From Chloroflexota bacterium (GTDB lineage Bacteria > Chloroflexota > Dehalococcoidia > Tepidiformales > Tepidiformaceae): a DNA stretch of 64,000 nucleotides. Positions within the stretch are counted from its first letter, which is position 1. Every line of letters starts with the position of its first letter. Shown here in pieces: positions 1 through 64,000 of the stretch. Under the pieces are notes generated by a model. The model made no database searches. It had not been told where the DNA came from and was given only the letters and a program-made list of their open reading frames with translations. Both the position numbers and the translations under genes were made by a program. Where the stretch lies: the NCBI GenBank assembly GCA_016234445.1, contig JACRBT010000002.1, forward strand, positions 124,001 through 188,000. The letters are read 5' to 3'.

Positions 1-1215
1 CGGACGCTGAGGATCGCGGCGGTCGCCGTCCAGGGCGGCATCCTTGCGCTCTCCCTCTACCAGTCGTTCATCACGGTCGCCGGGCGTGCCCGTGCCAGCC
101 GGCCAGCGAAGCCGCGAGAAGAGGACGCCGGGCGGCCGCTGCCTTCGATCGCCGCCATCATCTGCGCCCGGAACGAAGAGGTAGCCATTACCGATGCCGT
201 GGCGGGGCTGCTCGGCCAGGACTACCCCGCGCACCTCTCGCGCGTGGCCGTGATGGCGCACAACTGCACGGACAAGACGGCGGAGCTGGCGCGGGAAGCG
301 GGCGCAACCGTGGTCGAAGTGCTAACCGAAGCGCCGGGCAAGGTCCACGGGCTCCGCGCCGGGCTCCAGCTCTACGGCGACCATTGCGACCTCATCGGGG
401 TATTCGACGCCGACACGCGGGTGAAGCCGAGCCTGTTCCACCAGATCGCGGCGGCAAGCGCCGGGGAAGACTGCCTGCAGGCCGAGACGATCCCGCACGA
501 CGTCCATGCCGTGGTCGCGAGCGGGTATGGGCTTGGGCGAAAGGCCCGGAACCTCCTCTGGTGGCAACCGCGGGCGGCGCTCGGGCTTGGGTCGACGATC
601 AACGGGACCGGGTTCTTCATCCGGCCGGCGGTCCTGGCGGCGATGCTGGGCGAGTCCCACACGCTGACGGAGGACCTGGAGTTGACCGCGCGACTCTACG
701 CGAGCGGCCGGCGCGTCGCCTACCTCCCGGGCGTCCAGGTGGTGGTGGAGGAACCGGAGCAGTTCTCGTCGTCGATGAAGCAACGGCTTCGGTGGGTGCG
801 GGGCCACCTGGGGGTGGTGCGATTCACCTGGCCGGCGCTTGCCCGGCGGGCGGCCACGGGCGACGCCCGCGCCTTCGACATGGCCGTCTACCTGTTGACG
901 CCCACCCGGCTCATCACCCGCGTGGGGGTGAGCGGGATGGCGGCGGCGACAGTCCTCCGGGCGCCGTTCGCGTTCCCGGTGTGGGTCGTGGGGCCTTCGG
1001 TGGCGCTGGAATGGGTGCTACCGTTCGGGGTGCTCGTGCGCGAGCGTGTGGTCGAACCTTCGCTGGAGGGTGCGCGGACGACGCTGACGCACGCGCTCCT
1101 GAGCCTCTGCTGGTTCCCGCTGGGGGTGGCGGCGCTGTTCACCGCCAGGGTCAAGGCGTGGGACCTCACACCGCGCGCCGCCGCAGGAGACCGCGATGCC
1201 GTCCCGACGCGATAG
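1..1215 (+). CDS. Family-2 processive glycosyltransferase, 5' end outside window
   Basis: The reading frame is open from base 1, so the gene begins upstream; 404 residues are visible. An N-terminal hydrophobic stretch (IAAVAVQGGILALSLY) is followed by ICARNEE, the usual first strand of a GT-A fold. FDAD (metal/nucleotide-sugar site), TEDLEL and QRLRW (the QxxRW acceptor motif) follow, then C-terminal membrane segments. This order is that of membrane-bound GT2 enzymes making polysaccharide or glycolipid chains at the inner membrane. The sugar and acceptor cannot be told from sequence. It overlaps the next gene by 20 bases, so the two are probably co-translated. The family is clear; the substrate is unknown. 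Confidence 0.85.
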   Translation, partial: RTLRIAAVAVQGGILALSLYQSFITVAGRARASRPAKPREEDAGRPLPSIAAIICARNEEVAITDAVAGLLGQDYPAHLSRVAVMAHNCTDKTAELAREAGATVVEVLTEAPGKVHGLRAGLQLYGDHCDLIGVFDADTRVKPSLFHQIAAASAGEDCLQAETIPHDVHAVVASGYGLGRKARNLLWWQPRAALGLGSTINGTGFFIRPAVLAAMLGESHTLTEDLELTARLYASGRRVAYLPGVQVVVEEPEQFSSSMKQRLRWVRGHLGVVRFTWPALARRAATGDARAFDMAVYLLTPTRLITRVGVSGMAAATVLRAPFAFPVWVVGPSVALEWVLPFGVLVRERVVEPSLEGARTTLTHALLSLCWFPLGVAALFTARVKAWDLTPRAAAGDRDAVPTR

Positions 1216-2746
1216 CCTGCTCGTGCCGGGCCGCCGGGCGGCAACCGTCTATGCCGCCGGTGTGGCCGTGATCTCCGCGACCTGGTTGTTCGGGTTTGCA
1301 CTGCGCGTGCCGGTCTGGTCGGCGGACATCCGGATGTTCCAGCGGCCCTTTATGAGCGCGACCGCCGCCCCGGCCGGGTGGGTTGGGAGCTTCGACGGCG
1401 GCATCCAGGCGCTGGTGAACTGCACACTCCTGGTGGCGCTGGCGTCGGCCGCCTACATCGTCTGCCTCCTGGCGCTGCGGCGAGGGTTCGCCCACAGCTA
1501 CGCGGCCGCTGTGGCGGGGACCGCGATCGCCGCACTCGCCATCCTCCCGATGGTGCCGCAGGTATCGCCGGACGCCACGCACCTCGCCGCCGATGTGCGC
1601 ACGCTCTGGCTGCACGGCAAGTACCCGACGGACCGGGACGCCGCCCCGGCAAGCATCGACGACCCGGTGGCGCAGCAGGTGGGCAACTTCAAGGACTCCT
1701 GGAGCGGCTATGGGCCGGTTGCCTACGCGATCGGCGGCGCGCCGCTACCGTTTGTCGGCGACAACTTGCGAGCGAACGTGCTGGGGCAGAAGGCGGTGTC
1801 GGGCGTCTTCCTCGTGCTCCTTGCCGCCGCCTCGGGGTTCGCCGCCAGGAGGCTGGGGCGCGATCCGGGCCTGGTCGCGGGCATGGTCGGGCTGAACCCC
1901 CTGATGCTCTTCGTCTTCCCCGGAGATGGACATAACGACACGATCATGATGGCTTTCGCGGTGGCAGGGCTGCCGTTCGTGCTTGCGCTGCCATGGCGGT
2001 CGCGCGCGGGCGGACTGCTGGCGGGCCTGGCCGGAGTGCTCGCCAAGTTCGCGGCGGCGCTGGCGGCCCCGTTCGTCGCCGCTGCGTGGTTCCCGAAACT
2101 GCGCTACCTGATCGCGGCTGCTTGCCTGCTGGCGCTGGTGGGGTTCTCCGTGGCGTTGATGACCCGCTCGCTGCCGCGGGTGACCTCCCTCGGGCCGGCG
2201 CTGGCGTTCACGCGGATGAGCATCTGGAGCACGCTCCCCGACGCCGACCCCGGGCGTGGCGACTTTGAGACGAGGCGACGGCTCGCGGCGTTCGCCTACA
2301 CGCTCTTCGGGGTGATCCTCGCGGCCGTCATCGCCCGGCACAGACTGAAGACCCCACTCGACGTCGTGACCGCTGCCGGGGCGACGATCTGGGTGTTCGT
2401 CTTCGCGCTTCTCCCGGGGTACCTGCCGTGGTACCAGGTCTGGTACTTCCCGTTCGCGGCGATCTCGGGACGCCGCTGGCTGGTGGCGGCGTCGATGGCG
2501 TTCAGCATCGGCGCGTTCTTGCCGATCTTCGCCCTCCAGTGGGCGGGGGACATCCAGCGGGTGATGCAGGTCTCCGACCCCCACCACAAGGCGGTCTGGA
2601 CGGTGTTTGTGGTCGTTGCGGGCCTGGCCGTCGCCACCTGGTACTACGACCGCGTAACTGAGCGGCGCTTGCAGATGACGGCGGAGGAACGCGCCCGCCG
2701 GGCCAAGCGCACCGCCAGGAACAAACCGCTCCGGGCGCGCCGGTAG
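1196..2746 (+). CDS. GT-C type polytopic membrane glycosyltransferase
   Basis: This 516-residue protein has roughly ten to twelve hydrophobic segments and a basic C-terminus. An SDAT/D motif in the first large loop (about residues 123-140) and GHNDTIMMAF near residue 243 resemble the acidic loop and N/D motifs of polyprenol-phosphate-sugar-dependent GT-C transferases (GT87 or MptA/B-like). Such enzymes add mannose or another sugar on the outer face of the membrane. CAGGAGA (1184-1190) lies 5 bases before the ATG. The start overlaps the preceding GT2 gene, suggesting the pair builds one cell-envelope glycan. The donor and acceptor are inferred only by family resemblance. Confidence 0.7.
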   Translation: MPSRRDSLLVPGRRAATVYAAGVAVISATWLFGFALRVPVWSADIRMFQRPFMSATAAPAGWVGSFDGGIQALVNCTLLVALASAAYIVCLLALRRGFAHSYAAAVAGTAIAALAILPMVPQVSPDATHLAADVRTLWLHGKYPTDRDAAPASIDDPVAQQVGNFKDSWSGYGPVAYAIGGAPLPFVGDNLRANVLGQKAVSGVFLVLLAAASGFAARRLGRDPGLVAGMVGLNPLMLFVFPGDGHNDTIMMAFAVAGLPFVLALPWRSRAGGLLAGLAGVLAKFAAALAAPFVAAAWFPKLRYLIAAACLLALVGFSVALMTRSLPRVTSLGPALAFTRMSIWSTLPDADPGRGDFETRRRLAAFAYTLFGVILAAVIARHRLKTPLDVVTAAGATIWVFVFALLPGYLPWYQVWYFPFAAISGRRWLVAASMAFSIGAFLPIFALQWAGDIQRVMQVSDPHHKAVWTVFVVVAGLAVATWYYDRVTERRLQMTAEERARRAKRTARNKPLRARR

Positions 2747-2755
2747 CCGGGCTTC

Positions 2756-3652
2756 TCAGTCAACGGGAAAGGTCAGGGGCACGACCGGGCGGCCACCGGC
2801 GGCAGCCGAATCTTGCGCCGCGTCCATCGCCGCGACCACTGCCCAGGCGTCGCGAAGGCCGTTCGGGGAAGGAGCCGCCAGGTCGCGGAGCCAGAGCCGG
2901 AGGGTGCGGCTGATCCCGAGGGACTCGTTCGGGGGCGTGCTGCGGAGCCTCCGGAGGACCTCCGCCCCGCGCGATGGAGGGCCGACGAGCCTCCTCTTGC
3001 CGTTCACCGTGACCCATTCCTCGTAGCCGCCGGCGTGTGCGGCCCGGCAGCGCATCGTGCGACCCCCGGTGAAAGCCAGCTCCACATCGATTGCCGCCTC
3101 CTCGCGCCGGGCGCTGACGGAGACGATCTCGTCACGCCAGAGCCAGCGGGCGAGGTCGAGGAGGTGGGGCAACAGGTCGACGTCAGGGCCGGCGGTTTGC
3201 GCGTCGCCCGAGCCCCATCCGGAGGGGTCCGTCGAGAGGAGGAGCTCATCCACGGGTACGCGCTCCCGGCGGAGATGGAGGTAGGGTGGCCAGTAGCGGC
3301 GGGCGAAGGCGGGGGTCACGGCCGCGACGTCGCCAGGGCTGGGAAGCCACGGTCGCATTTCGGCGAGGGTCAGGGCCGGGGGCTTCTCGACCAGCACCGG
3401 CAGCCCGGCGGACAGCGCTGCCGCGACCTGCTCGCCGTGGAACCGCGGCGGGCTGAGGATGATGACGGCGTCGATGCCTGCTGCGACGAGGGATTCGTAG
3501 CTCTCCACCCGCCGCGCGGGAAGGCCGGCCAGGGGGTCGCGGGAGGCGTCGGGGTCGAAGGCGGCGGCGATCTCAACGCCGGGGAGTGCGCGGAGGGCCG
3601 GAAGGTAGAGCCGTTCGAACACGCGCCCGAGGCCGGCGACCCCAAGCTTCAC
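2756..3652 (-). CDS. Gfo/Idh/MocA-family oxidoreductase
   Basis: The predicted 298-residue protein begins VKLGVAGLGRVFERLYLP, a Rossmann GxGxxG-type NAD(P) site, and carries VEKPPALT, the EKP motif typical of this sugar or small-molecule dehydrogenase family. I place the start at a GTG (3652) because AGGAG (3662-3666) lies 9 bases upstream and the Rossmann strand follows at once. An upstream GTG at 3739 would add 29 unlike residues. It is shorter than the usual 330-380 residues, the C-terminal sheet domain being compact. It converges with the membrane transferase gene on its left. The substrate is unknown. Confidence 0.75.
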   Translation of the reverse strand: MKLGVAGLGRVFERLYLPALRALPGVEIAAAFDPDASRDPLAGLPARRVESYESLVAAGIDAVIILSPPRFHGEQVAAALSAGLPVLVEKPPALTLAEMRPWLPSPGDVAAVTPAFARRYWPPYLHLRRERVPVDELLLSTDPSGWGSGDAQTAGPDVDLLPHLLDLARWLWRDEIVSVSARREEAAIDVELAFTGGRTMRCRAAHAGGYEEWVTVNGKRRLVGPPSRGAEVLRRLRSTPPNESLGISRTLRLWLRDLAAPSPNGLRDAWAVVAAMDAAQDSAAAGGRPVVPLTFPVD

Positions 3653-3807
3653 TGTCCTTCGCTCCTGGTGCGGTTCGTTCACGGCGACGCCAGCGTACCG
3701 CCCCCTGCGGTCTCCGGGCGAACCGGCGGAGCGGGACACCGGCGCGGGCCTGAGTGCTGGAGATCGGGTAGCATGCAGCCACCATACTCACTCCAGGCGG
3801 TTCTTCC

Positions 3808-4734
3808 ATGGCAGTTCGACTCGATGGTCAGGTAGCGCTTGTCACCGGCGCGGGGCGCGGTCTTGGTCGCGCGTACGCGATCGACCTCGCGAAGCACGGG
3901 GCGAAAGTGATCGTCAACGACTTCGGCGGCAGCGTTTCCGGCGAAGGCAGCGACGAGACCCCGGCCCAGCAGGTGGTCAACGAGATCAAGGCGGCGGGCG
4001 GCAGCGCGGTCGCGAACGCGGGCGACGTGGGCAGCTACGAAGACTGCTACAACATGGTGAAGCAGGCGATGGACACCTGGGGCCGCCTGGATGCGGTCGT
4101 CGCGAACGCCGGCATCCTCCGCGACCTCGCCATCCACAACATGGCCGAGAACGACTGGGACCTCGTCATCCGGGTGCACCTGAAGCAGTGCTACAACCTC
4201 CTCCACCACTCCTGGCCGGTGTTCCGCCAGCAGGCCTACGGGCGGGTGGTCATGGCCACTTCGACCTCGGGGCTCATCGGCAACTTCGGGCAGGCGAACT
4301 ACGGCGCCGCGAAGGCCGCGATGTACGGCCTGATGAACGTCGCCAAGATCGAGGGCGAGAAGTACAACATCAACGTCAACCTGATTTCCCCCGGCGCGGC
4401 GACGCGGATGACCAACAACCTCGGAGGTGCCCAGGGGCAGGACCCCGAGGAACGCCAGGTGGTGATGGGACCGGAGCACGTGGCTCCCGCAGTGACCTAC
4501 CTGTGTTCGCCCCAGTGCCAGGAAAGCGGCGTCTGCATCGACGCGGCCGGTGGCCACTACGGCCGGGTCGCGATCATGCGGAACGCAGGCGTGAACTACG
4601 ACCCCCACGAGCACAAGGACGCGGACTGGTTCGAGAGCCAGTGGGCGAAGATCACGGACCTGACCGGCGCGACGGCCCCGTGGTCGTTCCGCGAAACCCG
4701 CGAACAGCACTACGCGGCGAAGAAGCAGGGGTAG
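3808..4734 (+). CDS. SDR, (3R)-hydroxyacyl-CoA dehydrogenase-like
   Basis: This 308-residue short-chain dehydrogenase has TGAGRGLG for NAD binding, VANAG, and the catalytic Ser-Tyr-Lys set in STSGLIGNFGQANYGAAK. The inserted stretch after the second strand (NDFGGSVSGEGSDETPAQQ) is characteristic of the dehydrogenase part of multifunctional enzyme type 2, which oxidises (3R)-hydroxyacyl-CoA in beta-oxidation-like pathways. No strong Shine-Dalgarno is seen before the ATG; a CATACT box lies about 20 bases upstream. A hairpin terminator follows. The class is certain; the exact acyl substrate is inferred. Confidence 0.82.
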   Translation: MAVRLDGQVALVTGAGRGLGRAYAIDLAKHGAKVIVNDFGGSVSGEGSDETPAQQVVNEIKAAGGSAVANAGDVGSYEDCYNMVKQAMDTWGRLDAVVANAGILRDLAIHNMAENDWDLVIRVHLKQCYNLLHHSWPVFRQQAYGRVVMATSTSGLIGNFGQANYGAAKAAMYGLMNVAKIEGEKYNINVNLISPGAATRMTNNLGGAQGQDPEERQVVMGPEHVAPAVTYLCSPQCQESGVCIDAAGGHYGRVAIMRNAGVNYDPHEHKDADWFESQWAKITDLTGATAPWSFRETREQHYAAKKQG

Positions 4735-4747
4735 GACCCAGCCCGCG

Positions 4748-4792
4748 GGCATCGCATCGAACGAAGAGGCCCCGAGAGGGGCCTCTTTTCAT
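4748..4792 (+). repeat. Left copy of 44-base direct repeat bracketing the cassette
   Basis: The block begins GGCATCGCATC, passes AACGAA and contains the whole hairpin terminator, ending CTTTTCAT. The copy at 7854-7897 matches it apart from one inserted base in each and two substitutions. Such close identity over an intergenic stretch is unexpected unless one copy derives from the other. Confidence 0.75.
4764..4789 (+). terminator. Rho-independent terminator after the SDR gene
   Basis: A perfect 10-base stem (4764-4773 with 4778-4787) closes a GAGA tetraloop and runs into TTTTC. It ends the SDR transcript and is also positioned to end the leftward LRR gene from the other side. Together with 16 bases of flank it is repeated almost exactly at 7854-7897. 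Confidence 0.85.
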
Positions 4793-4809
4793 GTCATCGG
4801 TAGACCCCG

Positions 4810-5913
4810 TCAGTCAGGCGGGCCTCCAGACGCCGCCTGCTCGGCATCGGATGCGGCCTTCGCCCGGGCCAGAAAGTCCTTGAACTGCCGGGTGACCTTC
4901 GCAGTGTAGAGGCGCTGGAGGCCGTCGTGGGTCACGCGGGTGCCACCGACGCGGGGGTCCTGTAGGGATGTCAGGCCGGCGAGGTGGCGGAGTCCATCGT
5001 CCGTCACGTCGGTGTTAGTGAGGTCGAGGGTCTGCAGCGACTTGAGGCCCGCGAGGTGGCGGAGGCCATCGTCCGTCACCTCGGTGTTAGTGAGGTCGAG
5101 GGTCTGTAGCGACGTCAGGCCGGCGAGGTGGCGGAGGCCGTCGTCCGTCACGAGAGTGTAACGGAGGTCGAGGGTCTGCAGCGACGTAAGGCCGGCGAGG
5201 TGGCGGAGGCCGTCGTCCGTCACGGGAGTGTAAGCGCTGGCGCCAGAGAGGTCGAGGGTCTGCAGCGACGTAAGGCCGGCGAGGTGGCGGAGGCCGTCGT
5301 GAGTCACGCGGGTGCCACCGACGCGGAGGTCCTCCAGGGATGTCAGGCCGGCGAGGTGGCGGAGTCCATCGTCCGTCACGTCGGTGTAAGAGAGGTTGAG
5401 GGTCTGCAGCGACGTAAGGCCAGCGAGGTGGCGGATTCCATCGTCAGTCACGCTGGTGCATGAGAGGCAGAGGAACTGCAGTGACGTCAGTCTAGAAAAA
5501 TGCTGGAGATCAACATCTGTCACGCCGAGTCCGGAGAGAAAGAGTTGCCGTAGCGATGTAAAACGGGAGAGATCCACGAGTGCACGATCACCAACTCGCT
5601 GGTCATCATCAAACCGAAGGTCGTAAAGCCCCGAGATGCGATCCGGGCTGATGGAAGCGAGATACTCTGCGCCTCCCTTGTCCACCATCAGGGAGACGAA
5701 AGCACCCGGCGGCACGATGACCGTGCCGATAGCGTCGGCGCTATCCACCCTTACCCCCTCTGCCGGGTCGGAGTAGAACGTCAGATGCCCGCAAACCCTG
5801 TCCTCGGGGAACCGGAGGATGTGGCCCATCAACTCCAACCCCCGCCCTGCGAGTGTATTCGCGAGAGCCATTGACCCTGGCGGGAGTGGAACAAGGCCAA
5901 GTTCGTCGATCAT
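4810..5913 (-). CDS. Leucine-rich-repeat protein with nine 24-residue repeats
   Basis: The 367-residue protein has an uncharacterised N-terminal domain (residues 1-110) and nine LRR units (about 115-336) of the form LTSLQTLDLxxTxVTDDGLRHLAG, then a short charged tail. There is no signal peptide or membrane segment, so it is probably cytoplasmic. LRRs of this type normally bind protein partners. Unit 5 carries a four-residue insertion; units 4 and 9 share VGGTRVTHDGL, suggesting block duplication. The ATG overlaps the stop of the upstream zinc-ribbon/J-domain gene as ATGA, so translation is coupled. Base composition is visibly lower in GC in the N-terminal half than in neighbouring genes. The biological role is unknown. 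Confidence 0.8.
   Translation of the reverse strand: MIDELGLVPLPPGSMALANTLAGRGLELMGHILRFPEDRVCGHLTFYSDPAEGVRVDSADAIGTVIVPPGAFVSLMVDKGGAEYLASISPDRISGLYDLRFDDDQRVGDRALVDLSRFTSLRQLFLSGLGVTDVDLQHFSRLTSLQFLCLSCTSVTDDGIRHLAGLTSLQTLNLSYTDVTDDGLRHLAGLTSLEDLRVGGTRVTHDGLRHLAGLTSLQTLDLSGASAYTPVTDDGLRHLAGLTSLQTLDLRYTLVTDDGLRHLAGLTSLQTLDLTNTEVTDDGLRHLAGLKSLQTLDLTNTDVTDDGLRHLAGLTSLQDPRVGGTRVTHDGLQRLYTAKVTRQFKDFLARAKAASDAEQAASGGPPD
4921..5577 (-). repeat. Tandem 72-base repeats coding the LRR array
   Basis: Nine units of about 72 bases, several almost identical at DNA level (GAGGTGGCGGAG then TCGTCCGTCAC recur every unit on the + strand). The identity is higher than protein selection needs, which points to recent expansion or gene conversion. 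Confidence 0.8.
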
Positions 5914-6851
5914 GTCGCATTCACCGCCTCAAGTTGGTCCCTCGCCAGCTGGATGTCGAGTTCTGTCACTCGCAGGAGGTCGGCGAGCAGGTCATGGCCC
6001 TCGGCTTCGGCTTCGGCTGCCCGCTCCATCAGGGTGCACATCTCGGTGTTCCTCAGTGCTTGGATCTCCTCCGCGATGACCCGTAGCCTTGCCCGGCATG
6101 ACGCAACCTCCGCTTCCACCCTGGCAGGGCGGTCGGTTTCTGCCCGCGGCGTCGGCGCCTCGGAGCGTTCCCACTCGGCCAGGAGGGCTTCCAACGCGTC
6201 TTCGTCGCCAGCCTGGTAGGCGATGTTGGCTCGCTGCATGAAGCGCGTCCTGCGTTCGACATCCTCCGCCCCACGGCCAAGGTCAGGGTGGAACCTCTTG
6301 ACGACGCGGCGATACAGCGTCTTCAAGCCGGGCGAGGGCTCGAAGCGTTGTGCGGATGCAGGTTCACGAGCCGCCTGGTTCGCCGCTTCCTCGGTTGACC
6401 GCGCATACTCCCGGGCGGCATCCGCCTCCCCTTGAGCCTGCGAGTCTAATGGATCACGGCGCGCCCGGGCCTCGGCCAGTCTCGCGCGCAGCCGGTCGAG
6501 TTCGGCCATCTTTGCGCCAACGGTCCGCAGGTACCGGATGGAGAACGCCTGCAGCCTCCCGGCGAGCGACGCGAGTTCCAGCTCGCGCTCCACCAATTCC
6601 GCCGCGAGTTGCCCAAGTTCCACCAGGAGGGCGGCCTGGTCCATGTCGTGAACGACGGCAAGTTCCATGTCGTTTGCAAGGGGCTCGTCATCAGGAACGA
6701 GCCGACCACCGCACCCGCCGCAGAAGGCGTCTCCGTCCTCCGAGGGCACTCCGCATTGCTGGCACCGTGCCGACAGAGACGCACCGCAAGCAATGCAGAA
6801 CTTCACTTGAGGGCGCTGGGGTTTCCGGCAGACCGGGCAGAGGGCAGGCAC
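5910..6851 (-). CDS. Double zinc-ribbon, coiled-coil, J-domain-like protein
   Basis: With a GTG start at 6851 (AGGAG six bases upstream) the protein has 313 residues. Four CxxC pairs (C5/C8, C19/C22, C30/C33, C44/C47) form a double zinc ribbon. A helical, probably coiled-coil region (about 60-165) follows, then a J-domain core with YRRVVKRFHPDLG (HPD at 188-190) and a second coiled coil at the C-terminus. A longer frame to 7115 exists, but it would run through the divergent gene and has no ribosome site. HPD suggests recruitment of an Hsp70 (DnaK) partner; this is inference. It is translationally coupled to the LRR gene downstream. Confidence 0.72.
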   Translation of the reverse strand: MPALCPVCRKPQRPQVKFCIACGASLSARCQQCGVPSEDGDAFCGGCGGRLVPDDEPLANDMELAVVHDMDQAALLVELGQLAAELVERELELASLAGRLQAFSIRYLRTVGAKMAELDRLRARLAEARARRDPLDSQAQGEADAAREYARSTEEAANQAAREPASAQRFEPSPGLKTLYRRVVKRFHPDLGRGAEDVERRTRFMQRANIAYQAGDEDALEALLAEWERSEAPTPRAETDRPARVEAEVASCRARLRVIAEEIQALRNTEMCTLMERAAEAEAEGHDLLADLLRVTELDIQLARDQLEAVNAT

Positions 6852-6990
6852 ACGGGCTCCTGTGGTGCGGGTGAGTATAGCCAGCGCTGCTGGCCAAGAC
6901 GAGTGCGTCTGCGGGAAATTCGTCGGGCCGGTAACATCGATACGAACAACGGCGAGATGGTCGTGCGCCCCGAGAACAAAAGTGGGAAGG

Positions 6991-7776
6991 ATGTCCCGAG
7001 TGGCGATGGCAGCTGCCAACAGGAAGCCTACCAACCTCCGCAGCCTCCGCCAACAGGTGCAAGACCTGCTCCAGCGCGGCGAAGAAATCTCGTCGCGGTC
7101 GGGGGAGCGTGGCATTGACGCTGAGATCCTGAGCTGGCTGCTCGACTACGATCACGTGCTCCGTTGGGCGGAGGTTGTCGCGACCCGCGTCGCTCCGGAC
7201 AAGGCGCGCAAGCTGAACTGGAGCACCGCTTCCGACCCCGATCTCTGGCCGTTGTTCTCTGGCGCGAAGGTGCACGTCCAAGTGCTGCTTAACGCCATTA
7301 CTGTGTGGGAGGCCGAGGGCCGGCTTTTCGCGGAACCGCCCCGGGAGTTCGTGCTGATCGACGCGGACACGCCATATTCGACCTGGGTGCGCCTCCAAGC
7401 CCTACTCAATTCCGCCAAGAGGGAGCTGTGGGTCGCAGACCCCTACCTCCGGGAGGAGGCACTTGAGCTCTTCGTTCGTGTACCGGCGCAGGCCTCGCTC
7501 CGCCTCCTCGGCTCAGACCGTCCGCCTGCGGTCGGAGTTTGGCAGAAATTTCAGCAGGAGAGAGGCGGCACCAGCGAGTATCGCGTGGCCAAGGAGTCAG
7601 AACGCTTCCACGATCGCTTCCTCGGCCTAGACGGGCGAGTGTTCCTCAGCGGTGCGTCACTCAAAGACGCGGGCAGGCGCTTCTCAGCTCTCATCGAATT
7701 TGCAGACGCCGCCGTAGCGAGCGCCGTCACGAGTCAGTTCGAGCAGCTGTGGGGAAAGTCCGCTGCTCTTTCCTGA
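6991..7776 (+). CDS. PLD-superfamily-like protein with a single HxRx4D motif
   Basis: The 261-residue protein has a helical N-terminus and a C-terminal phospholipase-D-like half: an ELWVADPYL strand (about 147-153) and RFHDRFLGLD then FLSGASLKD (from residue 206), i.e. H207-x-R-x4-D. The HKD lysine is replaced by arginine and only one motif is present, so a homodimer would be needed for activity. GGGAAGG (6984-6990) precedes the candidate starts. ATG 6991 touches it, whereas GTG 7000 or ATG 7006 would be better spaced, so the start is uncertain by a few codons. It is transcribed away from the zinc-ribbon/LRR pair. A nuclease or effector role is only inferred. Confidence 0.62.
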   Translation: MSRVAMAAANRKPTNLRSLRQQVQDLLQRGEEISSRSGERGIDAEILSWLLDYDHVLRWAEVVATRVAPDKARKLNWSTASDPDLWPLFSGAKVHVQVLLNAITVWEAEGRLFAEPPREFVLIDADTPYSTWVRLQALLNSAKRELWVADPYLREEALELFVRVPAQASLRLLGSDRPPAVGVWQKFQQERGGTSEYRVAKESERFHDRFLGLDGRVFLSGASLKDAGRRFSALIEFADAAVASAVTSQFEQLWGKSAALS

Positions 7777-7853
7777 GATCCAAGCCAGGCCGCGAACACC
7801 CAACGCAACCCCGTCAGCGGCTCGCTTCGCAGGGGCCCCGCGCCGCTGTAGGC

Positions 7854-7897
7854 GGCATCGCATCAACGAAAGAGGCCCCGGGAGGGGCCTCTCTTCA
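7854..7897 (+). repeat. Right copy of 44-base direct repeat, with hairpin terminator
   Basis: This is the second copy of the block at 4748-4792. Its hairpin (7871-7879 pairs with 7884-7892) ends in CTCTTC rather than a clean T run, so it may terminate the PLD-like gene less well than the left copy ends its SDR. Confidence 0.75.
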
Positions 7898-7954
7898 TAC
7901 GCGGCGGGCCAGATGGCGTAGGATTGCGGGCCATCAGGGTTTGGGGAGGGCGAG

Positions 7955-9103
7955 ATGGCAGACGTTCATGGGACTTGTGACGCGCGGTTCAGCGCGATGC
8001 GCGACTTGCTTTCGGCGAACATCGATTCGGGCGCGGACGTGGGGGCTTCGGTCGCGGTCACGCTCGACGGCAAGCCGGTGGTCGACATCTGGGGCGGCTG
8101 GGCCGACACGGCCAAGACGAAGCCGTGGCAAGCCGACACCATCACCAACGTCTGGTCGACGACGAAGACGATGACCTCGATCGCGGCACTTGTGCTGGTC
8201 GACCGGGGCGAGCTGGACGTGTTCGCGCCGGTGGCGAAGTACTGGCCCGAATTCGCGGCCAACGGCAAGGCGGCGATCGAGGTGCGGCACCTGATGTCGC
8301 ACACGTCCGGGGTCTCGGCCTGGGCCCAACCGGTGGTCGTCGAGGACATCTACGACTGGGAAAAGTCGACCTCGATGCTGGCCCGGCAGGCGCCGTGGTG
8401 GGAGCCCGGGACCGCTTCGGGCTATCACGCCCTGAACCAGGGGCACCTTGTCGGCGAGGTCATTCGCCGGATCACCGGCCAGTCGCTGGGCACGTTCTTC
8501 GCGAAAGAGGTGGCCGGCCCACTCGGCGCCGACTTCCACATCGGGCTCGACCCGAAGGAGTTCCACCGTGTCTCCAACGTCGTCCCGCCGCCGCCGCTGC
8601 CGGTCGACTTCGCCGCCATGGACCCTGATAGCGTGGCGGTGAAGACCTTCACCGGGCCCGCGCCGGACGCGACGGTCGCCTGGACGGAGGCGTGGCGGCG
8701 GGCCGAGATCGGCGCCGCGAACGGCCACGGCAACGCCCGCTCGGTGGCGAGGATCCAGTCGGTGGTCGCCTGTGGGGGCGAAGTCGACGGCGTCCGCTTG
8801 CTTTCGCCGAAGACCTGCGAGCTCGTCCTCCAGGAGCAGGCGAACGGCGTGGACCTGGTGCTCGGCATCCCCGCCCGCTTCGGGATCGGGTATGGCCTGC
8901 CCCAGGCGGAGATGGTGCCCTACATCCCGGACGGCCGCGTGTGTTTCTGGGGCGGCTGGGGCGGCTCGATGATCGTCATCGACCAGGACAAGCGAATGAC
9001 CGTCGCGTACATGATGAACCGGATGGAAGCGGGGCTGGTGGGCGACTCCCGCGGCGCCGGGCTCATCGAGGCGGCGTACGCGGCCATCGGCGCGGCCAAG
9101 TAA
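7955..9103 (+). CDS. Beta-lactamase-fold serine hydrolase (esterase)
   Basis: This 382-residue protein has the SxxK active-site motif in [13 protein letters not shown], a tyrosine motif region SGYHALNQG, and WGGWGGS near the C-terminus, as in class C beta-lactamase-related esterases (EstB type) and D-amino-peptidases. No signal peptide is seen, so it is probably cytosolic and an esterase rather than a drug-resistance enzyme. GGGGAGGG lies just before the ATG, and a TAGGAT box at 7918 is a likely -10. The substrate is unknown. Confidence 0.82.
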
Positions 9104-9121
9104 CGCGGCGGGAGCTATGCG

Positions 9122-10762
9122 TCAGCGGCTGGCCCTCCAGGGGTCCCAGCCGGAAGGGTCGGGGGCGAGCTTGCCCGGGTCGCTGAAGACCGCGCCGGCG
9201 CTGGCCTCGCGGAAGAGGTCGCGCCCCGTGATGGCACTGGCACAGTCGATTCCGCTTCTGATGACGCCCGTAATCCCGTGGCCCGACCGGGTGTTCGCCC
9301 CGGCGAGGTAGAGCCCGGGGATCTCCGTCGCGGCCTCCGGGCGATTCGGACCCATCTGGTCGAGGGCGATTTCGATGCCGTAGGACGTCCCGCCCGTCGA
9401 GAGCGTGTAGCGTTCGTGCGTGATCGGCGTCGACGCCTCTTTCCAGACGATGTGTTCGCGGATGCCGGGGAGCATGCGCTCGGCCGCGTCGATGAGGCGC
9501 TCGGTGAACTCTTCCTTGAGGCCGCGGTAGCCGCGGTTGCGGTGGTAGCGCTCGCCGTGGGCGGGGCCTTCATGCGTGGCCCAGAGTTCGGGCCTCGGCG
9601 GCACCAGCGCCATGATGTCGAGCACGGTGTGGCCTTTCGGCGCGATCCACGGCGACCCGCGGTCCTTCACCGAGCCCAGGGAGATGAAGATGAGGGGGTG
9701 CTCCGGCATCTCGCCCGCGAACGTTTGCTGGTAGGTGGCTTCGATGTCGGCGGAGTCCGAGCCCCAGAAGTTGGTCCTGGGGATCTGCTCGCTGAGGTCG
9801 ATGTCGAGCGCGAGGTAGACGACGAAGAAGGGGAGTGCCATGCGGTAGGCCTCGACGCGGGCGACCGTTGCCGGGGCGAAGTGCTCCTTTCCGACGAGTT
9901 CGAGCACGGTCCGCTTGAGGTCGGCATTCGAGATGACGACGGGCGCGCGGAGTGTTCTTCTTCCCCTGACAAGCTCCACGCCCGACACCCTGCCGCCGTC
10001 GACGGTGATGCGCTTCACCCGCGCACGGGTTCGCAGCTCGCCGCCGTTCGCGCGCAGCACCTGGAGCAGGCGCGCCGGGAGCACCTGGCCGCCGCCACGC
10101 GGGTAGTAGGCGCCATGGAGGTAGCCGTCGAGGAAGCCCGCGACGACGGCGACCGGCGTGCGCGAGGGGGGCGTGGCATACGACGGGCTCTGAGACATCA
10201 GGACCGCACGCGGCTCCGGACCGAGTTCGTAGGAGTCGAAGAGTTCCGTCACGGGGCGCATCCCCCACTCCAACAGCTGGGGGGCTTCGGCCGCGAGCTT
10301 GCGGGGGTCGGGCAGGCCCTCTGCGCCGCGAAGAGCGCGGGACTGCGTGGCGACGGCCTCGAGGGTGGTGACGCAGTCCCGGACGCTGGCGGCCTGGCCC
10401 GGGAACGCTTCGACCAGCCGCTGGCGGTAGCGGTCCCAGCCCTTCGGCATCCGGACGCAGACGCCGGGGAAGACGATGGTGTCGTAGCAGTCGGGGTCGA
10501 GCTCCAGGAACTCGACGCGCTCTTCGAGCCCAAGGCCATGGAGCATCGTGGGCATGACGCCGCCGGGCTCGCACTGGGCGATGTAGTGGGTGCCGACGTC
10601 GAATTCGAACTTGCGCTTGCGCCGGAAGACGCTCGCGTTGCCACCGGCGACATAATGCTGTTCGAGGACAAGGACGCGGCGGCCGAGGGCGGCCAGGTGC
10701 GCGGCGGCGCTGAGCCCGCCCAGCCCGGAACCGACGACGATGACGTCCCATTCGCGGTCCAT
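9122..10762 (-). CDS. FAD-dependent CrtI/retinol-saturase-like oxidoreductase
   Basis: The 546-residue protein starts DREWDVIVVGSGLGGLSA, an ADP-binding GxGxxG, followed by LEQHYVAGGNAS and DVGTHY. This is the pattern of phytoene desaturases and all-trans-retinol 13,14-reductases, which saturate or desaturate polyenes using FAD. A C-terminal LAGANTRSGHGITG closes the FAD site. ATG 10762 is chosen because homologues begin immediately before the Rossmann strand and a weak GATACA box sits 6 bases upstream; ATG 10810 would add 16 residues and run into the divergent gene. No other carotenoid genes are nearby, so a pigment role is not supported. Confidence 0.78.
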   Translation of the reverse strand: MDREWDVIVVGSGLGGLSAAAHLAALGRRVLVLEQHYVAGGNASVFRRKRKFEFDVGTHYIAQCEPGGVMPTMLHGLGLEERVEFLELDPDCYDTIVFPGVCVRMPKGWDRYRQRLVEAFPGQAASVRDCVTTLEAVATQSRALRGAEGLPDPRKLAAEAPQLLEWGMRPVTELFDSYELGPEPRAVLMSQSPSYATPPSRTPVAVVAGFLDGYLHGAYYPRGGGQVLPARLLQVLRANGGELRTRARVKRITVDGGRVSGVELVRGRRTLRAPVVISNADLKRTVLELVGKEHFAPATVARVEAYRMALPFFVVYLALDIDLSEQIPRTNFWGSDSADIEATYQQTFAGEMPEHPLIFISLGSVKDRGSPWIAPKGHTVLDIMALVPPRPELWATHEGPAHGERYHRNRGYRGLKEEFTERLIDAAERMLPGIREHIVWKEASTPITHERYTLSTGGTSYGIEIALDQMGPNRPEAATEIPGLYLAGANTRSGHGITGVIRSGIDCASAITGRDLFREASAGAVFSDPGKLAPDPSGWDPWRASR

Positions 10763-10795
10763 AAGGGCTGTATCAGCGTTCGGGACCGCTGAGGG

Positions 10796-10801
10796 TATGA
10801 T
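10796..10801 (+). promoter_or_regulatory. -10 box for the LLM oxidoreductase gene
   Basis: TATGAT lies 31 bases before the ATG at 10832, within the short divergent spacer shared with the FAD-enzyme gene. GGTGGAGGG (10818-10826) is the ribosome site. No clear -35 is visible. Confidence 0.5.
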
Positions 10802-10831
10802 TTGGCGCATGATCGGGGGTGGAGGGCATCG

Positions 10832-11905
10832 ATGGAACGCATGAACGAACTCGGCTTCTACACGCTGGCAGGGGCGCCTCGCTCGCCGCGTGACCTCATC
10901 GCGGAGGTCCAGCAGGGCGAGGCGATGGGGCTCGGCTCGGCGTTCATCTCGGAGCGCTTCAACATCAAGGAGGCCGCGACCCTATCGGGGGCAGCCGGGG
11001 CCGTTTCGACCGAGATCGGCATTGCCACGGCAGCGACGAATCACAACACCCGGCACCCGATGGTCACCGCCGCCTACGCGATGACCATGCACCGCCTCAC
11101 CGGCGGGCGGTTTTCGCTGGGCCTCGGCCGCGGGATCGGCCCGATGTTCGACCGCTTCGGCTTGCCCCGGATCACGACCGCCCAGCTGGAAGACTTCGTC
11201 GGGCTGATGCGGCGAGTTTGGCGTGGCGAGGTGGTCATGGGGCACGACGGTCCCGCCGGGAAGTTCCCGCTGTTGGCGATGCCAGGCTACGACGAGCACA
11301 TCCCGATGACGTTCACCGCGTTCGGGCCGAACTCGCTCGCACTCGGTGGGCGCGTGTTCGACGCCGTGGTGCTGCACACCTTCTTCACGGACGAGACGAC
11401 CGACCGCTGCGTGCGCGCCGTGAAAAAGGCAGCCGCGGAGGCGGGCCGCGATCCCGCAACGGTGAGGGTCTGGTCGTGCTTCGCGACGATCGGCGACCAC
11501 CTCCCGGCGGATGTGCGGCTGAAAAAGACGGTCGGGCGGATGGCCACCTACCTGCAGGCGTACGGCGACCTCCTGGTCTCGACGAACAACTGGGACCCGG
11601 CCGTGCTCGCGCGTTTCCGGGCGGACCCGTTCGTCGCCGGGTTCCGGGGCGCGCTCGACACGACCGCCACCACCGCGGAGTTGGAGCACGTCGCCACCCT
11701 CATCCCGGAGGAATGGCTGGCGCCCGCGGCTGGCGGGAGCCCGGAGCGCTGCGTTGCGAAGATCCAGGGCCAGTTCGACCTGGGCTGCGACGGCGTCATC
11801 CTGCACGGGGCGAGCCCGGCCGAACTCGCGCCGATCGTCGAAGCCTACCGGAACCAACGGCCGGCGGGGCGGTTCGACCACCTGGCGGCGAACCCGGCGG
11901 GGTAG
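10832..11905 (+). CDS. LLM-class (F420-type) oxidoreductase
   Basis: The 357-residue TIM-barrel protein resembles bacterial-luciferase-like monooxygenases and F420-dependent reductases: an early ELGFYTLAG strand, TNHNTRHP, GRFSLGLGRG and SPERCVAKI near the C-terminus. It looks most like the TIGR03857-type subgroup thought to use coenzyme F420. The start is set at ATG 10832 by the good ribosome site 5 bases upstream. It is divergent from the FAD enzyme. Cofactor choice (F420 or FMN) and substrate cannot be settled from the sequence. Confidence 0.78.
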   Translation: MERMNELGFYTLAGAPRSPRDLIAEVQQGEAMGLGSAFISERFNIKEAATLSGAAGAVSTEIGIATAATNHNTRHPMVTAAYAMTMHRLTGGRFSLGLGRGIGPMFDRFGLPRITTAQLEDFVGLMRRVWRGEVVMGHDGPAGKFPLLAMPGYDEHIPMTFTAFGPNSLALGGRVFDAVVLHTFFTDETTDRCVRAVKKAAAEAGRDPATVRVWSCFATIGDHLPADVRLKKTVGRMATYLQAYGDLLVSTNNWDPAVLARFRADPFVAGFRGALDTTATTAELEHVATLIPEEWLAPAAGGSPERCVAKIQGQFDLGCDGVILHGASPAELAPIVEAYRNQRPAGRFDHLAANPAG

Positions 11906-11918
11906 CGAGCCGGCGGGA

Positions 11919-12689
11919 CTACTTCCAGAGGCCGATGGTCTGGCCGCCGTCGAGCACGAGGGCGTGCCCGACGCAGAAAGAGGCGGCATCGGAAGCGAGC
12001 CAGAGGGTGGCTTCGGCGACCTCTTCCATCGTGGCGATGCGGCCGAGGGGGATGGTCCCCGCCAGGCGTTCGCCGGCCGCCGGGGCCTGGGTGACCAGCG
12101 AGTCGACGCTTTCGATCATCGTGAAGGCGGGGCAGACGGCGTTAATCCGGATCCCGGCGGGCGCGTACTGGAGCGCCGCCGACTTCGTGAGCCCGATGAC
12201 GCCGAACTTGGTGGTCGCGTAGAGCGGGGCATCGGCCCAGCCCGCCACGCCCGCCGTCGACGCCATGTTGACGATGGAGCCGCCGCCCTGCGCCAGCATC
12301 GCCGGGAGCTCGTGCTTCATGCAGAGCCAGGTGCCCTTGAGATTCGTCCCGACGATGGCGTCCCAGTACTCGGCCGGCACCGCGTGGACCGGACCTTCGG
12401 CGCCGAAGATGCCCGCGTTGTTGACGGCGATGTCGAGGCGTCCGTAGGTGCGGAGCGCGGTCTCGATCAGGCTCTGGACCTGCGGCTCGGATGACACATC
12501 GGTCGCGACGGAGATGGCCCGGCCGCCCGCGTCGCGTATGAGCCGCGCGGTCTCTTCGGTCTCGGCCTCCCGGCGGGCGGTGACCACGACGGCGGCGCCT
12601 TCGCGGGCGAACGCGAATGCGGTGGCCTTCCCGATCCCGGAGCTGGCGCCGGTGATCAGGGCCACCTTGCCGTCGAGCCGTCCGGCCAT
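11919..12689 (-). CDS. Short-chain dehydrogenase/reductase
   Basis: A classical 256-residue SDR: TGASSGIG (NAD(P) site), VNNAG, and the catalytic Ser-Tyr-Lys set in MASTAGVAGWADAPLYATTK, ending with LVLDGGQTIG. The length is typical. It is probably a ketoreductase or alcohol dehydrogenase. It converges with the LLM gene with 13 bases between. The specific substrate is unknown. Confidence 0.85.
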   Translation of the reverse strand: MAGRLDGKVALITGASSGIGKATAFAFAREGAAVVVTARREAETEETARLIRDAGGRAISVATDVSSEPQVQSLIETALRTYGRLDIAVNNAGIFGAEGPVHAVPAEYWDAIVGTNLKGTWLCMKHELPAMLAQGGGSIVNMASTAGVAGWADAPLYATTKFGVIGLTKSAALQYAPAGIRINAVCPAFTMIESVDSLVTQAPAAGERLAGTIPLGRIATMEEVAEATLWLASDAASFCVGHALVLDGGQTIGLWK

Positions 12690-12801
12690 CGCGGATTCTC
12701 CCCCTCACGGCCGTCGCGCCGCGGGCATGTTCGAGAGCGGACCTTAGCGGCGCCCGCGCCCGGTGGGTATGACCGGGCGCATGGTGACCCGCCTGGTGCG
12801 G

Positions 12802-13779
12802 TCAGCCCTTGAATAGCCACCCCGCATCTTCGAACCCCGGCTCCGCGGTGGGCGAGAGGAGATTCACCGCTTCGGTGCGACGAATGGTGTAGTGCAGGTG
12901 CGGCGCCTCGCTGTAGCCGCTGTCGCCAGTGGCCCCGATCCGCTCACCGCGCCGGAGCTCCCAGCGGGCGATGGCTGTTGCCACCCGGAACTCGCGAAGT
13001 GGTGCGAAGAGCGTGGCGAAGTCGGACCCTGGCCCGAATCCGGCGAGGAACGCGCCCACGGGGACGGACGCCAGGGTTCGCCCGAGGTCGAGGTGAGCGT
13101 ATTGCGTGACGAAGCGGCTGTTCTCGACGCGCACGAACACCCCCTGGCCGCCGCCCGGGCCGGGGAAGGGGACAATCGGGGCTCGGGGCCTGTCCGGGTC
13201 GCCGAGGTAGGGCTCGCGGCTGACCCGGTAGACATCGAACGGGTTCGACATCGTGTTCACGAGCAACGTCGCCGTTCCGTCCATCGTTGCGACGACCTCC
13301 GTGCCGGCGGGGAGGTACCAGTCGACGGCCGGCTGCCCCTCGTACTCCACGTGCACTCGCGCGTTCCAGCCGCAGCGGTTCGCGCGAACGGGGTCGTCCG
13401 AGGGCTGGTCGTCGCGGCTGTAGCTCATCGCCGTAGGCCCTTCCCCCCAACGGATGACCCGTTCCCCGACCCGGCCTGCAACGAGGCCGGTCCTCACCGC
13501 GGGGTCCAGGGGGAAGCCGCGCGGCTCGCTGTTCGCCCGGGCGTCAGGGGTGTCAGTCGTGGTTGCTGCCGGCTGAGGTGGGCTGGTGGGGGTCCGGGTT
13601 GGTGTGGCCGACGGACCTTCGGTGATCGTGGGCCCAGGCGGTGTGGCGCCGGAGGTGGTGGGGCGCGCCGTCGGTGTGGGACCAACTGTCCGTCCCCCGC
13701 AGGCCGCGATCCCGAGGGCGGGGAGGGCTAGCAGGAGCTGCCGCCGTGACCGGCGAAGAACCCAGGGGTTCGCCTTCAC
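12802..13779 (-). CDS. Lipoprotein with degenerate M23 (LytM-like) peptidase domain
   Basis: The 325-residue protein starts at GTG with a basic n-region, a hydrophobic core and a lipobox LGIAAC (Cys27), so it is a lipoprotein. A Ser/Thr/Pro-rich spacer (30-80) follows. The C-terminal domain keeps PAVDWYLPAGT (D153), YAHLD (H229) and APHLHYTI (H294, H296) of M23 endopeptidases, but the first zinc histidine is Gln149. It may therefore bind murein without cutting it, like divisome or amidase activators. The family call is good; inactivity is inferred. Confidence 0.75.
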   Translation of the reverse strand: MKANPWVLRRSRRQLLLALPALGIAACGGRTVGPTPTARPTTSGATPPGPTITEGPSATPTRTPTSPPQPAATTTDTPDARANSEPRGFPLDPAVRTGLVAGRVGERVIRWGEGPTAMSYSRDDQPSDDPVRANRCGWNARVHVEYEGQPAVDWYLPAGTEVVATMDGTATLLVNTMSNPFDVYRVSREPYLGDPDRPRAPIVPFPGPGGGQGVFVRVENSRFVTQYAHLDLGRTLASVPVGAFLAGFGPGSDFATLFAPLREFRVATAIARWELRRGERIGATGDSGYSEAPHLHYTIRRTEAVNLLSPTAEPGFEDAGWLFKG

Positions 13780-13897
13780 GCCTGCAGCTTAGCAGGGTGG
13801 CGAGGGACGGCGGCACGTGCCCTGCTTATGTGGCCTCGGCCAAGCTTATGGCGCGTCGCAACCGTAATCCCGTCAAGAGAATACCCCCGGTTAACGG

Positions 13898-13951
13898 GAG
13901 AGCGCGGTTCTTTCTTCCTGCGCTTGGTGAGGAAGAAAGAACCGCGCTCTC
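13898..13951. repeat. Long perfect inverted repeat (21-base arms)
   Basis: Bases 13898-13918 are the exact reverse complement of 13931-13951, around a 12-base loop. The arms contain a CTTTCTTCC run but no flanking T tract. It lies downstream of the VWA gene and could stop its leftward transcript or stabilise the 3' end. No coding gene is seen in the 13780-14022 spacer. Confidence 0.8.
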
Positions 13952-14022
13952 TCTGAACTCCGGCTGGTGAGCGACGGCCTCGGCCCCAGCCGCCGCCCAG
14001 GCAATTGGTCCCCGGCGAGGCG

Positions 14023-16173
14023 CTAGTCCTTCAGGCCGGAGTGGATCTGGAGGTTGCCACCGTCCAGCAGATGGCGATGGACATCGGCGGCACCTTCGGC
14101 GCACTGGTTGTCGTTGTCGGCAAAGTCACCGGCTGGCGCCCCGCCGATCCAGGAGTCGTACAGCACGGCGTTAGCCGCGTCCCGGAGCTGATACCGAATG
14201 GCGTCGTTACCCCTGCCCGGCTCGCCGAAGTCCGCGAACCACACCTCCAGGGTGTAGCCAGCGACCCCGTTGAAGCTCCCGGTCGCCACGAACCGTCCGG
14301 AGTTGGCATTCGCCGGCGGAGGGTTCGAGGCAGGGCCGCAGACGTTCCCAAACTGGAGCACGCTGAACGAGTCGGACTTGAAGTGGCCCTTGTCGTAGGC
14401 TGTGCCCTTGACGTTGTGGAAGAGCACGTTCCAGTTCCCGACGATGCTGAAGTCGGCAAGGTAGCCGACATTGCCGCCCCAGCTAATCAGGTCCGAGTTC
14501 TTGCCGTTCCCGTTGTCGATCTGGCCGCCGCCGGTGAGGAAGCCCTCCGGCACGCGGATCGTTTTGACCTCGGAGATCACCTGCCCGCTTGCGTCGGTCA
14601 GGATTTCGCCATTCACACGGGCGATATCACGGCAAACGTAGGTTCCGCCCGGGGCGTCGGCCGCGACCGAGATCGTTTCCGTGAACACGGCTTGAGAGCC
14701 GCTGGGAACGACCTGGGAGGCGGGGTCGAAGGTGGTCGTGATCGGTGCCGTACAGGTGCTTTCCATCGTCACGGTGACCGGCACCACGGCCAGGCCGGCG
14801 AGGATGGCCTCGCCGATATCCTCACCTGACGCACCCGTGTCCTGGACGCTCCCGCCGGTCAGCGCCGCAAGGCTGTTCACACAGGCGATGGAGGCACTGT
14901 CCGGGACCAGTCCAATAACAACGATGCCGGCGGCGTTGAGCGCGGCGGCTGTCGCGGCGGCGCTGGCAGTGCCTGCGTCGCCCGGCCAACCACCGGCGTC
15001 GCCGGTGATGTGGCACTCGTCATCGGTAGCCAGGAGGACGATCCGTTGTGAACCAGGACGCCAGGTCGGCTGGAGGCCGGCGGCGGTGTCCTCCGGATCG
15101 GTGGAATCCAGGTCCCCGTTGCTGTCGATCGGAGCGTGCGCGGTGGCGATGTAGTGCAGGGCCTCGAGGTAGCCCTCGGGCAGGTCGGCGCCGCCCCCGA
15201 CCGTCAGGCTGGCTGGCGTGATCCCGGCGCCGCCCACGGTGACGTCAGTGTGTCGCCGGTACAGCCAGTCCCCCGCATCCCCCCAGGTCGACTGCGCGAA
15301 GTCCCGGAACCCCAGCGTGCAGGTGGCGTAGTCGACGCCGGACGCGTCCAGGGCCGCGACCAGTCCGGGCAGGATGGCGGCGAGCGCCGCGATATCGTCG
15401 CCCATGCTTCCCGTTTCGTCCTGCAACAAGCAGAGGTCGAAGACGGGGGGCAGGCTCATCGTGGATACGATCTTCCGGATGTCCACGCTGCCGCCGGGGA
15501 AGATTACCTCATTGACTTCGCGTGGCTGGATGTCGGTGGTGGCGCAAACGGCGTCGATCTCGGCGTCGTCGTCGCTGATCTCCGCGCCAGGGCCGCCGTT
15601 GACCACCGCGATGTACCGGTAGTCGGCCGGGAACGCCCAAAGCGAGACAAAGTCGTCCGAGACCCAACCGGCATCGAACCCGCCGTCGTAGATGACACGG
15701 ATGTTGCCCTGGGTCCATGGACCGGCAGCGGTCGGGCCGCCGTAAACGGTGGCCTCAAGTGCCTCTTCGGGTATGGGCCCGTGGTCGATCGACGGGAAGA
15801 GCAGCACGTTTCTGCGGGCACTGCCCAGGTCAAAGACCAGCGGTGAACCTCCGAGGCCCACATCGTGGACCCAGCGGTGGTCGGGCGTGTTTCCCTGCGT
15901 CGTTACCGTCGCATCGATGGCGTAGGCGTAGGGGTCGGGGTCCGTGTTGATCTGGTGGCCAGCACCCTCGGCGCCGCCAAGGAGCGTGCCGCAAGCGCTC
16001 CACGCCTGGACAGTGCCGGCGACGTGCAGGTGCCCGTCGGGGTCGTTCGCGAAGTCATGGGCACTGGTGTTCGTCAGACTGGAGATTGGGGCTGAGATCA
16101 GGACGCCGAACATCACTGCGAGCGTGGTGCCGAGCCTGACCCATCGGGCCGGTCGCTTCTTGGTTCTCGACAT
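14023..16173 (-). CDS. Secreted von Willebrand factor A domain protein
   Basis: The 716-residue protein has a signal peptide (SRTKKRPARWVRLG, then a hydrophobic core, cleavage near residue 37). An unassigned beta-rich N-terminal region comes next. A VWA domain follows, with LLQDETGSMGDD as its MIDAS start (D252) and a LLATDDECH strand. A C-terminal domain begins FLTGGGQID and resembles the repeat found in secreted actinobacterial 'post-COAP' proteins. ATG 16173 is chosen because GGAGG lies 5 bases upstream. VWA domains bind metal-dependent protein ligands; here the partner is unknown. There is no sortase motif or C-terminal anchor, so release outside the cell is likely. Confidence 0.75.
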   Translation of the reverse strand: MSRTKKRPARWVRLGTTLAVMFGVLISAPISSLTNTSAHDFANDPDGHLHVAGTVQAWSACGTLLGGAEGAGHQINTDPDPYAYAIDATVTTQGNTPDHRWVHDVGLGGSPLVFDLGSARRNVLLFPSIDHGPIPEEALEATVYGGPTAAGPWTQGNIRVIYDGGFDAGWVSDDFVSLWAFPADYRYIAVVNGGPGAEISDDDAEIDAVCATTDIQPREVNEVIFPGGSVDIRKIVSTMSLPPVFDLCLLQDETGSMGDDIAALAAILPGLVAALDASGVDYATCTLGFRDFAQSTWGDAGDWLYRRHTDVTVGGAGITPASLTVGGGADLPEGYLEALHYIATAHAPIDSNGDLDSTDPEDTAAGLQPTWRPGSQRIVLLATDDECHITGDAGGWPGDAGTASAAATAAALNAAGIVVIGLVPDSASIACVNSLAALTGGSVQDTGASGEDIGEAILAGLAVVPVTVTMESTCTAPITTTFDPASQVVPSGSQAVFTETISVAADAPGGTYVCRDIARVNGEILTDASGQVISEVKTIRVPEGFLTGGGQIDNGNGKNSDLISWGGNVGYLADFSIVGNWNVLFHNVKGTAYDKGHFKSDSFSVLQFGNVCGPASNPPPANANSGRFVATGSFNGVAGYTLEVWFADFGEPGRGNDAIRYQLRDAANAVLYDSWIGGAPAGDFADNDNQCAEGAADVHRHLLDGGNLQIHSGLKD

Positions 16174-16582
16174 GAAAGCCTCCATAGAGAGCCGCTCTGC
16201 GCGGGCCGTCGTTCGCGTGGCTTCCCGGGCCAACTGGCGGTCCGCCTCGGTGGGGAGTGATCAGGGGGTTCGCCTCCGTTTCCAGCGAGCAAGCGCGCCT
16301 GCCACGGGAATCGCCCCGGCAGTGGCCCACCATGGACCAGGAACCGGAGCGAACGAACGGTGGGGCGCATGGAAGATTCGGAGGCCGCCTGCGGCATCAC
16401 CAGGTGACGCTTGCTCCGAGGGATTCGCTCAATCACGATCCCTGCGGTGACCTGGCTGCTGCTGCGGTCAAAGCTGTTCTGGCCGGAACATCTCGATCAG
16501 TAGGCCGGTGGCCGCGGCAGGAAAGATATGCTTTCTTCCGCATCGGTTCGTAAAATCTCCGCCACCGCTTCCGGGAGCCTCC
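16174..16582. other. Divergent 409-base spacer, no gene seen
   Basis: This lies between the leftward VWA gene and the rightward acetyltransferase. It holds TAAAAT (16551-16556), a good -10 for the acetyltransferase, and a small inverted repeat GAAAG-atatg-CTTTC (16521-16535). I could not support a coding frame in it on either strand. Confidence 0.5.
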
Positions 16583-17182
16583 ATGCCGGGTGACTTCCCG
16601 CGGGCCCCTGCACCGTGGGGCCCTGAGACCACGCATGCCGACGCCGTGGCGACGACGATCGAATGTCCGCGGCTCGAACTCGTCTTGCTCTCCCCTGAGT
16701 TCCTGGCGGCGCTGCTCGAAGGGCGGCGGGACGAAGCGCAGGCCCTGGTGCCGTTCGTCCTGCCGGAGTCGTGGCCGGAGGAACATGAGGCGCACTTCCG
16801 GATGCGGCTGAAGCAGATGCAGGACGACCCGGCGACGGCGGGCTGGCTTGTCCGGGCGATGGTGCTGAAGGGCTCGCGGCAGGCGGTGGGGCGGATCGGC
16901 TTCCACGGGCCGCCGGGAGTCAACTGCCGGCAGGACCCCGCGGCGGTTGAGATTGGCTACGACGTGGATGCCGGGAGCCGTCGGAGGGGATACGCCGCCG
17001 AGGCTGCCGGGGCGCTGGTCTCGTGGGCGCTCGCGCAGCCCGGGATCAGCCGCGTCCTGGCATCGATCAGCCCGACGAACGAGCCATCGCTGGGACTCGT
17101 CCGGAAGCTCGGCTTCGTGGAGGTGGGCACGGGCTGGGACGACGAGGACGGGGAGCAGGTGGTGTTCGAACGGCGGGTGTAG
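16583..17182 (+). CDS. GNAT-family N-acetyltransferase
   Basis: The 199-residue protein has a RimJ/RimL-like GNAT layout: ECPRLELVLLSPEFL at the start, AVEIGYDVDAGSRRRGYAAEAAG as the acetyl-CoA-binding motif (R/Q-x-x-G-x-G/A form), and NEPSLGLVRKLGF at the C-terminal strand. GGGAG sits 5 bases before the ATG; an upstream frame to 16508 would add residues with no ribosome site. It probably acetylates a protein N-terminus or small amine. The target is unknown. Confidence 0.8.
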   Translation: MPGDFPRAPAPWGPETTHADAVATTIECPRLELVLLSPEFLAALLEGRRDEAQALVPFVLPESWPEEHEAHFRMRLKQMQDDPATAGWLVRAMVLKGSRQAVGRIGFHGPPGVNCRQDPAAVEIGYDVDAGSRRRGYAAEAAGALVSWALAQPGISRVLASISPTNEPSLGLVRKLGFVEVGTGWDDEDGEQVVFERRV

Positions 17183-17209
17183 GGGTGCGCTCCGGACGGG
17201 ATCCAGCTG

Positions 17210-17220
17210 GTTGCTTTCAA
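17210..17220 (+). repeat. 11-base direct repeat, distal copy
   Basis: GTTGCTTTCAA recurs at 20610-20620, on the other side of the 1099-residue gene. It could mark an insertion boundary, but a match of this length may be chance. Confidence 0.35.
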
Positions 17221-17255
17221 CCTTGCTTCTCAGGATCGTTGCCACCGGTGAATCG

Positions 17256-20200
17256 CTACGCACGCGCCAGATCGCGAAACTCAAGGCGCCCTCGGCCAAC
17301 CAGACGGTTCGCCAGGGCGCGCGCCTCCTGTTCAGCTTCGGCCTCGCCGGAGCGTGCCGCGATCTCGATGCACTCGCGGATATCGGAGCGAACGAGCACG
17401 AATAGCCACCCGTCGCGGTCCAACTCGACAAGCCGGATGAGAGCTTGCATGGCGAGGAGCGGATGCTCCCTGCTGCACTCGACAAGCCGCGCGATCATCT
17501 GGCGCGTGTCGTATCGGGACGCTTCTCCCGAAACGGGCACGCCGCGCAGAAGACCGTCGAGCGTCCGGATAAGGAGCCTAGCGCTCTGCCCGACCGGAAT
17601 CCCTACCCAAGAGAACACCGACGCCCACGCCACGAGCTCCCGCGAGTGGTCGTGGTCCCCCACGTCAATCCTATCCAGGCGCGACGTCCACAGGCCCGCC
17701 GTCTGTTGGGCATCGCGTGCGACCGTTGACTCTGCGCGTCGGCCCAGCACTTCCTCGATGGCATCCACGAAGGCCGCCGATAGCGCGTCGTCCCCGAAGT
17801 TGAACACCCGCCCTGGCACGTCAAGTCCAATCGGCTTCTCGGAGAGCCACATGACCACCAGGTGACGCAACGTGGACTGAGCCTCATGAGGAAGGTCGTG
17901 GCCGACAAGCAGGTAGAGAGCCTGGAAGTAGTCGTCGACGAGTACGTCGGCAACGCCCTCCACGACCCCGCTGTACCCTGCGTATGCATGCCAAACGTCG
18001 AGCGAGAGTGTCCGCTGCGCCGCGGACCATCTGAATATCTCAGGGCGGTGGTCGTACGCCCACGCTTTGTCGAGCCAGACCAGCTTCTGGAAATGGTGCG
18101 CCAGTATGGAGCGAACGCACGCCGTGGCGTCAACCGCCGGATCTAGTCGCCGTTCGAGAAGCTTGCGAAGCTCCGGCATCGGCTCGAAGCTACGCGTTGA
18201 AGTGACTCCCTGGCGGTGAAGCCACGCACCGTAGTTGATGGCTCCGTGGACTGCCACACCCCTCACGCAGTTGATCGAGCGGGCGAATGAGTCCATGCCC
18301 CCATCCCGATCGCGTTCCTCTGACTCCGGTAACGGATCTTTATCTTCGGCCAGGCGGCTGAGGAGATCCCAGACAAGCCCACGAAGCTCAGGCGGAATGG
18401 GGTTCTCGGCGACGAGTCCCGCCCCTACGAGGCGCGCGGCGCTCTGGCGGGCCCAGCTCCAGTCCGGGTCATCCCCGAAGGGAACGTGATCCAGACTCCG
18501 TTCCCAGGGCTGCGCGAGCACACGTGAGCAGATCCCCAACAGGCTCTCCCAATCCAAGTTCGCCCCCGCTCGCACCGCCTCGGTGCAGCCTTCCAGAATG
18601 CTGCGCACGTACGTGTGGCGGAGACCCGCCCAACGGGCGCTGCCCTCGACGAACTCGGCAGCCCGTTCGATGACCACTGCCTGGAGTTCTCTGCCCAATC
18701 CTTCGTAGCTTTCGTCCAGGGCGCCGCCCGCCGGGCTCCAATCGTTCAGAAGGGTCTCTATCTCATCGAGTGAGAGATGCGACAGTTCTTCCGACTTCCA
18801 CGGAGACTCCGATACCCACGCCACGCCACTGGTATAGGAGACGAAGTCGGGATGTTCGGGCGTAACGTGTTTGAGCTTCAGATCTTCGAGCAGAGCTGCG
18901 CGTCGTTCGTCGAGTCCGGCGGCCAGAATCAATAGCCAGCGGAGCTGCCACCGTTCCCGCTTGACTTGGTCCACAGCTTCATCGGATGGGCCGTCCTCTA
19001 CCCAGTCGAGAATCTTGGCGCGGGCCGGATTGTCGAGCGACGGCCAGGCTGCATTGAGTGCCCGGCCGGCTTCGTGTCGCAATGCGTAGAGATCAAGGAT
19101 GGTTCGTTCTTGAGTCACTCTTGCGATTCCCAGCGGTGCCCCTATCACGCACTCGGCGAGGACATGCAGGGCGATTCGCCTGAAAACGTACCACCGCCCT
19201 TCCCAAAGGAGATCGAGCACGGCTTGAACCTGAGCCGGATCCTCGGAAACCACTAGAGTCGCAGCGTCGCGCAGGGCGGAGGTCAGGTAGTCGCGAGCAT
19301 CGTGGTCCGGGAGGTTCTCTGGGTGCGTTTCAATCGCCGGGCGCCATATGACCGAATGATCGTCGGGAGGCTCGCGTTCGGGCGCCGATGAGTGCGAGAT
19401 TGATTCGGAGAGAAGGTCACCTAACAGTCCGACCCAGCCCATCCCGGCGGTCCGAGCCAAAGCCGAAGACGCAGCGTCGAGGACTTGGGGATAGTCGTAG
19501 GATTCTCGCATGCGGGTCCGAGGACGTACTGGCAAGCGGGACTCGCTCTCTGACGCGTCGCGCGTTCGCGCGTCAGGGAGGACAGCGAGCGACGCACTCA
19601 TCAGATCCAGCGCAACGTCGACGTGCCCACCGGCGGCAACGTGAGCCGCCAGCTTGCCGATCAGTTCCGGCTGGAAGCCCGGGAGCCAGTCGGCGGCCCG
19701 AATCCAGCCGGACAGACGCGCCGCAAACATCGCCGCCGGCGTTCCTTCGAGCTCCAAGGCGATGGCGACGAGGTCATCAATGACAGCCCAGTTCCCGTTC
19801 GTCTCGACTTCCGCCAGCACTTCCCCTACCGCCGACGGTCGGATACTCGCCATCTTCCGCAGGTACGCGGCGGCTGGCCACGGAACAAAGCGATACCCGT
19901 CTCCGTACCGGACCGGCTCAGGCACTTGGGCGAAGTAGCCCTTGGCACGCAAGGGACCTAGCCACCCGGGGTGGTCGAGCCGTTCGAAGAAGTAGCGCAA
20001 CGAGCCTTGCCCGTGGGGCATCTCTTGGGTGAATGCTCGCAGTTGGTGTTTTGTCGGCGCCGATGCGGCCAACAACTCGTCTAGGAGGGTTAGATGTCTT
20101 GTCGAGTGCTCCTGTTGTAGAACCACGGCACGGCGCAGGAACAACTGGAAGTCGCGCCAGAGGGCCAAGAACTTGTCGTCGACTGGTCTGGGGTTGACTT

Positions 20201-20555
20201 GGCCGCTCCGGTGCGCGTAGCGGGCGAGGCGCCCGACCAACGAGTCCCATAGCCGGGGGAGCGGGTCGTCAGGTCGCAATGGGAGCGACGCACAAATCGT
20301 CGCCACCTCTCCGCGATGGTTGTTCTCCTCATCCGCTGGATCGCGGGTGGCTTCGCTCGCGGTCAACGGCCGAAGGACTAGTCGGATGCTGGCCTCCACT
20401 TCGCGCATGAGATGGCCAACGACATGCGTGGTCGTAGGGCGGTTGCGGGACACGGCAAGACAGGCTTCCTCGAAAAAGGCGCCAACGGCCGGCCCGTAGC
20501 TTGCGGTTAACTCGGCGACGAGGTGGGCGTCTCGTGCGGTGAGAGTGGGATCCAT
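17256..20555 (-). CDS. Very large orphan protein, no recognised domain
   Basis: The 1099-residue product begins MDPTLTARDAHL. It is rich in Leu, Ala, Arg and Trp and is predicted by eye to be almost entirely helical with short repeated helical hairpins (HEAT/ARM-like spacing). I see no Walker, nuclease, protease, TIR or membrane motif, and no signal peptide. GGAAGGGG lies about 10 bases before the ATG. A frame extension to 20723 runs into the tRNA gene and is rejected. Base and codon use is less GC-rich than the flanking genes. An 11-base direct repeat (GTTGCTTTCAA) lies at 17210-17220 and again at 20610-20620, outside both ends. Function unknown; transfer by insertion beside the tRNA is inferred. 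Confidence 0.7.
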   Translation of the reverse strand: MDPTLTARDAHLVAELTASYGPAVGAFFEEACLAVSRNRPTTTHVVGHLMREVEASIRLVLRPLTASEATRDPADEENNHRGEVATICASLPLRPDDPLPRLWDSLVGRLARYAHRSGQVNPRPVDDKFLALWRDFQLFLRRAVVLQQEHSTRHLTLLDELLAASAPTKHQLRAFTQEMPHGQGSLRYFFERLDHPGWLGPLRAKGYFAQVPEPVRYGDGYRFVPWPAAAYLRKMASIRPSAVGEVLAEVETNGNWAVIDDLVAIALELEGTPAAMFAARLSGWIRAADWLPGFQPELIGKLAAHVAAGGHVDVALDLMSASLAVLPDARTRDASESESRLPVRPRTRMRESYDYPQVLDAASSALARTAGMGWVGLLGDLLSESISHSSAPEREPPDDHSVIWRPAIETHPENLPDHDARDYLTSALRDAATLVVSEDPAQVQAVLDLLWEGRWYVFRRIALHVLAECVIGAPLGIARVTQERTILDLYALRHEAGRALNAAWPSLDNPARAKILDWVEDGPSDEAVDQVKRERWQLRWLLILAAGLDERRAALLEDLKLKHVTPEHPDFVSYTSGVAWVSESPWKSEELSHLSLDEIETLLNDWSPAGGALDESYEGLGRELQAVVIERAAEFVEGSARWAGLRHTYVRSILEGCTEAVRAGANLDWESLLGICSRVLAQPWERSLDHVPFGDDPDWSWARQSAARLVGAGLVAENPIPPELRGLVWDLLSRLAEDKDPLPESEERDRDGGMDSFARSINCVRGVAVHGAINYGAWLHRQGVTSTRSFEPMPELRKLLERRLDPAVDATACVRSILAHHFQKLVWLDKAWAYDHRPEIFRWSAAQRTLSLDVWHAYAGYSGVVEGVADVLVDDYFQALYLLVGHDLPHEAQSTLRHLVVMWLSEKPIGLDVPGRVFNFGDDALSAAFVDAIEEVLGRRAESTVARDAQQTAGLWTSRLDRIDVGDHDHSRELVAWASVFSWVGIPVGQSARLLIRTLDGLLRGVPVSGEASRYDTRQMIARLVECSREHPLLAMQALIRLVELDRDGWLFVLVRSDIRECIEIAARSGEAEAEQEARALANRLVGRGRLEFRDLARA

Positions 20556-20609
20556 CGGGTAGCTGCCCCTTCCGGGCCAGCCCTCCCGCAGGCCCACAGT
20601 AGAAACCGC

Positions 20610-20620
20610 GTTGCTTTCAA
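20610..20620 (+). repeat. 11-base direct repeat, tRNA-proximal copy
   Basis: This partner of 17210-17220 lies between the large orphan gene and the tRNA 3' end. Confidence 0.35.
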
Positions 20621-20687
20621 TCCCGGCACGGAGCACGGAGGCGACAGAGGCTGCCGCCGTTATCGTCAATCGCAGATTCAGGAAGAC

Positions 20688-20764
20688 TGGTAGCAGGGGG
20701 GAGACTTGAACTCCCGACCTCACGATTATGAGTCGTGCGCTCTGACCGGCTGAGCTACCCTGCC
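20688..20764 (-). tRNA. tRNA with CAU anticodon (tRNA-Met or tRNA-Ile2)
   Basis: The cloverleaf reads cleanly: acceptor arm GGCAGGG with CCCTGCT (first pair G-U), D-arm GCTC/GAGC, anticodon arm CACGA-CTCATAA-TCGTG, T-arm GGGAG-TTCAAGT-CTCCC, discriminator A and an encoded CCA. CAU is read as Met, but tRNA-Ile2 with lysidine-modified C34 has the same genomic anticodon. The anticodon stem is closer to textbook Ile2 than to elongator Met, so I leave both open. It is not the initiator, since the GGG/CCC anticodon-stem pairs are absent. Confidence 0.93.
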
Positions 20765-20814
20765 ACGAACTTCCAATCTAGCAACGGGCGGCACTCCCGG
20801 CAACGAACCGGCCG

Positions 20815-23367
20815 TCACACCACCCGCGCGAGGGAGCCGCGGTCCGGGTCCTTCGTCACTTCGATCCGCTGGGGGAAGCGCTCCTTCAGTTCGTCGATGT
20901 GCGTGACCACGAGGATGAGCCGGAATTCGTCCTTGATCGCGGTGATCGCTTCCACCAGGCGGTCGATGCCCTCGGCATCCTGGGTGCCGAAGCCCTCGTC
21001 GATGATGAGCGTGGGGAGCGTGGCCCCGGCGCGCTGGGCGAGAAGCCGGGCGAGGGCTATGCGAAGCGCGAAGTCGACCCGGAAAGCCTCCCCGCCGCTG
21101 TACATCTCGTAGTCCCGGGTCCCCAGGTCGTCGCTGATCCGGATGTCGAGCGTGTCGACCATCTTCCCCCCGGCCGCCGCCCGCTGGGTGTGCAGCGAGA
21201 CGTGGATGCGGCCGCCGGTCATCCGGTCGAGCATCGCGTTCGCTTCGTACTGGACCGCGGGGATGGACTGGTCGATGAGGAGTGCCTGGACCCCGTTCTT
21301 GCCGAAAGCGAGGGAGAGGTCGCCGTAGATCTGTTCTTCTTCCTTGAGGGCCTTCATCTCGTCGTACATCGCTTCGAGGCGGGCGCGGTTGGCGGCGAGC
21401 TGGTTGCGGCGCTCTTCGCGGCTGCCGAGGGTGAGGGTGAGGTCGTTCTGCTGCTTGCGGGCTTCGGCGAGGACTGCTTCCGCCTGTTCGAGGCGGGGGC
21501 GGACGTCGGCATTGGCCTCGAGTTCGCGTTCTCCCGCTTCGACCGCGAGGTTCGCTTCCTCCACGGCTTTCTCGGCGGCGGCGATGGAGGCGCGGTCGTG
21601 TGTGATCTGCTCGCGGGCGGCGTCGGCGGAGGCCACAGCCTCTCCGAGGGCGCGGTACTCGTCCTGGGCGGGCGCCAGCTCCCGGATGCGGTTGCGAAGG
21701 GCGTTGTGGGCGGCGGCATCGTAGGCGACAGCGGTAAGCGCGGCTTCGGCGGCAGCGAGGGCGGCCCGTTCGTCGCGGCAGAAATCGCCCTCGGCGAGGA
21801 TTTTCTCCGCGGCCATGGCCTCGGCGGTGAGCGCGGGCAGGCGGTCGCGGGCGTCGCTGGCGGCGGCGTGCTGCGCGTGGAGGGCGTTCTCGCGGGCGCG
21901 AAGGGCGGCGTCGCGGGTGGAAACCTGTTGCGCCGCGGCTGTGGCCTCCGCCTGGAGCGCGTCTGCTTCCCTGACCGCGGAGGCGGCGGCATCCTGGGCG
22001 GCGCGGTAGCGTTCCCCGAGCTGTTTGCGCTGGGCGGCGTAGTCGTCGCGAAGGCGCTGGGCGTCGCCGGGGCCGAGGGCATTGCCGCAGACCGGGCAGG
22101 TGGCGGCGGCGGCTTCGAGTTGGGCCTCCCGGGCCTTCAGTTCGTTGCCCTGCTCGACCAGGTGCTTCGCTTCGCCGGTGTGCCCGGCGGCGGCCTCGCG
22201 GGCGCTGCTTTCCCGGGCGCGGAAGTCGCGGACGCTGGCGTCGAGGGCGGCGATCGCTTCCCGTTCGGCCGCCAGTTGGGCCGCGGCCGCCTCGATTGCA
22301 GGGAGGGCGGCGGCGGCTTCGGCGGCGGCGTCGCGCTGTTTCGTGAGCGCGGCCAGCCCGGCCTCCAGGCGGGTCCGTTCCATGGCGATGGACTGCTGGG
22401 CGGCGCGGACGGCCGCTTCGTGGGTTGCGGCGAGAGCCTGTTTCTCGGCGGCGGCGTGTTCGGCCTTCCGGGCCGCCTCCAACTCTTCGTAGCGCGCGGT
22501 GATTTCGTCGCGCCGGGAGAGGGCCGCATCGAGGCCGGCGAGCCGCTCCTCCAGCGACGCGAGACGTTTCCCGGCGGCCGCAAGCGTCTCCGCGGACTGG
22601 TCGCGGCGGCGGCGGGCGTCATCCAGCTGCTGCTCCAGCTGCTTGAGGGTCGCAGCCGCCTGGCGAAGCTGGCCGACGCCTTCGTCGAGCTCGGCGACTT
22701 TGGGCGCGAGGGCGGCGAGGGTGGCGCGCAGGCTCTCGACCTCGGCCTCGACCGCGGGGAGTTCGTCCAGCTCCGTGCGGGCGGACTCCGCTTCCTGGCC
22801 GCGGAGGTTGGATTCGCGGGCGCGGTCCTTCCTGCGGTCGCCGGCGGCGGTGGCGAGGACTTCGTAGCGTTCGAGCCCGAGGATCTTGCGGAAGACCTCC
22901 TTGCGGTCGGCGGGCGCCTTGCGGGTGAACTCGTTCGAACGCCCCTGGACGATGAAGGCGCTGCTGACGAAGGTGTCGTAGTCGAGGCGGACGGTGGCGA
23001 TCAGGCGCTGCTGGGTTTCGCGAAGGGTGCCCCCGGTCATCGCGACGAGCGCGCCGCTGGGGTCGCGGTGGAAGAAGTCGAGGGCGCCGGCGCCGCGGCC
23101 GCGGGTGCGCTTGCGGACCACTTCGAAGACTTCCCCCTGGACTTCGAATTCGAAGCGGACGAGCATCTCCTGTTCGCCGAGATGGATGCGGTCGTCTTCG
23201 AGGCGGCCGCGGCATTCGCCCCAGAGGGCCCAGGTCATGGCGTCGAGGAGGGCCGACTTGCCGTCGCCGTTGCGGCCGGAGAGGACCGCCGTGTGGAGCC
23301 CCGTGAAGTCGACCGAGCATTCGCGGTAGGAGAGGAAGTTGCGGAGGGAGAGGCGGCGAGGGATCAC
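20815..23367 (-). CDS. sbcC: SbcC/Rad50-type SMC ATPase
   Basis: This 850-residue protein has Walker A GRNGDGKS (31-38), a long Ala/Glu-rich coiled coil broken by the zinc hook CPVC (about residue 423), the returning coil, an ABC signature YSGGEAF (about 754) and Walker B LIIDEGFGTQDAEG (about 785). These are the parts of SbcC/Rad50, which with SbcD/Mre11 trims and tethers DNA ends and opens hairpins. Its ATG overlaps the stop of the phosphoesterase gene upstream (ATGA). It is the last gene of a three-gene operon. Shorter than E. coli SbcC (about 1050) but usual for compact Rad50 forms. Confidence 0.93.
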   Translation of the reverse strand: MIPRRLSLRNFLSYRECSVDFTGLHTAVLSGRNGDGKSALLDAMTWALWGECRGRLEDDRIHLGEQEMLVRFEFEVQGEVFEVVRKRTRGRGAGALDFFHRDPSGALVAMTGGTLRETQQRLIATVRLDYDTFVSSAFIVQGRSNEFTRKAPADRKEVFRKILGLERYEVLATAAGDRRKDRARESNLRGQEAESARTELDELPAVEAEVESLRATLAALAPKVAELDEGVGQLRQAAATLKQLEQQLDDARRRRDQSAETLAAAGKRLASLEERLAGLDAALSRRDEITARYEELEAARKAEHAAAEKQALAATHEAAVRAAQQSIAMERTRLEAGLAALTKQRDAAAEAAAALPAIEAAAAQLAAEREAIAALDASVRDFRARESSAREAAAGHTGEAKHLVEQGNELKAREAQLEAAAATCPVCGNALGPGDAQRLRDDYAAQRKQLGERYRAAQDAAASAVREADALQAEATAAAQQVSTRDAALRARENALHAQHAAASDARDRLPALTAEAMAAEKILAEGDFCRDERAALAAAEAALTAVAYDAAAHNALRNRIRELAPAQDEYRALGEAVASADAAREQITHDRASIAAAEKAVEEANLAVEAGERELEANADVRPRLEQAEAVLAEARKQQNDLTLTLGSREERRNQLAANRARLEAMYDEMKALKEEEQIYGDLSLAFGKNGVQALLIDQSIPAVQYEANAMLDRMTGGRIHVSLHTQRAAAGGKMVDTLDIRISDDLGTRDYEMYSGGEAFRVDFALRIALARLLAQRAGATLPTLIIDEGFGTQDAEGIDRLVEAITAIKDEFRLILVVTHIDELKERFPQRIEVTKDPDRGSLARVV

Positions 23368-24143
23368 CCATCGCCCTCCACGCTGCGGGGGTCGACGCGG
23401 TGGAGGCGCCAGTTCACCCCGGACTCGTCGAAGTCGACCACTGCCGCCCAGCCGGCCTTGCGGTTGGCGTCGGAAAGGGGCATCGGCGCGCCCGAATAGA
23501 CGGCCGTGACGCCGCCGGTGCTGACGTCGGCGTGGGGTTCCCAGTGGCCGAACGCCATGTAGTCCCAGTGGCCCGCTGCGGCTTCGATTTCGGATTCGCG
23601 GATGAGGAGCGAACGGTGCATTTCGCCGTCTTCGCGGACGAAGTGGCCGTGGGCGAGGGCGATGTGCCAGCGGCTGTCGAGGCGCTCCGGGAGGCCTTGG
23701 AGCGGCTTGAAGTGCCAGTCGCTGTCGATGTAGGCGCGGCCCCAGAGGACGAGGTCGAGGCCTTCGGGTTCGAGCATCGCCCCGGCGTGGTCACGGACGA
23801 TGGTGAGGCGCTTCGCGACGGCTTCCATGTCGAACCGCCAGTAGATGCCGCCGGGGTCCATGGGGTCGTGGTTGCCGGGGAGGAGGAAGCTCTGGCCGGG
23901 GAAGCGGGCGATCTGGTGGGCGGCGAACATGACCGTGCGTTCGTCCACGCGGGCGTTGTCGAAGAAGTCGCCGGCGATGACCAGGGCGTCGGCGTTGGTG
24001 GCGATCGCGAGGTCGATGACGCGGCTGAAGGCGGTCTCCATCAGGTCGCGGCGCTCGGCCCACTTGCCGTCGGCGCTCCCGGTGTAGGCGCCGAGGTGGA
24101 CGTCGGAGGTGTGGACGACCCGGAGTGGGCGGCGTTCAGGCAC
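23364..24143 (-). CDS. Calcineurin-like metallophosphoesterase, second SbcD-like protein
   Basis: The 259-residue protein has the full metallophosphoesterase set: SDVHLG, AGDFFD, LPGNHD, HGHF and GHWEPH. It lacks the C-terminal capping and Rad50-binding region that the neighbouring 427-residue SbcD has. It overlaps both neighbours (8 bases upstream, 4 downstream), so it belongs to the same operon. It could be an extra nuclease working with SbcC, or a phosphatase/phosphodiesterase carried along. Which one is not decidable here. Confidence 0.85.
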   Translation of the reverse strand: MPERRPLRVVHTSDVHLGAYTGSADGKWAERRDLMETAFSRVIDLAIATNADALVIAGDFFDNARVDERTVMFAAHQIARFPGQSFLLPGNHDPMDPGGIYWRFDMEAVAKRLTIVRDHAGAMLEPEGLDLVLWGRAYIDSDWHFKPLQGLPERLDSRWHIALAHGHFVREDGEMHRSLLIRESEIEAAAGHWDYMAFGHWEPHADVSTGGVTAVYSGAPMPLSDANRKAGWAAVVDFDESGVNWRLHRVDPRSVEGDG

Positions 24144-25419
24144 CGGCGGTCTCCACCTCGAGGATGAAGTCGCGGGCGACCGTGAGCAGGCGCGCGCGGC
24201 GGGCGTCGTCGGTGTTCTTCAGCTTCAGGTAGGTATCGAGGACTTCCACGGGGTCGGCGGCGTCGGGCTGGACCCCGGCGGGGAGGCCGGTCCGGCGCTC
24301 GTCGGGGAGTTCGAGGTGGACCCCCGCGACATAATGCGCTTCGTCGAGCATCCTGCGGACCTCAGGCGCCCGGAAGGCGGCCTGCTGGTCCTGCGACATC
24401 TTCACGTGCACCCGGACGATCGCGTTCTTCACGGCGGCGGCCTCGACCGCGCGGCAGACTTCAGGCGTGGGGTCGGCGTCGCGGGGGCTCACCTCGACGG
24501 TGACGAAGCGGCGGGCGGGGACCTTCTCCAGCCGCGGGAGGCCGCTGCCGCCGATGCGCGCTCCGCGGGCTGCGGCAGGGTCGATGTCGAAGACCATAAA
24601 CCCCTTCGCCTGGTTCTCTTCGCCGAAGTCGACGGGCTGCATGGAACCGGCGTACCAGGTGGGGGTGCGAAGCTCCAGCTGCATGTTGTTGTGGTGGTGG
24701 CCGAGGGCGATGTAGTCGAAGTAGCCGTCGTGGAGTTCGCTCTTGAGGAGCGTGGGCGCGGTACCGACCGTCATCCACTGTTCGCTCCCGGCACGTTCCC
24801 GTACGAGCCAGTCGTTCATGGAGACGTGGCAGGCGAGCACGGCGGGGATGGCCGGGTCGAGGGCCTCGGCCTGCATCCGGATGAGTTCGGACATTTTCTG
24901 TTCGACCTGGGCGTGGACCTGTTCGATGGTCATGTTCGTCACGTCGCTGTCGACGGCGAGCAGCTTCGACACCTGGGGCCAGGGCAGGAACGGCACCTGG
25001 AGCGGCCCTGCTCTCGTCTGGAGGACAGGCGCGACGAAACCGTTGCGGGCGAACCAGTCGTTGTCGGCGACGGTGACGTTGGGGACGTCGAGGGTGCGGA
25101 AGATCTCGAGGGCGTGGGCCTTACCCTCGGCGTTGGGGAGATCGTGGTTGCCGGTGAGGAGGAAGGTGGCGATTCCCGCTTCGCTCAGCCGTCGTATGCG
25201 GCGGGCAAACTCGCGCTGGTGGGTCTGCGAGGGTTCGCGGGCCTTGTACGCGTCGCCGGCGAAGATGACCGCGTCGACGCCCTCCGAGAGCGCGTAGGCG
25301 ACCAGGGCGTCGAGCGCGTCGAGGAAGTCCTGCATGCGCGAGGACCAGCCAAATTCGGCGAGGGGACGGCCGTAGGTTTCGACCCCGATGTGGAGGTCGG
25401 CGAAATGGATCACTCGCAT
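24136..25419 (-). CDS. sbcD: SbcD/Mre11-type DNA exonuclease subunit
   Basis: The 427-residue protein has phosphodiester motifs FADLHIG, AGDAYK, LTGNHD, CHVSMND and GHHHNN, with a C-terminal capping region. The second-aspartate motif reads GDAYK where GDxxD is usual. It is the first gene of the sbcD / phosphoesterase / sbcC operon. Together with SbcC it should form a double-strand-break-processing nuclease. A TAGGAT box (25429-25434 on this strand) lies 9 bases before the ATG, and GAAGGA within those bases could act as a ribosome site, so the mRNA leader is at most a few bases long. Confidence 0.9.
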   Translation of the reverse strand: MRVIHFADLHIGVETYGRPLAEFGWSSRMQDFLDALDALVAYALSEGVDAVIFAGDAYKAREPSQTHQREFARRIRRLSEAGIATFLLTGNHDLPNAEGKAHALEIFRTLDVPNVTVADNDWFARNGFVAPVLQTRAGPLQVPFLPWPQVSKLLAVDSDVTNMTIEQVHAQVEQKMSELIRMQAEALDPAIPAVLACHVSMNDWLVRERAGSEQWMTVGTAPTLLKSELHDGYFDYIALGHHHNNMQLELRTPTWYAGSMQPVDFGEENQAKGFMVFDIDPAAARGARIGGSGLPRLEKVPARRFVTVEVSPRDADPTPEVCRAVEAAAVKNAIVRVHVKMSQDQQAAFRAPEVRRMLDEAHYVAGVHLELPDERRTGLPAGVQPDAADPVEVLDTYLKLKNTDDARRARLLTVARDFILEVETAGA

Positions 25420-25428
25420 GATCCTTCT

Positions 25429-25434
25429 ATCCTA
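25429..25434 (-). promoter_or_regulatory. -10 box of the sbcD operon
   Basis: TAGGAT on the minus strand, 9 bases from the ATG, leaving a near-leaderless message. Confidence 0.5.
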
Positions 25435-25493
25435 CGGGGTCGCCGCGGCGCGCAACAGGGCCCGATCGATGCACGCGACAGCAGATGACGCGG

Positions 25494-25994
25494 TCAGTCG
25501 AGGGCGCCGGTCATCGTCGTCAGCTGGCGGGCGTGGTCCTTGCTGTGGATGCGAAGGAAGAGGAACCATTCGCGCCAGTTGAGGTCGCCGAAGAAGGGGT
25601 GCTTCCACGTCACGTCGAGGAAGGCGGCCGGGTCGGCGTCGCGGACGTGGACGTAGAGGGAGTCGATGGACGCGCGGTGGCGGGCGAGGATCGCTTCGCG
25701 GGTAGCGGGAAGGGGGGTGTCCTCGCCCTCCGGGAGGGCCCCGGTGTGGGCGACGTAGAGGATCGACTGGGCGCCGGAGACGTTCGAGCCGGCGGCATGG
25801 CGGATGCAGTCCATCGGCGTCCAGGTCTCCCCCGTCACGGTGACGTCGAGGTCCCCGGCGGGGACGGCGTTCGCCGCGGCCTCCAGTTCCAGGACAGCCT
25901 CTTCGACGCGCGAGATGAGGTCCTCGATCGGCTTCTGGGCCTGCTGTTGGAGGTAGCCTCGGATGCGGTCGTTTTCGGAAACGGGGCTGGTCAT
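25494..25994 (-). CDS. DinB/YfiT-like four-helix-bundle protein
   Basis: The 166-residue helical protein has TWTPMDCIRHAAGSN and, near the end, RIHSKDHARQL, matching the spaced histidines that bind a metal in the DinB/YfiT superfamily. Members include thiol-dependent (mycothiol, bacillithiol) transferases and many of unknown role. It lies between sbcD and the methyltransferase, on the same strand as both but without overlap. The fold call is good; the function is unknown. Confidence 0.7.
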   Translation of the reverse strand: MTSPVSENDRIRGYLQQQAQKPIEDLISRVEEAVLELEAAANAVPAGDLDVTVTGETWTPMDCIRHAAGSNVSGAQSILYVAHTGALPEGEDTPLPATREAILARHRASIDSLYVHVRDADPAAFLDVTWKHPFFGDLNWREWFLFLRIHSKDHARQLTTMTGALD

Positions 25995-26024
25995 CGCGGT
26001 CCTCCGGCGGGGTGTCCCCGAAGG

Positions 26025-26717
26025 CTACGCGGGCAGCCGGACCGCGGCAACCGGCTCGGGGTGGGCATAGGTGGTGAGGGTGAGGATGCCGCCGAGGAGA
26101 CGCTCCCTGACGCGGACTGCGAGCGGTCCCGGCTCCGGGAGGCGGTGCCAGGAGTGGTCGAGCACGAGGAACCTGCCGCCGGGCGCGAGCACCCGTGCCG
26201 CTTCGTCGAAGACCTCGGTCGCGGCGGCATCGGGGATGTGGCCCAGCAGGTGGGTGGCGACCAGGACCGGCGCCGATTCGTCCGCCAGCGGCAGGGAGCG
26301 GGCGTCGGCGTGCACGGCGACGGCGCGCCCGGAGGCGAGGCCGGCCGCCGCCTGGGCGCGCTCGACCATGAAGGGGGAGAGGTCGAACCCGGTCACGTCG
26401 ACGCCGGGGAGGGTGTTGCCAAGTACCGAGAGCAGGTGGCCGGGGCCGCAGCCGAGGTCGGTCGCGGCAGCCGGGGCAAGGGCACGGACGCGGGCGGCGA
26501 CGTGGCGGAGGACACGCCCTTCGAGGGAGGCGTTGTAAAGCCGCGCGATCAGCGACTCGTAGAGGCGGACGCTGCCGCGCGAAAGGTAGCCATCGGGGAG
26601 GTAGTGCCAGCGGCGTGCGTACCAGGCAGGGTAGGAGACGGAGTCGTCGGCGACGGGCAGGGATTCGGCGTCGCGGACGCGGCGGGCGAAGCTTCGAGGG
26701 CCGATCCGGGGGTACAC
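26025..26717 (-). CDS. Class I SAM-dependent methyltransferase
   Basis: The 230-residue protein (GTG start) has TDLGCGPGHLLSVLG as motif I, TGFDLSPFMVERA as motif II, and VATHLLGHIP and VLAPGGRFLVLDHSW as the later strands. This is a Methyltransf_11/25-type enzyme acting on a small molecule or lipid. The N-terminal 60 residues, rich in Trp, Tyr and Arg, may form the substrate lid. The substrate is unknown. Confidence 0.82.
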   Translation of the reverse strand: MYPRIGPRSFARRVRDAESLPVADDSVSYPAWYARRWHYLPDGYLSRGSVRLYESLIARLYNASLEGRVLRHVAARVRALAPAAATDLGCGPGHLLSVLGNTLPGVDVTGFDLSPFMVERAQAAAGLASGRAVAVHADARSLPLADESAPVLVATHLLGHIPDAAATEVFDEAARVLAPGGRFLVLDHSWHRLPEPGPLAVRVRERLLGGILTLTTYAHPEPVAAVRLPA

Positions 26718-26762
26718 GCCCTGATGCTACCGAACCGGGAAGACGCACGCACGGCCCGCCCG

Positions 26763-26768
26763 TAGAAT
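26763..26768 (+). promoter_or_regulatory. -10 box of the monooxygenase gene
   Basis: TAGAAT lies 27 bases before the ATG, with CCGGAGA as a ribosome site in between, so this is an ordinary short-leader promoter. Confidence 0.5.
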
Positions 26769-26795
26769 CGGCCTACCAACAACCCGGAGAACGCA

Positions 26796-27095
26796 ATGAT
26801 CACCATCGTCGCCAAGCTGCAGGCCAACGCGGGCAAGGAAGATGACCTCCGCGCCATCCTGACCGAAATGGTCGGGAACGTGAAGAAGCACGAAGCGGGC
26901 AAGGCTGTCGCCTACTCACTCCACACGAGCGACACCGACCCCACGCTGTTCATGTTCTACGAGCAGTACGCCAGCGCGGAGGCGCTGGCCGCCCACGGCC
27001 AGACCGACCACATGAAGGCGATGGGCGGGAAGCTCGGCGGCATCCTCGCCGGCCGGCCGGTGATCGAGCGGTACACGCAGATCGCGGGAGTGTAG
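26796..27095 (+). CDS. Antibiotic biosynthesis monooxygenase (ABM)-domain protein
   Basis: A 99-residue single-domain dimeric alpha/beta-barrel protein: ITIVAKLQANAGKEDDLR, then TLFMFYEQYASAEALAAH and the His-containing helix DHMKAMGG. This is the YgiN/ActVA-Orf6 type. Members act as cofactor-free quinol oxygenases or in detoxification of reactive carbonyls. It stands alone, convergent with the exported-protein pair. Confidence 0.85.
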   Translation: MITIVAKLQANAGKEDDLRAILTEMVGNVKKHEAGKAVAYSLHTSDTDPTLFMFYEQYASAEALAAHGQTDHMKAMGGKLGGILAGRPVIERYTQIAGV

Positions 27096-27121
27096 GGCCG
27101 GGGGCCTGGGGGCGGGCGCTC

Positions 27122-27946
27122 CTAACGGCCAGCTGACCGCGGCCGGCGAAGCCGCAGCGTCAGCCAGCCCAGGGCGCCGGCCACCATCCCGGCGCCTCCG
27201 ATTGCGAGCAACGGAAGGCTGACCGGCCCAGGAGGGTGCGGCCGCGCCATGCCCGTCCCCGTCCCTGGCGCGATGGGTCCGACGAGGACGAACGTCCGCC
27301 CGTCGACGGTCCCGCCGTTCAACATCGCGGCGGCCTCGGGCCCAATCCCCGATTGCCCGACGGCCCAGGAGTGGATTCGCCAACCGTCTCCAGTTTGCTG
27401 CGGTTGGAACTCGAGGAAGTGGCGCCGGCCGGCGCTGTCTGGCGGGGACGCGAGTATGACGGCGGGACAATCCGGGCAGGCAAGCGTCCCAACTGTGTGC
27501 CCAGTGAGCGTCGTGGAGTTCAGGTGGAGCTCCGCTCCTCCGAATTCGCCCACCCGAAGCTCACGAGGGCGCTCCCCGGCGGCCTCGCAGTAGTGAAAAC
27601 TTGCGTCACCGGCGATCCGGCCACTGATGCACCCCGTGACCACCGTGCCTGCCGCGATGCCCTGACAGATTTCAGCCAGCTCCGCACCGCCGGTGTACTG
27701 CGGACAGGTGCGCTGAACCGGGATCAGGAATGGGGCCAGATCCTCCCCCGCGTTTATGCGCGCGGTGAGCTCCCGGCCGAACGCCACGAAATCGGACATG
27801 AACGGCTGGCTACTAGCAGCCCATGGTGCGGACGTTTCCCGGCTCGCCGTGCTGGCTTCCACGGAGCCCCCGCCGCCTGCCATCAGCCCAGCCACAAAAC
27901 CTGCGACTACCGCCACAAGGCACAGAATCCAGAGTTGAAGTCTCAT
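27122..27946 (-). CDS. Exported protein with C-terminal membrane anchor, unknown
   Basis: The 274-residue protein has an N-terminal signal or anchor (LWILCLVAVVAGFVAGLMAG) and a single C-terminal membrane helix followed by a basic tail (RLRRPRSAGR), so most of it lies outside the cytoplasm. Several cysteines (CPQY, EICQG, GCISG, HYCEA, CPDC) could form disulfides. I do not recognise a family. Its start overlaps the stop of the upstream gene (ATGA), so the two exported proteins are made together. Confidence 0.6.
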   Translation of the reverse strand: MRLQLWILCLVAVVAGFVAGLMAGGGGSVEASTASRETSAPWAASSQPFMSDFVAFGRELTARINAGEDLAPFLIPVQRTCPQYTGGAELAEICQGIAAGTVVTGCISGRIAGDASFHYCEAAGERPRELRVGEFGGAELHLNSTTLTGHTVGTLACPDCPAVILASPPDSAGRRHFLEFQPQQTGDGWRIHSWAVGQSGIGPEAAAMLNGGTVDGRTFVLVGPIAPGTGTGMARPHPPGPVSLPLLAIGGAGMVAGALGWLTLRLRRPRSAGR

Positions 27947-28806
27947 CGCGCAACCCCCGCGGCGAACTTGAGGAGCTCCTCAAGCCCCAGGTTGTAGGAG
28001 TAAATCACCGTCGACACGCGCAATTCCGCGTCCCAGATAAGCACGGCGCCTCCCCCAAGCCCCGCGTCGAGCACAGGGCGCCCGACCGCCGCCGGCAATC
28101 CGCCTATGGTATCGGCGTACCAGTGCGAGGCGGGGATGTCGGTGAACTCCGCCGGGGCCGCGCCGTCGCGGTACCGGTACTTGTGGACGTTGATGAAGCC
28201 ACCGTGCGGCACGACGAACCAGCTTTCCCCTGCGGCAAGGCGTTCCGCGGCGTCCGCAGCTGCCCGGATCCCAACGGTAAGCGTTGAGACGCCTGGCTCC
28301 CCGCCACAGAACGCGGACCCGAATTCGTCCATCGTGTCCTCGCGGACGTACCCTCCCACAGGGAGGTAATCCGGCGAGATCTCCAGCACGGTGCCACGAA
28401 ATGCGCTGGGCGGGACATCTTCCCGTTTCACATCTGACCCGCAGACCGTGCCCGTCCGGACCGCGGTGGGGCCGACGGTGATCCCGTTGATCGCCTGGTC
28501 GAACCGCGGTTTCGCACGCCATTCAGCGAGGTACGGGAGCTGCCACCCTGACCGGGTGGTGTCTATGTCCGGGAGTCCCGCCGCAGGCACCGGGAGGGTC
28601 TCCGGCACCACCGGGGTGGCCCCAGCTGGCGTGCCGGGCACCACCACCGTGCCTGCGTCCGGCGCCGCGCGGGCTCCTTCATCCCGCCCTGTCTGCCGTC
28701 CGATATAGAACCCCGCGCTCGCCATGAGCAAGGCGGCCGCGGTGAGGATGGCGGCGCGGCGGCGGGCGCCCGCTGCTGTCACGAATCTCCGGATACGTCT
28801 GATCAC
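27943..28806 (-). CDS. Exported protein with N-terminal membrane anchor, unknown
   Basis: The 287-residue protein starts with a basic stretch (IRRIRRFVTAAGARRR), then one membrane helix and a Pro/Ala/Thr-rich linker (about 48-78). An extracytoplasmic domain follows with one cysteine pair (VCGSD, FCGGEP), DYLPVGGYVRED and GGGAVLIWDAE. No family is recognised. It is the first gene of a two-gene operon with the other exported protein. Confidence 0.6.
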   Translation of the reverse strand: MIRRIRRFVTAAGARRRAAILTAAALLMASAGFYIGRQTGRDEGARAAPDAGTVVVPGTPAGATPVVPETLPVPAAGLPDIDTTRSGWQLPYLAEWRAKPRFDQAINGITVGPTAVRTGTVCGSDVKREDVPPSAFRGTVLEISPDYLPVGGYVREDTMDEFGSAFCGGEPGVSTLTVGIRAAADAAERLAAGESWFVVPHGGFINVHKYRYRDGAAPAEFTDIPASHWYADTIGGLPAAVGRPVLDAGLGGGAVLIWDAELRVSTVIYSYNLGLEELLKFAAGVAR

Positions 28807-28880
28807 GAGCCTCCGACATGATCTGAAGCTGATTGTCCACCCGGCAGGAGTCGATCCGGAACCTCAGAATTGATGAATCT

Positions 28881-29120
28881 CTAAGCGGCCCGCGGTGGCT
28901 CGGCCAGGCAACAGGCCACGTGCCCTTTCGCCCAGGCCACGGCCCGCCGGCCATGGATCCCGGCCCGGTCATAGAACTCGTGCAAGCGGGAGCGGATCGC
29001 TGCGACCGAAATGGTCAGGCGGCCGGCGATCTCGTCATCCGTCAGGCCATCGGCAAGGAGCCGAAGGGCTTCCGCTTCCGCCCGGCTCACCTCGAAGTGC
29101 TCTTCCAGTTGCTCGATCAT
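28881..29120 (-). CDS. Stand-alone LuxR/GerE-type HTH protein
   Basis: Starting at ATG 29120 (GGAG seven bases upstream) the product has 79 residues and is little more than a GerE helix-turn-helix: VSRAEAEALRLLADGLTDDE then IAGRLTISVAAIRSRLHEFY. There is no receiver or sensor domain. A TTG start at 29165 would add 15 unlikely residues. It is divergent from uppP. A perfect palindrome sits at its own likely transcription start, so autoregulation is plausible. Confidence 0.72.
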   Translation of the reverse strand: MIEQLEEHFEVSRAEAEALRLLADGLTDDEIAGRLTISVAAIRSRLHEFYDRAGIHGRRAVAWAKGHVACCLAEPPRAA

Positions 29121-29152
29121 CGACTGCTCCGTGGAACTGCTGCCCCCGGAAG

Positions 29153-29170
29153 TGACGCGCGTCAATGTTA
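29153..29170 (-). promoter_or_regulatory. Promoter and palindromic operator of the HTH gene
   Basis: TAACAT (29165-29170 on this strand) is a -10 candidate and runs directly into the perfect 12-base palindrome TGACGCGCGTCA (29153-29164). A protein bound there would cover the start point. Confidence 0.5.
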
Positions 29171-29279
29171 TCAGCCGACCGGGGCCTCATGGGATCCGAC
29201 GAACGGGCGGCTCGCTTTGTTCCCCTTGCGCCGCGCTTGCCGTTGCCCCTACTCCCGGCGGCGCGCACGCTGCTAGCCG

Positions 29280-30101
29280 ATGGAACTGGTCCGGGCGGCG
29301 ATTCTTGGCATCGTGCAGGGCCTGACCGAGTTCCTGCCGATCTCGTCGTCGGGACACCTCATCCTCGTCCCCGCGCTTTTCGACTGGCCCGACCAGGGGC
29401 TGGCGTTCGACGTCGGCCTCCACGTGGGCACCTTGTGCGCGCTCCTCGTCTACTTCTGGCGCGACTGGGTGCGGCTCTTCGTTTCGGGCTGGCGCGACTT
29501 CTGGAAACACGGGTTCCGTTTCGCCAACCAGGCGCCTGACTCGCAACTCCTCTGGCTGCTGGCGCTTGGCTCTGTGCCGGCAGCGCTCGTGGGGCTCGTC
29601 TTCAACGACTGGATCGAAGAAAACGTCCGCCAGCCGTGGCTGGTCGCGCTGATGCTCGCCGCCGGGGGACTGTTGCTGCTCGGGGCCGAGCGGCTCGGGC
29701 GTCGCGAACGGGCGATGGGGACCGTAGGCGTCGTCGATGCGGTCGTGGTTGGGATGGCCCAGGCGTTGGCCCTGATCCCGGGTGTTTCGCGTTCGGGGGC
29801 GACGATGAGCGCGGGGATGTTCCGGGGGCTCACCCGGGACGCCGCGGCGCGTTTCGCCTTCCTCCTCGGGACGCCCGCATTCGTCGGGGCCGCGGCGCTG
29901 AAGGCGAAGGACCTTGCGGGCGAAACGGGCGCTGAGTACGGGGAGCTGGCCGTAGGGCTCGCCTTTTCGGCCGTCGTGGGGTTCATCGCGATCCACGCGC
30001 TGCTGCGATTCCTGCGGACCCGGAGCCTGATGACGTTCGTCCATTACCGGTTCGCGGTGGCGGCGCTGACGCTGGTCATCGGGGGCATCCGGGTGGCCTG
30101 A
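29280..30101 (+). CDS. uppP: Undecaprenyl-diphosphatase UppP (BacA)
   Basis: The 273-residue polytopic protein has the two UppP signatures: QGLTEFLPISSSGHL (15-29) and PGVSRSGATM (about 160), which hold the catalytic residues. It removes a phosphate from undecaprenyl diphosphate so the lipid carrier can be reused for peptidoglycan and other envelope polymers, and over-production gives bacitracin resistance. The length is typical. There is no clear ribosome site before the ATG. Confidence 0.95.
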   Translation: MELVRAAILGIVQGLTEFLPISSSGHLILVPALFDWPDQGLAFDVGLHVGTLCALLVYFWRDWVRLFVSGWRDFWKHGFRFANQAPDSQLLWLLALGSVPAALVGLVFNDWIEENVRQPWLVALMLAAGGLLLLGAERLGRRERAMGTVGVVDAVVVGMAQALALIPGVSRSGATMSAGMFRGLTRDAAARFAFLLGTPAFVGAAALKAKDLAGETGAEYGELAVGLAFSAVVGFIAIHALLRFLRTRSLMTFVHYRFAVAALTLVIGGIRVA

Positions 30102-30148
30102 CGCTCGCGTCCCCAGCGGGTATTGTTAGCCCCACTGGAGGTTCGCAA

Positions 30149-30985
30149 ATGGTCCTCGAACGACTGCGGCTGGATGGGCCGCCACGGAAGGTTGCCATCA
30201 TCACCGGCGGGAGCCGGGGGCTCGGGAAGGCGATGGCGATTTCGCTCGCCGAAGCCGGCGCCGAGATCTGCATCGCCAGCCGGACGGTGGCGCAGCTCGA
30301 GTCGGCCGCTGCGGAGATCAAGTCGCACAGCGGCCGCGACGTCCTCACGGTGCCCACGGACGTCCAGCAGAGCGCACAGATGGACGCGCTCATCGAACGG
30401 ACCGTCGCCCACTTCGGGCGGCTCGACATCATGGTCAACAACGCCGGCATCGGCGACCGCCGGGGCGCGGGCTCAACGATCTACGACCTCGAAGACGCCG
30501 ACTGGAACGACACCATCTCGGTGAACCTCTACAGCACCTTCTATGGCGCGAGGGCAGCCGCCCGCCAGTTCCGCAAGCAGGGTCCCGGGGGCGTCATCCT
30601 CAACGTCGCCAGCGGGACGGCCCTTCGCGGCAACCCGACGGGCTTCGCCTATGGCGCGGCTAAGGCGGGCGTCATCGCGCTGACGAAGAGCCTGGCGGCC
30701 ATGCTCGCGGGCGAAGAAATCCGGGCGAACTCCATCGTCCCCGGCTTCCTTGCTCAGGCGCCGGCGCGCAACGCGGAGGAAGTCGAGATGCGGGCCCAGC
30801 GCGGGCGGTTCAACACCGCGCGGCGCCTGGGGGAGGCGTGGGAGATGGGGCCGCTCGCCGTCTACCTCTGCTCCGACGCCTCGTCGTACGTCACCGGCGA
30901 GTCGTTCGTCATCGACGGCGGCGGGCTTGCCGGCGGGGTCGCGCCAACCGGGTTCACGCCCGTCGTGGAGGCCAGCAATGCCTGA
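30149..30985 (+). CDS. Short-chain dehydrogenase/reductase
   Basis: The 278-residue classical SDR has ITGGSRGLG, VNNAG and the catalytic S-Y-K set in NVASGTALRGNPTGFAYGAAK, with FVIDGGG near the end. GGAGG lies 8 bases before the ATG and TATTGT (30121-30126) is a likely -10. It overlaps the next SDR by 8 bases, so the two are probably one operon acting on related substrates. Confidence 0.86.
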   Translation: MVLERLRLDGPPRKVAIITGGSRGLGKAMAISLAEAGAEICIASRTVAQLESAAAEIKSHSGRDVLTVPTDVQQSAQMDALIERTVAHFGRLDIMVNNAGIGDRRGAGSTIYDLEDADWNDTISVNLYSTFYGARAAARQFRKQGPGGVILNVASGTALRGNPTGFAYGAAKAGVIALTKSLAAMLAGEEIRANSIVPGFLAQAPARNAEEVEMRAQRGRFNTARRLGEAWEMGPLAVYLCSDASSYVTGESFVIDGGGLAGGVAPTGFTPVVEASNA

Positions 30986-31766
30986 TTGGGACCGCAAGCC
31001 AGGGTTCGACCTTAGCGGGAAGAAAGCGCTCGTCGTCGGGTTCGCCAACCCCGCGGGGGCGCCGATCGCGCTCGCACTCGCCGAAGCCGGCGCCGACGTC
31101 GCCACTGCCTCCGCTACTACCAGCGCCGAGGAGATGCTCGAAGCGAAGCGCGTGAGCAGGGAAGTGAAGAAACTGGGGCGCGAAAGCTTCTCCCAGGGCT
31201 GGGACGTCACCCTGCCGACGAACGTCCAGGTGGGGATGAAGCAGCTCCAGAAGGAGTTCGGGCACCCGTCGATCCTCGTCTTCAACGCCGACGCCAGCCT
31301 CGTCAAGCCGATCGAGAAAATCACCGACGCCGAGTTCGCCCACGTCCAGCAGGTGAACCTCTCCGGGGCGTTCTACGCGGCCCGGACGTTTGTCCGCGAG
31401 TTCGAGGGCAGCGGCCCCGGGCGGATCATCTTCGTGAATTCGATCTTCGCCGAGCGCGGGGTCGACCACCTTTCCGCCTACAGCGCGGCGAAGGCGGGGG
31501 TCGTCGGGCTGACGATGTCGCTCAGCCAGGAGCTGGGCGGGCGGAACATGACCGTGAACTGCATCTCGACCGGCTGGATGAACTGGACTCCCGGCCGCGG
31601 CTCCGACGAGATCGGGGCGAACCGGCTCCTTCGCTTCATCGCCATGCGGCGCTTCGGCGCGCCGGAAGAGACCGCGGCCCTCGCCGTGCTCCTCGCCTCG
31701 GAGGCCGCCGGCTACATGAACGGTCAGGTGTTCCACATCGACGGCGGCGTCATGACCCACCTCTAG
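30978..31766 (+). CDS. Atypical SDR with FabI-like cofactor motif
   Basis: The 262-residue protein starts inside the 3' end of the preceding SDR gene. The cofactor loop reads VVGFANPAGAPIA rather than TGxxxGxG, closer to enoyl-ACP-reductase-like members. VFNAD stands in place of NNAG. The catalytic Tyr and Lys are present (SAYSAAK) with VNSIF supplying Ser. It ends FHIDGGVM. The pair may form a heteromeric or sequential oxidoreductase; this is inference. Confidence 0.82.
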   Translation: MPDWDRKPGFDLSGKKALVVGFANPAGAPIALALAEAGADVATASATTSAEEMLEAKRVSREVKKLGRESFSQGWDVTLPTNVQVGMKQLQKEFGHPSILVFNADASLVKPIEKITDAEFAHVQQVNLSGAFYAARTFVREFEGSGPGRIIFVNSIFAERGVDHLSAYSAAKAGVVGLTMSLSQELGGRNMTVNCISTGWMNWTPGRGSDEIGANRLLRFIAMRRFGAPEETAALAVLLASEAAGYMNGQVFHIDGGVMTHL

Positions 31767-31775
31767 GCGCGGACG

Positions 31776-32249
31776 GTGGCAACGAAACCGCTTGCCGTCC
31801 GCCTCCTCGAACAGCGGAAGATCGCCCACGAGGTGTTCGCGTTCGACCCGGCGATCCGCGACGCCGGGGAGGTCGCGGCCGTCACCGGCCACTCGCCGGC
31901 GGAGGTGTACAAGACGCTGGTGGTGGAACACGACCCGCCCAAGGGCAAGCCGCTCCTGGTGATGGCGCCGTCGGACACTGAGGTCGACCTCAAGGTGCTG
32001 GCCGCGGCGGTCGGGGCGAAGAAGCTGCGGATGGCGAGCCACCGCGACGCCGAACAGGCGACGGGGTTGCAGGTCGGCGGGATCAGCGCCCTCGCCCTCC
32101 TCGACAGGCGGTTCCCCGCGTACATCGACGCACGGGCGGTGGCGCTGACCCATCTGCTCGTCAGCGCGGGGCAGCGCGGCTTCGACGTCCGCCTCAGCCT
32201 GGCCGACCTGCTGGCGCTGACCGGGGCGCAGCTGGTGCCGCTCGGCTAG
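31776..32249 (+). CDS. YbaK/EbsC-type aminoacyl-tRNA deacylase
   Basis: The 157-residue protein begins at GTG 31776 and has the YbaK fold signatures AEVYKTLVVE (with the conserved lysine), RMASHRDAEQATGLQVGGISAL and PAYIDARA. Family members hydrolyse mischarged Cys-tRNA(Pro). It follows the SDR pair after 9 bases and is probably in the same transcript. Confidence 0.9.
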   Translation: MATKPLAVRLLEQRKIAHEVFAFDPAIRDAGEVAAVTGHSPAEVYKTLVVEHDPPKGKPLLVMAPSDTEVDLKVLAAAVGAKKLRMASHRDAEQATGLQVGGISALALLDRRFPAYIDARAVALTHLLVSAGQRGFDVRLSLADLLALTGAQLVPLG

Positions 32250-33271
32250 ATCGAGACCCCGGCGGCGTTGCTGAGGGCGGCGATGTCCTGCTCCTCGGCG
32301 AGGACGATGACGATGTCGCCGTCGTGCATGGTGTCCTCCGCCTTCGGGCCGACCACGAGGGCGCCCGAGCGGTGGCGGAGGCCGAGGATGCTGGCGTTGG
32401 GCGCGTGGCTGGTCAGGTGGGAACAGGTCTTCCCGGCCAGGCCGTTCTTCTCGCTGACTTCGAACTCTGCCAGGAGGAGGTCGCCGTGGCGCCCCGTGGC
32501 GAGCGTGTCCATGATGTCGGCGGCGAGCGGCTGGAGGGCGGAAAGAACCATTCGCCGCCCGCCAAGGCTGTAGAGCGAAAGGACGCGGTCGGCGCCGGCC
32601 AGGCGGAGTTTCTCTTCGTTGTGGGGGTAACCGACGCGGGCGACGATGTAGCAGTGGGGATTCATCGACTTCGCCGTGAGGGTGATGTAGGTGTTCCCGG
32701 AGTCGCTGTCGCTGGCGGCAAGGAGGCAACGTGCCCGGCTTATCCCGGCACGGTTGAGGGTGATGTCCTGGGAACCGTCGCCTTCGACCACGAGATAGCC
32801 GAATGCGCGGGCGACTTCGGCCTGGGCCGGCGTCTGCTCGATGATGACGAACCTCGCGCCGCGTTCCCGGAGTTCCTTGGCGATCTCCCGGCCGACGCGG
32901 CCGAACCCGCACAGGATGTAGTGGTCCTCAAGCTCTTCGATTTGCATCTTCATCCTCCGGTGGTAGAAGCGGCTGCGGATGTTGCCCTCAAGCGTCTGTT
33001 CGACCATCAACGTCAGGGTGTAGAGCACCGTGCCCGTGCCGAAGAGGATGAGCACGATGGTGAAGATCTTCTCGGCGGTCCCGAAAGGCTCGACTTCGCG
33101 GAAGCCCACCGTGCTCAGGGTGGTCACGGTCTGGTAGAGGGCGTCGATGAACGAGTACCCGGCGATGACCATGTAGCCCGCGGTCCCGACCGCCAGCGTG
33201 AGCCCGAGCGCCAGCAGCGCCCCGGCCAACCGCCCGCCCGGGAACAGGCCGCGCAGAGAAAAGCGCTTCAC
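32246..33271 (-). CDS. Two-helix K+ channel with RCK (TrkA-N/TrkA-C) domains
   Basis: The 341-residue protein has a membrane helix, pore loop TLSTVGFREVEPFG, a second helix, then TrkA-N (CGFGRVGREIAKEL as NAD site) and a C-terminal TrkA-C domain (GDIVIVLAEEQD). This is the layout of MthK-like ligand-gated potassium channels. The filter is TVGF, not TVGYG. The GTG start at 33271 is fixed by a TATACT box 7 bases upstream (leaderless type); the in-frame extension to 33388 is unlike the family. It converges with the YbaK gene, overlapping by 4 bases. Confidence 0.86.
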   Translation of the reverse strand: MKRFSLRGLFPGGRLAGALLALGLTLAVGTAGYMVIAGYSFIDALYQTVTTLSTVGFREVEPFGTAEKIFTIVLILFGTGTVLYTLTLMVEQTLEGNIRSRFYHRRMKMQIEELEDHYILCGFGRVGREIAKELRERGARFVIIEQTPAQAEVARAFGYLVVEGDGSQDITLNRAGISRARCLLAASDSDSGNTYITLTAKSMNPHCYIVARVGYPHNEEKLRLAGADRVLSLYSLGGRRMVLSALQPLAADIMDTLATGRHGDLLLAEFEVSEKNGLAGKTCSHLTSHAPNASILGLRHRSGALVVGPKAEDTMHDGDIVIVLAEEQDIAALSNAAGVSI

Positions 33272-33278
33272 GGGTGGA

Positions 33279-33284
33279 AGTATA
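33279..33284 (-). promoter_or_regulatory. Leaderless-type -10 box of the K+ channel gene
   Basis: TATACT is followed by 7 bases and then GTG, so the message would begin at or next to the start codon. Confidence 0.6.
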
Positions 33285-33297
33285 GGGTCGAACCCGC

Positions 33298-33364
33298 GAA
33301 TGGCATCGCCCGGCCATCGCCGCCAGGATGCCCGCCCCCGTTTCTCGCGGGCAGGGGAGGTTCG
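33298..33364 (+). repeat. Upstream copy of duplicated leader block
   Basis: GAATGGCA, then GGCCATCGCCGC, xAGGATG and GCGGGCAGGGGAGG occur in the same order at 33380-33449. This copy has CAGGAT where the other has TAGGAT, so its -10 looks weaker. Its GGGGAGG serves a 14-codon frame starting at GTG 33369. Confidence 0.75.
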
Positions 33365-33368
33365 GCCA

Positions 33369-33413
33369 GTGACCGATTCGAATGGCACCGGCGGGCCATC
33401 GCCGCTAGGATGA
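33369..33413 (+). CDS. Possible 14-residue upstream ORF
   Basis: GTG 33369 sits 8 bases after GGGGAGG and opens MTDSNGTGGPSPLG before TGA 33413, which overlaps the -10 of the hydrolase gene. It may be a leader peptide or only a by-product of the duplicated block. It would be made only if transcription starts upstream of 33360. Confidence 0.25.
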   Translation: MTDSNGTGGPSPLG

Positions 33414-33449
33414 CGGCGCCCGCCGGTCGCGGGCAGGGGAGGTGGTTCG
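33380..33449 (+). repeat. Downstream copy of duplicated leader block, with active -10 and RBS
   Basis: Contains TAGGAT (33406-33411) and AGGGGAGG just before ATG 33451, i.e. the working promoter and ribosome site of the hydrolase gene. Confidence 0.75.
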
Positions 33450-33450
33450 C

Positions 33451-34269
33451 ATGCCGGAGACGATGTCGGGGGGCTGGAAGCTCTACTACGAGACGCACGG
33501 GGACCCGGCGAATCCGCCGATCGTGATGATCCTCGGGCTTTCCTACCGGCTTGCGCACTGGGGCCGCCTGCCGGGGCTGCTGGCCGAACGCCTCCACGTC
33601 ATCACCTTCGATTGCAGGGGAATGGGCCAGAGCGAGCGGCGGGATGAGCCTTACACCATCCAGGACGAGGTCGAGGACGTCGCCGCCGTGCTCGACGCGG
33701 CGGGGGTGCAGCGCGCCTACGTCTACGGCCGTTCTCGCGGGGGGATGATCGCCCAGGAGTTCGCCCTCACCCACCCGGAGCGTTGCGCGGGGCTGGTGCT
33801 GACCGGGACCAGCCACCGGGGGCCCGGGTCGGTCGGCTACAGCGACGCCGTGACCCGGGCCATGAACTTCACCCCCGACATGACCCGCGAGCAGATCTTC
33901 GAAACCCAGAACATCGCCATGGCAGCGCCGGGCTGGCGGGAGCGGGACCCGGAAGCGTTCGCCTACCTGCTTCGGACCGACCTGGAGGCGCCGCCCCGGC
34001 GGTTCGCCGTCGTCCGGCAGCAGGAGGCCATCGCCAGCTGGTCGAGCAAGGACCGCTTGCCGTCGTTGCGAATGCCGGTGCTGGTCCTCTGCGGGGAAGA
34101 CGACGGCATGACGCCGCCCGAGAACAGCCGCCAGATCGCGGCGCTCATCCCCGGCGCCCGGCTGCACCTGATCCCCCAGTGCGGCCACAACCCCATGCTG
34201 GAGAAGCCGGAAGAGGTGGCGCGGCTGGTCCTCGACTTCGCCGCCGCTCAGCCCAGCAGTTCGAGGTAG
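33451..34269 (+). CDS. Alpha/beta hydrolase
   Basis: The 272-residue protein has MILGLSYRLAHW (oxyanion loop), FDCRGMGQS, the nucleophile elbow GRSRGG (Ser), the acid in LCGEDDGMTPPE and the histidine in PQCGHNPMLEKPE. This resembles 3-oxoadipate enol-lactonase or esterase-type hydrolases. ATG 33451 fits the ribosome site best; GTG 33442 is inside it. Its last 22 bases overlap the end of the convergent helicase gene. The substrate is unknown. Confidence 0.85.
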   Translation: MPETMSGGWKLYYETHGDPANPPIVMILGLSYRLAHWGRLPGLLAERLHVITFDCRGMGQSERRDEPYTIQDEVEDVAAVLDAAGVQRAYVYGRSRGGMIAQEFALTHPERCAGLVLTGTSHRGPGSVGYSDAVTRAMNFTPDMTREQIFETQNIAMAAPGWRERDPEAFAYLLRTDLEAPPRRFAVVRQQEAIASWSSKDRLPSLRMPVLVLCGEDDGMTPPENSRQIAALIPGARLHLIPQCGHNPMLEKPEEVARLVLDFAAAQPSSSR

Positions 34270-35966
34270 CGGCGCTTCATCCAGTCGCCCTTGGCCCGGT
34301 ATTCCTGGGGCGTGGAGAGCGACCCCTTGCGGCCTGATTCACGGCCGTAGGCGAGGTTCAGCGAGGCGTGGTGGTTGTCCCCCTGGCCGTAGCGGCGGGC
34401 ACGTTCCTTGGCGGCCCGGTTCGTCCATGTCCTGCAGTAGGCGATCGCCTCCTGGAGTTCGGTCGCCAGGTCCACGACGTCGACTGCCGCCGCAACGACG
34501 GCTTCCTGCTGTTTCACGGGCGGCGCGGCCACGCCGAACATCGTGAGCTGCTGGCCGTCGATCCAGCGCCCGGTGTGGTCGAGGTAAGCGTCTCCCGCTT
34601 CGACCACGTCGACGACTTCCGGGCGTGCAGCATCTTCGTCGTCGCTGGCCGCGGGGAGGATGTCGTCATCCTCGTCTCTGGCGGCTTCTTCCGTGTCCTC
34701 GGCCGGGCGCTGGACGGACGGCGGGGGTGCTTCGCGTTCGAGGTGCTCGACAATTGGGGCAAGGCGGGGGTCGCGGCCGATGAAGACGTTGAGCAGGTTC
34801 TGGCGTTCGGGAAGGTTGTGGTTGTAGCGCAGCCCCCGGCCGAGTTGCTGGATGACGGGCTCGCGGCTGTGAACGGCGTCGAGCTTCAGGAGGACGCTCA
34901 CTGTCGGGGCGTCGAAGCCTTCGCTCGCTTTCTTCACCTGGATGAGGACGTCGTAGGCGCCCGCGTGGAAGCCCCGGAGCCGGCGGTCGTTCTCGGCGTC
35001 GCTGATGTCGCCACTGTGGACGACGGCGCAGCGCAGCGACGCATGCCACCGCGCGAAGAAGCGTTGAAGGTGATTGGCGTGTTCGGTCGTGGCGCCGAAG
35101 ACGAGGCCCTGGTGATTCCCGGGCGCCATCGCGATCTTGGCCTGGAGCGTGAGGGCGAACTCCCGGACGAGGGGCTCCACGTAGTCGTCGTTCCAGCGCA
35201 GTTGCTGGCGGACGCAGCGCTGGTCGAAGTCGGAGAGCTCAGCCATCTCGGAAGCGGTGAACTCGCGGATTTCGCCCTCGCTGTCGCGCAACTGGACCGC
35301 GTAGTCCTTCATCTGCATGTTGAGGTGCTTGAGGATGCGGCCTTCCTTCCAGGCCTGGCGCATCGAGACCTGGAGGAGGGGGTCGATCACCAGCCCGCCC
35401 TCCTCGTCCTCGACGTAACGGACACCGGCGATGGCGGCGCGGTCAAGGCGGACGGGGGTCGCGGAGAGCAGCAGCGACGAGACGGCGGTGAGGCCCCCGA
35501 TCGCGTCGGCCCAGCGGCCACGGTCGCCGAGGTGGTGGGCTTCGTCGCAAACGACGTGGACGCGGCGCTCGCGGCAGAGGCGCTCGTACTGCCGTGGCGC
35601 AGCGACGACCTGCTGGTAGGTTGCGACGACGACGTTGGCGGCGGTCTGGCGGACGCGGGCGGGGGCGGCGTTGTCGGCGAGGATCTTGCGGATGGGGCGG
35701 CTGCTGCCGATGAGCCCCAGCGCGCGCTCGACCCCGCCGTAGACCTGTGTCCGGAGCACGTCCGTCGGCGTCAGGTAGAGGCAGGTGTCGGCGCCCGCGA
35801 GCGCTGCAGCGACCTCGAACGACCCGACCCCGATCACCGTCTTGCCGTAGCCAACAGGCACGACGACCAGTTCGGAGCGGCTGCCGCGGCGGAGGGCCTC
35901 GGCCCACCGTTGCAGCGCAGTCTCCTGCCCGGGGCGCAGGCCGGGGCGGCCGGGGGATGGGGTCAC
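34248..35966 (-). CDS. SF2 DEAD/DEAH-type helicase, no nuclease partner seen
   Basis: The 572-residue protein has GQETALQRW (Q-like motif), Walker A VPVGYGKT, VVATYQQV, the DEAH box CDEAHH, LLSATPVR (motif III) and QQLGRGLRYN (motif VI). These are the order and form of type III restriction/UvrB-like SF2 enzymes. An acidic linker (about 420-470) leads to a basic C-terminal region (RAAKERARRYGQGDNHH) that may bind DNA. It starts at GTG. No methylase or nuclease gene adjoins it, so it is not part of an obvious restriction system. The role is uncertain: repair helicase or single-gene defence protein. Confidence 0.78.
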   Translation of the reverse strand: MTPSPGRPGLRPGQETALQRWAEALRRGSRSELVVVPVGYGKTVIGVGSFEVAAALAGADTCLYLTPTDVLRTQVYGGVERALGLIGSSRPIRKILADNAAPARVRQTAANVVVATYQQVVAAPRQYERLCRERRVHVVCDEAHHLGDRGRWADAIGGLTAVSSLLLSATPVRLDRAAIAGVRYVEDEEGGLVIDPLLQVSMRQAWKEGRILKHLNMQMKDYAVQLRDSEGEIREFTASEMAELSDFDQRCVRQQLRWNDDYVEPLVREFALTLQAKIAMAPGNHQGLVFGATTEHANHLQRFFARWHASLRCAVVHSGDISDAENDRRLRGFHAGAYDVLIQVKKASEGFDAPTVSVLLKLDAVHSREPVIQQLGRGLRYNHNLPERQNLLNVFIGRDPRLAPIVEHLEREAPPPSVQRPAEDTEEAARDEDDDILPAASDDEDAARPEVVDVVEAGDAYLDHTGRWIDGQQLTMFGVAAPPVKQQEAVVAAAVDVVDLATELQEAIAYCRTWTNRAAKERARRYGQGDNHHASLNLAYGRESGRKGSLSTPQEYRAKGDWMKRRYLELLG

Positions 35967-36061
35967 AGGGCCGGCGCTGGTTGGAGCATCCCGATCAGGC
36001 TATCGTCCGGCCGCCCACCGGTCAGGAGTGCGGCCAGTGACAAGGCGTCATCGACTGGCGG

Positions 36062-36919
36062 TCAAGGTTCGGTGCTGCCGCCAGAAAGAGCCGGCGCAAA
36101 GGTCCGGTAGCGAAGGAGGCCACGGGTCGGGCCATCCCCGGCGCCGGGGACGTCCGGCTTTTTCACGAGGTAGGCTTGCGCCATCCAGCCAGGCCCAGAC
36201 TGCGTCAGCACCGGGACCCAGGCGATGCCACTGACCTTGACGGCGGCGCCGGTGATCGTGACTTCGTTGCGGTGGGGGATGCAGGTGATGATCGGCTGGT
36301 CGGGCCCCGGGCCGGCACGGAGGCGGAGGCAGTCGCCGGGAGTGTTGACCAGCGCCTGGTCGCCCTCCACCGGCGGCTCGGTTGGCGCTACCACGGTGGT
36401 CGCGCCCGCGGGGATGCGGTAGATGTGGTACTGCAGGCCCTTGGCGGCGGCCGAGGCGACCGGGTCGTAGCGCTCGCGGCGCCGGACGACTTCGTCCCAC
36501 TGGGAGTTCGAGTCGATGATGTTGAAGAGCCCGCCGCCCAGGTTGTCGAGGACGATCGAGGTGTGGAGCCCGGGGTAGTCGGCGTTCGGCGAGGTGTTGG
36601 AGTCGGCGGCGACCTGGATGATGTCGCCTTCGCGGACGTCCGCCAGCTTGAGGATCTCGGTAGCGCCGGCTTCGAAAAAGCCCTCGCGGTAGTCGAACCC
36701 GATGCTCCGCCCGGTGGCTTCGTAGACGACCTGCTGGACGAACGTCCAGCACTGGCCGCCGTGCTGTCCTTCGTACTTCAGGGCCGTGATGGCGATGGGG
36801 TTGGAGTACGTCGGCGCCGCCCGGAGGTGGGTTGCCTGGAGCAACCCGAAGGCCAGGAGGGCGGCAATAAAGGCGGCCAGGACGCCTGCCAGGGCCGGCC
36901 GGTGCGGGGACATCGGCAT
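36062..36919 (-). CDS. Exported CHAP-domain protein with SH3-like C-terminus
   Basis: The 285-residue protein (ATG 36919, AGGTGA upstream) has an N-terminal membrane or signal segment (AGVLAAFIAALLAFGLLQAT). A papain-like CHAP domain follows, with catalytic Cys in GGQCWTFVQQ, GDIIQV and His in LHTSIVLDN. A bacterial SH3 domain (LRLRAGPGPDQPIITCI, then WMAQAYLV) closes it. It probably cleaves or amidates peptidoglycan cross-bridges outside the membrane. Frames longer than this start run antisense through the CoA-transferase gene and are rejected. Confidence 0.8.
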   Translation of the reverse strand: MPMSPHRPALAGVLAAFIAALLAFGLLQATHLRAAPTYSNPIAITALKYEGQHGGQCWTFVQQVVYEATGRSIGFDYREGFFEAGATEILKLADVREGDIIQVAADSNTSPNADYPGLHTSIVLDNLGGGLFNIIDSNSQWDEVVRRRERYDPVASAAAKGLQYHIYRIPAGATTVVAPTEPPVEGDQALVNTPGDCLRLRAGPGPDQPIITCIPHRNEVTITGAAVKVSGIAWVPVLTQSGPGWMAQAYLVKKPDVPGAGDGPTRGLLRYRTFAPALSGGSTEP

Positions 36920-37116
36920 CGCTTCACCTGTCTCGGAATTCCCGGGGGCTTCTGGCACCCTAACTTCGGCTTCGACTTCGGACAACCCGCAAACCAGCCG
37001 ATAACCACAGATCGTGGTGGCTTTTTCGTTGGCCAATCCTGCAAATTTACCGTGGAGCGACATAACAGACGACAAAGTGTCAAACGCGCCCCCGTTGCCC
37101 CGGCCGCAGCATCCCG

Positions 37117-37122
37117 TAAGAT
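37117..37122 (+). promoter_or_regulatory. Leaderless-type -10 box of the CoA-transferase fusion
   Basis: TAAGAT lies 8 bases before ATG 37131 and no ribosome site fits between. Confidence 0.55.
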
Positions 37123-37130
37123 CGGCCGCT

Positions 37131-39497
37131 ATGACCTCTTCCCCGCTCTCAGGCGTCCGTGTCGTTGAATGCGCCGGCTGGAACGGCGTGCTCGCCGGGC
37201 GGCTCCTTGCCGACGGCGGCGCCCACGTCGTCCGCGTCGTCCCACCGCCCGGCGACCCATTGGCCAGCGAACCCCCTTTCTTCGGCGGCTCGGGCGTGTC
37301 CATCCAGGAGACGTGGTACAACGCCGGCAAGCGCGTCGTCGCCATCGACCTCGCCTCGGGCGCGGGGCGGGGGCGGCTGCTCGGCCTGCTGGCCGAGGCG
37401 GACGTGCTCATCGAGGACTGGGCGCCGGGCGGCGGCCCGTTCACTGACGCCGAGCTCGGCGCCACGAACCCGCGGCTGGTGCGCGTCAGCGTCACCCCGA
37501 TGGGCGTCGGGGGACCGTGGGAACGACTCGTGGTCAACGACCTCGTCGCGAACGCGCTCTCCGGCTCGGCGTCGGTCACGGGGAACGCGGCGACCCCGCC
37601 AATCAGCGGTTACGGCAACCAGTCCCATAACACCGTGGGGCTGTACGCGGCGATCTGTGCGCTGGCCGGGCTGCGCCGGGCCAGGGTCACCGGCCAGGGC
37701 ACCCACGCGGACCTCTCCGCCCACGAGGCGCTGGTCTCCTGCACAGAACAGGTCCTGATGCAATGGTTCTTCCCTACGGGCGCGAACTGGCCGCAGGTGG
37801 CGCGCCGCCAGGGCAGCCTCCACTGGAGCGGCGCCTACGAGGTCTACGAAGGCCGGACCGGCGGGGGGATCATGGTCACCGCCGCCCTCAACTTCATGGA
37901 TTCGATCCTGCCGTGGCTCCGGGAGGACGGCGCCAACCAGGACCTCGGCGACCCCGAGAAGTACCCCGACCTCCTCACGATGATTAAGGACCTCCCCTAC
38001 GTCATGCGGGTCTTCCGCGAATGGGTGGCGACCAAAGACGTCGACGAGTTCTTCTTCGAAGCGCAGCGCCGTCACCAGCCCTTTGGCGTCGTCAAGGACA
38101 TCGCGACGGCCCTCCAGAGCCCGCAGATCGCGGCGCGAGGCTATCTCCAGGAACGAGAGGTGCCCGGGTTCGGCAGCGTGCGCTTCCCCGGGCGTTTCTT
38201 CCGCACAAGCGAGGACGGCCCTCACCCGTCGCCACCGGTGAAGGTGGCGCTCGACGAGATCGGCTGGGACCAACGCGAGACGCCGCGCACCGAGCCGGGT
38301 TCAGTGCCCTCCAACCGGCCGCTTGAAGGCGTGCGCATCCTCGACTTCACCCATGTGCTCGCCGGGCCGTTCGGGACGAGGGTCCTCGGCGACCTCGGGG
38401 CCGACGTCATCAAGGTGGGGACAGCGGCGCGGAGTGGGGGCGCGAACAGCACGATGCACCCCTACTACATGTCGTGGAACCGGAACAAACGCAGCATCAC
38501 CCTGAACATGGCCACCCCGGAAGGACGCGAGGTCGCGCGCGGGCTGGCGGCCCGGTGCGACGTCATCATCGAGAACTTCAGCGCGGGCGTGCTGAAGCGC
38601 TGGGGCCTCGACCGCGAGGCGATGGCGGCGGCCAACCCGGGGCTGTCGGTGATCGCGATGGGCGGGATGGGCCAGACCGGGCCGTGGAAGGACTTCGTGA
38701 CCTTTGCGCCCACCATCCACGCGCTCGTGGGGCTAACCTACCTGACAAATCCACCGGGCGAACACTACCTGGGCTACGGTTTTTCGCTCACGGACCATCT
38801 CAGCGGGCTCGCCGGCGCGGTCGCGACGCTCGAATCGCTGGAGCATCGCCACCGTACCGGGCACGGGCTCGACATCGACCTCTCGCAGTACGAACTCGGC
38901 CTCGGGCTGATGGGGCCGGCCCTGCTGGACTGCCTCGCCAACGGCGTAAACCCCGAGCCCGTGGGGAATCGCCACCCCTTTGCCGCCTGGGCGCCCCACG
39001 GCATCTACCGCTGCGCCGGTGAGGACCGCTGGGTCGCGGTCGCTGCGAAGGGCGATGGCCAATGGCAGGCACTCTGCGCGGTCATGGGGCAGCCGGGGCT
39101 GGCCGGTGACCCGCGGTTCGCCAGCCACCAGGCGCGGATCGCCAACCAGGACGCGCTCGACGCAGTCATCGAAGCGTGGACGGCCAGCCAGGACCGCTAC
39201 GAGGTGATGGCGGCCTGCCAGGCGGCCGGGGTCGCCGCCGGCGCCGTCCAGGATGCCGCCGACCTCGCGACCAGCGACCCCCAGCTCGCGGCGCGCCGCT
39301 TCTTCACCACGGCCGAATCAAACCAGTGGGGCGCCTACGGGCTCGATGCCTTCCCGGCGCGCTTCGACGGGCGCCGCCCCGCACCCTACGCGGGCACACG
39401 GGAAGTCGGGAGCGACACGTTCGACGTCCTCACGGGGGTGATGGGCCTTCCCGACGACGAGGTGGCGGAGTTGATGGCCCGGGGGGCGCTGACGTGA
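37131..39497 (+). CDS. Tandem fusion of two class III (CaiB/BaiF) CoA-transferase domains
   Basis: The 788-residue protein carries two complete CaiB-type halves: LSGVRVVECAGWNGVLAGRL (from residue 5) and LEGVRILDFTHVLAGPFGTR (from about 397). Each half keeps the active-site aspartate region (GTHADLSAHEA; GLDIDLSQYE). Class III transferases move CoA between carboxylic acids through an aspartyl-CoA thioester and are normally single-domain dimers that interlock, so the fusion probably folds as a pseudo-dimer. The acids used are unknown; nearby SDRs and a further CaiB gene suggest acyl-CoA catabolism. Confidence 0.88.
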   Translation: MTSSPLSGVRVVECAGWNGVLAGRLLADGGAHVVRVVPPPGDPLASEPPFFGGSGVSIQETWYNAGKRVVAIDLASGAGRGRLLGLLAEADVLIEDWAPGGGPFTDAELGATNPRLVRVSVTPMGVGGPWERLVVNDLVANALSGSASVTGNAATPPISGYGNQSHNTVGLYAAICALAGLRRARVTGQGTHADLSAHEALVSCTEQVLMQWFFPTGANWPQVARRQGSLHWSGAYEVYEGRTGGGIMVTAALNFMDSILPWLREDGANQDLGDPEKYPDLLTMIKDLPYVMRVFREWVATKDVDEFFFEAQRRHQPFGVVKDIATALQSPQIAARGYLQEREVPGFGSVRFPGRFFRTSEDGPHPSPPVKVALDEIGWDQRETPRTEPGSVPSNRPLEGVRILDFTHVLAGPFGTRVLGDLGADVIKVGTAARSGGANSTMHPYYMSWNRNKRSITLNMATPEGREVARGLAARCDVIIENFSAGVLKRWGLDREAMAAANPGLSVIAMGGMGQTGPWKDFVTFAPTIHALVGLTYLTNPPGEHYLGYGFSLTDHLSGLAGAVATLESLEHRHRTGHGLDIDLSQYELGLGLMGPALLDCLANGVNPEPVGNRHPFAAWAPHGIYRCAGEDRWVAVAAKGDGQWQALCAVMGQPGLAGDPRFASHQARIANQDALDAVIEAWTASQDRYEVMAACQAAGVAAGAVQDAADLATSDPQLAARRFFTTAESNQWGAYGLDAFPARFDGRRPAPYAGTREVGSDTFDVLTGVMGLPDDEVAELMARGALT

Positions 39498-39573
39498 TGC
39501 CCGCCGGGGCGGGGACGGTGTCGCCCGGCTGGCGGCTCTGCTAGCCTGACAGGAACCCCCGCAGGAGCCCCCG

Positions 39574-40791
39574 GTGCCGCTACGCCTCTATTCCTCCCTG
39601 GGCCGGGAGAAGCGCCCGTTCCGCACGGTCACGCCCGGCCTCGTCCGTATGTATGTCTGCGGGGTCACGCCCTATGACGTTACCCACCTCGGCCATGCCT
39701 TCTCCTACGTCCAGTTCGACACGCTCAGGCGGTACCTCCTCTGGCAGGGCTACAACGTCCGCTATGTCCAGAACATAACGGACATCGACGACGACATGAT
39801 CATGGTCTCGAAGCGCCAGGGCGGCCGCCCGATCGCCGAGATCCGCGACGAGAACGACGCCATCTTCCGGAACGACCTCGACCATCTCAACGTGCTCCGG
39901 CCGACCGTTTACCCGCGCGCCACCGACCACATCCCCGAGATCATCGAAACGACGCGACGGATCATCGAGAACGGCTGTGGCTACGAAGTCGACGGCGACG
40001 TCTTCTTCGAGGCGGCCAGGTTCGCGCGTTACGGGCGGCTCAACGGCGTCACGCTGGAAGAGCTGGCGAAGCGGGAGAACCCCGAATCGAAGCGCGAATA
40101 CAAGAAGCGCGGCCCCCTCGACTTCCTCCTCTGGCAGCAGGTGGACCCGGGCGACCCGAGCTGGGACAGCCCCTGGGGCCTCGGGCGGCCGGGCTGGAGC
40201 ATCGAATGCACGGCGATGTCGTCCACGCACCTGGGCCCCCAGATCGACATCCACGGCGGCGGCAGCGACCTGATCTTCCCCCATCACGAGAACGAGATTG
40301 CCCAGGCCGAGTGCGCCTTCCAGGCCGAACCGTTCTGCGGCTGGTGGATGCACAACGGCATGCTCCAGCTTGAGGGCGTGAAGATGAGCAAGTCCCTCGG
40401 GAACCTCGTCCTCGCCCGGAACCTGATGAAGGAATACGAACCCGACCACCTGCGCCTCTATCTCCTCAGCACGCAGATCCGGGTGGACGCCGACTACCGC
40501 GGCGACGCCCTGCCGGCGGTGAAGGAGCGCTTCGAGCGGCTCCGGCTTGCCTCGGTCCGCGGCGAAGGGGCGGCCTCGGCGGGCAACCCGGTGCGGGCCG
40601 CGTTCGTCGAAGCAATGGACGACGACTTCGGGACGCCCACCGCGCTCGATCTGCTCGACGAAGCGGCCTCCCGGGTGCTCGCTGGCACTGGCGAAACGGA
40701 CGACGCGGAGGCGATCCGGGAGTCGCTGGGGGTGATGGGCTTCGCCTTCGCCGGTGCCCGGGGCCCCGCGAACGGCGACTTCAACCCCTGA
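39574..40791 (+). CDS. cysS: Cysteinyl-tRNA synthetase-like ligase (CysS or MshC type)
   Basis: The 405-residue class I ligase has THLGHA (HIGH motif), VKMSKSLGN (KMSKS, near residue 270) and the zinc ligands Cys in YVCGVTPYD and IECTAM with His/Glu in FPHHENE. Most CysS proteins are about 460 residues and read CGPTVYDxxHIGNA. The VTPYDxTHLGHA wording and short C-terminus resemble MshC, the cysteine ligase of mycothiol synthesis. A DALR-like helical region (EAMDDDFGTPTALDLL) is kept. The start is GTG 39574, with CAGGAG upstream. If it is the only such gene in the genome it must charge tRNA-Cys. Confidence 0.72.
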   Translation: MPLRLYSSLGREKRPFRTVTPGLVRMYVCGVTPYDVTHLGHAFSYVQFDTLRRYLLWQGYNVRYVQNITDIDDDMIMVSKRQGGRPIAEIRDENDAIFRNDLDHLNVLRPTVYPRATDHIPEIIETTRRIIENGCGYEVDGDVFFEAARFARYGRLNGVTLEELAKRENPESKREYKKRGPLDFLLWQQVDPGDPSWDSPWGLGRPGWSIECTAMSSTHLGPQIDIHGGGSDLIFPHHENEIAQAECAFQAEPFCGWWMHNGMLQLEGVKMSKSLGNLVLARNLMKEYEPDHLRLYLLSTQIRVDADYRGDALPAVKERFERLRLASVRGEGAASAGNPVRAAFVEAMDDDFGTPTALDLLDEAASRVLAGTGETDDAEAIRESLGVMGFAFAGARGPANGDFNP

Positions 40792-40797
40792 CCGTCG

Positions 40798-41997
40798 TCA
40801 GGCGTGGTGCGGCAGGCCGATGACGCCCGACTCCGAGAGCTGACGGATCCCGGCTGCGTCGACTCCGGCGGCACGGAGGACTTCGACCGTGTGTTCGCCG
40901 AGCCGCGGCGCCGGGGCGCCGAGTTGGCCGGGCGTTTCGCTCAACTGCACGTGCAGCCCCACGACCCGCTGGGTGCCGAAGCGCGGGTGCTCCTGTTCGA
41001 CGATGTAGCCGTTGGCGGTCACTTGTTCCGCGGCCGCGAGGGCGGCGTAGTCCTGGACGACCGAGGCGGGGACGTCGAATTCGCGCAGCCGGGCGAGCCA
41101 ATGCACTGAGTCCTGCGAGCGGAAGGCGTCTTCCAACAGCCGCTCCAGTTCGTGGCGGTTTTGGTAGCGGGGGAAGCCGCGGGCGAAGCGGGCGTCGTGG
41201 ACCAGGTGTGGCACCTCCAGCGCCTCGGCGATCCTGGGCCAGAACTTCTGGTCGATCCCGACGATCATGATCCAGACGCCGTCGGCGCATTCGAAGTGGC
41301 CGACGGTGGGCGAGGCGCGGAAGTCGCGTTCGTGCTCGGCGCCAAAGTGGAGGTAGTGCAGGAGTTCGGGGGCCTGGAGCGCGAGCTGCGTGCCCAGGAG
41401 CGAGACCTCGACCTTCTGGCCTACGCCCGTCCGTTCGCGGACGAAGAGCGCGGTCACGATCCCGAAGGCGAAGTTCATCGCGCCCGTCTGGTCGGCAACC
41501 CCGGGGTAGGGGATCTCAGGGCGGTGGCCGGGGCCGCCGCCGCTGTGCTGGGCGAAGCCGCTGTAGGCCTGCGAAATCTGGTCGAAGGAAGGGTAGGTCG
41601 CGAGTGGGCCCTTCGTCCCCCAGCCCGTCGCCTGGCCGTAGACGATGCGCGGGTTGCGCTCCCGGAAGGCGTCGTAGCCGAGGCCCCATGCCTCCATCGT
41701 GCCGGGCCGGAAGTTTTCGACGACAACGTCGCAGGATTCGCTGAGAGTGAGCGCGAGGTCGCGGCCCTCCGGCTTCCGGAGGTCGATGCAGACCGACTTC
41801 TTGCCACGGTTGAGCGACTCCCAGAAGGCGCTGAAGCCGTCAGGTTCTTTCCACATCCTTCGCCCGAAATCTCCACCACCTGGCTCCTCGATCTTCAGGA
41901 CCTCGGCTCCCATGTCGGCGAGCATGACGGTGGCGAAAGGCCCCTGCTGGTAGCGGGTGAAGTCGAGGATGCGAATTCCGGCGAGTGGCGTGGTCAT
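40798..41997 (-). CDS. Class III CoA-transferase (CaiB/BaiF family)
   Basis: The 399-residue protein begins TTPLAGIRILDFTRYQQGPF and has VVENFRPGTMEAWGLGYD and the catalytic-Asp-like region GQKVEVSLLGTQ, where Val-Glu-Val replaces the usual Asp (VDVSL). The aspartate may therefore be substituted by glutamate. ATG 41997 is fixed by a TAGACT box 7 bases upstream, so the gene is leaderless-type. It is convergent with the cysS-like gene. The acyl substrate is unknown. Confidence 0.85.
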   Translation of the reverse strand: MTTPLAGIRILDFTRYQQGPFATVMLADMGAEVLKIEEPGGGDFGRRMWKEPDGFSAFWESLNRGKKSVCIDLRKPEGRDLALTLSESCDVVVENFRPGTMEAWGLGYDAFRERNPRIVYGQATGWGTKGPLATYPSFDQISQAYSGFAQHSGGGPGHRPEIPYPGVADQTGAMNFAFGIVTALFVRERTGVGQKVEVSLLGTQLALQAPELLHYLHFGAEHERDFRASPTVGHFECADGVWIMIVGIDQKFWPRIAEALEVPHLVHDARFARGFPRYQNRHELERLLEDAFRSQDSVHWLARLREFDVPASVVQDYAALAAAEQVTANGYIVEQEHPRFGTQRVVGLHVQLSETPGQLGAPAPRLGEHTVEVLRAAGVDAAGIRQLSESGVIGLPHHA

Positions 41998-42004
41998 GGC
42001 GCGC

Positions 42005-42010
42005 AGTCTA
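42005..42010 (-). promoter_or_regulatory. Leaderless-type -10 box of the CoA-transferase gene
   Basis: TAGACT, 7 bases, then ATG. Confidence 0.6.
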
Positions 42011-42329
42011 CCGTGCCCGCCGGGGGAAACCGAAATCGGCACACCCCGGCGGCACGCGACAGAAACTGTCGCCAGCAGCCGGGCCGTTCACCTGATTGTC
42101 ACTCTTGTCACCTGCGGACGGACGGGTTGGGCGGCCGGGACCGGCTCCGGCGCCCCCGCCAGGCGCATGCGAACCTGCCGCCCTGCTGTTGAGGGCGCGC
42201 TAAGGCCGGCCGGTGCCCGCCAACCGTAGTCACCGGAAGCGACGGATCACGCGTGATCGGCCAATCCGGAGTCGCAAACCATAAGGAATTTCCCCTATGT
42301 GCTTTCACATCTGGCTCTCGAGCGCCGAA

Positions 42330-42335
42330 TAGTCT
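42330..42335 (+). promoter_or_regulatory. Leaderless-type -10 box of the HD-GYP gene
   Basis: TAGTCT, 6 bases, then ATG 42342. Confidence 0.6.
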
Positions 42336-42341
42336 AGAGAG

Positions 42342-43748
42342 ATGCCAACGGCCTTCCCTTCACGGGTTTCGTGGTTCGTCGTCACCGTCTTTGCGGCGGG
42401 GGCAGCGGCATTCACGCTCTCGTTCTTCGTGGCGCCGATGGGCGACCTGCCCGGCCTGGCGACCGTGTTGATTTTGACCGTCCTCAGCGAGCGGTTCTCG
42501 GTGAAGCTCTACTTCGACGGCCGGGTCTCCCTGAGCTTCGTTGGCGTTGTCGTCGCGATCCTCTCCTTCGGCGCCCCGGGGGCTGCGGTGGTGGCCGCGG
42601 CGATCGCGATCTCGGGCGGCTACTACTTCGCCGAACGCTCTCCCCAGAAGCTGGCCTTCAACTTCGGGCAGCAGGAGGTTGCGGTCCTCGCGGCCGCGGG
42701 CCTGGCCGCGGCGATGGGCCTGGCGGACGGCTCAGGGCCCGCCTGGGTGCTCCTCCTCGGGGGTACCCTCGTCGGCGGGCTGGTGTTCGGCTTCACCAGC
42801 GTGGCCGTCACCGCAATCATGTCGTTGAGTTCAGGCCGCCACCCGGTGCCTGTTTACCGGTCGAACTTCACCTGGCTCTGGCCGCACTACGGCATGCTCG
42901 GGCTCGTTGCCGGCGGGCTCGCCGTTGCCTACGACCGGCTGGGGCCGGCCGGGATCATCGTCCTCGTCGTCCCGCTCGTCCTCCCCCGGCTTTCGATGAA
43001 GCAGGTGCTGGACAAGACGCGCGACAACGTCCTCCGCTTGGAACGGTCGAACGAACAGCTTCAGGTGGCCTACGTCGAGATCAAGGACATGTCGACCCAG
43101 CTCCACGAGGCCTACAACGGGACCCTCGAATCGCTTGTGGCCGCGCTCGACATGCGCGACCAGGAGACGAAGGGGCATTCGACGCGCGTGGCCACCCACT
43201 CGCTGGAACTGGCCCAGCTCCTCGGGATCAAGGACCCCGAAGAGCTGGACATGATTTACCGCGGCGCTCTCATGCACGACGTCGGCAAGATCGGCGTCCC
43301 GGACGCGATCCTCCGCAAGCCCGACCGGCTGACCGAGGAGGAGTGGGTCTTCATGCGGAAGCACCCTGCCTTCGGTTACCGGATCCTGGCCCAGGTGCCC
43401 TATCTGCGTCCGGCGGCCCGGGTTGTCCTGGCGCACCACGAACGCTGGGAGGGCGGGGGCTATCCTCGCGGACTCAAGGGCGAGAACATCCCGCTTGGAG
43501 CGAGGATCTTCGCCATCTCCGATTCCTACGACGCGATCATCACGGATCGGCCATACCGCAACGGGCAGTCGCCAGATGCGGCGTTTCAAGAGATACTACG
43601 GTGCGCGGGGACCCAATTCGATCCAAAGGTTGTCGAGGCCTTCGAAGCGGCGTTTCCGCGATGGCGGGGTGAACAGGGCGGGGCGAGTCCCCTGTACCTG
43701 CCTGCCTGGAAGGCCAGCGAGGATGAGGCAGGCAGAGCGGCGGGCTAA
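42342..43748 (+). CDS. Membrane-bound HD-GYP phosphodiesterase
   Basis: The 468-residue protein has seven or eight membrane helices (1-225), a coiled linker (LRLERSNEQLQVAYVEIKD) and a C-terminal HD-GYP domain: GHSTRVATHS, LMHDVGKIGVPD (the HD pair), HHERWEGGGYPRGL (GYP) and ISDSYDAIITDRPY. HD-GYP enzymes hydrolyse cyclic di-GMP, so this is a likely membrane-signal-controlled second-messenger phosphodiesterase. The usual D in HHExxDGxGYP is Glu. It is leaderless-type and overlaps the TetR gene by 26 bases. Confidence 0.88.
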   Translation: MPTAFPSRVSWFVVTVFAAGAAAFTLSFFVAPMGDLPGLATVLILTVLSERFSVKLYFDGRVSLSFVGVVVAILSFGAPGAAVVAAAIAISGGYYFAERSPQKLAFNFGQQEVAVLAAAGLAAAMGLADGSGPAWVLLLGGTLVGGLVFGFTSVAVTAIMSLSSGRHPVPVYRSNFTWLWPHYGMLGLVAGGLAVAYDRLGPAGIIVLVVPLVLPRLSMKQVLDKTRDNVLRLERSNEQLQVAYVEIKDMSTQLHEAYNGTLESLVAALDMRDQETKGHSTRVATHSLELAQLLGIKDPEELDMIYRGALMHDVGKIGVPDAILRKPDRLTEEEWVFMRKHPAFGYRILAQVPYLRPAARVVLAHHERWEGGGYPRGLKGENIPLGARIFAISDSYDAIITDRPYRNGQSPDAAFQEILRCAGTQFDPKVVEAFEAAFPRWRGEQGGASPLYLPAWKASEDEAGRAAG

Positions 43749-44238
43749 GACCCTCGCGACACTGCTCGAATCGGCAACCATCGCGTTCGCCGGGCGGGGC
43801 TACGAGGGCACGTCGATCGACGCGGTCGCGGCCGCTGCCGGCCTGTCGAAGGGCGCCGTCTACGCCCACTTCGAAACGAAGCTAGACCTTTTCCTCGCCG
43901 TGCTCGACCGCGCCCTGGCGGACGCGGAGCGGCGGCTGGAAGGCCCGGCCGCTGCCATCGGAGAACCCCTGGCCACGGCCGCCGACCGCTTCTTCGCGGG
44001 CGGAGACCCGGACTTGCTAACCCGGATCACGACCGAAGCCTGGCGCCTGGCGCTCACCACGCCCGCAGTCCGTGACCGCCTGAGCAGGTTCCGGACGGAA
44101 ATGGTGGCCCGGCTGGCGCACAGCGGAGTGGACGCGGGGCTGGCGCCGGCCGAAGCGCTCACCCGGGCCGGGCTCGTGACGAAACTCATCGATGGGCTGA
44201 TGGTGGAGCGCCAGCTCGAGCGGGCGATCGGCGCCTGA
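43723..44238 (+). CDS. TetR-family transcriptional regulator
   Basis: The 171-residue protein starts MRQAERRAKTLATLLESA and has the TetR HTH: GYEGTSIDAVAAAAGLSKGA then VYAHFETKLDLFLAVL. The C-terminal ligand domain is short (about 115 residues). It starts within the HD-GYP gene, so the two are co-transcribed. It is probably a ligand-released repressor; the target could be its own operon. Confidence 0.85.
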   Translation: MRQAERRAKTLATLLESATIAFAGRGYEGTSIDAVAAAAGLSKGAVYAHFETKLDLFLAVLDRALADAERRLEGPAAAIGEPLATAADRFFAGGDPDLLTRITTEAWRLALTTPAVRDRLSRFRTEMVARLAHSGVDAGLAPAEALTRAGLVTKLIDGLMVERQLERAIGA

Positions 44239-44293
44239 GACGGGGGCCGCGCCGTAAGCGACTCCAAGGGCGGTATTTCGCGGACAGAGAGAA

Positions 44294-44314
44294 AGGCGGA
44301 CCCTGCGGTCCGCC
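44294..44314 (-). terminator. Terminator of the 30-codon gene
   Basis: GGCGGACC pairs with GGTCCGCC around a four-base loop; on the minus strand the stem runs into TTTCTCTCT. It may also stop the TetR transcript from the other side. Confidence 0.75.
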
Positions 44315-44337
44315 TCCCCTTTAGGTTTGCCCCTCAG

Positions 44338-44430
44338 TTACCAGAGAACGCTGAGCATGGGGGCGGCCGAAGAAACGACCGCGACACTTGCGAGCGCGCT
44401 GAGAACGAGGAGCGTCCGGAGCCTACTCAT
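44338..44430 (-). CDS. 30-residue hydrophobic peptide gene
   Basis: ATG 44430 to TAA 44338 encodes a peptide starting MSRLRTLLVLSALASVAVVS, followed by ten residues ending SVLW. That is two arginines, a single hydrophobic helix and a short tail, like a small membrane protein or bare signal peptide. GGGAGGTG lies 4 bases before the ATG, a near-consensus promoter lies 37 or so bases further up, and a hairpin terminator follows the stop. Such complete signals around so short a frame argue that it is a real, probably well-expressed gene. Candidates are a small membrane regulator or a type I toxin-like peptide; no family is recognised. Confidence 0.6.
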   Translation of the reverse strand: MSRLRTLLVLSALASVAVVSSAAPMLSVLW

Positions 44431-44473
44431 GAGGCACCTCCCGCTTTTCCGGCCGATTCCGACCGGTCAGTAT

Positions 44474-44502
44474 GTAATACACCCGTGACAATAACGTGTC
44501 AA
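44474..44502 (-). promoter_or_regulatory. Near-consensus sigma-70 promoter of the 30-codon gene
   Basis: On the minus strand TTGACA (44497-44502), 17 bases, then TATTAC (44474-44479). This is one of the two best -35/-10 pairs I found in the window, in an AT-rich patch 50 bases past the end of dnaG. Confidence 0.7.
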
Positions 44503-44552
44503 GAGAGTTACTTCACAGTGACGGTTAGGTGGACGCGCCGTTCGCGGCGGGT

Positions 44553-46412
44553 TCAGGCGCGCTGGCTCGCCCAGGGCTCCTCGTGGCGGTGAATGCTCAA
44601 GCCCAGCTCCAGTTCCTCGATCGCGGTCTCGGCGAGTTCCTGGGCGTCGGCCGGGGGGCGTTCCCCACGGAAGGCTTCGACCGCGACTTCGGCGACACGG
44701 TTCGCCCCAAGGGATCGTTCCGCGGCGGAGATCTCGTCCGTGACCGCGGCCTGGTGGAGGATCCGCCGTTCCCGGAGGATGTCCTTCACCTTCGCTTCAA
44801 CGGCGCGCCGGGCTTCGTCCTCGGTCAGCGGGGGCAAGCGGAGACTCTCCAGGCGCTGGAGGTGGGCGGCGACGGCATCGCCGGCTGACTCGGCCGCGTC
44901 GGGAGGGCCGCTGGACCAGCGCAGGAAGGCCTCGCGGTCGAGCGCGTCGGTGAAGAGGTCAGGCGGGAAGTGGCGGACTTCGTGGCGGAGCTGGGGGTGG
45001 CGGATCAGCAGCGCGAGGAGCAGCTGTTCGGGGGCGACGGGACCGCCGCGCTCCCCCTGGGCGCGGGGCGACCGTCGAGGCCGCGCCGACTCCGCGATCC
45101 AGTCATGGACGGCCTGTTCGGGGACGCCGAGGTGGCGGGCGACGCGCTCTTCGTAGCGGGCACGGTCCACGGGGCTCTGGACGGCCATGAGCACCGGGAG
45201 CAGGCGCCCGAGCACGAGCTTTCGCGCTTCGACCGACGACGAGGGCCGTTCGTTGCCCATGAGCCGCTTGAGGAGGAACTCCGGGTAGGGCACGGCGCCG
45301 TCGATGGCAGCGGCCCAGCCTGCGGGGTTCTCGCGGGCGACCTCGTCCGGGTCCTTGCCCGGGGCGAGCGGCGCCACCTGCAGTTCGACGTCGAAGCCGG
45401 AGACGAGGCGGTCGGCGGAACGGGCGGAGCGGGCCATGTTCTCCGGGGAGTCGAGCCCCAGGAAGAGGCCGCCCGCGCGTTCTGCCGCGGCGAAGCCGGC
45501 TGCGTCCGGGTCCATCGCCAGGACGACGCGCCGCGCGAGCCGCTTCAGGAGGGTGACGTGGTGTTCGGTGAGGGAGGTGCCCATGGTCGCGACCACGTTC
45601 CGGAACCCGGCCTGCCAGGGGCCGATGACGTCCATATAGCCTTCAACGACGACGGCGGTCCCGGTCTCGCGGATTCCGGCGGCGGCGAGGTCCAGGCCGA
45701 AGAGCGTGCGTCCCTTGTCGAAGAGCTCGGTCTGGGGGGAGTTGAGGTACTTCGGTTCCTCGCCGTGGAGTCCGCGGCCGCCCATCGCCACATAAAGCCC
45801 GTGCTCGTCGGCGATGGGAATGATGACGCGGCCCCGGAAGCGGTCATAGGGCGCGCCGCCGGCGTCCGAGGTCACCAGCAGCCCCGCGGCGACGATGTCG
45901 TGTTCGTCGTAGCCACGGTTGACCAGGTGGTCGCGGAGTTCGCGCCAGTCGTCCGGTGACCAGCCGATGCGGAAGGCCTCGATCGCCTCGCTGGTGATGC
46001 CGCGCTTCTCCGCCAGGTACTCGCGGGCGGCCGCGCCGCCGGGAGCCTTGAGTTGCTGCTGGTAGAAGTCGACCGCCGCCGAGAGGATCGCCGCCAGCTT
46101 CTCGGTCCGGCCGCGGCGCTTCGAATCCTCGGCCGAGAGCTGTACCCCGGCTTCGGCCGCGAGTTCCTTCAGGGCGCCGCGAAAGTCGAGATTCTCGCGC
46201 TTCTGGACGAAGGAGAAGAGGTCGCCGCCTTCGCCACAGGTGCCGAAGCAGCGCCAGGTCCCGCGGTCGGGGAAGACGTAGAAGGACGGGGTCTTTTCCT
46301 GGTGGAAGGGGCAGAGGCCCTTGAAGTAGCGGCCGCTGCGCTGGAGCACGACGGAACGGCCGATGTACTCGGGCAGGTCAAGCTTCCGCTTAATCTCGTC
46401 GACGGTGTCCAC
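44553..46412 (-). CDS. dnaG: DNA primase
   Basis: The 619-residue protein has the N-terminal zinc finger (GLCPFHQEKTPSF then WRCFGTCGEGGDLFSF), the RNAP-like core (RGRVIIPI, MGGRGL, PKYLNSPQT) and the TOPRIM part (VVVEGYMDVI, VLAMDPDAAG), followed by a DnaB-binding helical C-terminus. It makes RNA primers for replication. GTG 46412 follows a TAGAAT box by 6 bases, so it is leaderless-type; the protein begins exactly where homologues do. Confidence 0.96.
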   Translation of the reverse strand: MDTVDEIKRKLDLPEYIGRSVVLQRSGRYFKGLCPFHQEKTPSFYVFPDRGTWRCFGTCGEGGDLFSFVQKRENLDFRGALKELAAEAGVQLSAEDSKRRGRTEKLAAILSAAVDFYQQQLKAPGGAAAREYLAEKRGITSEAIEAFRIGWSPDDWRELRDHLVNRGYDEHDIVAAGLLVTSDAGGAPYDRFRGRVIIPIADEHGLYVAMGGRGLHGEEPKYLNSPQTELFDKGRTLFGLDLAAAGIRETGTAVVVEGYMDVIGPWQAGFRNVVATMGTSLTEHHVTLLKRLARRVVLAMDPDAAGFAAAERAGGLFLGLDSPENMARSARSADRLVSGFDVELQVAPLAPGKDPDEVARENPAGWAAAIDGAVPYPEFLLKRLMGNERPSSSVEARKLVLGRLLPVLMAVQSPVDRARYEERVARHLGVPEQAVHDWIAESARPRRSPRAQGERGGPVAPEQLLLALLIRHPQLRHEVRHFPPDLFTDALDREAFLRWSSGPPDAAESAGDAVAAHLQRLESLRLPPLTEDEARRAVEAKVKDILRERRILHQAAVTDEISAAERSLGANRVAEVAVEAFRGERPPADAQELAETAIEELELGLSIHRHEEPWASQRA

Positions 46413-46418
46413 AGGGCG

Positions 46419-46424
46419 ATTCTA
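46419..46424 (-). promoter_or_regulatory. Leaderless-type -10 box of dnaG
   Basis: TAGAAT, 6 bases, then GTG 46412. Confidence 0.6.
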
Positions 46425-46500
46425 TGCGGTCAGGCGTCAACAGCTGACGCCCCGGTGTCACCGGGCGGCGAACCTGTACGCGGCGGGCGCGTTACGTCCG

Positions 46501-48042
46501 CTACGGAGGGAGGTTGATGGTGGTGCTGGCGACAACCTGGTCGTTGACCAGCACCTCTACCGTCGCCGCCCCGGAACCGGGCTTCGCGACCGTGAACGGA
46601 GGGGACGACTGCCCCGAGGCGAGCGCTATCTGCGCCGTCGCAGATTCGGCGCTGGGGCCGCCCCCACCGATCTTGATGCGAACCTTCACGCTCGACGCGG
46701 GCATCGCCCCGCCGGTGTTCTTGATCACGACGGTCACAGTCCCGCCGCTGATGGCCGGCGGATCGATGACGATGTTGGGGGCTTCGACCGGCGGCGAGAG
46801 GCCGATGCTGGCGTTGTTGTTGTCTTCGTTTGCTTCCTTGATCGCGTTGTCCGGGTCGACCTTGATGGCGGCGGTCTTCTGGACTGTCACCGGCGGATTG
46901 AGGTCGAAGTCGACGGTCGCGCTCCCGTTCGCAACCAGGTTCACTGAGAACACCTGCTTGAGGACATCGGTGCCCACGAGTCCGCCAACGGAGACGACCA
47001 GCGGGCCGTTGTAGTTGTTCGTGCTCGTGTTGGCGATCGTGACGCGAAGGGTGGTGCCGCCGTCGATAAGGACGGCGCCGGTCGGAACGAAGTCGGGGGC
47101 GTTGGCGTTCGCGGTGGCCGAGGGAGAGACCGATGGCGTCGCCGAGGGATTCGGAGTCTTCGTGGACGGCGCAGGTGTCGGGGTCACGTCCTTGATCGAG
47201 AGGAACTCGAGCGACTCTTCGGCCTCGATCGCCGCGCGCTTCACCCAGCCGCCGGTCTGGAACTCGATGTACAGCCAGTCCGTGTTCCGGCTGCGGGCGA
47301 GGATCTTCACTTCCTGGCCGTCGTTCAGGCGGCCGATGCTTTCGAACTGCTCCCCCGGGCCGAGCCTGACGTTCGTGGTCGTGATCGCCTTGCCCTTGAT
47401 CACGGCGGGCTTGTCGTCGATCGGTTCGATGACCCGCAGGTTCACCTTCGTCGAGTCCGCGGTTGCGCCGGACACGGAGGTCACGCGGACGAACATCTTG
47501 TGCGTGCCGGAACGGTCGAACTGCCACTTCAGGGTGGCGCGATAGACGGTCCCGTCGGCCGGGCCGGGCTGGCCCTGGGTAACGGGCTGGTCGTCGATGA
47601 AGAGTTCGAAGCGCGTGATCGTCTCGTTGGAGCTGGCGGAGGCGATGATGTCCAGCTGCTTGCCCGTCGGCACTACTTCATTGTTCAGGGGCTGGCTGAT
47701 TGCCACATTGAAGGCCGCGTTGACCTTCGGCGTGCTGTCATCGCCGTTGTTGTTGACGAGGGAGAAGAGGAGGGCAACGAAGCCCACGCCGAGCAGCACC
47801 GCGAGGCCGATGAACATGTAGAAGGTTGGCTGACGGGCAGGCGCTTCGTCGTAGTAGTAGGCGTCGTCATCGTAGCCGTACTCGTCGTCCCACTCGTCCT
47901 CTTCGGCCACGTCATCGTCGTAGCCGTCGTCCGGGGCGCCGATGTAAGGCGGGGCGACGGGGCGGCCGGGAGGGGGCGGCGGGAACGATGCCGCGCCGAT
48001 GATCGGCTCGTCGGGTGGGTACGGGGGGTTCTGATTCGTCAT
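46501..48042 (-). CDS. Membrane-anchored SH3 and CARDB-repeat protein
   Basis: The 513-residue protein starts with a Pro/Tyr/Asp-rich cytoplasmic segment (PPYPPDEP; runs of D/E/Y at 40-68), one membrane helix (FYMFIGLAVLLGVGFVALLF) and then extracellular domains: an Ig-like unit, a bacterial SH3 domain (TTTNVRLGPGEQFESIGRLN), a Ser/Thr/Pro linker and two CARDB-type beta-sandwiches (DPDNAIKEANEDNNNASI). It probably binds cell wall or outer partners. ATG 48042 is chosen; the extension to 48099 enters a stem-loop. The function is unknown. Confidence 0.7.
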   Translation of the reverse strand: MTNQNPPYPPDEPIIGAASFPPPPPGRPVAPPYIGAPDDGYDDDVAEEDEWDDEYGYDDDAYYYDEAPARQPTFYMFIGLAVLLGVGFVALLFSLVNNNGDDSTPKVNAAFNVAISQPLNNEVVPTGKQLDIIASASSNETITRFELFIDDQPVTQGQPGPADGTVYRATLKWQFDRSGTHKMFVRVTSVSGATADSTKVNLRVIEPIDDKPAVIKGKAITTTNVRLGPGEQFESIGRLNDGQEVKILARSRNTDWLYIEFQTGGWVKRAAIEAEESLEFLSIKDVTPTPAPSTKTPNPSATPSVSPSATANANAPDFVPTGAVLIDGGTTLRVTIANTSTNNYNGPLVVSVGGLVGTDVLKQVFSVNLVANGSATVDFDLNPPVTVQKTAAIKVDPDNAIKEANEDNNNASIGLSPPVEAPNIVIDPPAISGGTVTVVIKNTGGAMPASSVKVRIKIGGGGPSAESATAQIALASGQSSPPFTVAKPGSGAATVEVLVNDQVVASTTINLPP

Positions 48043-48063
48043 GTAGCTATGAGAGGCGCCACC

Positions 48064-48119
48064 ATCTCCGATTATCCGGGCGACGGGGTGTAGCGGCAAT
48101 GCAAACAGTTATCGGAGAT
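48064..48119 (-). repeat. Inverted repeat just upstream of the SH3/CARDB gene
   Basis: ATCTCCGAT (48064-48072) is the reverse complement of ATCGGAGAT (48111-48119), a 9-base stem enclosing 38 bases. If transcribed it forms a leader stem ending 22 bases before the ATG, with the GGAGAT-like ribosome signal inside the stem. Confidence 0.55.
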
Positions 48120-48141
48120 TCAGCAGGGTTTACGGTCGCGT

Positions 48142-49200
48142 TCAGGGCGCGAAGCCCTCGGCGTCGGGGCAACCGAGTTCCCGGGCCAGCCTGATCGCAT
48201 AGCGGTCCGTCATCCCGCTGACGAAGTCGGCCGCGCGGCGCTCCACCGGGTCCTCGCGCAGGGAGAAGTCGGCCGAGATGCCCGCGGGGTGCGCGACGAA
48301 GTGGTGGAAGAGGAAGATGGCGATGCGCTTCCCCCGCTCGGCGTCGCGGCGGGTGTCTTCGAACAGGTAGACGCGCTTGAACATGAACTCGCGGAGTTCG
48401 TTCGCGACCGCCCTCACCCGGGGACTGAACTCGATGACCGGCTGGCCGTGGGCGGGAACCTCGCCGGTCGCCGCCCAGCTCGCCTCGACGGCGTCGGAGA
48501 TGAGCGTGTTCAGCCGCTCCGAGTGGGTGGCGCCGAGTTCGCGGCGGGCGGCATCGGGCAGGTTTTCCTCGTGGAGGAGGCCGGCGCGGATGGCGTCGAC
48601 GATGTCGTGGTTCACGTAGGCGATGGCGTCCGCAGTCTTCACCACCTGCCCTTCGAGTGTCCGTGGCACGCCCCAGCCCTCGGCGAAGATGTCCTCGCGG
48701 GCCTTGCTCGACTTCTCGATGGCGTCGAGCACGTCGAAGGTGAGGTTCAGCCCACGGCCGCCGTTCTCCAGGCGGTCGAGCACGCGGACCGACTGGTAGT
48801 TGTGGCGGAAGCCATCGGGGAGGCACTCGGCGAGCGCTTCTTCGCCGGCGTGGCCAAAGGGCCCGTGGCCGATGTCGTGGCCCAGTGCCGCCGCTTCGGC
48901 GAGGTCTTCGTTCAGGTTGAGCGCCCGCGTGATCGTCCGGGCGACCTGCGCGACCTCCAGCGTGTGTGTGAGGCGGGTGACGTAATGGTCCTGCAGGGGG
49001 GCGATGAAGACTTGGGTCTTGTGCTTGAGGCGGCGGAAGGCCTTCGTGTGGAGGATGCGGTCGCGGTCGCGCTGGAAGGCCGTCCGCAGCGGCGACGGCT
49101 CCTCGGTTACATGGCGGAGCGCCCCCGCCGAACGCGCGGCGAAGGGGCTGAGGCGCTCCTCGTTGGCTTCGAGCCGGCGGCGGACGGCGTGCAGGTCCAT
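48142..49200 (-). CDS. dgt: dGTP triphosphohydrolase-like HD-domain protein
   Basis: The 352-residue protein has DRDRILHTKAFRRLKHKTQV, RLTHTLEVAQVART (first His), ALGHDIGHGPFGHAGEE (HD pair) and DAIAYVNHDIVDA, the conserved series of deoxyguanosine triphosphate triphosphohydrolases. It hydrolyses dNTPs to nucleoside plus triphosphate, balancing nucleotide pools and sometimes restricting phage. GGAGGAG touches the ATG and TAGAAT lies 9 bases upstream, so the leader is near zero. Confidence 0.93.
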   Translation of the reverse strand: MDLHAVRRRLEANEERLSPFAARSAGALRHVTEEPSPLRTAFQRDRDRILHTKAFRRLKHKTQVFIAPLQDHYVTRLTHTLEVAQVARTITRALNLNEDLAEAAALGHDIGHGPFGHAGEEALAECLPDGFRHNYQSVRVLDRLENGGRGLNLTFDVLDAIEKSSKAREDIFAEGWGVPRTLEGQVVKTADAIAYVNHDIVDAIRAGLLHEENLPDAARRELGATHSERLNTLISDAVEASWAATGEVPAHGQPVIEFSPRVRAVANELREFMFKRVYLFEDTRRDAERGKRIAIFLFHHFVAHPAGISADFSLREDPVERRAADFVSGMTDRYAIRLARELGCPDAEGFAP

Positions 49201-49209
49201 CTCCTCCGG

Positions 49210-49215
49210 ATTCTA
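49210..49215 (-). promoter_or_regulatory. -10 box of dgt
   Basis: TAGAAT, 9 bases, then ATG 49200. Confidence 0.55.
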
Positions 49216-49296
49216 CGCGCGGGAACGACAACACCTGTCGCGGGTGCGGATTAGACTGCCCGTGCTGGCGGCAACGCCGAATCGCGGGGAGGTCAC

Positions 49297-50439
49297 ATGT
49301 CGGACGGGATCTTCGTTATCAAGGGCGAGCTCGGCTCGGGAGAAGAGGAGTTGGTTGAGATGCGCCAGGCGCCTTACGACAGCGAGGACGTCCTCCAGGA
49401 CATCCTTGCCCGGTACCCGGACCTGCTGGCGGGTGGCCAGATGAACCCCGAGTCTCCGCGGCGCTGGTTGCTTATCCGCAGGGAACAGTCGGTGCCGGAC
49501 ACGCTCGACGGCGCTGCTCGGTGGAGCCTCGACCACCTGTTCGTCGACCAGGAGGGGGTGCCGACGCTGATCGAGGTGAAGCGCGCCAGCGACAGCCGGA
49601 TCCGCCGGGAAGTCGTCGGCCAGATGCTCGACTATGCGGCGAACGCGGTGGCGTACTGGCCCGTCGCAGAGATGCGCGCGGAGTTCGAAGTCCGCCACGG
49701 CGACCAGGTCGCAGCCGTCGTCGCCGGGGCCCTGGGCGCAGAGGTGGACGCTGAGCAGCTCTGGGAGCAGGTACGTCAGAACCTGGAGGCGGGCAGGGTG
49801 CGGCTCGTGTTTGTCGCCGATGAGATACCGCGCGAGCTTCGGCGGATCGTCGAGTTCATGAACGAGCAGATGCGGGCCGAGGTCCTGGCGGTCGAGGTGC
49901 AGCAGCACGTCGGGCAGGGAACCGAGGGCCTGCGGACGATGATCTCGCGGGTCTACGGGCTGACCGAACGGGCGCAAGATCAGAAGACCGGCATTCGCCT
50001 TCCGCCGCGACAGTGGGATGAACCCAGCTTCTTCGCCGCGTTGCAGGAATCGGCCCCGGAGGCAGTAGCGCCCGCTCGGGCGCTGCTGGCGTGGGCAAGA
50101 ACCAGGCAATACCGGGTCGCGTGGGGCAAGGGGGCCAAGTCAGGGTCGTTTCAGATCCTCGCTCCCGGGACCACCGCGTACACGTGTTCAGTCTGGACGA
50201 CCGGACGCTTCGATATCGCTTTCGGCTATCTGCTGCGGAACCCTGCATTCGAGTCTGAAGGAGCCCGCCGGGAGCTGGCGGCGCGACTCGAGAGCGTCCC
50301 GCTGATCGTGCGGGATGATCAGCTAAACATGTACCCAGCGTTTCAGCTGTCGGACCTCGCAGAGGGCCCTATGGCGAGGTTCACCGAAACGATGGACGGA
50401 GTGCTGTCGCAGATCCGTACCGACATCGGCCGCACGTAG
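49297..50439 (+). CDS. NucS/EndoMS-like PD-(D/E)XK nuclease
   Basis: The 380-residue protein has SLDHLFVDQEGVPTLIEVKR, i.e. the D-x(n)-E-x-K core of DUF91/NucS nucleases, then RREVVGQMLDYAAN. The N-terminal region does not show the usual NucS DNA-binding layout, and a further 200 residues of unknown fold follow, so this is a NucS-related rather than a standard mismatch endonuclease. GGGGAGG precedes the ATG and TAGACT (49252-49257) is a likely -10. It is divergent from dgt. Repair or defence roles are both possible. Confidence 0.65.
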   Translation: MSDGIFVIKGELGSGEEELVEMRQAPYDSEDVLQDILARYPDLLAGGQMNPESPRRWLLIRREQSVPDTLDGAARWSLDHLFVDQEGVPTLIEVKRASDSRIRREVVGQMLDYAANAVAYWPVAEMRAEFEVRHGDQVAAVVAGALGAEVDAEQLWEQVRQNLEAGRVRLVFVADEIPRELRRIVEFMNEQMRAEVLAVEVQQHVGQGTEGLRTMISRVYGLTERAQDQKTGIRLPPRQWDEPSFFAALQESAPEAVAPARALLAWARTRQYRVAWGKGAKSGSFQILAPGTTAYTCSVWTTGRFDIAFGYLLRNPAFESEGARRELAARLESVPLIVRDDQLNMYPAFQLSDLAEGPMARFTETMDGVLSQIRTDIGRT

Positions 50440-50458
50440 TTGTCGATCACGACGGCTT

Positions 50459-50495
50459 CCCCGTTAGGGGTTGTGGCCCAGGCGCAGTAGCGCCT
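50459..50495. terminator. Hairpins between convergent nuclease and ppsA genes
   Basis: CCCC-gtta-GGGG (50459-50470) and AGGCGC-agta-GCGCCT (50480-50495) lie in the 54-base gap where the two genes meet. There is no T tract, so efficiency is doubtful. Confidence 0.35.
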
Positions 50496-52779
50496 AGCCC
50501 TTCGGGGCGCGGCCCAGCTTCGCTTCGGCGTTCGCGATGATCTCCCGGGTGTGGTCGATCATGTCGGGGCTCACGCTGACGCTGCTGATGCCCCACTCGA
50601 CCAGCTTCTCCGTGATCTCGGGGTAGACACTGGGCGCCTGGCCGCAGATGCCCACGGTGATCCCACGGCGGCGGCCGACGCTGACGGCCGTCTGGATCGC
50701 CGCCATCACCGCCTCGTCGCGTTCGTCGAAGGTCTCGGCCAGCTTGTCGCTGTCGCGGTCGCAGCCAAGGACCAGCTGGGTGAGGTCGTTCGAGCCGATC
50801 GAGACACCGTCGATGCCGACGTCGATGAACTTGTCGAGGATGATCACGTTGGAGGGGACTTCGACCATCATCCAGAGCTTGAAGTCCTCGCCGCGGACGA
50901 CGCCCTGTTCGGCCAGCAGCTGCTTCACGCCCTTCAGCTCGGCCGGCGTCCGGACGAACGGCACCATCACGTAGAGGTTGCGGTATTCCTTGCGGACGGC
51001 CTTGATGGCGTCGACTTCCAGCCGGAAGATGTCGGGTTCGTGGATGTACCGGCTGGCGCCGCGGTAGCCGATCATCGGGTTCTCTTCGCTGATCTCGTAC
51101 TTCGCGCCGCCGCGGAGATTGGCGTACTCGTTCGTCTTGAAGTCGGTCAGGCGGTAGACCACCGGCCGGGGGCTGAATGCCTTGCAGAACTCACCGATGC
51201 CCTCGGCCAGCTTCTGGGTGAACTCGGCGCCGCGGCCTTCGTCGATGAACGTCCGGGGGTGGGTGCCGATCTGGGCGACGATGAACTCGGCGCGGAGGAG
51301 CCCGACGCCGTCGACGTGGCGCTTGGCGACCTTCTCCGCGAGCTCGGGCTCGGCCAGGTTCACGTAGAGTTTCGTCGTCGTCTTCAGCTGGACCGCGTTG
51401 GCGTAGCGCTGCTTCTGGCGTTCGGCCCAGGCGAGGCGGGCTTCGGCGCGGCCTTCGTAGACGTGGCCCTTGGAGCCGTCCACGGTGACTTCGTTGTTCA
51501 CGGGGAGGGACTTGGTCGCCTGGCCGACGCCGACGACGCAGGGGATGCCCAGTTCGCGGCTGACGATGGCGGCGTGGCAGGTGCGGCCGCCGCGCTCGGT
51601 GACGATGGCGGAGGCGCGCTTCATCGCGGGGACGAAGTCGGGGGTGGTCATCTCGGCGACGAGGACGTCGCCCTGCTTCACGATGTCGATGTCGTGGGGG
51701 TCGTAGACGATGCGGACGGGGCCGTGGCCGACGCCGGGGCTGGCGGGCTGGCCGCTGAGGAGGATGGTTGCGGTCTCGTGTTCGCCCTCGTCGTCGTGCT
51801 GGACGCGCATGGTCGTAACCGGGCGCGCCTGGGTGAGGTAGAACTTGCCGCCCTCGTAGGCCCACTCGATGTCCTGGTGATGGCCGTAGTGCTCCTCGAC
51901 TGAGCGGCCGATCCGGGCGAGTTCGCGGATCTCGTCGTCGCTCAGCTTCATCCGGTCGACCATGTCGGCGGGCACGGGCATCCACTCGTTGGCGCCTTCG
52001 TGGCTGCCGTCGGAGGTCTCCGATTGGGCGATCATCCGCTCCTGGGGGACGTGGGTCTTCTCGAGGATCTGGAGCGACTCCTTGTCGACCATGTAGAGGT
52101 CGGGGGAGATTTCGCCAGAGACGATGCCTTCGCCGAGGCCGTAGACCGCCTCGATCGTGATCTTGGAGGCATCGGAGTGGACGGGTTCGACCGTGAACAT
52201 AACGCCGGACTTCTCCGACTGCACCATGCGCTGGACCGGCACCGCCAGCCCGACCTTCAGATGGTCGTAGCCCGCTTCAACGCGATAGAAGATGGCCCGG
52301 CCTTCGAACAGGGATGCCCAGCAGGCCTGGACGGCGAGGACGACGTTGTCGGCGCCGACGACGTTGAGGAAGGTGCTCTGCTGGCCGGCGAAACTCGCCT
52401 CGGGCAGGTCCTCGGCGGTGGCCGAGCTGCGGACGGCGACGGCGCCGTCCCCGAGCTTTGCGTAGGCTTCCTTGATTTCGGCGGCGATGTGAGCGGGCAT
52501 CGGCGCCTGGATGATGCGCTCGCGGATGCGGGCGGCGCGGTCGTTCAGCGCCCGGGAGTCGTGGACGTCGAGGTTGAAGAGTTCCTTCTTGATGATGGGT
52601 TCGAGGGCGTTCTGGCGGATGAAGTGGAAGTAGGTGTCCGCCGTAACGACGAAGCCCGGAGGCACCGGGATGTTGGCGCGGGTGAGTTCGCCAAGGTTGG
52701 CTCCCTTCCCGCCGACAAGCCCCAGATCGTCGCGGCCGACTTCGGAGAACCAGACGACCGACCGGGTCATGCTTACCAC
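50494..52779 (-). CDS. ppsA: Phosphoenolpyruvate synthase
   Basis: The 761-residue protein has the N-terminal ATP-grasp part (GLVGGKGANLGEL; AVRSSATAEDLPEASFAGQQ), the swivelling phosphohistidine domain (ERGGRTCHAAIVSRELG) and the C-terminal PEP-binding barrel ending GICGQAPSVYPEI. It turns pyruvate and ATP into PEP, AMP and phosphate for gluconeogenesis. GTG 52779 sits 5 bases after TATAGC (52785-52790), giving a leaderless-type start; ATG 52770 would remove three residues. Confidence 0.95.
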   Translation of the reverse strand: MVSMTRSVVWFSEVGRDDLGLVGGKGANLGELTRANIPVPPGFVVTADTYFHFIRQNALEPIIKKELFNLDVHDSRALNDRAARIRERIIQAPMPAHIAAEIKEAYAKLGDGAVAVRSSATAEDLPEASFAGQQSTFLNVVGADNVVLAVQACWASLFEGRAIFYRVEAGYDHLKVGLAVPVQRMVQSEKSGVMFTVEPVHSDASKITIEAVYGLGEGIVSGEISPDLYMVDKESLQILEKTHVPQERMIAQSETSDGSHEGANEWMPVPADMVDRMKLSDDEIRELARIGRSVEEHYGHHQDIEWAYEGGKFYLTQARPVTTMRVQHDDEGEHETATILLSGQPASPGVGHGPVRIVYDPHDIDIVKQGDVLVAEMTTPDFVPAMKRASAIVTERGGRTCHAAIVSRELGIPCVVGVGQATKSLPVNNEVTVDGSKGHVYEGRAEARLAWAERQKQRYANAVQLKTTTKLYVNLAEPELAEKVAKRHVDGVGLLRAEFIVAQIGTHPRTFIDEGRGAEFTQKLAEGIGEFCKAFSPRPVVYRLTDFKTNEYANLRGGAKYEISEENPMIGYRGASRYIHEPDIFRLEVDAIKAVRKEYRNLYVMVPFVRTPAELKGVKQLLAEQGVVRGEDFKLWMMVEVPSNVIILDKFIDVGIDGVSIGSNDLTQLVLGCDRDSDKLAETFDERDEAVMAAIQTAVSVGRRRGITVGICGQAPSVYPEITEKLVEWGISSVSVSPDMIDHTREIIANAEAKLGRAPKG

Positions 52780-52784
52780 TTGTG

Positions 52785-52790
52785 GCTATA
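52785..52790 (-). promoter_or_regulatory. Leaderless-type -10 box of ppsA
   Basis: TATAGC, 5 bases, then GTG; GGAGG just upstream is too far from either start. Confidence 0.4.
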
Positions 52791-52907
52791 CCTCCGGGTG
52801 TCTTTCATAGTGCGCGCCGATACCTCGATGCGACATTATACTCGCCCGCCGCGCCAACCCACACGGCGGATGATTGGAAATTCCGTTTCTTGGCATATGG
52901 AGAGCGC

Positions 52908-54764
52908 TCACTCCACCGTGACCGTTTTCGCCAGGTTCCGCGGTTGGTCCACGTCGCAGCCACGCCGCAAAGCAATGTAGTACGAAAGGCACTGGAGCGG
53001 CAGTGTCGCGACGATCGGCTCAAGGAGTTCCGAAACAGCGGGGATGGGGAGGACGTGGTCCGCGAGCATCGTCACCTCGTCGTCTCCCTCGGTGACGACG
53101 GCGAGGACTTCGCCGCCACGGGCCTGGACCTGCTGGATGTTCGAGATGAGCTTCGCCCGGAGCGCGTGTTTCGTCGCTATGGCCACGGTCGGGAAGGAAG
53201 GGTCGATCAGGGCGATGGGCCCGTGCTTCATCTCGCCGGCGGCGTAACCCTCGGCGTGGATGTAGCTGATCTCCTTCATCTTCAGGGCGCCCTCCATCGC
53301 CACCGGGAAGGCGAGGGCCCGGCCGAGGAAGAGCATGTGGCCAGCCTGGTGGAAGTGGTTGGCGAGCGTCCGATAGGGCCCCGCGTTCGAAAGCGTGTGC
53401 GCCGCGGCGTCCGGGATGTGGGCGAGTTCGTCGATGCGCTGCGTGAGTTCGGCCTGGGAGATGTGGCCGTTCGCCCGCCCGATGCCCAGGGCGAGGGCGT
53501 AGAGCGCGGCGACAGCGGCGGTGAAGCACTTGGTGCTGGCGACGCCGCGTTCGAGGCCGGCCCGGGTGTAGACGGTCCCCTCGGCGACGCGGGTGGTCTG
53601 GGCGCCTTCGGTGTTGCAGATCGTCACCTGGAGGGCGCCCTTCTGGCGGGCGACGTTCATCGCTTCGAGGACGTCGACGGTTTCGCCCGACTGGCTGACC
53701 GAAACGACAAGCGTGTCGGGGCCAATCACCGGGTCGCGGTAGCGAAATTCGCTGGCGTTGTCGGTCTCGGCGGGAATGCCGGCCAGGGCCTCGAAGTAGC
53801 GACGGCCGATCATCGCGGCGTGGAGGCTGGTGCCCATCCCGAGGAGGACAACACGGCGCACATCCTTCAACCGATCCGCCGCGGGGCCGAGGTCGTCGAG
53901 GTGGACGGCCGCCGGCTCCAGGGTCACGAGGCTGCGGATCGTGTCGGAAAGCGCCTCCGGCTGCTCCATGATCTCCTTGAGCATGAAGTGCTGGTACTGG
54001 CCCTTGAGCGCACTGACGGGGTCGATCGGCACCGTCCGGAGGTCGACCTCCACCGGCTGGCCGCCGAGGTTGATGTACCCGGCGCCCTCTTGATCGATGC
54101 GCACGAGTTGCCCGTCGGCGACGAACCCGACCTTCCGGGTGTGTGGGAGGATGGCCGCCAGGTCGCTCGCGAGCACCATCTCGCCGTCGCCGTAGCCGAC
54201 CACGATGCCGCCGGCGTTCCCGAGCCTGACGGCGACCAGCGTGCCCGGTTCGAGCGGGCTCATGGCGACGATGGCCTGGGAGCCGTGAAGCCGCTGTGCG
54301 GTCAGACGCAGGGCTTCAAGCAGGTTCGCGCCGGCCTTCAGGTGGTCCTCCATCAAGTGGGCGATGGTCTCGGTGTCGGTTTCGCTGGCGAAGGAGTGCC
54401 CTTTGGCCAGCAGTTCGGCCTTGAGGGATGCGTAGTTCTCGACGATCCCGTTGTGGATGACGACGACTTCGCTGTTGCAGCTGAGGTGGGGGTGGGCGTT
54501 GCGGTCGCTGGGCCGGCCGTGGGTCGCCCAGCGGGTGTGGCCGATGCCGACGGTGGCGGCGAGCGCCTGGCCTTCGGCGAGGGTCGCTTCGAGGTTGACG
54601 ATCTTGCCTTCGCGCTTGGTGACGATGAGCCCGGGTTGCCCGGGGGCGCTGTCGAAGACGGCGATGCCGGCCGAGTCGTAGCCGCGGTATTCGAGGTCGC
54701 GGAGGGCGGCGACGAGGATAGGCGCGGCCGGGCGGTTGCCGGCGTAGCCAACGATTCCACACAT
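52908..54764 (-). CDS. glmS: Glutamine-fructose-6-phosphate aminotransferase
   Basis: The 618-residue protein begins MCGIVGYAG, with Cys2 as the glutaminase nucleophile, has GHTRWATHG and CNSEVVVIHNG in the glutaminase half, two SIS domains (MGTSLHA, SVSQSGETVD) and ends RNLAKTVTVE. It makes glucosamine-6-phosphate, the first step to UDP-GlcNAc for the cell wall. GGGAG lies upstream of the ATG. No glmS ribozyme core is recognised in the leader. Confidence 0.96.
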   Translation of the reverse strand: MCGIVGYAGNRPAAPILVAALRDLEYRGYDSAGIAVFDSAPGQPGLIVTKREGKIVNLEATLAEGQALAATVGIGHTRWATHGRPSDRNAHPHLSCNSEVVVIHNGIVENYASLKAELLAKGHSFASETDTETIAHLMEDHLKAGANLLEALRLTAQRLHGSQAIVAMSPLEPGTLVAVRLGNAGGIVVGYGDGEMVLASDLAAILPHTRKVGFVADGQLVRIDQEGAGYINLGGQPVEVDLRTVPIDPVSALKGQYQHFMLKEIMEQPEALSDTIRSLVTLEPAAVHLDDLGPAADRLKDVRRVVLLGMGTSLHAAMIGRRYFEALAGIPAETDNASEFRYRDPVIGPDTLVVSVSQSGETVDVLEAMNVARQKGALQVTICNTEGAQTTRVAEGTVYTRAGLERGVASTKCFTAAVAALYALALGIGRANGHISQAELTQRIDELAHIPDAAAHTLSNAGPYRTLANHFHQAGHMLFLGRALAFPVAMEGALKMKEISYIHAEGYAAGEMKHGPIALIDPSFPTVAIATKHALRAKLISNIQQVQARGGEVLAVVTEGDDEVTMLADHVLPIPAVSELLEPIVATLPLQCLSYYIALRRGCDVDQPRNLAKTVTVE

Positions 54765-55224
54765 GAATTGATACTCCCGTGGTGTCCGTGTCCCGGTTGT
54801 CCGGGGGAGTGGAGCACGCGGCGCGGCAGCGGCGGGCGCGGCGATGCGCCCCGTGGTTTGTTCTGCTGCCGATGAGAGTGAGAGGGGAAGGGATTTGCGG
54901 TCCCTGCACGTGGCGCACCTTTGTCAGCCGGTTACCCATGCTGGTTTGTGTGCTGCCTGACGGCTGTGCTGCCGGGGGGCCACCCGCCGAGTGTTTCGAT
55001 ACTGCCCCCGCCTCGTCATCCGCGGTGTCCCGCGGACCTGGCGCTTGCGTTGCTCACCCTTTGCGTGCCGTGGGGTTGGTTTCGGTTGCGGGCTCACCTC
55101 CGGTGGGGACTGCGAACAGTGTGGGCGCCCGGGTTGCGAAAGGTCAATCGGAAGCGGACACGGAGGAATCGGGAGCGCCGTCCGTCTTGCCGGGCATCAC
55201 TCGCTGCGCGCACTGTGGCCGAAG
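54765..55224. other. 460-base spacer, no gene supported
   Basis: This lies between divergent glmS and the small exported protein. Several frames are open because of high GC, but none has a ribosome site with family-like sequence. I looked for RNase P, SRP, 6S and tmRNA signatures by eye and found none. Confidence 0.4.
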
Positions 55225-55914
55225 GTGGCTCCGACGTTTACCTTCCGCAGGCGGCTGGTGCTGGCAGTCACGCTGGTCGCGATGGCCACCGCCATCGGCG
55301 GCGCGACAGCGCTCCGCGCGATGCAGCAGCAAAGTCCGACGCATTCCGATGAGCTGGTTGAGCAGCTGCGTTCGCAACTGGCGGGTTCTCCCCATCCCGA
55401 AGTCGCCGCCTCGCTCGAGGAGAAACTCCGGATCGCCGAGGAGTCACAGCGGCAGGAGAGATACGCGAGCGAGGCGGCCGTTGATCCCCAGAAACTCGCT
55501 GAGAAGCGGGAGGCGGTGGCCGCCGAGGCGGATTCCAACGAAGTCCGGCCGGGATGGCTGGATTGGCCGAAGCGGCCGGCGGGGGCGGGTTTCATCGTCG
55601 ATGATCCGTGGCAGCCTCCGTTCCCGTCGATGGTGCTGACCACGACCAATCTCTGGTGCGTGGACGAGAGTGACGGTGCTGCCCTGGCAGTGTGGGCTGG
55701 CCGGGTCACGGTGGAATCGGGGAGGGACCCTCGGCAGGGGGAGCTGGCGCTCGTGCGGCAAAGCACGCTGGGCCACCGCTTCCTGGGCTTCTACCCGACT
55801 CCGACGAAGCACGGGGTAGTGTGGGTCACCGGGGCATCCGGATTGGTTCTTGAGCTGACAGCCGAGGACGGCACGACGTTCCACTTCGACGTGGTCAGCC
55901 GGGAATTCCGGTAG
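55225..55914 (+). CDS. Membrane-anchored small protein, unknown
   Basis: From GTG 55225 the product has 229 residues: a short basic start, one membrane helix (LVLAVTLVAMATAIGGATAL), a Gln/Glu/Ser-rich helical stretch (about 40-90) and a compact C-terminal domain with DDPWQPPFPSMVLTTTN and TPTKHGVVWVTGASG. The start is uncertain because the frame stays open upstream to 54991 and no ribosome site is convincing. Codon bias supports the C-terminal half. No family is recognised. Confidence 0.5.
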   Translation: MAPTFTFRRRLVLAVTLVAMATAIGGATALRAMQQQSPTHSDELVEQLRSQLAGSPHPEVAASLEEKLRIAEESQRQERYASEAAVDPQKLAEKREAVAAEADSNEVRPGWLDWPKRPAGAGFIVDDPWQPPFPSMVLTTTNLWCVDESDGAALAVWAGRVTVESGRDPRQGELALVRQSTLGHRFLGFYPTPTKHGVVWVTGASGLVLELTAEDGTTFHFDVVSREFR

Positions 55915-55939
55915 CCGGCTCCGGTCGGGGGGCGCCGGG

Positions 55940-56245
55940 TCAGCTTTCGGCGCGGGATATGCCGGCCAGCCCCAGGAACTCGTCTTCCCACTGCAGGACT
56001 TCGCGGATGAGGGCCGCGTCGATCGGGAACGGGTTCCCGGCGACCCCGCGCATCTTGAACTCCTCTTCGACGACCCGCGCAATCTCGTCGAGCCGTCGGG
56101 CCTGGACGCCGAGCTCCCGTTCGGTCGTGAGGATGAGCTCCACCAGCTCGCCGGCGAGGACGAAGCCGTCCTCCTGGAGCTGCTCCCACGCCCATTCGGC
56201 GCACTCGACCAGCAATTCCGGCGTCAGCCGGGAGACGTTCGTCAT
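55940..56245 (-). CDS. Small helical protein coupled to methyltransferase, unknown
   Basis: The 101-residue acidic helical protein (ELLVECAEWAWEQLQEDGFV; RRLDEIARVVEEEF) has no recognised domain. Its ATG overlaps the TGA of the methyltransferase upstream (TGATG), so it depends on that gene's translation and may be its partner. Confidence 0.65.
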   Translation of the reverse strand: MTNVSRLTPELLVECAEWAWEQLQEDGFVLAGELVELILTTERELGVQARRLDEIARVVEEEFKMRGVAGNPFPIDAALIREVLQWEDEFLGLAGISRAES

Positions 56246-57297
56246 CAGGGTTTCCTCGCGAGCAGGACGTCGATGCCGCCCTGGAATGGGGCGACGCGCT
56301 GGAGGTAGGTGAAGCCCGCGCCGGCGACCAGCTCCTCGGCTTCTTCGCGGGTGGCGACGCAGCTCCCCCAGAGCATCTCCGTGTATTCGAAGTGAAGGCC
56401 CATCCGCGCTTCCGGGGAAGCGGCCTCAGCCACGGAGGCGGGGTAGGACTCGTCGAAGATGATGAGCTGGCCGCCGCTCTTGAGCCCGGCGAACACGGCC
56501 GCCATGACTGCCGGGCGTGACGCCGCGGGGACTTCGTGGAGCGAGAGAAAGAAGAAGGCGAGGTCGAACACCCCGTCGGCCCCGAGGTCGGCGAGGTCGC
56601 CGGCGACAAGGTGCATGCGAGATTCGAGCGCCGTGCCCGCGATCGCGCTGCCGCCGCGCTGCAGGGCCGAGGTGTCGAGGTCGACCCCGGTGTAGCGGAC
56701 GGACGGAAAGGCGAAGCAGAGTTCCTTGCCGAGGTTGCCTTCGCCACAGCCGGCGTCGAGCACCGAGGCCCCGCCGCGGAGGGCGGTTTCGACGGACGGC
56801 AACGCCGGCAAGACGGCCTCCATGAAGAGGGCGTGCATCGCGGCGCTCTGTTCGGCGACGCTGCGGGAAAGCCCTTCGCCGTGGCGTTCGGGGGAAATGG
56901 GCGCGCCGTCGCGGAAGAACCCGGCGAGGTCGAGGAAGTCTCTCGCTACATAACGCGCATGAAAGGCGAGGGAAGGGCCAAGGTTCAGCAGTGTCCGGGG
57001 TTCGCAGACCATCCAGGCCAGGCCCGGCGCCATCTCCACGGTCCCGCCGTCGCCCGGCACCAGGAGCCCGTTCTGGACCAGCACCTTCGCCCAGGCGTCG
57101 ATTGGCCGCGGCTGGAGGCCCAGGGTGGCGGCGAGCGCATCCGGCCGCATGGGGCCGAAGTCGCGGAGCGCGTCGAAAAGCCCGAGTTCGACACCGAGGT
57201 TCGTCGCGGAGAGCGCCACCATGCCAGCGAACCATTCGGCCGCCCGGGCCACGTGCGGGAGGGCGGCGTGCTGGTCTTCGTCGATCGTCGGTCCCAC
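56245..57297 (-). CDS. O-methyltransferase with winged-helix dimerisation domain
   Basis: The 350-residue protein has an N-terminal winged-helix part (LSATNLGVELGLFDAL; DAWAKVLVQNGLL) and a C-terminal SAM fold (VLDAGCGEGNLGKEL, TGVDLDTSALQR, LKSGGQLIIFDES). This is the acetylserotonin/hydroxyneurosporene O-methyltransferase-like layout. The substrate is unknown. It is followed by the coupled small protein. Confidence 0.8.
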   Translation of the reverse strand: MGPTIDEDQHAALPHVARAAEWFAGMVALSATNLGVELGLFDALRDFGPMRPDALAATLGLQPRPIDAWAKVLVQNGLLVPGDGGTVEMAPGLAWMVCEPRTLLNLGPSLAFHARYVARDFLDLAGFFRDGAPISPERHGEGLSRSVAEQSAAMHALFMEAVLPALPSVETALRGGASVLDAGCGEGNLGKELCFAFPSVRYTGVDLDTSALQRGGSAIAGTALESRMHLVAGDLADLGADGVFDLAFFFLSLHEVPAASRPAVMAAVFAGLKSGGQLIIFDESYPASVAEAASPEARMGLHFEYTEMLWGSCVATREEAEELVAGAGFTYLQRVAPFQGGIDVLLARKP

Positions 57298-57315
57298 GCT
57301 GCACAGCCTACGGGC

Positions 57316-58176
57316 TTAGCCGGGGGGTACGCCAACCTCATCGCGGATGCGCTTCAAGCGAGCGACGTTCTCGGCGTCGGGGCCGCCGCCTTCGATGCCC
57401 GGCACTTCGAGCAGGAAGGGAACGTCCCGGAAGGCCGGGTGGGACATGATCACCCGGAAGCCGTCGAGACCGATGTGGCCGTCGCCGATGTTCTCGTGGC
57501 GGTCGCGGGTACCGCCGAGGGGCATCTTGCTGTCGTTCGCATGGACAGCGGCGAGCCGGTCGAAGCCCACTTCGCGCCCGAACTCCTCCATCGCGATGGC
57601 GCACCCTTCCTTCGTGGCGATGTCGTAGCCCATCGCGAAGGCGTGGCAGGTGTCGAGGCAGACGCGGACGCGAGGGTCGTTGTCCAGCCCGCGGATGATG
57701 GCGCCGAGCTCGGCGAAGGTGCGCGGCAGGCAGTTCCCCTGCCCGGCGTTGTTTTCGAGGATGAGCAGCTGGTCGTTGGCGGCGAACTCGAGGGCCTCGC
57801 GCATCAACCGGCAGACCTGCTCCAGCACCTGGTCGAACCCAACGCCCTTGTGGCTCCCGGCGTGGAAGATAGTGCCCACGGTTCCCAGTTCGGCGCCCCA
57901 ACGGAGGTACTGCTTGAGCGAGCCGGCGGAGCGGTTGGCCAGGGTGGTGTCGTCGCTGGCGAGGTTCACCAGGTAGACGCCGTGGAGGAAGACCGGGATG
58001 TCCGCCTCGGCGCGCGCGGCCCGGAAGAGCTCCACTTGCTCCGGGGTCAGCGCCGGCGGTTTCCACTGCTGCGGCGCCGAGATGAACACCTGCAGCGCCT
58101 CGGCGCCGATCTCCCGGGCGCGGGCGAACGCGGTATGAGGGCCGCCCGCACTCGAACAGTGTGCCCCGATCCTCAT
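57316..58176 (-). CDS. nfo: Endonuclease IV (AP endonuclease)
   Basis: The 286-residue TIM-barrel protein begins MRIGAHCSSAGG and has LILENNAGQGN, CLDTCHAFAMGYD, VHANDSKMPLGG, RDRHENIGDGHIG and FLLEVPG, the trinuclear zinc ligands of Nfo enzymes. It cuts DNA at abasic sites in base-excision repair. Its ATG overlaps the stop of the methyltransferase gene upstream. Confidence 0.95.
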   Translation of the reverse strand: MRIGAHCSSAGGPHTAFARAREIGAEALQVFISAPQQWKPPALTPEQVELFRAARAEADIPVFLHGVYLVNLASDDTTLANRSAGSLKQYLRWGAELGTVGTIFHAGSHKGVGFDQVLEQVCRLMREALEFAANDQLLILENNAGQGNCLPRTFAELGAIIRGLDNDPRVRVCLDTCHAFAMGYDIATKEGCAIAMEEFGREVGFDRLAAVHANDSKMPLGGTRDRHENIGDGHIGLDGFRVIMSHPAFRDVPFLLEVPGIEGGGPDAENVARLKRIRDEVGVPPG

Positions 58177-58787
58177 GCGTCCCTGCGCGTCGCCACGCCG
58201 ACCACGGTTGGCGCACCCATCATCCCGAATTCGCGCGCCACCGCCACATCGAAGCCCGCTGCCTGGATCGCCGCGACCGTCTGGCGGTTCGGGTTGCAGC
58301 CGGCGCCTATGCGCCGCCAGGCGGGCGTGATGGCGTCGAAGATGCGTCCCCGCACACGCCCGGCTGGCCGGACATGCTCCCAGAACCGGAGCTCGCCTCC
58401 TGGCTTCAAGACGCGCCGGGCCTCGGCGAGGGAACGGCTCAGGTCGCGCACCGTACAGAGCGTCAGCGTCACGACCACGGTGTCGAAGGTGCCGTCGTCG
58501 AACGGCAACGCCTCCGCGGGGGCCTGGCGAAGGTCGACTTCGCGCCCGCTGGCCGCTGCATGCCCGAGGGCGCGCTTCACCATGAACGGGTCTGGTTCGA
58601 TGGCGGAGAAGCCCAGGCCATCGGGCAGGTACTGCCAGTTCGTGCCGACACCGGCGCCCAGCTCCAGCACGCGGCCGCGAGCGCCGCCGACGACCTCCCG
58701 GCGGGCGGCGCGCTGGCGCGGGCTCTCCTTCCGAGTGGCGCGATCCCAGAAGGCGGCGAAGGTCTTGTGTCCGCGTTCAGGTTGCAT
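58173..58787 (-). CDS. SAM-dependent methyltransferase (UbiE/PmtA-like)
   Basis: The 204-residue protein has VLELGAGVGTNWQYLP (motif I), FSAIEPDPFMVKRA, VVVTLTLCTVRDL and LKPGGELRFWEHV. This wording is near phospholipid N-methyltransferases and METTL7-type lipid enzymes. The start at ATG 58787 is fixed by TATACT 6 bases upstream (leaderless-type). It shares a transcript with nfo. Confidence 0.84.
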   Translation of the reverse strand: MQPERGHKTFAAFWDRATRKESPRQRAARREVVGGARGRVLELGAGVGTNWQYLPDGLGFSAIEPDPFMVKRALGHAAASGREVDLRQAPAEALPFDDGTFDTVVVTLTLCTVRDLSRSLAEARRVLKPGGELRFWEHVRPAGRVRGRIFDAITPAWRRIGAGCNPNRQTVAAIQAAGFDVAVAREFGMMGAPTVVGVATRRDA

Positions 58788-58793
58788 TGCCGT

Positions 58794-58799
58794 AGTATA
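58794..58799 (-). promoter_or_regulatory. Leaderless-type -10 box of the methyltransferase-nfo operon
   Basis: TATACT, 6 bases, then ATG 58787. Confidence 0.65.
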
Positions 58800-58806
58800 G
58801 CCGCCC

Positions 58807-59079
58807 CTACCGGGGAGCAGCGGGCGGGGGCTGGCGGGTCAGCCCGAAGAGTTCTTCCTGGATGGTCTCGGCGCGCGCCGCCGCCACCGCGCGTGCATCC
58901 GAGATCGCTTCGTTGTAGTACCGCGGGCCGAGCAGCTTCCCGAGCGCTTCGAGGAGGAGTTCGGCCCGGAGGTCGCCCAGGTCCTCGCCAAATTCGTCGC
59001 GCACAAGGTCCTTGAGCTCGCCGAGGAGGTCGGCCCTCTCTTCGCGGCTCAGGTGCTTGAGGCCGTCGTCCCTCGGCAT
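58807..59079 (-). CDS. DUF2164-like small protein
   Basis: The 90-residue helical protein has LSREERADLLGELKDLVRDE, GDLRAELLLEALGKLLGP and YYNEAISDARA, matching the form of DUF2164 (GxLxAexLLdF...GPxxYNxAlxDA). Its function is unknown. ATG 59079 follows TATCCT by 6 bases (leaderless-type), which rules out the longer frame to 59163. Confidence 0.72.
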   Translation of the reverse strand: MPRDDGLKHLSREERADLLGELKDLVRDEFGEDLGDLRAELLLEALGKLLGPRYYNEAISDARAVAAARAETIQEELFGLTRQPPPAAPR

Positions 59080-59085
59080 GCTGGG

Positions 59086-59091
59086 AGGATA
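59086..59091 (-). promoter_or_regulatory. Leaderless-type -10 box of the DUF2164 gene
   Basis: TATCCT, 6 bases, then ATG 59079. Confidence 0.6.
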
Positions 59092-59141
59092 CGGCAGGCG
59101 ACTGTTCGCCGGAACTGTGACTTTCTTCACAGAGACGGTTC

Positions 59142-59187
59142 TTGACAACGCGCCGGGTCGCACATAGGGTGGGGGGGTATCCTACCG
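59142..59187 (+). promoter_or_regulatory. Copper-operon promoter with CsoR-like G-tract operator
   Basis: TTGACA (59142-59147), 17 bases, TAGGGT (59165-59170) form a sigma-70 promoter. The run ATAGGGTGGGGGGGTATCC (59164-59182) resembles the G-rich CsoR boxes that overlap the -10 of copper genes. A second TATCCT (59178-59183), four bases before ATG 59188, could give a leaderless message instead. Confidence 0.65.
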
Positions 59188-59475
59188 ATGGAGCCGACGG
59201 TGACCCCAGAGACACGAAAACAGGCCCAACGGCGGCTGAGGATCATCGCCGGACAGCTCCAGGCGCTCGAAAAACAGATCGACGAAGACCGGTACTGCAT
59301 GGACGTGCTCGACCTCTCCATGTCGATCCAGAAGGCGCTCCGCAGCCTCGACGGCATCGTCATCGAAGGCCACCTTCGCACCCACGTGATCGAACAGATG
59401 ACCGGCGGCGAGACCGAACGCGCCGTCGGCGAACTGCTCCGCCTCTACAAGGTCCAGGGGCCGGCCGAGAGCTGA
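59188..59475 (+). CDS. csoR: CsoR-family metal-sensing repressor
   Basis: The 95-residue helical protein has RRLRIIAGQLQALEKQIDED, RYCMDVLDL and IEGHLRTHVIEQM. The metal ligands expected of CsoR are Cys-His-Cys; here they read Cys37, His62, His66. Its place before copZ and copA makes copper the likely inducer, releasing it from the G-tract operator upstream. Confidence 0.9.
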   Translation: MEPTVTPETRKQAQRRLRIIAGQLQALEKQIDEDRYCMDVLDLSMSIQKALRSLDGIVIEGHLRTHVIEQMTGGETERAVGELLRLYKVQGPAES

Positions 59476-59513
59476 CCCGCCACCCAGCAATCACACTCCC
59501 GGAGGAGCTAGCT

Positions 59514-59726
59514 ATGTCCAAGACCATCCAACTCGCGATCAAGGGGATGACCTGCGACCACTGCGTCCGCGCCATCACGAACGCCGTCGAAGACGTCGAG
59601 GGCGTGACCACCGCCCAGGTCAGCCTCGACACGAACTCTGCCCGGATCGAGGGGGAGGTCATCGACGTCGCGAAGATCCTCGCGGCAATCGAGGAAGAGG
59701 GCTACGAGGCCACGGTCGTCGGGTAA
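59514..59726 (+). CDS. copZ: Copper chaperone CopZ (HMA domain)
   Basis: The 70-residue protein is a single heavy-metal-associated domain: IKGMTCDHC (Cu(I) site) then VEGVTTAQVSLDTN and IEEEGYEATV. GGAGGAG lies 6 bases before ATG 59514. It passes Cu(I) to the ATPase encoded 36 bases downstream. Confidence 0.92.
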   Translation: MSKTIQLAIKGMTCDHCVRAITNAVEDVEGVTTAQVSLDTNSARIEGEVIDVAKILAAIEEEGYEATVVG

Positions 59727-59762
59727 CCGCCGGCCACGGGCCAAGGGAAGGAGCCAGGGCAG

Positions 59763-62144
59763 ATGGCGACGAAGGAACGGGCACTCACGCTCGACATAAC
59801 AGGGATGACTTGCGCCTCGTGTGTGCGCCGGGTCGAACGTGCCCTGTCGAAGGTTGACGGCGTCGAGACCGCGGCCGTGAATTTCGCTTCGGAGACGGCC
59901 CGCGTGACGCTCGCCGGCTCGGTGCCGCTCGAGACGCTGGTGGGGGCGGTCGAAAAGGCTGGCTACGCCGCCCGTCCGCACACCGACGACACCTCCCGCG
60001 ACGCCGCCCGGGAAGACCACGCCCGGAAGACGCTGATCACCCTTGTCTTCGGCGCGATCCTCGGTGTGCCCGCGGTGATCCTCGCCATGGGCATGGACAT
60101 CGCCGACGTGACCATCGCCGGCCACACCTTCACGGGGTGGCTCATCTTCGGGCTGGCGACGCCGGTGCAGGTTGTGCTCGGCTGGCGCTTCTACCGCGGG
60201 AGCGCCACCAGCCTCCGCCACCTGAACCCGAACATGGACGTCCTCGTGGCCCTCGGCACCAGCGTCGCCTACGTCTACAGCGCCTGGGTCGTGATCGAAA
60301 ACGACCACCGCACGATGTTCTTCGACGCATCGGCGGCGGTGCTCGTCTTCATCACCATGGGCAAGTACTTCGAAGAACGGGCGAAAGGCGCGTCGTCAGA
60401 AGCGATCCGGACGCTCCTCGGCCTTTCGGCGAAATCGGCGACCGTCGTTCGCGAGGGCGTCGAGGTGGAAGTCCTGCTTGCCGAAGTCCGCGTTGGCGAC
60501 GTCTTCGTCGTCAGGCCGGGCCAAAAGGTGCCGGTCGACGGCGTCGTCCGCGACGGCTCCAGCACCGTCGACGAGTCGATGGTCACCGGGGAGAGCATCC
60601 CGGTGGAACGCCACCCGGGTGACCGCGTGATCGGCGGGACCATCAACCAGGCGGGCATCCTCCGGGCCGAGGCAACGGCCGTGGGGGAGCAGACCGCCCT
60701 CGCCCGGATGGCGCGCATGGTCGAAGACGCGCAGGGCTCGAAGGCGCCGATCCAGAAGCTGGTGGACCAGGTCGCGGCCGTGTTCGTGCCGGTCGTGATC
60801 TTGCTCGCCGCCGGTGTGTTCCTCGGCTGGGGTCTCCTCGGCGACTCCTGGGTCGACGCGATGATCGCCAGCGTCGCGGTCCTCGTCATCGCCTGCCCCT
60901 GCGCCCTCGGCCTCGCCACGCCGACGGCGATCATGGTGGGCACGGGCATGGGGGCCGAGCGCGGCATCCTCATCAAGAACGCCGAGGTGCTTGAACGGAC
61001 CAAGACCCTCGACGTGGTCGTGCTCGACAAGACGGGGACGCTCACCGAAGGCCGGCCGGAGATGACGGAGGCGATACCCACGGGCACGATGAGCGAGGCG
61101 GAGTTGCTGACGCTGGCCGCGGCCGCCGAGTCCGGGAGCGAACACCCCCTCAGCCGGGCCGTCGTCGATGCGGCCGTGGAATCCGGCTACGTCCTGCCCG
61201 AACCGGCGGAATTCCACGCATTCGTCGGGCTTGGCGTGGCGGCGACTGTCGGCGGGCGGCGCGTGATCGCCGGCAGCAGCCGCATCCTCGCCGGGGAGTC
61301 GATCACCCTGGACGCCCGCGCCATGGACGAACTCGTCCGCCTGGAGTCGATGGGGCGGACCGCGATTGTCGTCGCCGTGGACGGCCGGGTCGAAGGTGTG
61401 CTGGGGATCGCCGACGAAGTGAAGCAGAACGCCGCCCGCGCCGTCGCGGCCCTCCACAACCTTGGCCTGCGGGTCATCCTGATGAGTGGCGACAACGAAC
61501 GCTCGGTCGCGGCGGTTGCTGGGCGCGTGGGCATCTCCGAGTACCGTGCGTCCGCTCGCCCCGAAGACAAGCTGGCGTTGGTGGAAACGCTCCAGGCCGA
61601 AGGGCTCTCGGTGGCGATGGTTGGCGACGGCGTCAACGACGCGCCCGCCCTTGCCCGGGCCGACATCGGGATCGCGATGAGCACGGGCACCGACGTGGCG
61701 ATCGAGGCAGGGGACATAACGCTGCTCAGCGGCGACGTCTCCAAGATCGCGGAAGCCATCACCCTGAGCCGGTCGACGCTGCGGACCATCCGCCAGAACC
61801 TGGTCTGGGCCTTCGGCTACAACGTCCTCGCCATCCCCATCGCCGCGGCGGGGCTCCTGAACCCGATCGTCGCCGGGGGCGCCATGGCCTTCAGTTCGGT
61901 GAGTGTCATGGGGAACAGCCTGCGGCTGCGGAGCAAGGCGAGGGGCATCGCCGAGGGCAGCGGCAACAGCTATCGCGGGCCTCGCGAAGGCTTCGTCTCG
62001 GCGAACCGTGGGCCGCTCTTCGCGATGGCGTCGGCGGCCGGGGTCCTGCTCGTCCCGCTCGTGGTCTTCACCGGCATCGACCGGGGCTGGTTCGGGAACG
62101 ACGATCAGTCGTCACAACAGGAGGACCACGGCGGTCATCAGTAG
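59763..62144 (+). CDS. copA: Copper-exporting P1B-type ATPase
   Basis: The 793-residue protein has one HMA domain (GMTCASC, Cys17 and Cys20), MVTGES (actuator), the transport site ACPCALG (about 378), the phosphorylated Asp in DKTGTLTEG (422), GSEHPLS and [11 protein letters not shown]. It pumps Cu(I) out of the cytoplasm. Beyond the usual end at MGNSLRLR there are about 70 extra residues with a further membrane helix ([20 protein letters not shown]) and a polar, His-ended tail (DHGGHQ). It is the last gene of the copper operon. Confidence 0.95.
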
Positions 62145-62180
62145 GCGGGGCGGGGGCGTCAGGCCTGCGTTACATAACAG

Positions 62181-63191
62181 TCAGAACAGGTACGTGGTCC
62201 CGACGGCGTTGTGGACATATGCCTCGGGGAAGGCCGCTGCCAGCGCCATCTGGGCCTTGTAGCCCGTGCAGTGCGCCGGCACGACGACGGCGGGGGCGAA
62301 CCCGCGGAGGGCGTCGATCGTCGGACCGATGATCGGTTCGAAGAAGGCGCCGGAGAGGTGGAAGCCGCCGAGGACACCGTGGACGCGGTCGACCCCTGTG
62401 AGCGCCTGTGCCCTGCGGACGATGTTGACGATGCCGGAATGCCCGCAGCCCGTGAGCACGACGAGCCCCTTGCCCCGGACGTTGACGATCACGCCCTGGT
62501 CGTCGGCGAGGTGGGGTTCCGGCTCCCAGCCCCGCGGCGTTTCCGCCTGGAAGAACGGGAAGCCCTGCTCGAAGGTGGTCAGGCGCGGCACCTCGCCGGT
62601 GACCAGCACGCACTCCGCCAGGAGCAGCGAGGGGTCTTCGGAGTCAAGCAGCAGGAAGCCAGCGCCTTCCAGCGCGGAACGCGACGGCGGCGGCAACGGC
62701 ACCGGCAGTCCGCCCGGGGGCGCGGAACGGCGGTTCCGGTAGGCGGCGGGGTGGACGACCATCGGCATCCCGGATCTGCCGAGGCGATCGGCGAGACCGG
62801 CGAGGCCGCCCGTGTGGTCGAAGTGGCCGTGGGAGAGGACCACCGCCTCCAGCTCCCAGGGGCTAATCTCCAGGCGGTCCATGTTCGCGACGAGGCCGTC
62901 GGCCGACACCCCGGCATCAAAGAGCAGCGTGTGACGCTCGTCGCCCCGGGTGACGGTCACGAGGGCGGAGAAGCCGTGCTCGGCGTGGAGGGTCGCCCGC
63001 ACCTCCGGCGCGTCTATCAGCGGATTGTGGACTCCTGGCGCCCAGGGGCGGCGCCGGACCTGTTCGTCGCCGGGGAGGAGCGCGTCGATCTGGTTGTCGA
63101 CGAGCGTGGTGATCTCGAGGGCGTCGGCTTCGAGGAGGCGGAGAGCGGGCATGGCGGCGAAGACTCCCTGCGGGCAGCGTTCGGCAGCCAT
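62181..63191 (-). CDS. Metallo-beta-lactamase-fold hydrolase
   Basis: The 336-residue protein has LSHGHFDHTGGL (HxHxDH zinc site), TGCGHSGIVNIV (His), VLGGFHLSG and VVPAHCTGYKAQ. These resemble the group annotated as 7,8-dihydropterin-6-methyl-4-(ribofuranosyl)aminobenzene 5'-phosphate synthase-like, whose real roles vary. No ribosome site is clear; ATG 63152 is an alternative start. TAGACT (63215-63220, this strand) is a likely -10. It converges with copA. Confidence 0.8.
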   Translation of the reverse strand: MAAERCPQGVFAAMPALRLLEADALEITTLVDNQIDALLPGDEQVRRRPWAPGVHNPLIDAPEVRATLHAEHGFSALVTVTRGDERHTLLFDAGVSADGLVANMDRLEISPWELEAVVLSHGHFDHTGGLAGLADRLGRSGMPMVVHPAAYRNRRSAPPGGLPVPLPPPSRSALEGAGFLLLDSEDPSLLLAECVLVTGEVPRLTTFEQGFPFFQAETPRGWEPEPHLADDQGVIVNVRGKGLVVLTGCGHSGIVNIVRRAQALTGVDRVHGVLGGFHLSGAFFEPIIGPTIDALRGFAPAVVVPAHCTGYKAQMALAAAFPEAYVHNAVGTTYLF

Positions 63192-63239
63192 CTTAGGACG
63201 TGCGGTCAGATAAGAGTCTAACTTCGCACTATATCAGTT

Positions 63240-64000
63240 ATGTGTTCATCACAGGCTGAAACCGGCCTGTTCCGGTACGCTCGCCCCGGAGGAGGCAACG
63301 CCCGAACTTTGGACGCCCATTCGATCATCATCGTTGACCGCGAGGCACAGGTTGCGTTGCACACGCCACACGACAGCGGCTGGATTCGCCGGGACCTCCG
63401 CGTGGCCGGGCGCTGGCCAGCCTGGAACCCCGTTCACGACCTGGTCGCCGTCTCCGTCGTCGAACCGCGTGGCGATGCCGTCCGTTCCGCCATCGAGCTG
63501 GTGGACCTCGACGGCCAGGTGGTACGCACTGCTCACGAGACCGCGCCGGGGGTGGCCCCGGTCATCGCCCCGCGCGTGCCCCACTATGCTCTCTGGTCGC
63601 CCGGAGGCGATATTCTCAGTTATGTCTCCCAGTCGACGTTCGGACTTGGCCTCTTCCTCACCCACGCCGACGGCAGTTTCGTCTCCGACCCGATCATCAC
63701 CGGCGCGCCACTCTTCCAGGCGTGGTGCCCGGACAACAACTTCCTCGCGGTCCACGCCGGCCCCGAGCTTTCGGTAGTGGAAGTGGATGGCAGCCGGAGC
63801 ACGGCGTCCGTGGCCGAACGGGCGGCCGGCTTCCGTGCGCCGGCCTACAGCGACGACGCCGAAGTCCTCGCCTATGCCGTCCCCATCGAGGGAGGCACGG
63901 CCGTGATGCGTGCGCTCTTCCAGGGCACCGGCAGCCGCGAGGCTCACCGGTTCGCCGGGGGCGTCGCCCTCGGCTTCCGCCCGGGAACGGACGACCTCTC
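63240..64000 (+). CDS. Beta-propeller-like protein, 3' end outside window
   Basis: From ATG 63240 the frame stays open to the window edge (253 codons). It reads SIIIVDREAQVALHTPHDSG, AWNPVHDLVAVSVVEP, ALWSPGGDILSYVSQS, AWCPDNNFLAVHAGPE and PAYSDDAEVLAYAVP at about 45-residue spacing: WD40/TolB-like PD40 blades (W/YSPDG...LAY). TATATC lies 5 bases before the ATG; TTG 63309 after GGAGGAGG (63288-63295) is another possible start. No signal peptide is seen in this part. The role is unknown. Confidence 0.6.
   Translation, partial: MCSSQAETGLFRYARPGGGNARTLDAHSIIIVDREAQVALHTPHDSGWIRRDLRVAGRWPAWNPVHDLVAVSVVEPRGDAVRSAIELVDLDGQVVRTAHETAPGVAPVIAPRVPHYALWSPGGDILSYVSQSTFGLGLFLTHADGSFVSDPIITGAPLFQAWCPDNNFLAVHAGPELSVVEVDGSRSTASVAERAAGFRAPAYSDDAEVLAYAVPIEGGTAVMRALFQGTGSREAHRFAGGVALGFRPGTDDL

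What the first reader, a model, noticed from the sequence alone, without database searches (positions are those of the whole stretch)
44283..44502. A 30-codon membrane-peptide gene with complete, strong signals
TTGACA-17-TATTAC, an excellent GGGAGGTG ribosome site, a 30-codon hydrophobic frame and a T-rich hairpin terminator form a compact, self-contained unit between dnaG and the TetR gene. Automated annotation would miss it. It may be a small membrane regulator or a toxin-like peptide.
Basis: partly seen in the sequence, partly recalled or inferred. Interest (0 to 1): 0.62.

Follow-up and report, generated by a model that had tools for sequence, protein, structure and literature searches.

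The report
Tiny peptide gene with conserved tail
Directly after the DNA primase gene, one family of Chloroflexota bacteria carries a real, unannotated gene for a 30-residue peptide, and in four relatives it has shrunk to only 6-9 codons while keeping the same control signals and the same last residues, which points to the peptide's tail as the working part.

Summary
The unit is on the minus strand (44502 to 44290), directly 3' of dnaG on the same strand. The 'terminator' is a strong hairpin without a T-run. It is a genuine gene: 20 units in 19 of 38 genomes of its order (10 genera), always 3' of dnaG. Fifteen of those genomes encode a 30-residue (once 28) peptide under purifying selection, ending in I/V-x-W. 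In four genera (MRSVNW, MLRTIQW, MAKIIRW, MARNITWED) the hydrophobic segment is gone; promoter, leader hairpin, ribosome site and [IV]xW end remain. On the dnaG tree these are scattered among long forms. So a plain 'membrane peptide' or 'membrane toxin' reading is weak. The best-supported reading is a short-peptide gene whose C-terminal tail is active: long forms look like a signal peptide (S-x-A site) plus an octapeptide, mini forms encode the tail directly. Receptor, export and expression are unknown; a nascent-chain or dual-function RNA is not excluded. No Pfam, NCBIfam or Rfam match.

The parts
44497..44502 (-). -35 TTGACA, part of a conserved block (TTGACAC-N-GTC); in the window it forms a dyad TGACA-N6-TGTCA
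44474..44479 (-). -10 TATTAC (17-nt spacer); TATTAC or TATTAA in most relatives, not recognisable in G009 and G013
44449..44466 (-). 5'-end mRNA hairpin CCGGTCG-GAAT-CGGCCGG
   Evidence: A hairpin at this place in 20/20 units, with different arm sequences and loop lengths in relatives
44435..44442 (-). Ribosome-binding site GGGAGGTG within GCGGGAGGTGCC, 6 nt from GGAGG to ATG
   Evidence: replaced by TTGGAGGCAG in G009, so it behaves as a Shine-Dalgarno site
44338..44430 (-). Peptide gene, 30 aa: MSRLRTLLVLSALASVAVVSSAAPMLSVLW; signal-peptide-like residues 1-22 and tail APMLSVLW 23-30
44338..44349 (-). Codons of the conserved C-terminal I/V-x-W plus stop (VLW-TAA here), kept in the 6-9 codon mini forms
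44290..44319 (-). G+C-rich terminator-like hairpin (GGGGAGGCGGACC-GCAG-GGTCCGCCTTTCT) followed by CTCTCTG, no T-run; could also stop convergent TetR transcription
   Evidence: compensatory changes in relatives; no T-run
44553..46412 (-). dnaG, the gene directly upstream; the constant neighbour of the unit in 19 of 19 genomes
43729..44238 (+). TetR-family regulator, convergent; not a constant neighbour
42342..43748 (+). Membrane HD-GYP protein, convergent; adjacent in most unit-bearing genomes but elsewhere in G017 and G010

Best explanation
A dedicated short-peptide gene of one Dehalococcoidia order. A promoter, a stabilising hairpin at the mRNA 5' end, a strong ribosome site and a 3' hairpin make a stable monocistronic mRNA of about 190 nt (inferred from sequence). 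The functional part of the product is the C-terminal tail of about 6-8 residues ending in [S/T][I/V]xW. In long forms the tail follows a signal-peptide-like leader (basic N-end, about 14 hydrophobic residues, S-x-A at -3/-1), so Sec export and cleavage to an octapeptide such as VPALTISW or APMLSVLW is the expected route (inferred). In mini forms the leader is deleted and the tail is translated directly. The peptide most likely acts as a small signal or modulator on an unidentified partner. Shown: gene, conservation, mini forms, tail conservation. Inferred: export, cleavage, signalling role.
For: 20 units in 19 genomes. dN/dS 0.13-0.48. The two G009 tandem copies differ by 2 synonymous and 0 amino-acid changes. 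Columns 20 (S) and 22 (A) are invariant among the eight peptides aligned while column 21 varies T/S/A/W, with P24 and W30 invariant: the (-3,-1) pattern of signal peptidase I. Four mini ORFs keep [IV]xW at or near the end, shuffle probability 2.5e-5 to 1.3e-3 each. On the dnaG tree mini forms are scattered: parsimony needs 3 changes, starred branches force at least 2. Mini peptides (6-9 aa) are the size of the predicted mature tail. Precedent: ComS of S. mutans can signal inside the cell without processing, export or import (PMC6211226).
Against: No receptor, peptidase or exporter found: no RNPP_C domain in 38 genomes, and oligopeptide-binding proteins are universal and so uninformative. Loss of the export leader is awkward for a secreted signal. 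G009 has V, not A, at the -1 position. In G002 the W is followed by ED. SD spacing is long (11 nt) in G017 and G013. No expression data.
Confidence: 0.45

Rival explanations
1. Small membrane protein: the 30-residue peptide stays as a single membrane helix and modulates a membrane partner, for example the neighbouring membrane HD-GYP protein; the mini forms are derived or degenerate.
For: Hydrophobic core conserved (codons 11-20: 0.87 amino-acid identity); Kyte-Doolittle maximum 1.8-2.7 over 15 residues. A full-length HD-GYP orthologue is found in nearly every unit-bearing genome, usually next door, and in only one genome of the order found to lack the unit (G022).
Against: Four genera lack the helix but keep promoter, hairpin, ribosome site, an in-frame ORF and the IxW end. 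In G017 and G010 HD-GYP sits elsewhere while the unit stays with dnaG. The co-occurrence is confounded by shared synteny and ancestry.
Confidence: 0.22
2. Nascent-chain function: the terminal [IV]xW-stop slows or arrests the terminating ribosome close to the 3' hairpin, controlling stability or termination of this short RNA.
For: The conserved residues sit at the very C-terminus in long and mini forms, so only the upper ribosome tunnel is shared; hexapeptide and TnaC-type leaders act at termination (literature found, not read in full); the stop codon lies about 12-30 nt before the hairpin.
Against: No same-strand gene lies behind the hairpin to be regulated: the next gene is convergent in the window and in most relatives. 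G002 has two residues after the W.
Confidence: 0.13
3. Dual-function or purely regulatory small RNA whose ORF is secondary.
For: Both end hairpins kept while their arm sequences change; codons 2-10 show excess codon identity (0.72, against 0.49 with sd 0.06 in dnaG windows); fold z -3.8.
Against: Peptide conserved with dN/dS well below 1; G009 copies differ only synonymously; no Rfam match at E up to 1; consensus fold covariation term weak outside the end hairpins.
Confidence: 0.12
4. Type I toxin of a toxin-antitoxin pair.
For: Short hydrophobic peptide, stable structured mRNA, tandem duplication in G009.
Against: No promoter-like site on the opposite strand; hydrophobic part dispensable in four genera; fixed chromosomal position beside dnaG.
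Confidence: 0.04

Closest known systems
Short linear signalling peptides made from small precursors (ComS/XIP, SHP, enterococcal pheromones)
   Same: Tiny gene, hydrophobic or signal-like leader in the long form, expected active C-terminal 7-8 residues; ComS can act inside the producing cell (PMC6211226)
   Different: No adjacent Rgg/RNPP receptor gene, no RNPP_C domain in the order, and natural leader-less 6-9 codon versions
mccA minigene (microcin C precursor MRTGNAN)
   Same: Anatomy of the mini forms: strong ribosome site, 6-9 codon ORF, terminator hairpin, expected monocistronic RNA (PMC6495379)
   Different: C-terminal Trp instead of the required Asn; no mccB-like gene behind it, next gene convergent in most
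Small single-helix membrane proteins of bacteria
   Same: About 30 residues, basic N-terminus, one hydrophobic segment
   Different: The helix is absent in four genera while the tail is kept
Termination-arrest leader peptides (TnaC, hexapeptide antibiotic leaders)
   Same: Conserved residues at the very end of a short ORF followed by a hairpin
   Different: No regulated gene downstream on the same strand

Membership tests
Protein-coding small gene | Frame and amino acids conserved beyond what DNA conservation gives | tested here: met
   dN/dS 0.13-0.48; 30 codons in 14 of 15 long-form genomes (28 in G009); G009 copies 2 synonymous, 0 nonsynonymous
Small membrane protein | Hydrophobic helix kept in all members | tested here: not met
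   Absent in G002, G010, G013, G017
Small membrane protein | Membrane localisation | not testable with these tools
   Needs fractionation
Secreted short linear peptide signal | Signal peptide with S/A-x-A cleavage site before a short conserved tail | tested here: inconclusive
   S20-x-A22 pattern in long forms except G009; no cleavage predictor or experiment; leader absent in mini forms
Secreted short linear peptide signal | Linked or co-occurring receptor (RNPP/Rgg) | tested here: not met
   RNPP_C (PF18768) in 0 of 38 genomes; none adjacent; other receptor types not tested
mccA-type precursor | C-terminal Asn and adjacent mccB | tested here: not met
   All end in I/V-x-W or WED; next gene convergent in most
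Type I toxin-antitoxin | Antisense RNA promoter overlapping the gene | tested here: inconclusive
   No promoter-like site on either strand by consensus scan; the scan also misses the unit's own promoter, so its silence is weak evidence
Leader peptide or attenuator | Regulated gene downstream on the same strand | tested here: not met
   Convergent gene in the window and in most relatives; G010 not resolved
Known RNA family | Rfam match | tested here: not met
   None at E up to 1

The most novel reading that the evidence does not exclude
A peptide signalling or regulatory gene that evolution has repeatedly cut down to a bare 6-9 codon minigene, keeping promoter, leader hairpin, ribosome site and a C-terminal [I/V]xW signature, so that in living relatives the active peptide is synthesised directly instead of being cut from an exported precursor.
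Probability: 0.35. Interest if true: 0.75.

Novelty: new variant of a known kind. Interest (0 to 1): 0.55.

Why it matters
Genes of 6-9 codons are almost never recognised. Here the promoter, leader hairpin, ribosome site and synteny identify four of them, and comparison with 30-codon homologues names the residues that matter. It gives a ready test case for how small a functional gene can be, and a candidate peptide regulator in a phylum where, to my knowledge, none is described.

Tried and rejected
The leader palindrome as a TetR operator: rejected as main reading, because arm sequence and loop length vary while pairing is kept, and the TetR gene leaves the locus in G017 and G010. HD-GYP as receptor: co-occurrence is suggestive but explained by synteny, and G022 has HD-GYP without a unit at dnaG or by pattern. 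A regulon of the promoter dyad: it is essentially unique to this promoter. Whole-RNA consensus fold: only end hairpins convincing (MAFFT misaligned G009 there). Pairing of post-stop GGAGC with GCTCC codons: seen by eye, not carried by all members, not pursued. Wider distribution: hits outside the order look like chance; three look-alikes in G159 have similar ribosome sites before ordinary exported-protein genes. Pfam and NCBIfam: no match to the peptide. One search was an empty control alignment with no use.

Full report
Observation. Read on the minus strand the unit is TTGACA (44502-44497), 17 nt, TATTAC (44479-44474), a leader with the hairpin CCGGTCG-GAAT-CGGCCGG (44466-44449), GCGGGAGGTGCC with the core GGGAGGTG (44442-44435), ATG at 44430, stop TAA at 44338, and a strong G+C hairpin at about 44319-44290. 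The upstream neighbour on the same strand is dnaG (44553-46412); the TetR gene (to 44238, plus) and the HD-GYP gene converge on it. The 3' hairpin lacks a T-run, and a strict consensus scan reports neither promoter nor terminator.

It is not chance. A DNA search of 60 related genomes plus the window's own gave matches in 14, at 70-85% identity outside the window's own. An HMM of the peptide over 393 genomes of the class finds strong hits only in the window's own family. Reading downstream of dnaG in the available relatives and a pattern TTGACAC-N-GGGAGGTGC over the order show the unit in 19 of 38 genomes and 10 of 18 genera, always directly 3' of dnaG. The pattern finds one match in each of 18 of these and none elsewhere in the order; G009, with a diverged ribosome site, carries two tandem copies. 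The class is Dehalococcoidia, judged from one record title that matches a genome hit. The genus of the complete g13 genomes is probably Tepidiforma; that is inference.

It is coding. In 14 long-form genomes the frame is exactly 30 codons (G009: 28). Pairwise dN is 0.10-0.30 against dS 0.42-0.97. The G009 copies differ by two synonymous codons and no amino acid, although their promoter-leader region differs at 9 of 71 positions. Some RNA-level constraint is also present: codons 2-10 keep the same codon at 0.72 of identical residues, against 0.49 (sd 0.06, maximum 0.62) in 30-codon windows of dnaG. This is common near start sites and does not remove the coding evidence.

The surprise is the mini form. 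In four genera the same promoter block, leader hairpin and ribosome site are followed by only 6-9 codons: MRSVNW (G017), MLRTIQW (G010), MAKIIRW (G013), MARNITWED (G002). All keep I/V-x-W at or next to the end, as in the long forms (SVLW, TISW, TIRW, TITW, VISW, GISW, SISW). In composition shuffles of each short region the chance of such an ORF end is 2.5e-5 to 1.3e-3. On a dnaG tree the mini forms are scattered among long forms: parsimony needs 3 changes, and well-supported branches force at least 2. Because the long forms share a homologous hydrophobic segment, repeated loss is the simpler history. G002 and G010, nested beside long-form genera, are the securest loss; G013 lies in an unresolved position at the base, so its direction is open. 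What remains of the N-terminus differs (MLRT-, MAR-, MAK-, MR-), which suggests different deletions.

The leader hairpin is present in 20 of 20 units. Its arms and loop vary (CCGGTCG/CGGCCGG, CCAGCCG/CGGCTGG, CCCGGG/CCCGGG, GTCGGCC/GCCGAT and others) while pairing is kept. Energies lie 1.0-5.4 sd below shuffles, and several g13 members and G013 are only marginal (z about -1.0 to -1.4). Changing sequence and spacing argue against a fixed protein operator. A hairpin at the extreme 5' end of an mRNA usually stabilises it (general knowledge). The 3' hairpin also shows compensatory changes. A recognisable -10 is missing in G009 and G013, so a plain sigma-70 promoter is not assured everywhere.

How it most likely works. 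Long forms read as a signal peptide: basic N-end, about 14 hydrophobic residues, then S-x-A, where positions 20 and 22 are fixed while 21 varies T/S/A/W, followed by an eight-residue tail [V/A]P-x-[L/M]-x-[I/V]-x-W (G009 departs at -1). The mini forms are the size of that tail. The common denominator is a 6-8 residue peptide ending in [I/V]xW, so I favour a short active peptide, exported and cut from the long precursor or made directly by the mini genes. Export, cleavage and a signalling role are inferred. The absence of RNPP_C-type receptors and the loss of the leader in mini forms weigh against a classical pheromone. Signalling inside the producing cell has a precedent in ComS (PMC6211226), and a heptapeptide minigene with a similar layout is mccA (PMC6495379).

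Rivals. A membrane helix protein explains the long forms but not the mini forms. A nascent-chain effect explains the C-terminal position of the conserved residues, but there is no regulated gene behind it. A dual-function RNA is possible. A type I toxin is unlikely. The membrane HD-GYP protein is a tempting partner because full-length orthologues are found in nearly every unit-bearing genome (the G024 contig ends before it, G009 is cut) and in only one genome found to lack the unit. But HD-GYP and unit are neighbours in most genomes and may be lost together, G017 and G010 show them unlinked, and G022 has HD-GYP alone, so this is no more than a lead.

Limits. No expression data, no annotated records of these species, several genomes are draft assemblies, the sample is one order, and signal-peptide status was judged by eye. 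In G003 and G023 the region after dnaG was not available, so absence there is by pattern search only.

Noticed in passing
54902-55056 (-): glmS ribozyme-type riboswitch match (63.3 bits, Rfam RF00234) in this Chloroflexota genome.
   Followed up: no
42342-43748 (+): HD-GYP protein with a large hydrophobic N-terminal domain and no Pfam match there; orthologues in most genomes that carry the peptide unit, together with a TetR gene overlapping its 3' end and a CaiB-like gene nearby; this block has moved in G017 and G010.
   Followed up: partly
L233 (G009 C275) 300-860, as read on the reverse strand: Tandem duplication of the complete unit: two promoters, two hairpins, two identical peptides, two terminators.
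   Followed up: partly
L237, L238 (G159): Three exported-protein genes with near-identical promoter and ribosome-site regions (TTGACA..TATACT..GCGGGAGGTGCAACAATG) and near-identical signal sequences before different bodies, like a cassette family.
   Followed up: no
L056, L068 (G022, G014): dnaG is followed directly by the CaiB-like gene, as if the whole segment unit-TetR-HD-GYP had been deleted or never inserted.
   Followed up: partly
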